A stretch of DNA of 41,372 bases from Candidatus Omnitrophota bacterium. GTDB taxonomy: Bacteria > Omnitrophota > Gorgyraeia > Zapsychrales > Fredricksoniimonadaceae. The notes under the pieces were generated by a model. It searched no databases and was not told where the DNA came from. It saw only the letters and a program-made list of their open reading frames with translations. The stretch spans positions 69,528 to 110,899 of the forward strand of contig CAJARJ010000021.1 of assembly GCA_903944345.1 (NCBI GenBank), read 5' to 3'. The number at the start of each line of letters is the position of its first letter. Position 1 is the first letter of the stretch. Positions 1 through 41,372 of this stretch are shown here, one piece after another. The position numbers were made by a program, and so were the translations under genes.

Positions 1-315
1 CGGATCAGTTTCTGGTATGGGGCGCGATCCCGCAAGGAACTGTTTTATGATGAAGAGTTCCGCAGGTTGGCCTGCGAATTTTCTAATTTCCGTTATGAAA
101 CGGCTTTGTCGGCTCCTTTGGCGGAGGATAATTGGACGGGGGCGAGCGGATTGATTCACCAGGTGGTGTATGACCGGTATTTGCAATCTCATGCCGAGCC
201 GGAGGCATGCGAGTATTACTTGTGCGGGCCGACGGCCATGATCGATGCGGTCATGGCCATGCTGGACGGCCTGGGTGTTGCTTCAGAGATGATTTCTTGC
301 GATAAGTTTGGTTAA
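1..315 (+). CDS. nqrF: Na+-translocating NADH:quinone reductase subunit F, C-terminal part
   Basis: This is the 3' end of a gene that starts before the window; frame 1 is open from base 1 to TAA at 313-315 (104 codons). The visible segment matches the C-terminal NADH-binding lobe of NqrF: it opens with ISFWYGARS, continues with PLAEDNWTGASGLIHQV, and ends with the nucleotide-binding EYYLCGPTAMIDAV and a terminal SCDKFG, the usual ending of the family. NqrF is the NADH-oxidising subunit of the membrane Na+-NQR complex. It carries FAD and a 2Fe-2S centre, both upstream of what is seen here. The next gene, nqrM, starts 4 bases after the stop, as in many nqr operons. The identification is secure; completeness of the protein cannot be judged. 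Confidence 0.93.
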   Translation, partial: RISFWYGARSRKELFYDEEFRRLACEFSNFRYETALSAPLAEDNWTGASGLIHQVVYDRYLQSHAEPEACEYYLCGPTAMIDAVMAMLDGLGVASEMISCDKFG

Positions 316-319
316 TGCT

Positions 320-514
320 ATGCTTATAGTCTTGGTGTTTTGTGTTCTGGCCATGTGTGTCCTTGCAATGTCCGCGGGCATTCTGGCCGGAGGCAGGCCT
401 TTGCGCAAAAGGTGCGCCGAGCGGCCGGATCAGGAATGTGTTTGCGGACAGGAACAATGCGCCCAAGTGCGGCAGCGCTCCGGGCAGGATGTGGATGAGA
501 AGGAAACAAGATGA
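320..514 (+). CDS. nqrM: NqrM-like Na+-NQR maturation protein (DUF539-like)
   Basis: A small protein of 64 residues with one N-terminal membrane helix (MLIVLVFCVLAMCVLAMSAGIL) followed by GGRPLRKRC and a Cys-containing tail with CVCGQEQC. This is the layout of NqrM, which supplies iron to the Cys cage between NqrD and NqrE during assembly of the Na+-NQR complex. The family has a similar length, a GR-(K/R)P motif after the helix, and paired cysteines in the tail. I chose ATG at 320; an in-frame TTG at 308 would overlap nqrF. The stop codon overlaps the next gene's start (ATGA at 511-514), so the GAF-ANTAR gene is probably translationally coupled to the nqr operon. Position directly after nqrF strongly supports the call. 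Confidence 0.82.
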   Translation: MLIVLVFCVLAMCVLAMSAGILAGGRPLRKRCAERPDQECVCGQEQCAQVRQRSGQDVDEKETR

Positions 515-1737
515 CTAAAAAGACATTAAAACAGCTTTCACCTGAAGATGAATTGGAAGTTTTGCGTAAAGTGATGGATATTACCACAGCGGAAGTTGAG
601 CTGGATGGGGTTTTGTCTGAAATTATCCGCACCATGTCAGATATGGTGGCCTGCGACTCGGTCATGATTTATCTTCTTGACGATGCGCACCGCAACCTGG
701 TTTTGCGGGCATCCAAAACGCCCCATCAGAAGGAGTTGGGTCAGTTGACACTCAAGATCGGAGAAGGTCTTACCGGCTGGGCGGCAAAAAATGCTAAAAC
801 CCTGGCGATCAGGGAGGAGGCTTACAAGGATCCGCGTTTTCGTGCATTTGATATTCTGCCCGAGGATCGCTACGAGGCTTTTCTGGCTTTGCCGGTGGTC
901 TTCAAGGGTAAGCCGATAGGGGTTATCAATTTGCAGCACAAGAAGCCGCACGAATATTCTTCCAATGTGATTGGTCTCCTGGAAATGATTGCCCGCCAGC
1001 TGGGAGGGGTTATCGAGCATGCCCGGCTGTTTTCTGAAACTAGGAACAAAGCTTTGCAGTTTGATAGTCTGGTTAAAGTGAGCCAAAGCATTACTTCCGA
1101 GAAATATCTGGATGAAATTCTCAGTCTTATTGTTGTGGTTACTGCGGAGATGCTGAATTCCAAGATTTGTTCAGTTATGCTTCTGGATCCCAAGGGGCTT
1201 GAGCTTGTTATCCGGGCCACCCAGAGCCTGTCGGAAGAATATCGTCGAAAGCCGAATCTCAAAGTCGGCTCCAGCCTGATCGGTGAGGCGGTCAGGAACA
1301 AAAAACCGCTTACTGTCGAGAATGTGCAGTCAGAGGAAAGATATTATTATCGCGAACTGGCCATTAAGGAAGGCTTGACCAGCATGATTGCCGTACCTAT
1401 GATTGTGCGCGAGAAAGTGGTCGGGGTGCTCAATGTTTACACCAAAGCGCAACACAGTTTTTCCCGTGCGGAGCAGGATGTTTTGCAAATGGTCGCTAAT
1501 CAGGCGGCGGTTGCGGTAGAGAATACCAAGCTGATGGAAGAGGCTTTCAAGGCCAAGGAAGCGCTGGAAACAAGAAAGCTGGTGGAGCGCGCCAAGGGGG
1601 CACTGATGAGTCTGCATCATCTTTCCGAAGATCAGGCTTACCGTATGATCAATAAAAAGAGTATGGATACCTGCAAGAGCATGAAAGAGATCGCAGAGTC
1701 CATTTTGTTAATGGCTGATTTACAAAAAGGGCTGTAG
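511..1737 (+). CDS. GAF-GAF-ANTAR RNA-binding antiterminator
   Basis: 408 residues. Residues about 20-165 and 185-335 are two GAF domains (for example LTLKIGEGLTGWAAKN and IGVINLQHKKPHEYSS in the first, LKVGSSLIGEAVRNKKPL and VVGVLNVYT in the second). From about residue 351 the C-terminus is an ANTAR domain: ALETRKLVERAKGALM, then SEDQAYRMINKKS and a final helix KEIAESILLMAD. ANTAR domains bind paired RNA hairpins with hexanucleotide loops and prevent transcription termination. GAF domains usually sense small ligands, or redox or gas signals; the ligand here is unknown. The gene overlaps nqrM by 4 bases. Directly downstream lies a leader with two such hairpins and a terminator, in front of glutamine synthetase, which is the obvious target. 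There is no response-regulator receiver domain, so control is probably by direct ligand binding rather than phosphorylation. Confidence 0.9.
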   Translation: MTKKTLKQLSPEDELEVLRKVMDITTAEVELDGVLSEIIRTMSDMVACDSVMIYLLDDAHRNLVLRASKTPHQKELGQLTLKIGEGLTGWAAKNAKTLAIREEAYKDPRFRAFDILPEDRYEAFLALPVVFKGKPIGVINLQHKKPHEYSSNVIGLLEMIARQLGGVIEHARLFSETRNKALQFDSLVKVSQSITSEKYLDEILSLIVVVTAEMLNSKICSVMLLDPKGLELVIRATQSLSEEYRRKPNLKVGSSLIGEAVRNKKPLTVENVQSEERYYYRELAIKEGLTSMIAVPMIVREKVVGVLNVYTKAQHSFSRAEQDVLQMVANQAAVAVENTKLMEEAFKAKEALETRKLVERAKGALMSLHHLSEDQAYRMINKKSMDTCKSMKEIAESILLMADLQKGL

Positions 1738-1770
1738 AATTTTTCCTTTGCGCAGGTGTAAAAAATCATT

Positions 1771-1799
1771 TTGACAAAACAGGCTCGGCTGCTTATAAT
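1771..1799 (+). promoter_or_regulatory. Consensus sigma-70 promoter for the glnN leader
   Basis: TTGACA at 1771-1776 and TATAAT at 1794-1799, separated by exactly 17 bases. Both hexamers match consensus perfectly. Transcription would start near 1806, so the ANTAR-type hairpin begins almost at the 5' end of the RNA. Such a strong constitutive-looking promoter suits control by attenuation rather than by activation. Confidence 0.88.
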
Positions 1800-1809
1800 C
1801 GAAAAAATG

Positions 1810-1857
1810 AGGCGCAATGATGTAGCCTGTTACAAGACCGAGGGCATTGAAGTCCTC
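1810..1857 (+). promoter_or_regulatory. ANTAR-type double-hairpin antiterminator element
   Basis: Hairpin 1 pairs 1810-1815 (AGGCGC) with 1822-1828, with A1824 bulged and a G-U pair, around the hexaloop AATGAT (1816-1821). Hairpin 2 pairs GAGGGC (1840-1845) with GTCCTC (1852-1857) through 6 consecutive base pairs around the hexaloop ATTGAA (1846-1851). Both loops are exactly six nucleotides with A at position 1 and G at position 4, the signature of known ANTAR target RNAs, and the hairpins are 11 nt apart. The 3' arm of hairpin 2 is also the 5' arm of the terminator at 1850-1894, so the two structures exclude each other. Confidence 0.85.
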
Positions 1858-1894
1858 TTTTTGGAAACATTCTTTCCGAAAAGAGGACTTTTTT
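1850..1894 (+). terminator. Intrinsic terminator in the glnN leader (attenuator)
   Basis: Bases 1850-1861 (AAGTCCTCTTTT) pair perfectly with 1879-1890 (AAAAGAGGACTT). The helix continues through T1862-G1878 and GGAAA/TTTCC to a 5-nt loop at 1868-1872, and a T-run reaches 1894. It lies between a consensus promoter and the glnN start, so it must be a conditional terminator. Its 5' arm overlaps hairpin 2 of the ANTAR element; protein binding there would block terminator formation and allow glnN expression. Confidence 0.88.
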
Positions 1895-1936
1895 CTGGAT
1901 ACGGCAGTATTTTTAATTAACCAGGAGGAGTGTATT

Positions 1937-4033
1937 ATGGCAAAGGCAGTCAAGAAAACACAAAGCGCGGTTGAAGCCATGTATGGCGCAAACGTGTTCA
2001 GCCTCAAGGTCATGCAAAAGGTTCTTTCTCCCAAAGCCTATGCATCTCTGAGCAAAACAATTACCAACGGCGGAGCGCTGGATCCGGCGATTGCCGGTGA
2101 AGTGGCAGGCGCCATGAAAGATTGGGCCGTCTCCAAGGGGGCGACGCATTTTTGCCACTGGTTCCAGCCTTTGACCGGGACAACGGCCGAGAAGCACGAT
2201 TCTTTTATTTCTCCTGATGGTCAGGGTGGCGTCGTGATGGAGTTTTCTGCCAAGGAACTTATCCAGGGCGAACCGGATGCCTCTTCTTTTCCTTCAGGTG
2301 GATTGCGTGCCACTTTCGAAGCCCGTGGTTATACTGCCTGGGATCCGACCAGTCCTGCTTTTATTAAAGAAGGCGTGGATGGCGCGACATTGTGTATTCC
2401 TACCGTGTTCTGCGGTTATCATGGCGAGGCTCTGGATAAAAAGACGCCTCTCTTGCGTTCGATCGTGGCTTTGGCCAATCAGATGGAGCGTGCCGGCAAG
2501 TTGTTTGGCCTTAAGCCGGTGACCAAGCCTTACGCGACATTGGGACCGGAGCAGGAGTATTTCCTGATCGATAAATCTTTCTACGAACAGCGCCTAGATC
2601 TGGTGCAAACCGGGCGTACTCTGTTTGGTTCCAAACCGGCCCGGCATCAACAGATGGAAGATCATTATTTTGGAGCGATTCGTCCTCGGGTTCTCGCTTT
2701 TATGGAAGAGCTGGATCAGGCTATGTGGAAGCTGGGGGTTCCAGCCAAAACACGGCACAATGAGGTGGCTCCTGCCCAGTTTGAGATTGCTCCGATTTTC
2801 GAGCGTCTTAATCTTGCCGTGGATCATAATATGATGTGCATGGAAGCCATGAAGCAGATTGCCGACAAGCATGGTCTGGTTTGTTTGCTGCACGAAAAGC
2901 CGTTTGCCGGAGTGAATGGCTCGGGTAAGCATAATAACTGGTCTGTGGTTGGTGTTGATGGAAAAAACTGGCTGCATCCGGGAAATAATCCGCATGAGAA
3001 TGCCAAGTTCCTTTTTACTCTTTGTGCGGTTATCAAAGCGGTGGATGAGTACGCTGGCCTGTTGCGTGCCACGGTGGCCTCTCCCGGCAACGATCATCGT
3101 CTCGGGGCCAACGAAGCTCCTCCGGCGATCATTTCTATCTTTTTGGGCGATCAGCTGACTGACATTGTTGAGCAGCTGGAAAAAGGCGAGACCAAGAGTG
3201 CCAAGTCCGGTGGCACCATCGAAATTGGCGTGGATGTTCTGCCTGTTCTTCCGCGCGATGCTACCGATCGTAATCGCACGTCTCCTTTTGCCTTTACTGG
3301 AAACAAGTTCGAGTTCCGTGCTTTGGGCTCGAACATGAGCACTGCCGGAGCCAACGTGGCGTTAAACACCATTGTGGCCGAAGCCATAGATGAAATGTGT
3401 GCGCAGCTTGAAAGTGACATCAAGGCCAAGAAGGATTTTAACAAATCCTTGCAGGCGCTTTTGCAGTCGATCATCAAGAAGCACAAGCGGGTTATTTTTA
3501 ACGGCGATGGTTATACGCAGGAATGGCACAAGGAAGCAGAGCGTCGCGGCTTGCCGAATGCCAAGACTACCCCGGAAGCGCTGGAAGCTCTCAAGAGCGA
3601 AAAGTCGATCCGGCTTTTTGAAAAGCACAATGTTCTTTCCAAGAAAGAACTGCTCTCGCGTTATGAGATTTATATGCATAATTACCAGAGTGTTCTTGGC
3701 TATGAAACCGAGTGTGCCCGTACAATTGCAGCGACCCAGATTCTGCCCGCAGGTCTGGAGCATCAGGCAGCGTTGGCCGAAACCATCAAGGCAGTTGAAT
3801 CCGTGGGTGGTAAGGCTGCAGCGGCACGTGAGCAGTTGGCCGTGGTTTCCGGCCTGGTGGATGAATTGGCGGTTGGCATTAAGGCGTTGGAAGACGCTTC
3901 GGTTTGTCATTGCACCGACAAAATGAAAGATGCTATGCAGAAAACCCGCGCGGCGGCGGATCAGCTGGAGACTTTGGTTCCGGCAGACCTGTGGCCTTTG
4001 CCGAGCTACGCGGAAATGCTGTTTTTGTATTAA
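1937..4033 (+). CDS. glnN: Glutamine synthetase, type III
   Basis: 698 residues, the usual size of GSIII and far longer than GSI (about 470) or GSII. It makes glutamine from glutamate, ammonia and ATP in the cytoplasm. Recognisable family segments include THFCHWFQPLTGTTAEKHDSF, GLRATFEARGYTAWDPTSP, the metal/glutamate-binding HNEVAPAQFEIAP, the ATP-site GSGKHNNWS, GNDHRLGANEAPPAI and the C-terminal ETECARTIAATQILPAGLE. I start it at ATG 1937, which has a strong AGGAGG just upstream (1922-1929 region). The open frame extends back to 1847, but that part is leader RNA containing the attenuator. Expression is probably set by the ANTAR switch upstream, and transcription ends at the hairpin at 4051-4088. 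Confidence 0.96.
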   Translation: MAKAVKKTQSAVEAMYGANVFSLKVMQKVLSPKAYASLSKTITNGGALDPAIAGEVAGAMKDWAVSKGATHFCHWFQPLTGTTAEKHDSFISPDGQGGVVMEFSAKELIQGEPDASSFPSGGLRATFEARGYTAWDPTSPAFIKEGVDGATLCIPTVFCGYHGEALDKKTPLLRSIVALANQMERAGKLFGLKPVTKPYATLGPEQEYFLIDKSFYEQRLDLVQTGRTLFGSKPARHQQMEDHYFGAIRPRVLAFMEELDQAMWKLGVPAKTRHNEVAPAQFEIAPIFERLNLAVDHNMMCMEAMKQIADKHGLVCLLHEKPFAGVNGSGKHNNWSVVGVDGKNWLHPGNNPHENAKFLFTLCAVIKAVDEYAGLLRATVASPGNDHRLGANEAPPAIISIFLGDQLTDIVEQLEKGETKSAKSGGTIEIGVDVLPVLPRDATDRNRTSPFAFTGNKFEFRALGSNMSTAGANVALNTIVAEAIDEMCAQLESDIKAKKDFNKSLQALLQSIIKKHKRVIFNGDGYTQEWHKEAERRGLPNAKTTPEALEALKSEKSIRLFEKHNVLSKKELLSRYEIYMHNYQSVLGYETECARTIAATQILPAGLEHQAALAETIKAVESVGGKAAAAREQLAVVSGLVDELAVGIKALEDASVCHCTDKMKDAMQKTRAAADQLETLVPADLWPLPSYAEMLFLY

Positions 4034-4050
4034 TCAGGCAGATATTGCCA

Positions 4051-4088
4051 AAAAGGCTCAGGTGCGCTAAAGTGCCTGAGCCTTTTTT
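4051..4088 (+). terminator. Intrinsic terminator after glnN
   Basis: GGCTCAGG (4055-4062) pairs with CCTGAGCC (4075-4082); the stem can extend inward with G-U pairs and outward by A-T pairs, and TTTTTT follows at 4083-4088. It ends the glnN transcript before nadE. Confidence 0.9.
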
Positions 4089-4132
4089 GTTTATGTTCCG
4101 TTTTCGGGCCGCTATTAATTGAGAGGAGAGCC

Positions 4133-5830
4133 ATGGCTTTTCGTCTGGCTTTAGCACAGATCAACGCAACAGTGGGCGACCTTCCGGGTAATCGGGACAA
4201 AATTCTTGAATTTGTTTCGTCTGCGCGTGCGGCTGGGGCTTCTTTGGTCGCGTTTCCGGAGCTGGCCCTGACGGGCTATCCGCCGGAAGATCTTTTGCTT
4301 AAAACCCATTTTGTTGCCGAAAATCTGCGTTTATTGAGGGAGTTGGCTTCTTCAGTTCAGGGCATTACTGCTGTGATCGGATTTGTAGACCGTTCCCGGA
4401 CCGGGGAATTATATAATGCGGCAGCACTTGTGGCCGGGGGGCGGATTTGTGGCGTGTATCACAAGTGTGCTTTGCCTAATTATAGTGTTTTTGATGAAAA
4501 AAGATATTTTGTTCCGGGGGATAGTCCACAGGTTTTTCGGCAGGCTGATACGGTTGCAGCGGTCAACATTTGTGAAGATTTGTGGGTGGATGACGGAATT
4601 TATGTCCGTCAGGCCCGGCAGGGCGCACGGCTGATTGTTAATATTTCCAGTTCTCCTTATGAGGAAGGCAAGCGGGCACAACGGATTGCCCTTCTTCGTC
4701 GCCGGGCGCTTGCGACCGGAGCCGCCTGGGCTTATGTTAATCTGGTAGGGGGGCAGGACGAACTTGTTTTTGACGGAGCCAGTCTGGTTGTTTCCCGTGA
4801 GGGGCGTCTTTTAGCCTGGGGGAGGCAGTTTGAGGAAGACCTGGTTTGTTGCGACGTGGAGCTTTCTTCCGGCACAAAGAAACGAGTTGTCCTTACGTTG
4901 CCTGCGTCCGTTAGCGCTCAATCCGCGCGCTTGCTCTTGGCCAGGCCGGTTGTTTTGAAAGCAGAGGCCGAAATTTACCAGGCGTTGGTGACCGGAACGC
5001 GGGATTATGTGCGCAAGAACGGGTTTCAGAAAGTATTGATTGGTCTTTCCGGAGGCATTGACTCGGCTTTGGTTGCGGCGATTGCCACGGATGCGGTTGG
5101 TAAGGAAAATGTTGTGGCGGTGTCCATGCCGACGCGTTTTAATGCCGGAGCGACTAAGGGTGACGCCCGGCGGCTGGCCAGGGCCCTGGGCATCGAGTTT
5201 AAGGAAATTTCTATCGAACCGCTTTTTAAGGCGTTTCTGGCGGTGCTCGCTCCGCATTTTAAAGGGCACTCATTTGGTTTGGCCGAAGAAAATTTGCAGT
5301 CCCGTATTCGGGGAAACCTTTTGATGGCTTTTTCCAATAAATTCGGCTGGCTGCTGCTGACGACCGGAAACAAGAGTGAGATGGCCACAGGATACTGTAC
5401 TCTATATGGGGACATGTCCGGTGGCTATGCAGTCATAAAAGATATTCTTAAAACACGTGTTTATGCGTTGTGCGAATTTTTTAACACAAAAGAAGGGCGG
5501 GAAGTTATTCCCCGTTCTGTTTTCACCCGGCCCCCTTCTGCGGAATTGCGTCCGGGGCAGACCGATCAGGATTCTTTGCCGCCGTATCCGGTTCTGGATG
5601 CTTTGCTGCAAGATTATGTTGAGGCGCACCGGTCTGCAGATGAGATGGCTCGCAGAAAGCCTGGAGGAGAGTGGACTGCCCGCGTTGTTTCACTGGTGGA
5701 CCGCAGCGAATACAAGCGCCGGCAGTCGCCCCCCGGGATCAAAATCAGTAAATGTGCTTTTGGCAAAGACTGGCGGCTGCCACTGACGAATCATTATCGA
5801 CCGCGGATCGCTTCTGCGAGTGGCAAATAG
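4133..5830 (+). CDS. nadE: Glutamine-dependent NAD+ synthase
   Basis: 565 residues with the two-domain bacterial layout. An N-terminal nitrilase-type glutaminase (about 1-265) has the catalytic triad Glu43 (FPELALTGYPPEDL), Lys111 (YHKCALPNYSVFDE) and Cys147 (VNICEDLW). A C-terminal ATP-pyrophosphatase-type synthetase carries SGGIDS at 306-311 and LLTTGNKSEMATGYCTLYGDM. It converts nicotinic acid adenine dinucleotide to NAD+ using ammonia cut from glutamine and channelled between the domains. The start is ATG 4133, preceded by GAGAGGAGAG. It is probably transcribed alone: the glnN terminator lies upstream and a promoter for gltB follows its stop. It links NAD production to glutamine supply beside glnN. 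Confidence 0.95.
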   Translation: MAFRLALAQINATVGDLPGNRDKILEFVSSARAAGASLVAFPELALTGYPPEDLLLKTHFVAENLRLLRELASSVQGITAVIGFVDRSRTGELYNAAALVAGGRICGVYHKCALPNYSVFDEKRYFVPGDSPQVFRQADTVAAVNICEDLWVDDGIYVRQARQGARLIVNISSSPYEEGKRAQRIALLRRRALATGAAWAYVNLVGGQDELVFDGASLVVSREGRLLAWGRQFEEDLVCCDVELSSGTKKRVVLTLPASVSAQSARLLLARPVVLKAEAEIYQALVTGTRDYVRKNGFQKVLIGLSGGIDSALVAAIATDAVGKENVVAVSMPTRFNAGATKGDARRLARALGIEFKEISIEPLFKAFLAVLAPHFKGHSFGLAEENLQSRIRGNLLMAFSNKFGWLLLTTGNKSEMATGYCTLYGDMSGGYAVIKDILKTRVYALCEFFNTKEGREVIPRSVFTRPPSAELRPGQTDQDSLPPYPVLDALLQDYVEAHRSADEMARRKPGGEWTARVVSLVDRSEYKRRQSPPGIKISKCAFGKDWRLPLTNHYRPRIASASGK

Positions 5831-5857
5831 AGGTTGCCTGGCTCGTCAAGATTTCGG

Positions 5858-5886
5858 TTGATTTTTCTGACCGCCAAAGATAGAAT
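5858..5886 (+). promoter_or_regulatory. Putative sigma-70 promoter for gltBD
   Basis: TTGATT at 5858-5863 and TAGAAT at 5881-5886 with a 17-base spacer, close to consensus, in the gap after nadE. It would give a start near 5893 and a leader of about 140 nt before gltB. Confidence 0.65.
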
Positions 5887-5892
5887 GCAAGA

Positions 5893-6035
5893 CTCTGTCA
5901 GCAATTATGTCCGGGTGCACATTGAGGTGCCGGTTTCATTCTCCGGCGGACGAAGTCCACATCCTGGTGTTTCTTGGTAGAAGAAATCCGGATCAAGCTG
6001 GAATATAACTAATAAGTAATATTGGAGTTCTGAAC
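5893..6035 (+). other. Structured gltB 5' leader of unknown type
   Basis: The stretch holds several possible hairpins: GCAC-ATTGAG-GTGC (5917-5930); GCCGG/CCGGC (5929-5933 with 5943-5947), which excludes the first; GGAC-GAA-GTCC at about 5948-5958; and TTTCTT/AAGAAA near 5970-5986. The first has an ANTAR-like hexaloop (A1, G4), but no second loop of that kind lies upstream and no U-run terminator is visible. I recognise no named riboswitch. No credible reading frame is present. Confidence 0.35.
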
Positions 6036-9000
6036 ATGAGTCTCGGCGGTTTGCCTCCCAAACAAGGTCTGTACGATCCGCAATTTGAACATGATGCCTG
6101 CGGTGTCGGGTTTATTGTCGATATCAAGGGGCACAAGTCACATGAAACTGTCCGCAGCGGGATCAAGATACTGGAGAATTTGACTCATCGCGGGGCTTGC
6201 GGCAGTGATCCTTTGACTGGCGACGGCGCAGGGATCACTATCCAGATGCCTGATGCGTTTTTGCGCAAGACAGCGGCGGCGATCAATATTACGCTTCCTC
6301 CGGAAAGTGATTACGGCTGTGGCATCATTTTTTTGCCAACCAATCTTCAGGAACGGAATTTGGTCGAAGAATGGACCGAGCATTTAATTCGTGAAGAAGG
6401 ACAGCTTTTTCTGGGCTGGAGAGCCGTTCCGCATAATAGTAATAATGTCGGGCCTCTGGCCAGATCCGTTCAACCTGAATTAAAAATGCTGTTTGTAGGC
6501 CGTGGATCAGCAACCCGCGCCCAGGATTTCGACCGCAAGCTGTATGTGATCCGGCAGCGTCTTTCGGGGCGGGTTCGTCTGTCTGCTCTTAATCAGAAAA
6601 GCTTCTTTTATGTTTGCAGCCTTTCTTCGCGTACGCTCGTCTATAAAGGACAGCTGATGGCAGAGCAGGTTGGCACGTTTTTTGAGGATCTTGCTGATGA
6701 GCAGGTGGTGTCCGCGCTTGCTTTGGTGCATTCCCGCTATAGTACGAACACGTTTCCTTCCTGGTCGCTGGCGCATCCTTACCGCATGCTGGCGCATAAT
6801 GGGGAAATCAATACTTTGAGAGGTAACATTAACGGCATGCGGGTTCGGGAGATGCAGTTTGTCTCCGAGGCTTTCGGCCGTGATATTGAGAAGGTTCATC
6901 CTGTCATTGAGCCGGGTGGAAGCGATTCCGCGGCTTTTGATAACGCGCTGGAACTGCTGGTGCTGGCTGGATGGAGTCTGCCCCAGGCGATCATGATGAT
7001 GGTTCCCGAGGCCTGGTTGGGTAACGAGGATATGAGCGCCGAGAAGAAGGCTTTTTATGAATATCATGCCTGCCTGATGGAGCCCTGGGACGGGCCAGCC
7101 TGTGTCTCGTTTACAGACGGGCGTTATATTGGCGCGGTGCTGGATCGTAACGGCTTGCGTCCTTCCCGTTATACCGAGACTAAAGATGGATTGATTATTC
7201 TGGCTTCAGAAACCGGAGTTTTGCCTATTGATCCGGAGCGGGTATCAAGAAAATGGCGTCTGGAGCCGGGCAAGATGTTTCTGGTTGATACGGTCGAAGG
7301 TCGTGTTATCGATGATCAGGAGATCAAGGATTCCTGCGCACGGCAACACCCGTATGCCCAGTGGCTTAAAGACAACATGCTGGATATCAAAGATCTTCCT
7401 GAGCCCAAGAAAGTTCAGGGGCTTAACGAGAAGACTCTTTTGGAACGTCAGAAAATGTTTGGCTATACGCAGGAAGACCTCAATATTGTTCTTAAGCCGA
7501 TGGCCGAGAATGCCGAAGAAGCCACGGGTTCGATGGGAGCGGATAATCCGGTGGCTGTTCTTTCAGAGAAGCCCCAGCTTCTTTACAATTATTTCCAACA
7601 GCTTTTTGCTCAGGTGACCAATCCTCCGATCGACGCTATTCGTGAGGAGATTGTCATGGCCGAAAATGTTTATCTCGGCCCTGAAAAAAATCTTCTGGCG
7701 GCCGGCCCCGGGCATGCCCGGCGCTTACGTCTGGTGCGTCCGGTGATCAGCAATAAAGAGTTGGAGAAGATTGCACATCTGGATGTCAAGGGTCTTAAGT
7801 CGGTGACGATTCCGATGTTGTTTCCGCGGACGGAGGGTGTCGCTGGTCTGGAAAAGGCGTTGGAGGGGGTATGTGTTGCGGCTGACAAGGCTATTGCCGG
7901 TGGGGTTAATGTCATTGTTCTTTCGGATCGGGATGCAGGAGAAAAACAGGTTCCCGTTCCGGCTCTGTTGGCTTGTTCGGGGCTGCATCATCATATGATC
8001 CGTCAGGGCACGCGGACGCAGGTTTCTATTGTTATTGAAACCGGTGAAGCACGGGAGATGCATCATTTTGCCGTGCTGATTGGCTATGGTGCCAATGCTA
8101 TTAATCCGTATCTGGCTCTGGAGACAGTTGAGAGCGAAGTTCGCAAAGGACATTACTCCGGAGTTGATCTGGATGTTGAACATGCCTTGCAGAATTATCT
8201 TAAGGCAACCCGTAAGGGGTTGTTCAAGATCATTTCCAAGATGGGGATATCGACCATTCAGTCCTATTGCGGTGCCCAGATTTTTGAAGCAGTGGGATTG
8301 GGTGAGGCTTTGGTGGAAAAATATTTCACGGCCACTCCCTCGCGCGTGGGAGGGATCGATCTGCCGCTTTTGGCTGAGGAAACTCTGCGCCGTTTTGACC
8401 GGGCTTGGTCTTTGTCGGTTGTGACCGACACTTTGCTGGACGAAGGCGGCTGGTACCACTGGCGCAAAGATGGTGAGTTTCATCAGATCAACCCTGAAAT
8501 CATCGCCACATTGCAACAGGCGGTGCGGATGGGCGATTATAATCTTTTTAAGAAATTTTCTTCGCTGGCAGCCGGAGACGACCGGACTGTGGCCAATATT
8601 CGTGGACTGATGCAGTTCAAAAAAGGAAAATCGATAGATATTTCCGAGGTGGAGCCAGCCAGCGAGATCGTCAGGCGTTTTGCGACTGGCGCCATGAGTT
8701 ACGGATCAATTTCCAAAGAAGCGCATGAAACTCTGGCTTTGGCCATGAACAAGCTGGGCGGTTTTTCCAATACCGGCGAAGGGGGCGAAAACCCCGACCG
8801 GTTCAAGCGCGATTCCGACGGAGGATGGCGGCGCAGCCGTATCAAGCAGGTTGCCCAGGGCCGTTTTGGTGTGAATATCGAATATCTGGTCAACGCTGAT
8901 CAAATGCAGATCAAGATGGCCCAGGGAGCCAAGCCCGGTGAGGGCGGACAGCTTCCCGGACACAAGGTGACCAAAGAAATCGCGTCGACTCGCGGAACCA

Positions 9001-10550
9001 CACCTGGCGTTCAGCTGATTTCGCCGCCACCGCATCATGATATTTACTCTATCGAAGATCTCGCCCAACTCATACATGATCTTAAGAACGCCAATCCTCA
9101 GGCGGATGTCAGCGTCAAGCTGGTTTCCGAAATCGGCGTGGGAACTATTGCCGCAGGCGTGTCCAAAGGCAAGGCAGATCATGTTCTTATTTCCGGTTAT
9201 GAGGGCGGAACCGGCGCTTCTCCGCAGACATCTATCAAGCATGCGGGGCTGCCCATGGAGCTCGGAATTGCCGAAACCCAGCAGGTGCTGGTTTTAAATG
9301 ATTTACGCGGCAGAATTCGTGTGCAGACGGACGGACAGCTTAAGACTGGACGGGACGTTGTGATTGCCGCCATGCTGGGGGCCGACGAGTTCGGCTTTTC
9401 CACCATCGCTCTTGTGACTCTCGGGTGTGTTATGTTGCGCAAGTGCCATCTGGACGCCTGCTCGGTTGGGATTGCCACCCAGGATCCCGTTCTGCGCGCC
9501 AATTTCCGTGGCAGGCCGGAACATGTTATCAACTTCTTTTCCTTTGTGGCTGAAGAGGTTCGTGAATTAATGGCCCAGATGGGTTTTCGCAAGTTTGAGG
9601 AGATGGTGGGCCGGGTGGATATGCTGGAGTCCAAAGAGGTCATTTCTCACTGGAAAGCCAGAGGACTCGATTTGACGAATATTTTACATCGTCCCGATGT
9701 TCCGGCGCATGTGCCAATTCATCATTGTTCTCGTCAGGATCATGGTCTGGAGCGCGCGTTGGACAACGTTCTTATTGCCAGATGCCGTGAAGCTATTGAC
9801 AAAAAAGTTCCGGTACGACTGGAGCAGGATATTGTGAATGTTAATCGCACGGTCGGAACGATGCTGAGCTCTACAATTGCCCGCAAGTATGGAATGGCCG
9901 GTTTGCCGGAAGGGACCGTTCACGTTCGATTTACCGGATCAGCCGGGCAAAGTTTCGGTGCTTTTCTTTCGCACGGAGTGACTTTCGAGCTTGAAGGGGA
10001 TGCCAACGATTATGTAGGCAAGGGGCTTTCCGGTGGACGGTTGATTGTAAAGCCTTCTTCCAAAGCAGCCTATGTTCCCGAGAAAAATATTATTGCCGGT
10101 AATGTTTTGCTTTACGGCGGTATTTGCGGAGAGGCGTATTTCCGCGGGGTTGCCGGAGAGCGTTTCGCGGTGCGTAACTCCGGAGTAACGGCGGTGGTCG
10201 AAGGAGTTGGCGGCCACGGGTGCGAATATATGACCGGAGGGCGGGTTGTTATTCTCGGTCCGACGGGACGGAATTTCGGAGCCGGGATGTCCGGCGGTAT
10301 TGCTTATGTGTGGGATCCCGAGGCTGTTTTTGCCCGGCGTTGCAATATGGGAATGGTGGATCTTTTTCCGGTTGAGACTGCCGCTGACAGAACAGAACTG
10401 AAAGAGATGATTAGTAAGCATCTTCAATATACAGATAGCGGAGTTGCGAAACAAATTTTGGATAACTGGGAAAATGAAGTTCTCCGGTTCTCCAAGGTTT
10501 ACCCGCGTGATTATCGGAAAGCTGTTGAAGCGCTAAAAATAAAAGAGTGA
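6036..10550 (+). CDS. gltB: Glutamate synthase (NADPH-type), large subunit
   Basis: 1504 residues, typical of the alpha subunit. The N-terminal class II glutamine amidotransferase domain would be exposed by cleaving a 21-residue propeptide before Cys22 (FEHDACGVGFIVD). It is followed by a central linker, the FMN-binding (beta/alpha)8 synthase domain (GGEGGQLPGHKVTKEIA, SGYEGGTGASPQTS), the 3Fe-4S ligands Cys1131, Cys1137 and Cys1142 (CVMLRKCHLDAC), and a C-terminal glycine-rich beta-helix (GGRVVILGPTGRNFGAGMSGG). It transfers the amide nitrogen of glutamine to 2-oxoglutarate. The start is ATG 6036 with GGAG about 10 bases upstream. It forms an operon with gltD (37-base gap) and, with glnN, a complete GS-GOGAT ammonia assimilation route. 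Confidence 0.97.
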   Translation: MSLGGLPPKQGLYDPQFEHDACGVGFIVDIKGHKSHETVRSGIKILENLTHRGACGSDPLTGDGAGITIQMPDAFLRKTAAAINITLPPESDYGCGIIFLPTNLQERNLVEEWTEHLIREEGQLFLGWRAVPHNSNNVGPLARSVQPELKMLFVGRGSATRAQDFDRKLYVIRQRLSGRVRLSALNQKSFFYVCSLSSRTLVYKGQLMAEQVGTFFEDLADEQVVSALALVHSRYSTNTFPSWSLAHPYRMLAHNGEINTLRGNINGMRVREMQFVSEAFGRDIEKVHPVIEPGGSDSAAFDNALELLVLAGWSLPQAIMMMVPEAWLGNEDMSAEKKAFYEYHACLMEPWDGPACVSFTDGRYIGAVLDRNGLRPSRYTETKDGLIILASETGVLPIDPERVSRKWRLEPGKMFLVDTVEGRVIDDQEIKDSCARQHPYAQWLKDNMLDIKDLPEPKKVQGLNEKTLLERQKMFGYTQEDLNIVLKPMAENAEEATGSMGADNPVAVLSEKPQLLYNYFQQLFAQVTNPPIDAIREEIVMAENVYLGPEKNLLAAGPGHARRLRLVRPVISNKELEKIAHLDVKGLKSVTIPMLFPRTEGVAGLEKALEGVCVAADKAIAGGVNVIVLSDRDAGEKQVPVPALLACSGLHHHMIRQGTRTQVSIVIETGEAREMHHFAVLIGYGANAINPYLALETVESEVRKGHYSGVDLDVEHALQNYLKATRKGLFKIISKMGISTIQSYCGAQIFEAVGLGEALVEKYFTATPSRVGGIDLPLLAEETLRRFDRAWSLSVVTDTLLDEGGWYHWRKDGEFHQINPEIIATLQQAVRMGDYNLFKKFSSLAAGDDRTVANIRGLMQFKKGKSIDISEVEPASEIVRRFATGAMSYGSISKEAHETLALAMNKLGGFSNTGEGGENPDRFKRDSDGGWRRSRIKQVAQGRFGVNIEYLVNADQMQIKMAQGAKPGEGGQLPGHKVTKEIASTRGTTPGVQLISPPPHHDIYSIEDLAQLIHDLKNANPQADVSVKLVSEIGVGTIAAGVSKGKADHVLISGYEGGTGASPQTSIKHAGLPMELGIAETQQVLVLNDLRGRIRVQTDGQLKTGRDVVIAAMLGADEFGFSTIALVTLGCVMLRKCHLDACSVGIATQDPVLRANFRGRPEHVINFFSFVAEEVRELMAQMGFRKFEEMVGRVDMLESKEVISHWKARGLDLTNILHRPDVPAHVPIHHCSRQDHGLERALDNVLIARCREAIDKKVPVRLEQDIVNVNRTVGTMLSSTIARKYGMAGLPEGTVHVRFTGSAGQSFGAFLSHGVTFELEGDANDYVGKGLSGGRLIVKPSSKAAYVPEKNIIAGNVLLYGGICGEAYFRGVAGERFAVRNSGVTAVVEGVGGHGCEYMTGGRVVILGPTGRNFGAGMSGGIAYVWDPEAVFARRCNMGMVDLFPVETAADRTELKEMISKHLQYTDSGVAKQILDNWENEVLRFSKVYPRDYRKAVEALKIKE

Positions 10551-10587
10551 TCTGCCGGATGGCAAAAGCACAAGAGGTTGATGGGCT

Positions 10588-12051
10588 ATGGGTGAAGTTA
10601 AAGGGTTTTTGAAGTACAAGCGGGAAGAGTATACCAAGTTGCCGGCAGAGGATCGTTTGAAGAACTGGGATGAATTTACCAGTCTTCCGGCTGAGGATTC
10701 CTTGCGCAAGCAGGGTTCGCGTTGCATGGACTGTGGCGTGCCATTTTGTCAGTGGGGTTGCCCGATTGGTAACATTATTCCTTCCTGGAACGATCTGGTG
10801 TCAAAGGGGCTCTGGAAAGAAGCCCTGGAGCGCTTACATAAAACTAATAATTTCCCGGAGTTTACCGGGCGAGTATGTCCGGCACCATGCGAGAACTCGT
10901 GCACGCTTTCGATTAATAATCCGGCGGTCAGCATCAAGAATATTGAGCTGGCCATTATCGAGCGGGCTTACGAAGAGGGGCGCATTTGTGCCGAGCCACC
11001 GAAAAGCCGCACGGGCATGAAAATTGCTGTTGTCGGTTCCGGCCCGGCAGGTTTGGCATGTGCAGATCAGCTCAATAAAAAAGGGCATAAGGTCACTGTT
11101 CTGGAAAAGAATGAAGTGGTTGGCGGTCTGTTGACTTTGGGTATACCGAATTTCAAGCTGGACAAGGCGGTCGTTGAGCGCCGGGTCAAGCGCATGGAGC
11201 AGGAGGGGGTTGTTTTTCGGACCGGGGTTGAGGTCGGCGTTGCTCTTTCTCTGGACGAACTGCGCCAGCAAAACGATGCTGTTGTTCTTTGCGGCGGAGC
11301 CGAACAGCCGCGCGACCTGCAGGTTCCCGGACGGGAAATGAAGGGCATATATTTTGCGATGACCTATCTTGCCCAGAGAACGCGGCGTTTGATGGATATC
11401 AAGACCGATATAAAGGAAGATATTGACGCAAAAGGCAAAAGAGTGGTTGTTCTCGGCGGAGGAGATACCGGTTCTGATTGTGTGGGTAGTGCTAATCGCC
11501 AGGGGGCTTTATGGGTCAAGCAGTTTGAGCTTATGCCCAGGCCTCCGCAGGAACGGACAGCGAATAACCCTTGGCCGCATTGGGCCTTGATTCAAAGAAC
11601 ATCGACTTCTCACGAGGAAGGGTGTGAGCGTGATTACAGTATTTCGACCAAGGGGTTTACCGGTCAGGATGGTTTGTTGACCGGGCTGCAGGCTGTGCGT
11701 CTGGACTGGTCGCAGAAAGCGCCCGAAGGGCGGCCTCTAATGAAAGAAGTTGCGGGCAGCGAGTTTAATGTGGAGTGTGATCTTGTTTTTCTGGCGTTGG
11801 GATTTCTGGGGCCGGTTCAGAAAGGCCTTATTGCCAGTTCGGGTGTTGCGCTTGATGCTCGCGGGAATGTGCGGGCTGATCGTAACAAGATGACATCAAT
11901 TCCGGGGGTGTTTACTGCGGGAGATATGACGCGCGGACAATCCCTGGTGGTTTGGGCCATTCATGAGGGCCGGGCCGCTGCGGAAGGCGTGCATGCATAT
12001 TTAAATGCGAAGTCGATGGAAAAGTCAACAGCAAAAAAGGGCGGTTTATGA
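10588..12051 (+). CDS. gltD: Glutamate synthase (NADPH-type), small subunit
   Basis: 487 residues. The N-terminal ferredoxin-like part carries the two cysteine clusters of GltD: Cys46, 49, 54, 58 (CMDCGVPFCQWGC) and Cys97, 101, 105 (CPAPCENSC), which hold 4Fe-4S centres. An FAD-binding Rossmann motif follows at about 148-158 (VVGSGPAGLACAD), then the NADPH-binding motif VVVLGGGDTGSDC and the C-terminal FAD motif FTAGDMTRGQSLVVWAI. It passes electrons from NADPH to GltB. ATG 10588 is used; the ATG at 10581 is out of frame and stops at once. Its TGA overlaps the start of the downstream lipoprotein gene, so the transcript probably continues. Confidence 0.96.
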   Translation: MGEVKGFLKYKREEYTKLPAEDRLKNWDEFTSLPAEDSLRKQGSRCMDCGVPFCQWGCPIGNIIPSWNDLVSKGLWKEALERLHKTNNFPEFTGRVCPAPCENSCTLSINNPAVSIKNIELAIIERAYEEGRICAEPPKSRTGMKIAVVGSGPAGLACADQLNKKGHKVTVLEKNEVVGGLLTLGIPNFKLDKAVVERRVKRMEQEGVVFRTGVEVGVALSLDELRQQNDAVVLCGGAEQPRDLQVPGREMKGIYFAMTYLAQRTRRLMDIKTDIKEDIDAKGKRVVVLGGGDTGSDCVGSANRQGALWVKQFELMPRPPQERTANNPWPHWALIQRTSTSHEEGCERDYSISTKGFTGQDGLLTGLQAVRLDWSQKAPEGRPLMKEVAGSEFNVECDLVFLALGFLGPVQKGLIASSGVALDARGNVRADRNKMTSIPGVFTAGDMTRGQSLVVWAIHEGRAAAEGVHAYLNAKSMEKSTAKKGGL

Positions 12052-12584
12052 AGAAAGCGATGTTATGGTCGGTGCTTGTAGTCTGCCTGTTGGCGGGATG
12101 CGCAAAGAATGCTCCAGTCGCCCCGGATCAGGGTGTTGTGGCGAAGAAATTGATTTCCGAAGGGGTTGTTTTTCTTAAGCAGTCAGATCCGGTCAAAGCG
12201 GTGCAAAGTTTTGCTGCGGCTATTAAAGCGGCACCGGATTCTTTCGACGGCTATTCCATGTTGGCGCAGACGCTTATTCATGTTGAGCAGTTTCCCCAGG
12301 CCGAGGGGGTTCTTCTTTCGGCAGTTAAACGTTTTCCTGACAATGGACAGGTTTATTATTTGCTGGCCGTAGCCCAGGATGGTGCTGGCAATCTTTTGCC
12401 GGCGATTATGGCTGCCCGCAAAAGCGTGGATCTTTTTACCGCCGCTGCCGATAAAGAATGGCAGCAGCGTGGCACAATTCTTTTAGCGGGGCTTTTAAGC
12501 AAAGGCAAGGCTTTGAGTGAAGAGCAGGCAGTGTCCAATGCTGAAAATGATGCCCGCAAGGCGGTCGAGGCCATTGGGGAATAA
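12048..12584 (+). CDS. TPR-containing lipoprotein
   Basis: 178 residues. The N-terminus is a lipoprotein signal peptide with the lipobox LLAGC, so Cys18 would be lipidated; the +2 residue is Ala, not Asp, which favours the outer membrane by the E. coli rule. The mature part holds two or three TPR-like helical pairs, for example DPVKAVQSFAAAIKAAPDS and QAEGVLLSAVKRFPDNGQV, so it probably binds another protein. It overlaps gltD by 4 bases (ATGA at 12048-12051) and is followed by lnt, whose product would complete acylation of just such lipoproteins. The specific role is unknown. Confidence 0.8.
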   Translation: MKKAMLWSVLVVCLLAGCAKNAPVAPDQGVVAKKLISEGVVFLKQSDPVKAVQSFAAAIKAAPDSFDGYSMLAQTLIHVEQFPQAEGVLLSAVKRFPDNGQVYYLLAVAQDGAGNLLPAIMAARKSVDLFTAAADKEWQQRGTILLAGLLSKGKALSEEQAVSNAENDARKAVEAIGE

Positions 12585-12600
12585 CCCGGAGCCGGGTATT

Positions 12601-14085
12601 GTGTTGCGCGTTTTTTGCGGGTCAGCTTTTGTTGTTTTGACCTGGCTGTCTTTTCCTAATATGTTTTTTCGCGAGGGTTGTCCGGCTTTAGGCTGGGTAG
12701 CCCTCGTTCCTTTTTTTGTTCTTTTGGAGGGGCTTTCTTTTTGTCGGCGGCTTTTATGGGGCGCGCTGTGTTCGCTGGCCATTTTTCTGTTATTAACAAT
12801 CTGGATGACCGATATTAGTCTCTGGGCCTGGATGCTTTTATCGCTGGTGCTGGCTACCGGGCCGTTTATGTTTGCCGCTTTCTCGGGTTTGGCTCCTGTT
12901 TCGCCTGCAGGACAAGCTATTTTCTGGCCCAGTCTTTGGGTGGTGAGTGAGTTTGTACGTAGCTTTGCGCTGGGCGGGTTTACCTGGTCATATGTTTATT
13001 CACAAAGTCAGTTTCCAGCCTTAATTTGGTCAGCCGCCTGGGGAGGGGTCTATCTTCCGCTCTGGATACTGGTTTTTGTTAACAGCGCTTTTTATCTGTT
13101 TCTCTCTTTTCGAAGAATAATGTGGGTCGCAGTCGCTACGGCCCTTTTTCTTCTTAATCTGTCCATTGGCCTCCTGATTCTTTCTCGACCTTCGCTCGGG
13201 GAAAGTTTTTGGCGTGTTGCCTTGATTCAGCCCAACATCAGCCGGTTGGAAAAAGCAACCTCCGGACTTTATGAGCACAATGCCCGGCGGCATCTGGCTC
13301 TTAGTCGTGAGGCTGTTGCGCGGAGTCATCCGCAATTGATCGTCTGGCCGGAAACAGCTTTTCCTGACGATATTCTGGCGGATGTTTCCTGGCGGGAGCG
13401 GCTCGAGAGCTTTGCGGGAATGCACCGTTCAAGTATGTTGATCGGTTCTGCTTTGCTGGATGACGGTCGCGATCTTAACAGTGCACTTTTGCTTTCAGAT
13501 AAAGGAAGTTGGTCGGGAGCATATTTCAAACGCAAGCTGGTTCCATTAAGCGAGTTTATCCCTGTCTGGTGGCCGAAAGGAATACGCGCTTTTCCCCAGG
13601 AAGGTTCCGGACATAATTTTTTTCCGGGAGTTGGCAGAGGATTGCTGGGGCTTGATCATTCTGGCTTGTCCGGGCATCGACGCAGGACAATGTTTGGCGT
13701 AGCGCTTTGTTCTGAAGAGGCCTATCCGGAGTTGTTCAGGGATCTGTCTGGGCACGGGGCCGCGTTTATCGTTGTGATGTTAAATGACGGATGGTTTCAG
13801 AGCAAGAGCGCTTTAGCGATGCATGCGCAAAACGCGGTGTTCCGGTCTCTGGAATCGGGAGTGCCCATACTCAGAGCCGCGAATACAGGAAGAACGGTTG
13901 CGTTTGATGCCTATGGGCGTCCGCTCAACGGCGACTTTCCGCTGGATCAGCGTGCGGGATGGGTGGTGGTAAATGTTCCTCTGGCGCGGCGACTTACAAT
14001 GTACGCGCAATATGGTGATATTTTTGTTTGGATATGCATGGGCTTTGTTATAATCGCAGCATGTCTAAGAAAGTGTCCCCGATGA
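12601..14085 (+). CDS. lnt: Apolipoprotein N-acyltransferase
   Basis: 494 residues from GTG 12601. Several hydrophobic helices (about 6-190) lead into a periplasmic nitrilase-type domain with the Lnt triad: Glu251 (IVWPETAFPDD), Lys312 (FKRKLVPLSEF) and Cys370 (GVALCSEEAYPELF). A final membrane helix precedes the C-terminus. Lnt adds the third acyl chain to lipoproteins in the inner membrane. I prefer GTG 12601 because GGAG lies 9 bases upstream and the first membrane helix then starts at once. In-frame ATGs at 12538, 12547 and 12550 would give longer N-termini overlapping the lipoprotein gene. The gene follows the lipoprotein gene closely and overlaps the next one by 4 bases (ATGA at 14082). 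Confidence 0.92.
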   Translation: MLRVFCGSAFVVLTWLSFPNMFFREGCPALGWVALVPFFVLLEGLSFCRRLLWGALCSLAIFLLLTIWMTDISLWAWMLLSLVLATGPFMFAAFSGLAPVSPAGQAIFWPSLWVVSEFVRSFALGGFTWSYVYSQSQFPALIWSAAWGGVYLPLWILVFVNSAFYLFLSFRRIMWVAVATALFLLNLSIGLLILSRPSLGESFWRVALIQPNISRLEKATSGLYEHNARRHLALSREAVARSHPQLIVWPETAFPDDILADVSWRERLESFAGMHRSSMLIGSALLDDGRDLNSALLLSDKGSWSGAYFKRKLVPLSEFIPVWWPKGIRAFPQEGSGHNFFPGVGRGLLGLDHSGLSGHRRRTMFGVALCSEEAYPELFRDLSGHGAAFIVVMLNDGWFQSKSALAMHAQNAVFRSLESGVPILRAANTGRTVAFDAYGRPLNGDFPLDQRAGWVVVNVPLARRLTMYAQYGDIFVWICMGFVIIAACLRKCPR

Positions 14086-15248
14086 AAAAATGTATGAATA
14101 AATCAGGGGAATCCTGCGCTGCGATACCATGCGCGTTCGTATGGATGGCGACAGTTTTTATTCTTCCGGCATTTCTTGTTTTATCCTCTCGCCTTTCCTT
14201 TGCCGCGGCCGCTGTTCAGCGTCGGGTGCAGATGCAGCAGCAGGTGCAGGCCCAAGCCCAGCAGCAGATGTATCAACAGGCCATTGCCCAGAAACAGGCG
14301 CAGGAAGCGGCGCTCTATCAGCAGGCGATGGCTCAGCAGCAGGGGCTCTTGCAGCAGCAGGCTTATCAGCAGCAAGCCTACCAGCAGGCAGCGGAATATG
14401 CCGCCTACAAGCAGGCGATGCAAGAGGCCGTTGCTAAAAGAAGTGCTGAATTGCAGGCAGCCGAACAAATGAAAGCCATGATTGCTCAGAAGCAGGTTCA
14501 GGAGCTGGCCCAGGTTCAGCAAGCAGTTGCCTACAAAAACACCGCGGAGCTGCTGCAGGTTAAACAGGCCAGAGAGGCTCAGTCTGCAGCGGAAGCGCTA
14601 GCCTTGGCACAAACAAATGAACAGATTAGTCAATACACCGAATATCTGGCCAAACGCAAGGCGGCCATGGATGTTCAGGCGGTGGCCTCCCAGCAAGCAC
14701 AGGTGGCTGGCGAACTGGCACAGTACAACGAATATCAGAAAATGCGGGCTGTTCAGGCGCGCGTGGCGGTTCACAACAAGATACAGATTGAAACGGCGCA
14801 AAGACTCAGCGGGGCCAGAATGGCACAAGAAGTGCTGGCGGCACGGGAATCGGCGAATCCTCTTTCTGCCGAATCGGGAACAGAACCGGTTCGCGAAACT
14901 TTGGTCGACATTGCAGATTTGTGGCGGGCTATGGAAAAGTCGGCACAATCATGGCAGAAGATTGTTGATCGCGAGATCAAGATTTTGACAGTGGCCGAGC
15001 ATATGGATCGCTTTTCAAGAGCCGGGATCAAAATAAAAAAGGCGCCAGGGCATTACGCCGACATGATTGATTCTATTGCCCAGAATGATCCTTTGTTTTT
15101 GTCTGCTCCGTTTGTCAATGTGTTGAGCTATGCTGCGATCATGGAGTCTGATTTCGACAATGGCCAGGACCGTGAAGAATTGGCTCGTCGAGTTCTGGGG
15201 GAGCAGAATTATCAGGCCTTCAAAGCCCGCCAGGAGGCAGAGCGTTGA
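14082..15248 (+). CDS. Exported Gln/Ala-rich coiled-coil protein
   Basis: 388 residues from ATG 14082, which overlaps the lnt stop; an in-frame ATG at 14061 sits 6 bases after a TATAAT and is an alternative. A basic N-terminus and a hydrophobic stretch (WMATVFILPAFLVLSS) ending in FAAAA give a probable signal peptide. Residues of about 45-260 are strongly Gln/Ala-rich, with repeated QQQ and QAQ patterns (MQQQVQAQAQQQMYQQ), and would form a long coiled coil. The last 120 residues are less biased (ETLVDIADLWRAMEKSAQSWQKI) and look globular. I recognise no family. The context (lipoprotein, lnt, then surface repeat proteins) suggests an envelope or periplasmic structural role. Confidence 0.75.
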   Translation: MKKCMNKSGESCAAIPCAFVWMATVFILPAFLVLSSRLSFAAAAVQRRVQMQQQVQAQAQQQMYQQAIAQKQAQEAALYQQAMAQQQGLLQQQAYQQQAYQQAAEYAAYKQAMQEAVAKRSAELQAAEQMKAMIAQKQVQELAQVQQAVAYKNTAELLQVKQAREAQSAAEALALAQTNEQISQYTEYLAKRKAAMDVQAVASQQAQVAGELAQYNEYQKMRAVQARVAVHNKIQIETAQRLSGARMAQEVLAARESANPLSAESGTEPVRETLVDIADLWRAMEKSAQSWQKIVDREIKILTVAEHMDRFSRAGIKIKKAPGHYADMIDSIAQNDPLFLSAPFVNVLSYAAIMESDFDNGQDREELARRVLGEQNYQAFKARQEAER

Positions 15249-15326
15249 GTGTTTTTTTTCAGGCCCCCGGGTATTATGGGCTATTCTTTTTGAGGCGAGA
15301 GCTTACGTAATAAATGGGGAGGACAA

Positions 15327-16196
15327 ATGAAGATTGTATGCCTGGTGGCTGTGTCTGTGTTATTCGGGGCAGCTTTTGTTTCTGCTGATGAAATGGTTCT
15401 TACCACATATTACCCCGCGCCCAACGGGCAGTATCTGGATATGAATGTATCGGGTACTTTGACTGCCAATATTTTGAATGTTACCGGTATTCTTACTGTT
15501 CAGAATCTGATCGTAAACCAGACATCGACATTGACAGGAAATGTGGGGATAGGTAAAGCCCCCTCGCTTACTCACAAAATGGATGTTTTAGGAAGTGTCA
15601 ATCTAAGCAGCACTTTGGGCGTGATGGGCAATGTCGGGATAGGAGCGGTGCCCTCAGCTTACAGGTTGGAAGTGACGGGGACGGCCAACGTAACCGGGGC
15701 TACGACGTTGAGAAGTACTCTTGGGGTGACCGGAGCGGCGATTTTGTCAGGCACCTTGAGCGTGGCGGGGACATCGGCGCTAGTCGGGAATGTTTCGGCG
15801 GGCGGGACGCTCACAGCGAACGGGAATATCTCGACAAACGGCACCCTTCGCTCAGCCGGGAATATCGAAACCGGGGGCAACTCTCATGTCAATGCCCAGG
15901 ATTATTTTATCCGCGCCAACAGCAGGTGGGCGTCACAACTGGCTACGGAGACAAATCTTAACAACAATGTAACCAATCTGCAGAACCAGATCAATGCACT
16001 TAGTGCGGCCATTAGTGCCTTGCAGGCGCAGGTAGCTGCCGGCCATACCCTGACTACGTCTGGAGTATACGATCGAGTGGGGACTTGCGATTATGGAGAT
16101 ATTGCAGTAGGCACAAGATATGTCATGGGCACGTGTGGAACGTATACGTGCTGGTTTACTGTTTATACTCAGTGCGCAGACGTGTCTGTGAACTAA
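15327..16196 (+). CDS. Secreted YYPAPNGQY-family repeat protein 1
   Basis: 289 residues. A signal peptide (cleavage probably after FVSA) is followed at once by the tag DEMVLTTYYPAPNGQY. Then come beta-rich repeats such as TLTGNVGIGKAPS, GNVGIGAVPSAYRLEVTG and TLRSTLGVTGAAILSGTL, similar in style to phage tail-fibre and adhesin stalks (GNVGIG...KLxVxG). A short coiled coil (NLNNNVTNLQNQINALSAAISALQAQV) precedes a Cys-containing tip (GTCDYGDIAVGTRYVMGTCGTYTCWF). It is the first of four paralogs in this window and most resembles the fourth. GGGGAGGA upstream of ATG 15327 is a strong ribosome site. Function is unknown; a surface fibre or adhesin is an inference. Confidence 0.85.
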   Translation: MKIVCLVAVSVLFGAAFVSADEMVLTTYYPAPNGQYLDMNVSGTLTANILNVTGILTVQNLIVNQTSTLTGNVGIGKAPSLTHKMDVLGSVNLSSTLGVMGNVGIGAVPSAYRLEVTGTANVTGATTLRSTLGVTGAAILSGTLSVAGTSALVGNVSAGGTLTANGNISTNGTLRSAGNIETGGNSHVNAQDYFIRANSRWASQLATETNLNNNVTNLQNQINALSAAISALQAQVAAGHTLTTSGVYDRVGTCDYGDIAVGTRYVMGTCGTYTCWFTVYTQCADVSVN

Positions 16197-16263
16197 CGGG
16201 TGATTCTGGAAACAAAATTTGGGGGGGTACTCCCAAGGCGGTATTCATGAGCAGGTCGTCTGC

Positions 16264-17898
16264 ATGGCAAAAAATATATTTTCGTTGAGGCCTCTCCAGT
16301 GTCTTGCACTTTTTCTCGTCTTTTTTGCGTTCTCCTGCGTTCAAATCAGCTACATTCTGAATGGTTTGGCCTGGCTTGATTACGGCCTTTGGCTGCTGGT
16401 TCCAGCTTCGGTTTTATTTATGGTTGATTCTTTTATACTGGTTGGAACCAGGCCATGCAGTTACGGATTGATGCTTGTTGTGATGCTGGCAGCCAGCCTT
16501 TTTTGTATCTATTACAAAACATTGTTTATCTTCGGCATTATGGACGACAACTACCATAATGCAAAAATTATCGCTGCAAGCATGGATAATGCGTTTTTTT
16601 CGAAATGGCGCTACCTCCTTCCGGCGGAAGACATGCGTTTTTATCTTCCGGATTTTCTGGAGTCCCTCTGGGGATTGTTCTGGCGCTGGACACGGAGCGA
16701 TCTTGTCATTATTGTCGTACAGACTTTTCCATTGCTGCTTCTATGGCGAATGCTGACGAACTATTTCGAGCGGCAAGGAATTCAACGGGCTGCGGCTTTA
16801 TTGGCAACGGTCGTCGTATTGTCCTTGCAGCCTTTCTGGAGCCAGATTGGATCGACATATATTGACAGCACGGCAGGGGTCGTTGGTGCCGTAACCCTTC
16901 TGCTTATGGACGAGGCTCTGTCGTTCCACGGGCAACGTCCGCTCCAATTGTTGGCCGGATTGGCTTTTGCCGCCGGCATTTGTCTGATTATAAAGGCGTC
17001 GGTTCTTCTTGTCGGAATCACAGGACTGGTAACGGCTTTCTGGTTTGCCTTTCGTCAGCCTGTTCGCCGGGGGAGTCTGCTGGTTGTCGGTGTTGCGCTG
17101 CCGGCATTGATGTATTGCCTCTATCATCAGGCCGGGGTGTGGATACTCAAAGGGGATCTGTCTTATCCTTTGAATATCCATCAGGCAGATCAAGGATTCG
17201 ACGGTTACTATTACTACTATTATTATTCTTCACCCTTGAATGAATGGATTCGGAATTATGCCGGGGATTTCAAGCCGCTCTACATCCTGGCCGGATGGGT
17301 GTCCGATTGCAACGGCTGCAAGACTATAACTCCTGACACATGGAGCAAGGGAAACGGATTGGTCTTTGCTTATTTTGTGATTCCCGTTCTTTCGTGTGCG
17401 TTGTTCTGGGGAATCAGAAATTTCGCCGGATTTTTTTCCGGGTCAGGCTCTTTCTGGAAAAGTCCCCGCGTTCTGCTTCCGGGATTAATGCTTTTTCAGT
17501 ATTGGGTATTTAATGGCAGTCCGGGTGAACGTTTCATGCTGGCGTACAGTGCATTGATTCTGGCATGGTGCCTGGCATGTCTCTGGCGGTATCTTGAACA
17601 GAGGGAATCGCGAGGGTTTCGGATTGCTGCCGGGATCATGAATGTGATTATTCTTGTTCTGGCTGGAGTTAGTTATTGGCACGCCCTTCCCGGCGTCATT
17701 CCCGTCAGAGACAATGACATATCCATGCTGCAAGCCCAGCATCGGGTTTTTCCCGACCATATTGATACCATGAAGGTCAGGACGGACGTTCTGGAATCCT
17801 TATCGGGGCATCTCCTTGCCGGATTAGAGTGGCGTGGGAGTGATGCCACCGATAAAGGAAACAAGAACAGTCTCGAATGCCAGGGAGCCTCTTTCTGA
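16264..17898 (+). CDS. Polytopic membrane protein, possible GT-C glycosyltransferase
   Basis: About 544 residues from ATG 16264; a TTG at 16219 in the same frame is less likely. Roughly ten hydrophobic segments span the protein. A first extracytoplasmic loop holds an acidic pair (FGIMDDNYHNAKI), as in ArnT/PMT-like GT-C enzymes that transfer sugars from polyprenyl carriers. A run of seven tyrosines (17206-17226) sits in a later loop before SSPLNEW. The C-terminal part (MLFQYWVFNGSPGERFMLAYSALIL) is again membrane-bound, followed by a short soluble tail. I cannot assign a family with certainty. It lies between paralogs 1 and 2 of the Ser/Thr/Asn-rich surface proteins, which makes a glycosylation role attractive but unproven. 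Confidence 0.6.
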   Translation: MAKNIFSLRPLQCLALFLVFFAFSCVQISYILNGLAWLDYGLWLLVPASVLFMVDSFILVGTRPCSYGLMLVVMLAASLFCIYYKTLFIFGIMDDNYHNAKIIAASMDNAFFSKWRYLLPAEDMRFYLPDFLESLWGLFWRWTRSDLVIIVVQTFPLLLLWRMLTNYFERQGIQRAAALLATVVVLSLQPFWSQIGSTYIDSTAGVVGAVTLLLMDEALSFHGQRPLQLLAGLAFAAGICLIIKASVLLVGITGLVTAFWFAFRQPVRRGSLLVVGVALPALMYCLYHQAGVWILKGDLSYPLNIHQADQGFDGYYYYYYYSSPLNEWIRNYAGDFKPLYILAGWVSDCNGCKTITPDTWSKGNGLVFAYFVIPVLSCALFWGIRNFAGFFSGSGSFWKSPRVLLPGLMLFQYWVFNGSPGERFMLAYSALILAWCLACLWRYLEQRESRGFRIAAGIMNVIILVLAGVSYWHALPGVIPVRDNDISMLQAQHRVFPDHIDTMKVRTDVLESLSGHLLAGLEWRGSDATDKGNKNSLECQGASF

Positions 17899-17910
17899 GA
17901 GGCAGTTTTT
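17887..17910 (+). terminator. Probable intrinsic terminator after the membrane protein
   Basis: GCCTCT (17887-17892) pairs with AGAGGC (17898-17903) around a 5-nt loop, followed by AG and TTTTT at 17906-17910. The stem overlaps the stop codon of the membrane-protein gene. Confidence 0.6.
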
Positions 17911-18044
17911 AGTAATGACCGCTATTGTTTGTTTATGTTTTGGCCAGGGTCTGGCAAAAGCATACGTGATGTTGTTATCGTTGACTTTTGATGTTAGGCT
18001 TTTATCAGGGGGCAAGGTTTTATAGAAGCTGAACCGGAGGGCTT

Positions 18045-19061
18045 ATGAAGATTGTGTGGTTGGCGGCCATGGCCGTGTTTGGGGGAGCGGTTCTTGTTTC
18101 TGCCGATGAAATGGTTCTTACCACATATTATCCCGCGCCCAACGGGCAGTATGTGGATATGGGAGTGGCGGGAACGCTGACCGGTAATAATATTAACATG
18201 ACCGGAGGAATTACCGGCGCAACTTTGACGGCCTCAAGTGCAAACCCCAGCATCAGTCTTATTGCAAGCGGGGCCACCAATTTCTCGGTGAATGCCAGCG
18301 GTAATACCGTTATCGCTGGAACATTAACAGCCGGAAATACTACCATTAATGGCACGCTGTCTACAACAGGTAATGTGTCAATTGGCGGGAATCTGGACAT
18401 GACCAGCGGGTCGATCAGCAACGTGACAACACTGGGGACGAGCGGGAATGTATCGGTAGGAGGCGCACTGAGTACGGTGGGCAATGCGTCGATTGGCGGG
18501 AATCTGGACATGACCAGCGGGTCGATCAGCAACGTGACAACGCTGGGGACGAGCGGGAATGTATCGGTAGGAGGCGCGCTGACTACGGCGGGTAATGCGT
18601 CGATTGGCGGGAATTTGGACATGACTAGTGGGTCGATCAGCAATGTCACCACTCTTGGGACATCCAGCAATGTTTCGATTGGCGGGAATCTGGACATGAC
18701 CAGTGGCGCAATCAGCAATGTAACAACGCTGACAGCGTCTGGGAAGATGTATGCGCAGACTCCTGTGGCCTCGGATCCCAACAATACTGTGGCTACTAAG
18801 GGTTATGTGGATACGGTGGCTGGCGGCGGTGGGGCTTATAAGGTCTACGGCGGGTTCATGTATGCTGTAATGGAGTATCCTCCGAGTTCAAGCAGGTATG
18901 AAAATGTCTGGGGGGCGGGCACCTCATCGGGGAGCTGTACCCAGGGGTCGCCCCGGCTGATTGCCACCCTGCAGGATTGGCGATCTTCGTCGGAGTGGGG
19001 ATATGTTGCATTGGGTCAAGACACTATCCACGGCGGCCTTTATCTGTGTGTGGGAACATGA
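18045..19061 (+). CDS. Secreted YYPAPNGQY-family repeat protein 2
   Basis: 338 residues. The signal peptide and tag (VSADEMVLTTYYPAPNGQY) are nearly identical to paralog 1, also at DNA level. The stalk is built from GNLDMTSGSISNVTTLGTSGN units alternating with VSVGGALSTVGNASI, encoded by a tandem DNA repeat (18381-18752). It ends with the linker ASDPNNTVATKGYVD, whose TKxYVD motif is common in phage tail-fibre-like proteins, and a tip domain beginning AYKVYGGFM and containing SGSCTQGSPRLIATLQD and YLCVGT. Paralog 3 shares this tip. GGAGGG precedes ATG 18045. It is probably exported and surface-exposed; its partner or ligand is unknown. Confidence 0.85.
   Translation: MKIVWLAAMAVFGGAVLVSADEMVLTTYYPAPNGQYVDMGVAGTLTGNNINMTGGITGATLTASSANPSISLIASGATNFSVNASGNTVIAGTLTAGNTTINGTLSTTGNVSIGGNLDMTSGSISNVTTLGTSGNVSVGGALSTVGNASIGGNLDMTSGSISNVTTLGTSGNVSVGGALTTAGNASIGGNLDMTSGSISNVTTLGTSSNVSIGGNLDMTSGAISNVTTLTASGKMYAQTPVASDPNNTVATKGYVDTVAGGGGAYKVYGGFMYAVMEYPPSSSRYENVWGAGTSSGSCTQGSPRLIATLQDWRSSSEWGYVALGQDTIHGGLYLCVGT
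18381..18752 (+). repeat. In-frame 111/75-bp tandem repeats in paralog 2
   Basis: The sequence ATTGGCGGGAATCTGGACAT or a close variant recurs at 18381, 18492, 18603 and 18678. The first two intervals are exactly 111 bp (37 codons) and nearly identical in sequence; the third is 75 bp (25 codons). All are multiples of three, so gain or loss of units keeps the frame and changes stalk length. Confidence 0.9.
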
Positions 19062-19077
19062 TTGGTCGGGAGGTTTT

Positions 19078-19974
19078 ATGAAAAGTTTGTGGGCGCTGGC
19101 AGTCGCTTTCTTTCTTCTGACAATTCCCGGGGCAGCGGATGAGCTTCTGTTGACCACCTATTATCCTCCTCCTAACGGGGAATATCTGAATTTGAATATT
19201 TTGGGAACCCTGACCGGGAACGATATTGCCATCACAGGCAATATTGTCGGAGCCTGGTTGGCTGCTTCAAGCAGCAACCCTTCCATAACGTTGAATAGAA
19301 GCGGCACTGTTAATTTCTCGGTGCAGGCCTCCGGAAATACGGTGGTTGGCGGCACGCTGATTGCTGGAAACACAAATGGTACGGGTGCTTTTTCGGCCAC
19401 GGGGAATGTTTCCTTTGGAGGCAATCTGGACATGACCAGTGGTGCTATCAGTAATGTAACAACGTTAGCCACCAGCGGGGATGCGTCGCTGGGAGGGTTT
19501 ACGACGGTTGGAAACACATCGATTGGAGGCAATCTGGACATGACCAGTGGCGCCATCAGCAATGTGACTACTCTGGGCACTTCCGGGAATGTTTCCATTG
19601 GGGGCAATCTGGACATGACCAGCGGTCCTGTCAATAATGTCACAACCGTCACAGCTTCCGGAAAGATGTATTCTCAGACGACAATTTCTACGGATTCGGC
19701 CAATACCGTTGTGACCAAGAATTACGTGGATGCGATGGTTAGCGGCGGTGCAGCCTATAAAGTGTATGGTGGCTTTATGACAGTCGTCAGGGAGGACGGA
19801 TCCCTGTTGACCCAACGGGAGTGTGTTTGGGGGTCAGGTACATCGTCGGGTACATGTACCCAGGGTTCGCCCCGGCTGATCGCACTCCTGCAAGATTCGC
19901 GAGGCCCCTCGGAATGGGGGGGGAGCGGTGCTCCGCCAACTGTTCATGGCTCGGTGTATCTTTGTGTGGAATAA
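19078..19974 (+). CDS. Secreted YYPAPNGQY-family repeat protein 3
   Basis: 298 residues from ATG 19078, which has GGGAGG just upstream; the open frame reaches back into paralog 2 but no start there is credible. The signal peptide (MKSLWALAVAFFLLTIPGA) is followed by a variant tag, ADELLLTTYYPPPNGEY. The stalk uses GNLDMTSGAISNVTTL units as in paralog 2, at 108- and 75-bp intervals. The linker TDSANTVVTKNYVD and tip (AYKVYGGFM, SGTCTQGSPRLIALLQD, YLCVE) match paralog 2. The gap to paralog 2 is 16 bases, so the two are probably co-transcribed. Sequence divergence from paralog 2 shows an older duplication than the repeats inside each gene. Confidence 0.84.
   Translation: MKSLWALAVAFFLLTIPGAADELLLTTYYPPPNGEYLNLNILGTLTGNDIAITGNIVGAWLAASSSNPSITLNRSGTVNFSVQASGNTVVGGTLIAGNTNGTGAFSATGNVSFGGNLDMTSGAISNVTTLATSGDASLGGFTTVGNTSIGGNLDMTSGAISNVTTLGTSGNVSIGGNLDMTSGPVNNVTTVTASGKMYSQTTISTDSANTVVTKNYVDAMVSGGAAYKVYGGFMTVVREDGSLLTQRECVWGSGTSSGTCTQGSPRLIALLQDSRGPSEWGGSGAPPTVHGSVYLCVE
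19417..19655 (+). repeat. In-frame 108/75-bp repeats in paralog 3
   Basis: The GGCAATCTGGACATGACCAG motif recurs with unit starts at 19417, 19525 and 19600, giving intervals of 108 bp (36 codons) and 75 bp (25 codons). The pattern mirrors the array in paralog 2 but with more base changes between units. Confidence 0.8.
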
Positions 19975-20006
19975 AAGCGTTTCTTGTTTCGGGCGGCAGA
20001 GAGTGA

Positions 20007-20020
20007 CTATGTTGACATAG
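20007..20020. repeat. Perfect 14-bp inverted repeat before paralog 4
   Basis: CTATGT-TG-ACATAG lies 9 bases before the ATG at 20030, just upstream of the GGGGGG ribosome site. It could be a protein-binding operator or a small RNA hairpin, or chance. It contains TTGACA, but no -10 hexamer follows before the gene. Confidence 0.4.
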
Positions 20021-20029
20021 GGGGGCGGT

Positions 20030-21283
20030 ATGAAGAGTTTGTTTCTGTTGTTATTTATGGCTCTGATCTGGTTGCCGCTCTGCAGTGCGGACGAGCTGGT
20101 CTTGACAACATATTATCCCGCGCCCAACGGACAATATTTTAATATGAATGTATCCAATTTGCTGACTGCCAATAATGTGGACGTGACCGGAACATTGACT
20201 GTCGCCACATTAAGGGTGACCGGGAATCTTACAGTAGACGGAACCCTGAGCGTGCAGTTGACTTCACAGTTGATGGGGAATGTCGGGGTAGGGGCAGCAC
20301 CTTCGGCTTACAAGCTACAAGTTACTGGGACGGCGGATGTGACCGGGGCAACGACGTTAAGGAGTACTCTGGATGTGACCGGAGCAACAACCCTGGCCAG
20401 CACGCTTAGAGTGAATGGAACCTCTCAGCTTATGGGGAATGTCGGGATAGGGGCAGCACCTTCGGCTTACAAGTTGCAAGTCACCGGGACAGCGGATGTG
20501 ACCGGGGCAACGACGTTAAGGAATACTTTGGATGTGACCGGAGCAACGAATTTGCGCAGCACGCTGCACGTGGTTGGGGATACGACATTGGATGCCGATC
20601 TTACTGTTGCCGGACAGGCTGCTTTCGGGACAAACGTAATCTCTGGCGGACATGTTGTCAATATTAACGCGAGTGATCCGAATATGGCAGCACTGCGCTG
20701 GTCGGGGGCTGCTGGCGGCGGAGCGGTTGGGTTTCTTGGGTTTGGCACGGCAGCGGATTACGGAACGGCGGGAGACAATGTTCTTGTTGGGGCCTCGGCG
20801 GGTACGAGCAGCAACCTGATTTTTCGAACCAACAATAGTCCGCAAATGATTATTACGACAAGCGGCAGATTCGGAATGGGTGTTATGAATCCTGCCGAAC
20901 GACTGGATGTGACCGGCAATATAAAGGTGACGGGAAATATCATGGCCAGCGGCACAGTGACGGCTACCGGCAAGATGTATGCCCAGACGCCGACGGCGGC
21001 GGATCCCAATAATACTGTCGCAACCAAAGAGTATGTTGACAATAATTCGGGGGCTGTTTCAACAGTTACCAGCAGCTGCAGTGCGTTCCGATTTGTTGGT
21101 TGTTCAGCCTCTTGTCCTGCGGGGAAAAGCGTTGTCGGTGGCGGCGGAAGCTGCACGCAGCCATCCGGAGCTATCTGGATAAAAGAGTCCCGTCCCAGCG
21201 GAGCCAGTACCTGGTTTGTGAATTGTGATGGCGGGTTGGAAAGTGAAACAGCCACGGCTACAGTCTATGCTCTTTGCATGTAA
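20030..21283 (+). CDS. Secreted YYPAPNGQY-family repeat protein 4
   Basis: 417 residues, the longest of the four. A signal peptide (LPLCSA) precedes DELVLTTYYPAPNGQYFNM. The stalk has two copies of a 53-residue block (LMGNVGVGAAPSAYKLQVTG, then ADVTGATTLRSTLDVTGATTL), as in paralog 1. A non-repeated middle segment follows (ISGGHVVNINASDPNMAALRWSGAAGGG), reminiscent of tail-fibre proteins, then a second KLxVTGN-type unit (ERLDVTGNIKVTGNI). The linker AADPNNTVATKEYVD is shared with paralogs 2 and 3, but the tip is different and Cys-rich (CSAFRFVGCSASCPAGKSVV, YALCM). It therefore combines the stalk type of paralog 1 with the linker of paralogs 2 and 3, as expected from modular shuffling. Confidence 0.85.
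   Translation: MKSLFLLLFMALIWLPLCSADELVLTTYYPAPNGQYFNMNVSNLLTANNVDVTGTLTVATLRVTGNLTVDGTLSVQLTSQLMGNVGVGAAPSAYKLQVTGTADVTGATTLRSTLDVTGATTLASTLRVNGTSQLMGNVGIGAAPSAYKLQVTGTADVTGATTLRNTLDVTGATNLRSTLHVVGDTTLDADLTVAGQAAFGTNVISGGHVVNINASDPNMAALRWSGAAGGGAVGFLGFGTAADYGTAGDNVLVGASAGTSSNLIFRTNNSPQMIITTSGRFGMGVMNPAERLDVTGNIKVTGNIMASGTVTATGKMYAQTPTAADPNNTVATKEYVDNNSGAVSTVTSSCSAFRFVGCSASCPAGKSVVGGGGSCTQPSGAIWIKESRPSGASTWFVNCDGGLESETATATVYALCM
20267..20584 (+). repeat. Two-copy 159-bp in-frame repeat in paralog 4
   Basis: Copies run from 20267 and 20426, exactly 159 bp (53 codons) apart, and are closely similar through GGGAATGTCGGG and ACCTTCGGCTTACAAG. A related copy lies in paralog 1 near 15630-15720, showing exchange or common descent between the genes. 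Confidence 0.85.
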
Positions 21284-21305
21284 TCTTGGAGCAGCTAGCA
21301 ATCTC

Positions 21306-21333
21306 TTGACAAAGCCGTCAGCGGTGCTATATT
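21306..21333 (+). promoter_or_regulatory. Putative sigma-70 promoter for carAB
   Basis: TTGACA at 21306-21311 and TATATT at 21328-21333 with a 16-base spacer, in the gap after paralog 4. The start would be near 21340, giving a leader of about 50 nt. No attenuator is evident in that leader. Confidence 0.75.
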
Positions 21334-21389
21334 AGCCCCTGTTTTTTCCGCTTCGGTAGGTTTTCTCCGGACGGATCTCCCTGAAAAGA

Positions 21390-22502
21390 ATGGTTCCCCG
21401 AATGAAAGACGCGCTTTTATGTCTTGAAGATGGCACCAGCTTCCGCGGTACAGCTCTGAGTACATCCGGAGAGGCCGCAGGGGAGGCTGTTTTTAACACG
21501 GCACTGAGTGGCTATCAGGAAGTGCTTACCGATCCTTCTTACGCTGGTCAGATCGTGGTCATGACTTATCCTCTTATTGGTAACTATGGGGTTAACTTCG
21601 AGGATATGGAGTCTGATCGGGTGCATGTCCGCGGGTTTGTGGTCAAGGAGTTTTGCCGCGAGCATTCCAATTTCCGGGCCACGGAAAGTCTTGTTTCCTA
21701 TCTTGATCGTCATCAGATTATTGCGATAGAGGGGGTTGATACCCGGGCGTTGACGCGTCATTTGCGTGTGGCTGGTGCCATGAAAGCAATGATTTCCACA
21801 ACAGATCTGGATCCTGTGAGTCTTAAGGCCAAATTGGCTCTGGTTCCCTCTATGGAGGGGGCTGACTGGGTGCGTACGGTGGCTTGCCAGAAAGCACATA
21901 TTTATAAAGCCGTTGCTAAGAAGATGTTTAAGGTCGTGGTTATTGATTGCGGAATAAAGCTTAATATCTTGCGCGAGATGGCGGCTTTGGGCATTGAAAG
22001 TTATGTTGTGCCGCCAACTACGTCTGCGGCCGAAATTCTCGCCCAGCAGGCAGACGGGATTTTTCTTTCCAATGGCCCCGGAGACCCTGCGGCTTTGCCG
22101 TACATTGTCAAAACCGTCCGGGAACTGATTGGAAAATTGCCTATTTTCGGGATTTGTCTTGGTCATCAGATGCTTGGACTGGCCTTGGGTGGACGCACAT
22201 ATAAACTTAAATTCGGCCACCACGGCTGTAATCACCCGGTCAAGGATCTGGAAAGTGGACGCATTGGTATTACATCTCAAAATCATGGTTTCTGTGTAGA
22301 TTTAAAGAGTTTGGACAAGAGCCAGATTGAAGCCAGTCATATCAATTTGAACGATCAGACGGTCGAGGGGTTGCGCCACAAGAAGTATCCTCTTTTTTCC
22401 GTTCAGTATCACCCGGAAGCCGCTCCGGGCCCGAATGACGCCAAATACCTTTTTACCCAGTTCATTCAGCTTATGGAAAAGTACAAAAAAGACCATGCCT
22501 AA
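21390..22502 (+). CDS. carA: Carbamoyl-phosphate synthase, small (glutaminase) subunit
   Basis: 370 residues. The N-terminal CarA domain shows [34 protein letters not shown] and a [10 protein letters not shown] segment. The C-terminal class I glutamine amidotransferase has the nucleophile Cys256 ([16 protein letters not shown]) with His342 and Glu344 ([10 protein letters not shown]). It hydrolyses glutamine and feeds ammonia to CarB to make carbamoyl phosphate for pyrimidines and arginine. ATG 21390 is used; ATG 21402 is possible, and neither has a clear ribosome site. It overlaps carB by 8 bases, which couples the two subunits. Confidence 0.96.
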
Positions 22503-25500
22503 ACGGACCGACATTAAAAAAATTCTTTTGATCGGCGCCGGGCCAATCGTTATCGGTCAGGCCTGCGAGTTTGATTATTCCGGAACCCAGGCTTGTAAAG
22601 CCTTGCGGGAAGAAGGGTTCGAGATTGTTCTGGTCAATTCTAATCCGGCAACGATTATGACTGATCCGGAAATTGCGCCGCATACCTATCTTGAGCCTTT
22701 GACAGTAGATTTTCTTGAACTGATAATTGAAAAAGAACGGCCTGATGCGATTCTTCCTACTTTAGGCGGGCAGACCGGGCTGAATCTGGCGGTTGAGCTT
22801 TGGGAGCGAGGCATCCTCGAGAAATACAAGGTTGAGCTGCTCGGCGCCAAATATGATGTCATCAAAAAAGCGGAAGATCGCAAAAAGTTCAAGGAATCCT
22901 GCCTTAAGGTTGGACTTGATCTGCCTAAAAGTTCTTTTGCTTACAATATGGAAGAGGCTGAGGCAGCGGTAAAAGATATCGGCTTTCCTTGCATTATCCG
23001 TTCCAGCTTTACTTTGGGAGGAATCGGCGGCTCTATTGTTTATAGCCAGGAAGAGTTTGAGGCAAAAGCCCGCCGTGGGATCGAAAGCAGCATGATTCAT
23101 GAGATTTTGATCGAGGAATCCATTGAGGGTTGGAAAGAGTATGAACTTGAGGTCATGCGTGACCGCAAGGACAATGTGGTTATTGTCTGCTCAATCGAGA
23201 ACCTTGATCCGATGGGTATTCATACAGGGGACTCCATCACGGTGGCGCCGGCACAGACTTTGACTGACCGTGAATATCAGCAGATGCGTGACCAGGCCCT
23301 AAAGTTGATTCGCGAAATTGGGGTTGAGACCGGAGGGTCCAATATTCAGTTTGCGGTTAATCCTCAGAACGGCCGTATGGTTGTGATTGAAATGAATCCG
23401 CGGGTCTCGCGCTCGTCGGCACTGGCCTCCAAGGCTACCGGGTTTCCGATTGCGAAGTTTGCAGCTAAACTTGCTGTTGGTTATTCACTTGATGAGATTC
23501 GTAACGATATCACCCGTGAAACTCCGGCTTCTTTTGAGCCGGTCATTGATTATTGCGTCATCAAGATTCCCCGTTTTACTTTCGAAAAGTTTCCGGAAGC
23601 CAAGGATGTTTTGGGCGTTCAGATGAAGTCGGTCGGAGAGACCATGGCTATCGGGCGCACTTTCAAGGAGGCCTTGCAGAAAGGCTTGCGTGGCCTGGAA
23701 ATTCATCATACCGGGTTTGATAATGCGATGGACTATCGTATCGTGGCGGACGAGAAAATGCTGCTGCGTCTGCGCGAGCCGAACGCTTCGCGTATCTTTT
23801 ATATCAAGTATGCCCTGCAGAAGGGGATGACGGTTGACGAACTCGAGCGGATCACCCGGATCGATCGCTGGTTTCTGGCGCACATGAAACAGCTGGTAGA
23901 TTTTGAGCGTGAGATGATTGTGGAAGTCGAACTCTCCCGTACGCTTGCTCCGAGGACTCTGCGTAAGGCCAAGGAATGGGGCTTCTCCGATCCGCAGCTG
24001 GCAGAGATTATGGATTGTTCCGAAAGTGCGGTTCGCGATTTGCGCAAACAGCACGGCATTGTGGCTACCTTTAAGGGGGTTGACACCTGCGCGGCAGAGT
24101 TTGAGGCCTATACGCCGTATTTCTATTCGACCTATGAAACCGAGGACGAAGCGGTTTTGCGCAATCAGAAGATTGATCGCGAAGTCAAGACTCCCCGCCG
24201 GAAAATTGTTATTCTGGGAGGCGGGCCTAACCGGATCGGTCAGGGTATTGAGTTTGATTATTGCTGTTGTCATGCCGCTTTCGCCTTGCGGGAACGTGGT
24301 TATGAAACGATTATGGTTAATTCTAATCCTGAGACAGTTTCCACTGATTATGACACTTCTGATCGTTTGTATTTTGAGCCACTGACCTTTGAAGATGTCA
24401 TGAACATCCTCGATATTGAAAAGCCGGATGGCGTGATTGTGCAGTTCGGCGGGCAGACTCCACTGAATTTGGCCCGGAGACTGTGTCAGGCGGGCGCGCC
24501 TATTATTGGTACCAGTGTCGATTCGATTGATGTGGCGGAGAATCGTGAGCGGTTCGCCCAGTTGCTTAATCAGCTTGGCATCGCCCAGCCGCGAAACGCA
24601 ACGGCTTCTTCTGTTGCGCAGGTTGTGGCGGCGGCTCTTCAGGTGGGTTACCCCGTTCTTGTCCGTCCTTCCTATGTTCTGGGTGGGCGGGCCATGCGGA
24701 TTGTTTATGATGAAGAGTCCTTGCTTGGTTTTATTGATGAGGTTTCTGACGTTTCCCGTGGGCATCCCATTCTGATCGACAAGTTTCTGGAAGACGCCAT
24801 GGAAGTGGATGTTGATGCGATTTGCGATGGCAAGGATGTTTATGTGGCCGGGGTTATGGAGCATATTGAAAACGCTGGTATTCATTCCGGCGATTCAGCC
24901 TGCGTTCTGCCGCCGCATACTCTTAGCGAAAGTGTGATTGCTGAAATCAAGGATTATACCTGTCGGCTGGCGCTTGCCTTGAAGGTTGTCGGGCTTCTAA
25001 ATATCCAGTTTGCGGTCAAGGGTGACAAGATTTATGTTCTGGAAGTTAATCCTCGTGCATCCCGAACAGTGCCTTTTGTTTCCAAGGCGATCGGTGCTCC
25101 TTTGGCCAAGATTGCGGCCAGGATCATGGTCGGAGAAAAATTGTCGAGCTTTTCTTTGCCGGACATTGACCATCTTGGTCAGGTTGCGGTTAAAGAATGC
25201 GTGCTGCCGTTCTCCCGTTTTTCCGGGGTGGATATTATTCTTGGTCCGGAAATGAAGTCTACCGGTGAGGTTATGGGCTTGGCTCCCACATTCGGGGCGG
25301 CTTTTGCCAAAAGCCAGTTTGCCGCCAACCAGGGGTTGCCGCGCAAGGGGTCGGTTTTTATCAGCGTTAACGAGCACGATAAACGCAATATTGCTTTTAT
25401 GGCCAAGCGCCTGCACGATCTGGGATTCAAGATTTTTGCCACCAAGGGCACGGCAAAGGTTTTGCGTTCAAGCGGAGTGGCTTCTTCGATTCTCGACAAG

Positions 25501-25755
25501 ACGGGCGAGGGCGACAATAATATTCTGGCCATGCTGCAGAAAAACGGAATTGAACTGGTGATCAACACTCCTTCCGGCAAGACCAGTCAGTCCGATATGC
25601 GCAAGATTCGCGCGGCTGCGATCATGCATAATATTCCCTGTATTACGACCTTGCAGGGAGCGTGGGCCGCTGTACACGGAATTGAATCGACTCTCAAGGA
25701 AGGTTTCACAGTCGGGTCTTTGCAGGCTTATTATCAAAAAATGAGCAAGGCCTGA
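22495..25755 (+). CDS. carB: Carbamoyl-phosphate synthase, large subunit
   Basis: 1086 residues from ATG 22495 ([17 protein letters not shown]), normal for CarB. Two homologous ATP-grasp halves are visible: the first has [17 protein letters not shown] and [18 protein letters not shown]; the second begins [23 protein letters not shown] and has [18 protein letters not shown]. An oligomerisation region separates them, and the C-terminus is the MGS-like allosteric domain ([21 protein letters not shown]). It makes carbamoyl phosphate from bicarbonate, ammonia and two ATP. The start lies inside the end of carA. purF follows after 29 bases, so carA-carB-purF are probably one transcript. Confidence 0.97.
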
Positions 25756-25784
25756 TACGGCCCTGATTCCTTCTGAAAGGTGTT

Positions 25785-27170
25785 ATGTGCGGCATTATTG
25801 GTATATCTGATCATCCTGAAGCAGCCAAAATTGCCTATCTTGGTTTGTATGCTCTTCAGCACCGGGGGGAAGAGGCTGCGGGTATTGCTACTTTCGACGG
25901 GAAAGATATTCATCTTATCAAAGACCGGGGTTTGGTTTTTGATGTTTTCAAGGAAGAGGAACTTTCTTCGCTTGTCGGCCGGGTGGCCGTTGCGCATACC
26001 CGTTACTCCACAACAGGGTCTTCCAGCAAGAAGAATTGCCAGCCGTTTCTGGTGACGCACCGCAGCCGCGGGGTGGCTGTTGCGCATAATGGAAATCTGA
26101 CCAATACCGAAGAGCTTTACCGTAAACTGGAAGAGGAAGGTTCCATCTTCCAGACGTCTATGGACTCAGAGGTGATTGTTCATCTTCTGGCCAAGGCTCC
26201 CAACGGAGACTATAAAAAGTGGTTTACCAATGTCCTTTCCCAGTTGAAGGGCGCGTACTCTGTGATCTTCATGGTTCAGGATATGCTGGTTGGTGCGCGC
26301 GATCCGCAGGGGTTTCGACCGCTGGTTCTGGGGCGCTTGGGTGAAGGCTATATTCTGGCCAGCGAAAGTTGTGCTCTGGATTTGACCCGCGCTGAATTTG
26401 TGCGGGAGATCGAGCCGGGGGAGGTTGTCCTTATCAAGGGCGGCAAGCTGGAGTCCTTCTTTCTTCCTGGAAGTCCTTCCGGTAAAAGGTCGCAGTGCAT
26501 ATTCGAAAATATTTATTTTGCCCGTCCGGATAGTAACATTTTTAACGATAATATTTACCATGTTCGCAAGCGTCTGGGCGCCAGACTGGCCGTCGAGTCT
26601 CCTGTCCCGGGCGCTGATCTGGTTATGCCTATTCCCGATTCAGGCGTTTATGCGGCGTTGGGGTATGCCCAGCAAACAGGTCTTCCGTATGAAATCGGAA
26701 TGGTGCGTAATCATTATATTGGTCGCACGTTTATTCAGCCGACACAGTTTTTGCGAGACTTTCGGGTACGGGTCAAGCTTAATCCGATTGCGGATGTCAT
26801 TCGGGGCAAGAATGTTATTTTGGTGGAGGACTCGATTGTCCGCGGAACAACCAGCCGCAGTCGTGTGCGCGAGGTTCGCAAGGCGGGAGCCCGCTCCATT
26901 CATTTGCGGATCACTTGTCCGCCGATCGTGCATCCCTGTTTTTATGGGATAGATTTTCCATCGGAAGAGGAATTGATCGCCTATGGCAAGACGGTCAAGG
27001 AAGTGGCGGACTTTATTGAAGTGGATTCATTGTCTTACTTGAGCCTCGAGGGCATGTTGTCGGTTATGAAAGACGGCAAAGCTTTTTGTGATGCGTGTTT
27101 TACCGGCAAGTACCCGGTGGATGTCCCGGCCAACAAAAGCAAATATTTGTTGGAAGGTGGCGTCTGCTAA
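25785..27170 (+). CDS. purF: Amidophosphoribosyltransferase
   Basis: 461 residues. The protein begins MCGIIGISDH, so Cys2 becomes the N-terminal nucleophile after Met removal, with no propeptide. The class II amidotransferase domain has LQHRGEEAAGIAT, HTRYSTTG and HNGNLTN. The C-terminal phosphoribosyltransferase domain has the PRPP motif VILVEDSIVRGTTSR. Cysteines in SQCIFENIYFARPDS, TCPPIVHPCFYGIDFP and FCDACFTG match the ligands of the 4Fe-4S cluster in the Bacillus-type enzyme, so it is probably oxygen-sensitive. It commits PRPP and glutamine to purine synthesis. AAAGGTG precedes the start. Placing purF behind carAB joins the purine and pyrimidine entry steps in one unit. Confidence 0.95.
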   Translation: MCGIIGISDHPEAAKIAYLGLYALQHRGEEAAGIATFDGKDIHLIKDRGLVFDVFKEEELSSLVGRVAVAHTRYSTTGSSSKKNCQPFLVTHRSRGVAVAHNGNLTNTEELYRKLEEEGSIFQTSMDSEVIVHLLAKAPNGDYKKWFTNVLSQLKGAYSVIFMVQDMLVGARDPQGFRPLVLGRLGEGYILASESCALDLTRAEFVREIEPGEVVLIKGGKLESFFLPGSPSGKRSQCIFENIYFARPDSNIFNDNIYHVRKRLGARLAVESPVPGADLVMPIPDSGVYAALGYAQQTGLPYEIGMVRNHYIGRTFIQPTQFLRDFRVRVKLNPIADVIRGKNVILVEDSIVRGTTSRSRVREVRKAGARSIHLRITCPPIVHPCFYGIDFPSEEELIAYGKTVKEVADFIEVDSLSYLSLEGMLSVMKDGKAFCDACFTGKYPVDVPANKSKYLLEGGVC

Positions 27171-27178
27171 TCTAGAAT
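27150..27178 (+). promoter_or_regulatory. Putative promoter for pyrG
   Basis: TTGGAA (27150-27155) and TAGAAT (27173-27178) with a 17-base spacer, overlapping the end of purF. The start would fall near 27185, directly at the hairpin described next. Confidence 0.5.
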
Positions 27179-27183
27179 AAATC

Positions 27184-27211
27184 CGGCCGGGCAGTGTCCG
27201 GGCTGTTTTTT
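27184..27211 (+). terminator. Terminator after purF, or attenuator in the pyrG leader
   Basis: 27184-27190 (CGGCCGG) pairs with 27198-27205 (CCGGGCTG) with one bulged G and one G-U pair, and TTTTTT follows at 27206-27211. It can end the carAB-purF transcript. If the promoter at 27150-27178 is real, the hairpin would also lie at the very 5' end of the pyrG mRNA, where it could attenuate. Confidence 0.6.
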
Positions 27212-27235
27212 AGACCACTTTTCGAAAGCTGAGAA

Positions 27236-28843
27236 ATGAGCAAGTTCATATTTGTTACCGGTGGTGTAGTGTCCAGTCTCGGCAAGGGCATCGCTTCCGC
27301 CTCGATCGGAAAACTGCTGGAAACCCGCGGACTGAAAGTATCGGTTCTCAAGTGCGATCCTTACCTTAATGTTGACCCTGGAACCATGAATCCCTATCAG
27401 CACGGGGAAGTCTATGTGACTGATGACGGGGCGGAAACAGACCTTGATCTTGGTCACTACGAACGTTTTACCAACGGCGTTTTTTCCAAAGACAATAACA
27501 TTACGGCCGGAAAAATTTATTATTCGGTTATTTCAAAAGAGCGCAAGGGCGATTATCTGGGTAAAACAGTTCAGATCATTCCGCATATTACTGATGAAAT
27601 CAAGGCGGGCATTCGCAAGGTGGCCAAGAACAATGATGTCGATGTCGTTATTGTTGAGATCGGTGGTACCGTTGGCGACATTGAAAGTCTCCCTTTTCTT
27701 GAGGCCATCCGTCAGTTGCGGTGGGAAATGGGGGAGCACTACGCTCTGAATATTCATGTGACTCTTTTGCCTTACATCAAGTCCTGCGGCGAGCAGAAAA
27801 CCAAGCCTACCCAGCATTCGGTGGGGACCTTGCGCGAGATTGGTATTCAGCCGGATATTCTTTTGTGCCGCACCGAGCGTCCTATTCTTGCCGAACAGCG
27901 TGAAAAAATTGCTTTGTTTTGTAATGTGGATGTCGAGGCTGTGATTGAGGCTGCAGATGTCAAAAGTATTTATGAATGTCCTTCTGCGTTCAAGAAAGAA
28001 CATCTGGATACCCTGATTCTCAAAAAGCTGAATATCAAGGCGCCGGATCGGGACCTTAAGTCCTGGGAAGATTATGTGGTCAAGCGTCTGCGTCGTCCAA
28101 AACACGAAGTCAATATTGCGGTGGTAGGAAAATATATTCTGCTGCCGGATGCTTACAAGTCCATTTATGAAGCCATGATTCATGGCGGAATAGCGAATGA
28201 TGCCCGGGTCAACATTATCAAGATCGACGCGGAAGATCTGGAAAAGGGAAAATTCGAAAAGAATTTCAAGGATGTTCAGGGCATTCTGGTTCCTGGCGGT
28301 TTTGGAAATCGCGGCATTGAGGGCAAGATTCGGGCCATTCGTTATGCCAGGGAAAAAGATATTCCATTTTTTGGCATTTGTCTTGGGATGCAGCTGGCCG
28401 CCGTCGAGTTTGCTCGTACGGTTTGCGGACACAAGACGGCCAACTCCACCGAGTTTGATCGCAACACACCTGATCCGGTTATTTCCTTGCTGGAGGAGCA
28501 GAAGCAGGTCACCAATCTTGGGGCAACCATGCGCCTGGGGGCTTATCCCTGCCGTATTGAAAAAGACACCCGTGCTTTTACCGCCTACCGGAAAGAAGAT
28601 ATTCTGGAGCGACATCGTCATCGTTATGAGTTTAATAATCAGTATCGTGAGGCCATGCTGTCCAAGGGGCTGGTGATTTCGGGAGTCAACCTGAACGCCA
28701 ATCTGGCCGAGATTATCGAGGTCAAGGGGCACCGCTGGTTTTTGGGTTGTCAGTTCCATCCGGAGTTTCGCTCAAAGCCGGACAAGGCGCATCCTTTGTT
28801 CCGGGATTTTATTGCCGCAGCTCTGGGTGTTCATTCTGGTTGA
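27236..28843 (+). CDS. pyrG: CTP synthase
   Basis: 535 residues, the normal length. The N-terminal synthetase domain starts [18 protein letters not shown] with its P-loop-like ATP site and has the conserved [19 protein letters not shown] and [11 protein letters not shown]. The C-terminal class I glutamine amidotransferase has Cys382 ([14 protein letters not shown]), and QFHPEF supplies the His and Glu. It aminates UTP to CTP using glutamine. ATG 27236 is preceded by GCTGAGAA, a weak ribosome site. The stop overlaps the -35 box of the following tRNA promoter. With carAB upstream it supplies the last step of the pyrimidine route. Confidence 0.97.
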
Positions 28844-28867
28844 CAGTTCTTTCCGGTATGCTATTAT
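28840..28867 (+). promoter_or_regulatory. Promoter of the tRNA-Leu gene
   Basis: TTGACA at 28840-28845 and TATTAT at 28862-28867 with a 16-base spacer. The -35 box overlaps the pyrG stop codon (28841-28843). The start would be near 28874, about 17 bases before the mature tRNA. Confidence 0.75.
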
Positions 28868-28890
28868 TCGTTTCCGTTGGTTGAGCTTTT

Positions 28891-28971
28891 GCGCGGGTGG
28901 TGGAATGGTAGACACGTACGTTTGAGGGGCGTATGCCGCAAGGCATGAGGGTTCAAGTCCCTCCCCGCGCA
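28891..28971 (+). tRNA. tRNA-Leu (anticodon GAG)
   Basis: Acceptor arm GCGCGGG (28891-28897) pairs with CCCGCGC (28964-28970), discriminator A at 28971. The D-arm is GTGGAATGGTAGACAC-like; the anticodon stem TACGT/GCGTA closes a 7-nt loop TTGAGGG with GAG at 28924-28926. A long variable arm (class II, as in Leu) precedes GAGGG-TTCAAGT-CCCTC. CCA is not encoded. It reads CUC and CUU codons. Confidence 0.95.
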
Positions 28972-29052
28972 TTTTTCTTTCGTCTTTCTGCAGTTTTATT
29001 TCTTGTTTCGTATTCAGGTTCTGGCAGACAAAAAATCAAGTGAGGTCATGGT

Positions 29053-29766
29053 ATGGGGCTTAATGTGCTGGTCAGTACCAGTGTTCTTTCCTGTGATTTC
29101 GGCAAACTCGCCGAAGCCCTTAAACTTTGTGAAACAAGCGGTGCTGATCGCGTTCATGTAGACGTTATGGATGGCCATTTTGTTCCCAATATTTCTATTG
29201 GTCCGGTAATCGTGTCTGCTGTACGTCGTTATACGCGCTTGCCGATTGCTGCGCACTTGATGATCGAAAACCCCTGGGATTATATCGAGTCTTTTGCTTT
29301 GGCTGGTGCGGACATCATTGCCTTGCACGCCGAGTGTTATGGCGAGCGCCGCTTGGCTTGTCGTGCTTATGGGGAGTACCCAAAAGAAATCGATTCGCTG
29401 GATATTGTGTCCGCACAAAGAGATATTGCTCTGATCAGAAAATTTGGCAAGGAGCCGTGCCTGGTGCTTAATCCCGGTACGCCGTTGTCCGTGATTGATC
29501 CGGTTCTGCCTTCTTTGAATTCTGTTCTTCTTATGTCAGTCAACCCCGGCTTTTCCGGACAGAAATTTATGTCTTCTGCTCTGCCCAGAATCAGCAGTTT
29601 GCGTTCCCGTTTTCAGGGAGATATTGTGGTTGATGGGGGGGTTAACGAAGCAACCGCCCCTGATGTGGTTCGCGCCGGAGCCAATGTCCTGGTCACCGCC
29701 AGTTATTTCTTTGGAAGCCCCGATCCTGCGGCGACTGTCCGCAGTCTTAAGGCTTTGGGACAATAG
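29053..29766 (+). CDS. rpe: Ribulose-phosphate 3-epimerase
   Basis: 237 residues forming a (beta/alpha)8 barrel of the Rpe family. Visible landmarks are VSTSVLSCDFGKL (usually APSILSADF), the metal-site HVDVMDGHFVPNISIGP, HLMIENPWDYI, LNPGTPLSVI, MSVNPGFSGQKF and VDGGVNEATAPDVVRAGAN. It interconverts ribulose-5-phosphate and xylulose-5-phosphate in the pentose phosphate pathway. About 20 extra residues follow the conserved HAE (CYGERRLACRAYGEYPKEID) compared with typical Rpe, and the SILS motif is slightly altered, so a related epimerase such as one for allulose-6-phosphate is a minor possibility. AGTGAGGTC precedes the ATG. It stands alone between the tRNA and the Cys-rich gene. Confidence 0.88.
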   Translation: MGLNVLVSTSVLSCDFGKLAEALKLCETSGADRVHVDVMDGHFVPNISIGPVIVSAVRRYTRLPIAAHLMIENPWDYIESFALAGADIIALHAECYGERRLACRAYGEYPKEIDSLDIVSAQRDIALIRKFGKEPCLVLNPGTPLSVIDPVLPSLNSVLLMSVNPGFSGQKFMSSALPRISSLRSRFQGDIVVDGGVNEATAPDVVRAGANVLVTASYFFGSPDPAATVRSLKALGQ

Positions 29767-29851
29767 CAATCGGCGCAACAAAGCCTAAGTATTATGACCT
29801 GTCTGGTCTGTTATTCGGGTTTATGCTATATTTGCCTTATGGGGGGGAAGA

Positions 29852-31243
29852 ATGAAGCGTTGTTTGCGAAATAGCGGGCAGTCTCTTCTGGAAAGTCTTC
29901 TGCTGACAGGTCTTGTGGCGACGATTGTTATTATAGCCATGACCACACCAGACGGAGTTCTTGAGCAGGTACAGAATGCCTTAAAAGATTATTATAATCG
30001 GGCGGTTGAGGCTTTGGTCGGGCAGGATAATCCTTTTACCCCGTCGCCTTTAAATGCCAAAATGAAATCGGGCCCTTTGAAAGCTATCGGGGATGGCAAT
30101 CCCGAGCCGGTGGATGGCGGATGGTGTGCGCCAGGCATTTGTGTTGGTGGTGTGCAAGAACTTGTCTGTGCTTGTCCGCGCCCTGCTTTTGGCGGGGCGA
30201 ATTGCCAGGGGGCGCCTTTTCAGCCTTGCGGAGGGACTCAGCCAACGCCTCCGCCAGGATCAGGCAAAATTTATCAGATGGGACCCAGCGGGGATCCTAT
30301 GGATTATTCCTGGGTATGCCCTCCGGGCACGACGGAGCAGGGCGGGGTCTGTACCGTGTGTGCTCCGGATTGTGCTGGTAAGAATTGTGGAGACGATGGC
30401 TGTGGCGGCGAGTGCGGCACTTGTGATGCGGCTTTGGGAGAGGCCTGTGTCAGCAATGTCTGTCAGCCGTGTGTCCCCAACTGTATCGGGCGGGTGTGTG
30501 GCCCGGATCCAGTGTGCGGGCAAGAATGCGGACCGGTTTGTGCTCCCGGCTACAGTTGTGACGCAAATGGGCAGTGCGTGACTGGCTGTATTCCTGACTG
30601 TGGAACTCGCATGTGCGGGTCAGACGGATGTGGTGGCGAGTGTGGTGTTAATAAATGCGCTCCTGGTCAGTATTGCCTGGCGGGTGAATGTGTCAATGAC
30701 TGCGTGCCTTATTGTGCGGGGACTTGCGGGTCTGATGGCTGCGGAGGCACTTGTGAGTGTCCCAGTGATGAGGTGTGTTGTTCGACCGGAGCCAACGGTT
30801 GTTCTGTCGGAACCTGTGTGGATCGCGATTTTTGTTGTCCGGCAGACCGCTCCTGTGGTCCGGATCTTTGCGGAGAAGGAACTTGTGGCAATGGCTGTGA
30901 TGATACTGCGGAAGTGTGTCACGGCGCGGGTGGAACGGGGCCGACAAATTGTCTGGGGGGATCGCTGGCGTGTCAGGCCGATACCGATCCAGATCCCTAT
31001 GATTATGAGACCACGGAATCCCGGCCTGTCTACGGCTGTACGGAGACGCAAGTTGAGTGTTGCCCTGGTTTGTATGTGACGTTTTATTCGTGTGAGGAAA
31101 CGGGGATCGAGTACATTCGCAGAACCTGCCCGTCAGAGACTCATGAAGGAGGGGATATTACCAATCCTTGTCAGTCGGGAATGTCTTGTATGTCGGATTG
31201 CAATAGCTCCTGTCCGGTAGCATCGTGTCCTGTTTGTCCTTAA
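29852..31243 (+). CDS. Prepilin-like cysteine-rich surface protein
   Basis: 463 residues. The N-terminus has a prepilin-type cleavage site, Gly9-Gln10, with Glu14 at mature position +5 (NSGQSLLESLL) and a hydrophobic helix to about residue 31, as in TadE-like or type IV pilin-like proteins. After a Pro/Gly linker the rest is very Cys-rich, with four or so variants of C-x-PxC-x4-CG-x-DGCGG-x-CG (for example CAPDCAGKNCGDDGCGGECG). This repeat style is known from secreted proteins of myxobacteria-like groups. The C-terminal 120 residues hold further Cys pairs. Such a domain would need oxidative folding outside the cytoplasm. GGGGGGGAAG precedes ATG 29852. It may be a minor pilin with a disulfide-bonded head; no specific function is seen. 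Confidence 0.75.
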   Translation: MKRCLRNSGQSLLESLLLTGLVATIVIIAMTTPDGVLEQVQNALKDYYNRAVEALVGQDNPFTPSPLNAKMKSGPLKAIGDGNPEPVDGGWCAPGICVGGVQELVCACPRPAFGGANCQGAPFQPCGGTQPTPPPGSGKIYQMGPSGDPMDYSWVCPPGTTEQGGVCTVCAPDCAGKNCGDDGCGGECGTCDAALGEACVSNVCQPCVPNCIGRVCGPDPVCGQECGPVCAPGYSCDANGQCVTGCIPDCGTRMCGSDGCGGECGVNKCAPGQYCLAGECVNDCVPYCAGTCGSDGCGGTCECPSDEVCCSTGANGCSVGTCVDRDFCCPADRSCGPDLCGEGTCGNGCDDTAEVCHGAGGTGPTNCLGGSLACQADTDPDPYDYETTESRPVYGCTETQVECCPGLYVTFYSCEETGIEYIRRTCPSETHEGGDITNPCQSGMSCMSDCNSSCPVASCPVCP

Positions 31244-31263
31244 ACAGAAAGCCGGATTGGTAA

Positions 31264-32193
31264 TCAGTTTTTTCTTTGATCTCTCACGTAGTTACTGACG
31301 CCTTTGGTTTTGGCAAATTTCTTCAGGTCTGCGCCGATTTCTCCTATCTGGGCCACGTGGCTTATTTTTTGTGTGGCATTGGAAACAATTCCGATAGATA
31401 TGGACAAAAGGCCTGCACGGGTTTCGTTGCCCTGTCGATCTTTGCCCAGAATATAGCCTGCCTGGCGATCGTCCGCTGAATAAAACCCGGGGGCGGTCTC
31501 ATCAAATAGTTGGATGACTTTTTCGCTGATGGTGTCTGCCATTTCGTCAGGACAGGCAAAAACAAAGTCATCACCGCCGATATGCCCGACAAAGGTCCCC
31601 GGACCTCCGATTTCTTGTGCGGCGCGGACAATAATTTGTCCGGTGGCTCGGATAACATCATCACCTTTCTCAAACCCGTATTTGTCGTTATAAATCTTGA
31701 ATTTGTCGAGGTCGCAGTAGCCAACCGCGAAGAGTCCACCGGACTGGACTAGCCGCTGAATTTCTTCCATAATGGAGGTGTTGCCGGGCAGACGGGTGAG
31801 CGGATTGGCGTCCAGGCTGCGGATGGTGCGCTGGACTATCATTTGAATGCGCGCCAGGAGGCTTTGCGGCTCGAAGGGCTTGATAAGATAATCGTCAGCG
31901 CCAGAATTTATTCCTTGTATCATGTCTCTGGTGTCGCCTTTACCGGTAAGCATGATAATCGGGATGTGTGCCATGGTGACGTCAGCGCGTAAACAACGGC
32001 AGAATTCGGGGCCGTTCATCAGTGGCATCATGTAATCTGTGATGATAATGTCGGGTTGATGCTTACGGGCCTGCTCCAGTCCTTCACGACCGTTAGCGGC
32101 TTTAACCACGTCAAAATGTTCACTGAGGGTCAGCTCCAGAACGTCCAGAATGTCTTCGTCGTCGTCAGTAATCAGAATTTTGTAGCGCTTCAT
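31264..32193 (-). CDS. Response regulator with REC and GGDEF-type domains
   Basis: 309 residues from ATG at 32193. The receiver domain (1-120) has the acidic pocket (LITDDDED), phospho-acceptor Asp53 (IIITDYMMPLMNG), and the Thr and Lys positions MLTG and LIKPF. A GGDEF-family domain follows (about 130-300) with CDLDKFKIYNDKYGFEKGDDVI and the signature GGDDF at 206-210 in place of GGDEF. No RxxD inhibitory site is seen upstream of the signature. It may make cyclic di-GMP, or the Glu-to-Asp change may weaken or alter activity. It is the last gene of the - strand operon, 5 bases after the histidine kinase, which is the obvious phosphodonor. Confidence 0.9.
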   Translation of the reverse strand: MKRYKILITDDDEDILDVLELTLSEHFDVVKAANGREGLEQARKHQPDIIITDYMMPLMNGPEFCRCLRADVTMAHIPIIMLTGKGDTRDMIQGINSGADDYLIKPFEPQSLLARIQMIVQRTIRSLDANPLTRLPGNTSIMEEIQRLVQSGGLFAVGYCDLDKFKIYNDKYGFEKGDDVIRATGQIIVRAAQEIGGPGTFVGHIGGDDFVFACPDEMADTISEKVIQLFDETAPGFYSADDRQAGYILGKDRQGNETRAGLLSISIGIVSNATQKISHVAQIGEIGADLKKFAKTKGVSNYVRDQRKN

Positions 32194-32198
32194 GAGTT

Positions 32199-33752
32199 CT
32201 ATCCTGTAGTTTTTATGGGAATTGTTTCCAAGGGTTTGTGTTTGACTGGTAAGGTAAAGTGAAAAGTGGTGCCATGACCGACTTCGCTGGTCACCCACAT
32301 CCTGCCGTGATGGGCCTGTACAATGTTTCTGGCCAGAACCAGGCCAAGGCCGGTGCCTTTGACTGACATGTTGATTTCGTTGTCAACCCGGAAGAATTCG
32401 CTGAACAGACGAGAGAGGTCCTCTTTTTTGATGCCGATGCCGGTGTCTGCGACCTCAAAGACGGCTTCGTCTTTGGGCCAGTTCATGTGGGCGTTGATGG
32501 AGATCACTCCTCCCGCAGAGGTGAATTTGGTAGCGTTGCCGATAAGGTTGATAAATACCCGTTCAACCTGGGTCTGGTCGATTTCGATGGGGGGAGTGTC
32601 TGCTGCGATGTTGATCTTGATGCTCAGGCCTTTGCCGTTAACTTGAGGCAGAAGCATATCCGCGACACTCTCGATAACTTGTCCAATCTCTCTGGGGATT
32701 GTTTTCATTTCCACTCGACCGGATTCGATGCGCGAGATGTCCAGAAGGTCATTGATCAGTTTGACAAGGTTGTCCGAATGAGTGTTGATCTTGCCCAAGC
32801 GCTCCTTGACGGGATCGGGAATGGCTCCGACTTTTCCGGTCATTAGTATGGAGGCGTACCCTTTTATCGAAGTGAGTGGTGTGCGCAGCTCATGGGAAAC
32901 TGCAGAAACAAATTCGGTCTTTTTCTTTGAGATTTCTTCGACGGCCTTGAGCGCCTGCGAGAGTTCTTTGGTTCTCTCATTGACTTTGGTTTCGAGTGTT
33001 TGTGAAGACAGGTAGACCTGTTCAAAAAGACGGGAATTTTCCAGAGCCGGAGCCAGCTGGTTGCCAAGAATGGCAATAAGCTCTTCGTCACCGGCACTAA
33101 TCTGGGGTGAGCTGCGGTCATTGCCGAAAAAAAGAAACCCGGCCAGCTCTCGCTGGGCGATGAGAGGCGAGAGGATAAAGTGTTCACAGTCGAATATTTT
33201 ACGGACAAGGGCGGCATCTTGGCCCGAAAGGTTGGCGGAGGAAGCGGTCAGACCCTTTTCAAGAGTAGCGATGAGTCCGGTCTCATTTGGCAGAGTGTTG
33301 TTGATTATGCGAATCTTGTCGGCAGGAAGTCCGATGTTGGCCCGGCAGATGAATTGGTGATTGTTGTCGATGGTTACGGCCATGGCCTTGGCAAAGCCCA
33401 GTTCGCAAACCAGCTGCTGATCAATTTTCTGAAAAATCTCATTTTCGTTAAGACTCATGGAGGCTCGGCGGGCGAATTGTTGCAGAACATTCATGCCCAG
33501 CACTCTGCGTTCGAGCTCTTCCTGAGCACGGTTGAGCTCAAGGTCGGTCTGTACGACCAGTTTGGCCTGCTCGTCGAGTTCGTTAAACGAGTCCATCATG
33601 CGGTCGAAGGCGTATTTAAGTTCGCGGAATTCTTCTGATTTGCCGATCAGGAAAAAAAGAGAGATTGCCAGCGCGGCCAGCAGCAGCAGGCAGGTGATGA
33701 CCAGCAGAGTGGTGATATCGGAGAAATTGATTAATTGTGGAGCATGTTGCAT
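32199..33752 (-). CDS. Membrane-anchored GAF-containing histidine kinase
   Basis: 517 residues. One membrane helix (about 13-37), a coiled-coil linker, a GAF domain (about 95-245), a second coiled coil, then HisKA with His287 (FVSAVSHELRTPLTSIKGYA) and a HATPase domain with the N box (INLIGNATKFT), G1 (VADTGIGIKKEDL) and G2 (GTGLGLVLARN). There is almost no periplasmic part, so sensing is probably cytoplasmic through GAF or through the FIST protein encoded immediately upstream (3-base gap). The cognate regulator follows 5 bases after it. The ligand is unknown. Confidence 0.92.
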   Translation of the reverse strand: MQHAPQLINFSDITTLLVITCLLLLAALAISLFFLIGKSEEFRELKYAFDRMMDSFNELDEQAKLVVQTDLELNRAQEELERRVLGMNVLQQFARRASMSLNENEIFQKIDQQLVCELGFAKAMAVTIDNNHQFICRANIGLPADKIRIINNTLPNETGLIATLEKGLTASSANLSGQDAALVRKIFDCEHFILSPLIAQRELAGFLFFGNDRSSPQISAGDEELIAILGNQLAPALENSRLFEQVYLSSQTLETKVNERTKELSQALKAVEEISKKKTEFVSAVSHELRTPLTSIKGYASILMTGKVGAIPDPVKERLGKINTHSDNLVKLINDLLDISRIESGRVEMKTIPREIGQVIESVADMLLPQVNGKGLSIKINIAADTPPIEIDQTQVERVFINLIGNATKFTSAGGVISINAHMNWPKDEAVFEVADTGIGIKKEDLSRLFSEFFRVDNEINMSVKGTGLGLVLARNIVQAHHGRMWVTSEVGHGTTFHFTLPVKHKPLETIPIKTTG

Positions 33753-33755
33753 AGG

Positions 33756-34949
33756 TTACCCGATGGCGGTCAGGACAATACTGGTGCTTTGCGGCTGAGT
33801 GTCAGGCAATTCCTTGGTCTGACCCAGGGGCGCGATTTCCCCATAAGTATACATACCAAATACCGGAACAGTAAGTCCCAAAATTTCTTTTATGATATCA
33901 GTCTGGGTGGAGCGTTCGCGGCCGAAAAGCTTGCGCCGGGAGACGGATTCCATGACAAAAACAAGCTGGGGAGTGTGATTGTAAAGATGGTCGCGTAATT
34001 CGGTAGCCGCCAGCCGGACGGCGTTCCGGCAGGTTTTCTTATCGCCGATCATCAGGTGCACGCAGGAGCCAGCCGGGATTTCTCCCTGGCAGACCAGAGC
34101 CCCGTCCGCCAGTGCGTCAACCACATGGTGTGGGGCAAAAGTTTTGCCGTCAGAGGTGCGTACTCCGATAGGGTAAAGGTTGGTGAGCTCTTTGAGGCGC
34201 AGATGATTGACGCTGCCTGGATCGGAGAGGTCGTTCTTGAAATAATTCTGATAGATCGTGATGGCAGGCTGATGATCAATCGTCCGGATCAAATTGTTTT
34301 CGGCTTTGGTCACCATCCGCGGTTTGCCCAGAACTTTCCATCCATGGCGGGCGGCGATAGCGGCACGGGTTTCTCCTCCCCAGACAAGGCCGGCAAAGGA
34401 GTCGGTAAGAATTTTATCATTATAAATGATCGGGGCATCGCAGAGTTTTTGGTCGCACGGGATTCCGCCCGAGATGACAAAAGAATGCCCGAGGCCGTCC
34501 TGGAGTCCTAGGCTGATCTGGGAATTGTTTTTGGAACAGCTGTTGAGAAAAAAGAGAGATCCGTACCGCTGGTTGACGGACAGGTTGGATTCGGCGTAGT
34601 GCGCCACTCTGAAGGCGGTCTCACGCGGAGATGTCAGGCTGACCCGGTCGACAGCCGCCATACCGAAACGAATATCGCTGCTTGTCAGGCCGAGCAGGGC
34701 AACTCCTTTGGATTCAATGCGTTCATTGATGATAATGGCAGGAGTGACTGACCCGATCATGCGCACGGGATTAAGTATCCGGCGCAGCAGCTGCAAGCCT
34801 TCTGTCCGGGCGTAGGACGGGGTGATCAGAGCGATCACAAGATCAATGACGGGCTGATTCAGCTGGTGTTTCAGTGAAACAGCGGCTTCATTGAACGCCT
34901 GTTCCGGATTAAAGGCCTGGGAGAAACCGATACTTATATATGTAGGCAT
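33756..34949 (-). CDS. FIST-domain sensory protein
   Basis: 397 residues. The layout matches the FIST N plus FIST C pair: an N-terminal half with YISIGFSQAFNPEQAF, LVIALITPSY and a GSVTPAIIINE segment in which family members decide between small-molecule binding modes, and a C-terminal half ending in PVFGMYTYGEIAPLG, typical of FIST C (GxYTYGEIxP). FIST proteins are intracellular sensors, proposed to bind amino acids or similar small ligands, and are often encoded beside kinases or GGDEF proteins, as here. It is first in a three-gene - strand operon (FIST, kinase, REC-GGDEF) with gaps of 3 and 5 bases. No membrane segment is present. Confidence 0.87.
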   Translation of the reverse strand: MPTYISIGFSQAFNPEQAFNEAAVSLKHQLNQPVIDLVIALITPSYARTEGLQLLRRILNPVRMIGSVTPAIIINERIESKGVALLGLTSSDIRFGMAAVDRVSLTSPRETAFRVAHYAESNLSVNQRYGSLFFLNSCSKNNSQISLGLQDGLGHSFVISGGIPCDQKLCDAPIIYNDKILTDSFAGLVWGGETRAAIAARHGWKVLGKPRMVTKAENNLIRTIDHQPAITIYQNYFKNDLSDPGSVNHLRLKELTNLYPIGVRTSDGKTFAPHHVVDALADGALVCQGEIPAGSCVHLMIGDKKTCRNAVRLAATELRDHLYNHTPQLVFVMESVSRRKLFGRERSTQTDIIKEILGLTVPVFGMYTYGEIAPLGQTKELPDTQPQSTSIVLTAIG

Positions 34950-34958
34950 GTTGGTGTT

Positions 34959-34987
34959 ATTCTAGAAGCCGTGGCTTGATGCGTCAA
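34959..34987 (-). promoter_or_regulatory. Promoter of the FIST-kinase-regulator operon
   Basis: On the - strand, TTGACG (34987-34982) and TAGAAT (34964-34959) are separated by 17 bases. The start would lie only a few bases before the FIST start codon at 34949, so the leader is very short. Confidence 0.65.
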
Positions 34988-35016
34988 TAATTATAGAAAA
35001 AGAATGGCAGCTCTTT

Positions 35017-35045
35017 TTGTGCCCGGGGCCGGTTTGTGTTATTCT
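35017..35045 (+). promoter_or_regulatory. Possible promoter of the SNF2 helicase gene
   Basis: TTGTGC (35017-35022) and TATTCT (35040-35045), 17-base spacer. Match to consensus is modest. The -10 lies in the second copy of a 13-bp direct repeat whose first copy holds the -10 of the divergent FIST operon. Confidence 0.4.
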
Positions 35046-35076
35046 AGAGGATTACCAAATTTTCCCGGGAGAAGGC

Positions 35077-38000
35077 ATGGAATTAACGCACGATTCGGTC
35101 AGGAAGTTTTCAGGTTCGGCTTTGTTTGCGCGGGGCATGGATTATTACAAGGACGGCAGGGTTCTTTCTGTTAGCTGGATTCGGGGCGGGGTTACAGCCA
35201 GCGTCCAGGGATCGCACAAGCGACCTTACACTGTCAGCGCGGCTGTCGAGTACGGTCATCCGGTGCTCAGCTGCACGTGTTCTTCCCGCTGGGGAGGGAT
35301 TTGCCATCATGGAGTAGCCGTGCTTTTGTATCTTTGCGATCATGGCGGACTCGCTGAGGAAGGTGTGCCAAAGCTGCGGCGCAGCCTGCCTGTCACAGGA
35401 AAAACGGGGCGTGTCGGCAGTAAAGAGGACGGGTTGACAGAGTATCTTTCAAGCGCATGTGAACCGCCGCGGCTTCAGTTGCATTTTTCTTTTCGTGAGG
35501 AATCCTGGCAATCCGGACGCGCTTTATCTTTGGCTTTGGCGGTCGTCTTTCGCGGGGTTAGTCAGAAGATTGCCGGTATCACTTCGCTTCTTGATCCTTG
35601 CTGGAGAACGGCTTCGGCCGGGCTACCTGCCGGCGGCATCCTTTCCGGTGCCCAGAGGAGTTTGCTGGCCTTGCTGGAGCGGCTGTTGGGTAAAGGCAGT
35701 GCTGGGGGGGCGTCCGTTCGTCTGCGGTTGCCGACCGAGCATTTTGTCAGTTTACTGGAGATTGTCGGGCAAGGGAACGAGATTGATATTGTTGATGCTG
35801 TCACTGGCCAGACGCTTGTGGTTCGTTCAGAGCCTCTGCTTGGACTAAGGGTGATACTTCGTCGTCAGACCGCGGGAGCATTAACGGTGAGGGCTGTGTT
35901 AAGTGATTCTCTACAGCCTGCAGCCAGCGCACAGGTTGGGGATTTGCTCCCCGGGCATCCTTTGTGGATTATTGACCGGAAAGCCCTGTGTTGTCGCAGG
36001 CTTCATCCGCAGATTGACCGGCAGTTTCTGGAATATTTTCTTGAGCAGGAAAGAATGTTGCAAAAGAATGATGCGCTTTGTTTTGTGGGGGGGGTTTTGG
36101 CAGGTCTTAGATCTTTCGCCGAATTCGATGTGGATGATCCGCAGATGACCGATGTGCGCGTCGAAAGCCGTGCACCTTCGCTGCGTTACGAAGTTGATGT
36201 GTGCCGCAGCGGACTGGCTGTCAATCTGGTTTGCGAATACGCAGGCCTGGTTGCGGAGAAAGACAAGGATTTTGTTGAGGGGCGCGGAGTTCTTTTCCGG
36301 AGAGACCGGCAGGCAGAGCAGATCTCGGCACGGCAGCTGGTTCAGGATTTCGGGATGTTTTTTGATGAAAATACGGGCCGTTTTCATCTTTCGGGTGCAG
36401 AGGCGATCTTTGATTTTCTTTCTGTTCGCTCTGCAGAGCTTTCAGTCAGGGGTCAGGTGGTCTTTTCACCGGGGGTTCGGGAAATTTATCGAAGCGGAGA
36501 ACTTCTGCGGCCGCGAGTGATGGTCAAGGGGACAGGCATTGACTGGTTTTCTTATGATATTACGTTTCTCAATGGGGACGAGCGTGTGGATGTCCCCGCA
36601 GAAGTGGTACAGGAATGTTTACAGTCCGGGCGGCGTTTTCTTAGAACAAAGACGGGAAAATTTCTGGCTCTGGATCAGGATGCGCTTTTGCAGGTGGCGC
36701 AAGTTCTGGCCGGCCGTGTCCGCAATGGAGGGATGATGGCGGCTCATGTTCCGGGCGTGATGGAGGAGTTGTCTGCCGCCGGAGTTGCCTGTGACGCGGA
36801 TGAGCCTGCACGTCGGATTAGCGAGGCCTTCAAAGGAGAAACCGGCATTGAGAATGTCGCTTTGCCGGCAGGTCTTGAGGGCGTCTTGCGCCATTATCAG
36901 CAGCACGGTGTTAACTGGATTCTGTTCTTGAGGAAATTTCGTTTTGGAGGGATTTTGGCGGATGAGATGGGTCTGGGGAAAACCCTGCAGGCGTTGACGG
37001 CCATTCGTTGCGCCATGGTTGCAGGAGAAGCCTTGCCTTCTTTGATTGTTTGTCCGACAACCCTGGTCTGGAACTGGGAAGCCGAGGTGCGTAAATTCTT
37101 TCCGGATCTTGCTCCTCTGGTTATCAGCGGGCTGGATCGCCGGGAGAAGATTGCACGTATTGGGCCGGCTTCTATTGTAATTACTTCGTATGCGCTCTTG
37201 CGCAGGGATATTGATTATTACCAGAAGCAGGGATTCAATATGCTGATTCTGGACGAGGCTCAGAATATCAAGAACCGGCATACGATTAATGCGCGGGTTG
37301 TTCGTTGTTTGCAGGCGCAGCAGCGCCTGGCTCTTACGGGCACGCCGCTGGAGAACGGGATTGCGGATATCTGGTCGTTATATGATTTTCTGATGCCCGG
37401 CTTCCTCGGGGGTTACGAGCATTTTCGTACCGGTTTTGAAGTTCCGATTATGCAGGATCATGATCGTGAAAAGTTGCAGCTGTTGGCCCGGCGTATCAGT
37501 CCTTTTGTGCTGCGCAGAATGAAACAGGATGTGATCAGCGAGATTCCGGAGAAAATCGAACAAGTGTCTTTTTGTGAGCTGGAACCGGCCCAGGCTAGGG
37601 TTTATGCGGATATGGCTGATCGCGCGCGCAGTTCGGCTCTCGCCGCAGTCAAGCGGCGCGGATTTCGGCAAAGCCGGATGCTGATCCTGACGCTTATTTT
37701 ACGTTTACGCCAGATTTGCTGCCATCCGGAACTGGCGGGATTCAGGTTCGGGCACCGGACGGGTATTTCAGCCAAGACCGATCTTTTTCGGGAAACGCTC
37801 GGAGAGCTGCTTTCTTCGGGGCATCGGGTTCTGGTGTTCAGCCAGTTTGTCGGCATGCTGGCAATTCTTCGGGATTATCTGGAGAAAGAAAAAATTTCTT
37901 TTGAGTATATGGATGGGAAAAGCCGCAATCGTGGTGAACGAGTGCGCCGTTTCAACGAGGACAAGTCGTTGCAGGTTTTTTTATTGAGCCTCAAGGTTGG

Positions 38001-38280
38001 AGGGCTCGGCCTGAATTTGACGTCGGCGGATACGGTTATCTTGTATGAACCCTGGTGGAATCCGGCAGTGGAACAGCAGGCTATTGATCGGGTGCACCGG
38101 ATTGGCCAGAAGAATTCGGTGTTGGCCTATCGCCTGATCGCGCGGGGAACTATTGAGGAAAAGATTATGGAACTGCAGCAAAGAAAAAAATCCTTGCTGG
38201 GTTCGCTGGTGTTGGCGGATGAGGGTGTAGCCAAGAAGATGGATTGGGAGGACATTCGGTTCCTCCTGGATATAAAATAA
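35077..38280 (+). CDS. SWIM zinc-finger SNF2-family helicase
   Basis: 1067 residues from ATG 35077, which has GGGAGAAGG upstream. A SWIM zinc finger lies at 66-78 (Cys66, Cys68, Cys76, His78 in CTCSSRWGGICHHG). A long middle region resembles the bacterial SNF2 accessory region, and from about 600 the two-lobed SNF2 ATPase follows: Walker A ADEMGLGKTLQAL, Walker B LILDEAQNIKN, TGTPLENGIADIWSLYDFLMPG, then the C-lobe with VLVFSQFVGMLAIL, LSLKVGGLGLNLTSAD and VHRIGQ. Such proteins are DNA translocases of the RapA/HepA-like superfamily; the exact substrate in bacteria is not settled. No partner nuclease is adjacent, so a defence role is not indicated. Confidence 0.92.
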   Translation: MELTHDSVRKFSGSALFARGMDYYKDGRVLSVSWIRGGVTASVQGSHKRPYTVSAAVEYGHPVLSCTCSSRWGGICHHGVAVLLYLCDHGGLAEEGVPKLRRSLPVTGKTGRVGSKEDGLTEYLSSACEPPRLQLHFSFREESWQSGRALSLALAVVFRGVSQKIAGITSLLDPCWRTASAGLPAGGILSGAQRSLLALLERLLGKGSAGGASVRLRLPTEHFVSLLEIVGQGNEIDIVDAVTGQTLVVRSEPLLGLRVILRRQTAGALTVRAVLSDSLQPAASAQVGDLLPGHPLWIIDRKALCCRRLHPQIDRQFLEYFLEQERMLQKNDALCFVGGVLAGLRSFAEFDVDDPQMTDVRVESRAPSLRYEVDVCRSGLAVNLVCEYAGLVAEKDKDFVEGRGVLFRRDRQAEQISARQLVQDFGMFFDENTGRFHLSGAEAIFDFLSVRSAELSVRGQVVFSPGVREIYRSGELLRPRVMVKGTGIDWFSYDITFLNGDERVDVPAEVVQECLQSGRRFLRTKTGKFLALDQDALLQVAQVLAGRVRNGGMMAAHVPGVMEELSAAGVACDADEPARRISEAFKGETGIENVALPAGLEGVLRHYQQHGVNWILFLRKFRFGGILADEMGLGKTLQALTAIRCAMVAGEALPSLIVCPTTLVWNWEAEVRKFFPDLAPLVISGLDRREKIARIGPASIVITSYALLRRDIDYYQKQGFNMLILDEAQNIKNRHTINARVVRCLQAQQRLALTGTPLENGIADIWSLYDFLMPGFLGGYEHFRTGFEVPIMQDHDREKLQLLARRISPFVLRRMKQDVISEIPEKIEQVSFCELEPAQARVYADMADRARSSALAAVKRRGFRQSRMLILTLILRLRQICCHPELAGFRFGHRTGISAKTDLFRETLGELLSSGHRVLVFSQFVGMLAILRDYLEKEKISFEYMDGKSRNRGERVRRFNEDKSLQVFLLSLKVGGLGLNLTSADTVILYEPWWNPAVEQQAIDRVHRIGQKNSVLAYRLIARGTIEEKIMELQQRKKSLLGSLVLADEGVAKKMDWEDIRFLLDIK

Positions 38281-38331
38281 TGCAAGTTGAAAAGTGTTGG
38301 ACGGTAACGGGATATAATCAGAGAGGGTGTT

Positions 38332-38652
38332 ATGGCAACAATTGAAGATTTTAAAAAAATTGAATTAAAGGTCGCCTGCATCAAGGAAGCGGCGTTTCAT
38401 CCGAATGCAGACAAATTGTTGGTCCTGAAAGTAGATGTTGGCGGAGAAGAGCGTCAGATTGTTGCCGGAATCCGCCGGGCCTACGATCCCGCCGAATTGC
38501 CAGGCAAAAAAATTGTGATTGTGGCCAATCTGGAGCCTGCGGTCATTCGTGGCGTCGAATCGCAGGGGATGTTGCTGGCGGCGTCAAACGAGAACGGGTT
38601 GTCCTTGCTGGTTCCCGAAAAGGACATTCTTTCCGGCAGCCAGGTTCGTTAA
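38332..38652 (+). CDS. Stand-alone tRNA-binding OB-fold protein (MetRS beta / Trbp111-like)
   Basis: 106 residues, a single OB fold. IEDFKKIELKVACIKEAAFHPNADKLLVLKVDVG, then RQIVAGI and a C-terminal LLAASNENGLSLLVPEKDILSGSQV are the hallmarks of the methionyl-tRNA synthetase C-terminal domain that also exists as free Trbp111/CsaA-like proteins. It would bind tRNA as a dimer and could assist a MetRS encoded elsewhere. A TATAAT lies at 38313-38318, but its best -35 is 20 bases away, so the promoter is doubtful. The next gene starts 1 base after its stop. Confidence 0.88.
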   Translation: MATIEDFKKIELKVACIKEAAFHPNADKLLVLKVDVGGEERQIVAGIRRAYDPAELPGKKIVIVANLEPAVIRGVESQGMLLAASNENGLSLLVPEKDILSGSQVR

Positions 38653-38653
38653 A

Positions 38654-40066
38654 ATGTTTACGGATATTGCGGGGATGCTTTCGGCGGTGCCGACATTCAT
38701 TCCTCCGGGCTATTGCCTTTCTTGCCGGGGGTGTTGTGTTTTTGCTCACTCGGGAGGGGACTGGTCTCCCCGATTGACTGAGGATGATGTCAGGATGATC
38801 GCCGGGCAACACTCCGGGGGGGAGTGGCGTGATGGGGAGATGCGGCTAGTTTTGGTTCCTTCACCTGAAGGCCGGGCATGTTGTTTTCTGGACCAAACGC
38901 AACACACGTGCCGCATTTATCCGTCTCGTCCGCTGGAATGCCGCATTTATCCGCTTTTGCTGTCCTCCGAGGCGGAGGGCATCCGCCTTTATGTGCATGA
39001 AGCTTGTCCTTATGTTCGAACCCAGCAAGGCACTGCGTCCTGGCGGAGCTATCTGGCCAGGGCAAAAGCGTTTTTCAGTCGTCCGGATGTTCGTCGCATG
39101 CTGGCGGCACAGCGTCCTGTCCTGGCAGATTATTCGAAGGCGGCCTGTGAGCTGGAATTTGTTTGTGATGTCCGTACGGTGTTTCCGGATGATCTTTTGT
39201 CTTGCCAGTCGCTGTTGCAGGAACGGGCAGACAGAGAGCCCGATCCTTCCTTGATGTTGTCTGCATGGTCTTTTGCTGCCCTTTTTATGTGGCAGGATCA
39301 TTTTGATTTAATTTTTCACCAGGATAAGGGCGCATTATGGGTGGAAGCCAGGCAGCCGGTGGGGAGTTTTTGTTATTTTGCATCTTCAACGGGAGGGTTT
39401 TTGCGATTGCCGGATTCCTGCGGGCGGATGGAAAACGTGTCTGCTTCTGATTTGTCCGGGGTTGATTTGTTGCGCTGGCAGGTGGAACCAAGGGGGCATG
39501 AGTATGTCTATCGCAGGGAGGATATTGTTCATTTGCGCGGCAATGCGTTCAAGTCACAGCGGCATGAGCTAAACAGGGCGTTGAGGGCATTCCCTTTGCG
39601 TTGGCGGGACTACCAGCCAGGCGACCGGCAAGCCTCTCTTGTTTTACTGGAGCGTTGGCTTGACAGAAAGAAAAAGAAGATACAGGATGATATGTCACTT
39701 TTTATGCTGGAGGACGCTAGGGATGCACATGCTGTTTTGTGGGATTACTGTCGGCCTTTGGCTCTGGAAGGGCGCGTGGCGGAAGATGCTTCCGGCAGAC
39801 TGGTCGGGTATACGTTCGGAGTGCGCCTTAATGCGGCCGTTTTTTGTGTGTTGGTCGAGGTAGCTGATCCGGATTATCCCGGGCTTTCCGCGTGGATGTT
39901 TCATTCTTTGGCTGCTGATCCTGCGGTAGAAGGCTTCGAGTTTCTTAATGTGATGGATGATGCCCGTCAGGCTTCCCTGGCGGCACATAAAATGTCCTGG
40001 AATCCGGTACGCGTGTTGCCGGTGTGCGCACTGAGGAAGAAGGAAGGCTATGTTCAAGCTTGCTAA
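38654..40066 (+). CDS. Fusion of YkgJ-like CxxCxxCC domain and DUF2156-like acyltransferase domain
   Basis: 470 residues from ATG 38654. Residues 20-150 have CLSCRGCC (Cys21, 24, 27, 28) with later Cys in ACCFLDQTQHTCRIYPSRPLEC, the pattern of the YkgJ family of probable zinc or iron-chelating proteins. The last 200 residues resemble DUF2156, the GNAT-like aminoacyl-transferase fold of phosphatidylglycerol lysyltransferase C-terminal domains: EYVYRREDIVHLRGNAFKSQRHELNRAL, a WL-rich helix, GRLVGYTFGVRLN and FEFLNVMDDA. No membrane segments are seen, so it is not a full MprF. Joining the two is unusual. The gene overlaps the exonuclease gene by 17 bases. Substrate unknown. Confidence 0.78.
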   Translation: MFTDIAGMLSAVPTFIPPGYCLSCRGCCVFAHSGGDWSPRLTEDDVRMIAGQHSGGEWRDGEMRLVLVPSPEGRACCFLDQTQHTCRIYPSRPLECRIYPLLLSSEAEGIRLYVHEACPYVRTQQGTASWRSYLARAKAFFSRPDVRRMLAAQRPVLADYSKAACELEFVCDVRTVFPDDLLSCQSLLQERADREPDPSLMLSAWSFAALFMWQDHFDLIFHQDKGALWVEARQPVGSFCYFASSTGGFLRLPDSCGRMENVSASDLSGVDLLRWQVEPRGHEYVYRREDIVHLRGNAFKSQRHELNRALRAFPLRWRDYQPGDRQASLVLLERWLDRKKKKIQDDMSLFMLEDARDAHAVLWDYCRPLALEGRVAEDASGRLVGYTFGVRLNAAVFCVLVEVADPDYPGLSAWMFHSLAADPAVEGFEFLNVMDDARQASLAAHKMSWNPVRVLPVCALRKKEGYVQAC

Positions 40067-40667
40067 CGCGGAGTTTGTTTTGTTTGACGTCGAAACAACA
40101 GGGTTGTCGCCCGTTGATGGGGACCGCATTATTGAACTTGCGGCCCTGAAGATCCGTAATGGAAAAATTCTCGACCGGCTGGTCAGTTTTGTTGATCCGG
40201 GGCGAGCTTTGTCTGCGCAGGAAGTTCACGGAATAACCGAAAGCATGCTGGTCGGGGCGCCGACTTCGGCCGAGTTTCTGCCGCGGATGATCGATTTTGT
40301 AGCGGGCGGGGTGCTGGTGGCGCATAATGCCTCCTTCGATATAAAGTTTTTATCTTACGAATTGTCTCTAGCCGGACGCCGTTTGCGCGAAGAAACGCCG
40401 GTTCTGGATACCATCAAGATGGCCAGGCTGTTTTTGCCGCATTTGACCAGTTATCGTCTGGGCTATATTGCATGTTCTCTGGGGATTTCAGCGGGAACCG
40501 CTCACCGGGCCTTGGCGGATGCCGAAACACTGGCGGGATTGATGAACTGTTTTCTGGCGATGGCTCCGGAGCACAACATTACTTCTCTTACCGGTATGGT
40601 CGAGCGTTTTAGTGTAGAGAAACCGGTTTTTCGGACCGCAGTCAGGGAACAGGAGTCCTTGTTCTAG
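40050..40667 (+). CDS. DEDDh 3'-5' exonuclease (DnaQ/PolC epsilon-like)
   Basis: 205 residues with all catalytic residues of the DEDDh family: Asp13 and Glu15 (FVLFDVETTGLSP), Asp97 (AHNASFDIKFL), His152 and Asp157 (TAHRALADAETLAG). The length and the ALSAQEVHGIT segment match the proofreading exonucleases found as PolC/DnaQ-type domains and as stand-alone proteins. It removes nucleotides 3' to 5' from DNA, or possibly RNA. It starts inside the end of the preceding gene (ATG 40050). Whether it is the replicative epsilon subunit or an accessory exonuclease cannot be told from sequence alone. Confidence 0.9.
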   Translation: MFKLANAEFVLFDVETTGLSPVDGDRIIELAALKIRNGKILDRLVSFVDPGRALSAQEVHGITESMLVGAPTSAEFLPRMIDFVAGGVLVAHNASFDIKFLSYELSLAGRRLREETPVLDTIKMARLFLPHLTSYRLGYIACSLGISAGTAHRALADAETLAGLMNCFLAMAPEHNITSLTGMVERFSVEKPVFRTAVREQESLF

Positions 40668-40688
40668 CTTCGTTTTGCGGATGAGCGC

Positions 40689-40717
40689 TTGCTATTCTTG
40701 GAGGCTGCGAATATAAT
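40689..40717 (+). promoter_or_regulatory. Putative promoter for the terminal coiled-coil gene
   Basis: TTGCTA (40689-40694) and TATAAT (40712-40717), 17-base spacer. The -10 overlaps the ATG at 40716 and ends 7 bases before the ATG at 40725, so RNA from it would start close to the second ATG and be nearly leaderless. Confidence 0.6.
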
Positions 40718-41372
40718 GGATGTCATGATTATTAAGAAAAATTGTTTTTTACTGGTTTGGGGGACACTCTTTCTGGCCGTTGTCTCAGCCAATGCGGTTG
40801 AACCTATTCCCGACGGTATGGCCAGGATAAACGGACAAATGGTTCCGGTTAATGCCGATTCTCGCCCGGTTTGGAGAGCTTCGCTGGATAAAATTCAGCA
40901 GAGCGCTTCATCCCTGCTGCAGGTTAACAGACAGTTGGCCGATGAGCATCTTGCTTTGTCCCGTTCCATAGCAGCGGTCCAGGCATCTATTGTTGCCCGG
41001 GCACAGAGGATGCAGGAAGGGAAAAACGAGCTGCAAAAGCGCAAAATCATGTTAAAAGAGGCTGTTACGGATACGGCTGCCCAGGCGGATATCCGTCTGG
41101 CAGAAAAGCGTTTGGAACAAAAGAAGAAAGAGCTGGCGGCGTTAACGGAGCAGGTCAAAGGATCGGATCAAAGAACGGCAACCTTGCGGCTGCGTTTTCA
41201 GGAGCTCGAACTGGAACGAAAGTCGCGCCTGGAGTATGGACAGCAGCGCCGCGAGGTTTTTATTGCCGAACTGCGCACGCAGATTGAGGAGTTGCGCCGG
41301 GCGGTTGCGGCCTTGAGCGAGCATGAACGGCAAGTGCGCGCGGAGATAGACTCGTTCAAGCCTGCGGAAATA
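40716..41372 (+). CDS. Exported coiled-coil protein, N-terminal part
   Basis: The frame is open to the end of the window (219 codons, no stop), so the gene is cut. The N-terminus has basic residues, a hydrophobic core (CFLLVWGTLFLAVVSANA) and a likely signal-peptidase site near ANA-V. After a short segment (EPIPDGMARINGQMVPV) the sequence becomes a long Glu/Gln/Lys/Arg-rich coiled coil (LAEKRLEQKKKELAALTEQV, RRAVAALSEHERQVRAEID). ATG 40716 has GGAGG 11 bases upstream and is chosen; ATG 40725 in the same frame would be nearly leaderless from the promoter at 40689-40717. No family is recognised; a periplasmic structural or murein-associated role is possible. Confidence 0.7.
   Translation, partial: MDVMIIKKNCFLLVWGTLFLAVVSANAVEPIPDGMARINGQMVPVNADSRPVWRASLDKIQQSASSLLQVNRQLADEHLALSRSIAAVQASIVARAQRMQEGKNELQKRKIMLKEAVTDTAAQADIRLAEKRLEQKKKELAALTEQVKGSDQRTATLRLRFQELELERKSRLEYGQQRREVFIAELRTQIEELRRAVAALSEHERQVRAEIDSFKPAEI

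Follow-up and report, generated by a model that had tools for sequence, protein, structure and literature searches.

The window, i.e. the whole stretch of 41,372 nucleotides of a Candidatus Omnitrophota genome analysed here, carries a gene encoding a GAF-GAF-ANTAR protein, a leader with a promoter, two hairpins (P1 and P2) and an intrinsic terminator, and glnN, which encodes a type III glutamine synthetase (Table 1). A ribosome-binding site (AGGAGG) lies shortly before the glnN start, and nadE, gltB and gltD follow this gene. The gltB leader (5831-6035) was also considered as an ANTAR unit and was not counted, since its hairpin (GGTGC-ACATTGAG-GTGCC) has an 8-nt loop and a T run is absent.

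Table 1 Features of the glnN locus (window coordinates) and of the second leader in the source genome
Feature	Position	Strand	Basis or context
GAF-GAF-ANTAR regulator, 408 aa, presumed antiterminator	511..1737	+	Pfam
Sigma-70 promoter, TTGACA-N17-TATAAT	1771..1799	+	consensus match 12/12
P1 hairpin, AGGCGC-AATGAT-GT(A)GCCT	1810..1828	+	fold; hexaloop A1 G4, six pairs, one bulged A
P2 antiterminator hairpin (putative), GAGGGC-ATTGAA-GTCCTC	1840..1857	+	fold; hexaloop A1 G4
Intrinsic terminator, 18 bp, loop CATTC	1850..1890	+	fold; 5' arm overlaps P2
glnN, type III glutamine synthetase (GSIII), 698 aa, presumed regulated gene	1937..4033	+	Pfam GSIII_N 3.3e-77
nif ANTAR-type leader	G000:C12:12961-13015 (L124:4962-5016)	minus	precedes nifH-nifI1-nifI2-nifD-nifK (nifH-P-II-P-II-nifD-nifK)

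The regulator matches Pfam GAF (1.1e-41, two stretches) and ANTAR (5.5e-20); with 71.3 bits against a curated cut-off of 27.3, its ANTAR match belongs to the family PF03861. It is encoded by the one ANTAR gene found in the source genome (2.18 Mb, 22 contigs, 95.5% complete). The best ANTAR-domain structures retrieved for it were those of Rv1626 (1s8n), EutV (6wsh) and NasR (4akk). All five EutV residues that contact G4 or plug the loop (R142, K149, E160, Y164 and M172) are kept in the window protein and, among 60 homologues, the EutV contacts R142, K143, K149, E160 and M172 are invariant while position 164 is Y or H. Backbone contacts of EutV are replaced among the homologues (R168N/H, N173D, R175C, R177S); the window domain itself has R168N, N173D, R175C and R177S, with C and S/T near-invariant at the last two positions in the 60 homologues. 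The GAF domains are similar to those of PtsP (3ci6, 7e-21) and weakly to those of NifA, a likeness that, from knowledge of these families, suggests nitrogen or carbon as the signal.

In the leader, the promoter (-35 box at 1771-1776, -10 box at 1794-1799, 17-nt spacer) stands out from its surroundings, the runner-up within 12 kb matching 10 of 12 positions. The loops of P1 and P2 are both closed by a C-G pair, and the hairpins are separated by an 11-nt linker (1829-1839), inside the 5-12 nt range of eut genes (PMC3369931). The terminator arms span 1850-1867 and 1873-1890 and run into a T run at 1889-1894; because the P2 3' arm (1852-1857) lies inside the terminator 5' arm, P2 and the terminator are mutually exclusive. 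The promoter, the two A1/G4 hexaloops and the 18-bp terminator reusing the P2 3' arm are thus all present as the preliminary description had them, and the regulator does lie ahead of the promoter, its open reading frame ending 33 bases short of the -35 box. As far as its sequence tells, the window leader satisfies the features of the ANTAR-target antitermination family: it has two A1/G4 hexaloop hairpins, of which P1 is missing in some orthologues, and its second hairpin overlaps and excludes the terminator.

Taken as a whole, the leader has a folding energy of -32.9 kcal/mol, compared with -19.1 +/- 2.9 in shuffled sequences (z -4.8), a difference mainly due to the terminator. By themselves, P1 and P2 give a z of -2.1, and equally good folds arose in 5 of 200 shuffles; since this only modestly beats shuffling, the case for a switch rests on comparative evidence. 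In constrained folds without protein, the terminator of the window leader is preferred over P2 by 8.9 kcal/mol, so that termination is its predicted default and a protein would be needed to hold P2; the cost of forcing P2 ranges from 0 to 7.4 kcal/mol in eleven other leaders. In the forced P2 state the upper terminator hairpin stays and the lower terminator pairs are gone.

A second leader and distribution across the phylum

We built a covariance model, R1, from P2 and the terminator with a seed of 39 sequences including the window leader, whose own score in the source genome (55.5 bits) is therefore not independent. The sole other strong match in this genome (50.4 bits, E 6e-11) is the leader of the nifH-I1-I2-D-K operon, which was absent from the seed and sits on a different contig from the window. 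The third match scored 22 bits and is the first site read on its opposite strand. Ahead of the nifH leader of the source genome, no standard promoter was detected.

When the covariance search called for in the preliminary description was run on related leaders, R1 matches recurred in 50 of 55 related genomes, and an ANTAR gene was present in 48 of the 55. A scan of genome contigs with the ANTAR protein as query yielded 51 loci, most of them labelled Omnitrophota. In a survey of 193 genomes of the phylum, 60 had R1 matches and 141 an ANTAR gene; matches occurred in 54 of the 141 genomes with ANTAR and in 6 of the 52 without a detected ANTAR gene, some of these six being incomplete. Many of the matches in the phylum are no more than a few hundred bases away from the ANTAR gene.

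To assign targets, the first reference gene at most 1.6 kb downstream of each of 157 distinct sites was recorded. The ammonium transporter gene amtB accounted for 69 sites, GSIII for 36 (one of them weak) and nifH for two, i.e. 107 of the 157 together; six further sites precede an ANTAR or ANTAR-like GAF gene and two a DUF2934-like small ORF. For the remaining 42 no reference protein matched, and inspection by eye placed nitrite reductase-like, carA, PAS-LuxR and porin-like genes among their targets. At loci L108, L109, L158, L186 and L145, P2-plus-terminator sites are followed by genes assigned by eye, from their translations, as nitrite reductase-like, PAS-LuxR, carA and ferredoxin/NrfD-like, which points to a nitrogen regulon of wider reach.

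The arrangement of the loci varies. In one group GSIII lies directly 3' of the ANTAR gene, and the intergenic leader retains promoter, P2 core and overlapping terminator; at other loci, small ORFs and amtB-glnB intervene, bearing sites of their own that are at times in tandem. Tandem arrays, in which one leader holds two or three modules of P2 plus terminator, were seen at L026:7257-7420, L035:7318-7431, L043:1290-1393 and L128:301-421. At L018:7330-7545, a small ORF named by eye as DUF2934-like stands between the ANTAR gene and amtB and has its own P1-less leader. The description of regulator, target and output as side by side holds in the window, but the circuit is wider and takes in the nif operon and, across the phylum, mainly amtB-glnB and GSIII. 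Taken with the second match in the source genome, this recurrence strongly supports ANTAR-controlled antitermination as the predicted function of the window leader.

P2, P1 and the place of the second hexaloop

P2 was recognisable in all 14 GSIII leaders folded, and its core GGGC-ANNGNN-GTCC was found in every GSIII leader compared except that of L011, where the 5' arm reads CGGC and the inner three pairs alone can form. Pair 2 is seen as G-U, A-U and G-C. Pair 5 forms in 61% of cases against 54% expected from base composition, and pair 6 in 27% against 27%; since pairing past the fourth pair is at about the base-composition level, the covariation support comes mainly from pair 2. In the P2 sites that fail a strict reading, A1 is often replaced by G and G4 is kept, in agreement with the EutV structure, which shows contacts to G4 and none to A1 (PMC8934654).

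P1 behaves differently. Among the 14 folded GSIII leaders, an A1-G4 P1 is present in that of the window and in L097, L003, L007, L008 and L009; in L052 it is poorly paired, and in L011 the loop is G1-G4. The hairpin of L002 and L005 has other loops, and L010, L012, L135 and L110 have no such hairpin, so that a purine1-G4 P1 is missing in six of the 14. The dual-hexaloop picture fits the window leader but is not conserved across orthologous GSIII leaders. Loss of the hexaloop from leaders that keep the terminator, taken beforehand as evidence against the switch, was seen for P1 in some GSIII leaders and not for P2. Compensatory changes were to be looked for in both stems; for P2 such support is limited mainly to pair 2, and pairing of the P1 stem is no evidence, since these stems were found by requiring pairing, and for P1 it is the bias in the loop bases that counts.

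This bias was assessed in the 73 leaders whose promoter lies at least 30 nt before P2. A hexaloop hairpin stands between the start and P2 in 58 of them, 48 closed by C-G; positions 1 and 4 of the loop are A and G in 38 and G and G in 11. Upstream loops of 5 or 7 lack a bias of the A1-G4 type, and the class with loops of 8 would, by inference, largely consist of hexaloop hairpins opened by one pair. Across leaders, and as far as sequence comparison can tell, P2 is the constant hairpin and P1 the replaceable one.

The -10 box of about 30 leaders lies 13-22 nt before P2, which makes P2 the first hairpin of the transcript and leaves no room for P1. The apical loop of the terminator is an A1-G4 hexaloop in 14 of 30 such leaders and a G1-G4 one in three, compared with A1-G4 in three of 100 control terminators of the same loci. 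When ANTAR-type terminators were grouped by promoter distance, an A1-G4 apex was found in 14 of the 32 leaders with a short distance and in 10 of the 73 with a long one (Fisher tests, short versus control p 7e-8, short versus long p 0.002; because the leaders are related by descent, the evidence is weaker than these p values imply). The nifH leader of the source genome, whose terminator apex is the hexaloop GAC-AAAGTT-GTC, seems to be of this type. We give about even weight to the proposal that the second ANTAR hexaloop is movable across Omnitrophota, being placed before P2 as P1, at the terminator apex, or at neither where none was found. The leaders that lack P1 seem to be a variant not described before: a leader with P2 first and the second hexaloop inside the terminator was not found described in the accessible parts of the published ANTAR work. 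If the proposal is true, the hexaloop on which ANTAR acts would appear in the transcript later than the antiterminator hairpin, or ANTAR would use one hexaloop only, which is at odds with the published model in which the recruitment hairpin comes first.

A different reading of the same leaders, which we consider possible and on balance unlikely, is that ANTAR works in this lineage through P2 as its one hexaloop, with P1 accessory or decaying. The constancy of P2 beside the patchy P1 of the GSIII leaders favours it, as do the leaders without room for P1 and the similar affinity of EutV for single hexaloops (Walshe 2022, PMC8934654). However, the 49 purine1-G4 loops among the 58 upstream hexaloops argue that P1 is under selection where room exists, the terminator apex supplies such a hexaloop in 17 of 30 P1-less leaders, and both hairpins are required for EutV antitermination (PMC3369931).

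Far less probable is an ordinary terminator, or constitutive attenuator, with incidental hairpins and no ANTAR control. The strength of the terminator and the modest fold of P1 and P2 are what such an element would give, but it would leave the recurrence across the phylum at nitrogen genes and beside ANTAR genes, the conserved hexaloop bases, and the rarity of A1-G4 apical hexaloops in the control terminators without explanation. Least probable of all, and very remote, is another class of leader RNA (a PyrR site, a riboswitch, a glnA RNA or a leader peptide), for which the Rfam search of the leader returned a weak PyrR match (23.1 bits, where the cut-off is 54). Against it, no Rfam family reached its cut-off, and the conserved part is a hexaloop hairpin over a terminator and not a ligand-binding core.

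Known ANTAR systems and the proposed mechanism

In Geobacter, GnfK/GnfR provides an ANTAR-domain antiterminator for nitrogen-fixation and assimilation genes; it is a two-component response regulator, unlike the window regulator with its two GAF domains. The dual-hexaloop motif was defined by Ramesh 2012 (PMC3369931), who predicted its presence in several bacteria upstream of genes for P-II, ammonium transporter, nitrogenase and glutamine synthetase; a link between ANTAR and nitrogen genes, among them that for glutamine synthetase, had been predicted in other bacteria before. The predicted regulons of Desulfotomaculum and Pelobacter, in which ANTAR-type RNAs precede genes for P-II, ammonium transporter, nitrogenase, and glutamine or glutamate synthase, concern other lineages and came from a search that demanded the canonical dual hairpin (PMC3369931). 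The accessible text of that paper was not found to describe a GAF-GAF-ANTAR/GSIII unit, and a literature search, with most subscription papers outside its reach, found no work linking Omnitrophota and ANTAR.

The eutP leader of Enterococcus faecalis, target of EutV, shares with the window leader two A1/G4 hexaloop hairpins, a short linker and the overlap of P2 with the terminator (PMC3369931, PMC8934654), and the window ANTAR domain resembles EutV in its G4-contacting residues. The systems differ in the sensor, which is a REC domain with a partner kinase in EutV and GAF-GAF in the window protein, in the targets, here GSIII and nif, and in the absence of P1 from part of the phylum's leaders. 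NasR and the nasF leader of Klebsiella have in common with the window a single-protein sensor-ANTAR regulator, nitrogen assimilation and leader antitermination, and differ in the NIT nitrate sensor domain and the nitrate operon target (PMC3369931).

We consider it highly likely that bases 1800-1936 are a cis-regulatory leader working by ANTAR-dependent antitermination, and the switch is very probably thrown by the adjacent GAF-GAF-ANTAR regulator. As we infer the binding by this protein, the direction of the response and the signal, events would run as follows. By default, polymerase starting from the promoter would halt at the terminator. Once activated, probably by a nitrogen-status signal through its GAF domains, the protein would bind through its ANTAR domains the P1 hexaloop and then the P2 hexaloop on the nascent RNA. 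The closed P2 would withhold GUCCUC from GAGGAC and so block the lower eight pairs of the terminator beside the U tract, the upper hairpin still being possible, and polymerase would then transcribe through into glnN. The nifH-I1-I2-D-K operon would come under the same protein through the second leader.

The largely uncultured Omnitrophota would thereby gain a probable circuit for nitrogen control that takes in ammonium uptake, glutamine synthetase and nitrogen fixation and in which the regulator sits beside its own target. Why antitermination requires both hexaloops, and how much a single one can do, is the question left by Walshe 2022, who redefined one hexaloop as the ANTAR binding unit (PMC8934654). 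For this question, the leaders of the phylum, with P1, with a hexaloop at the terminator apex, or with neither, offer a natural data set.
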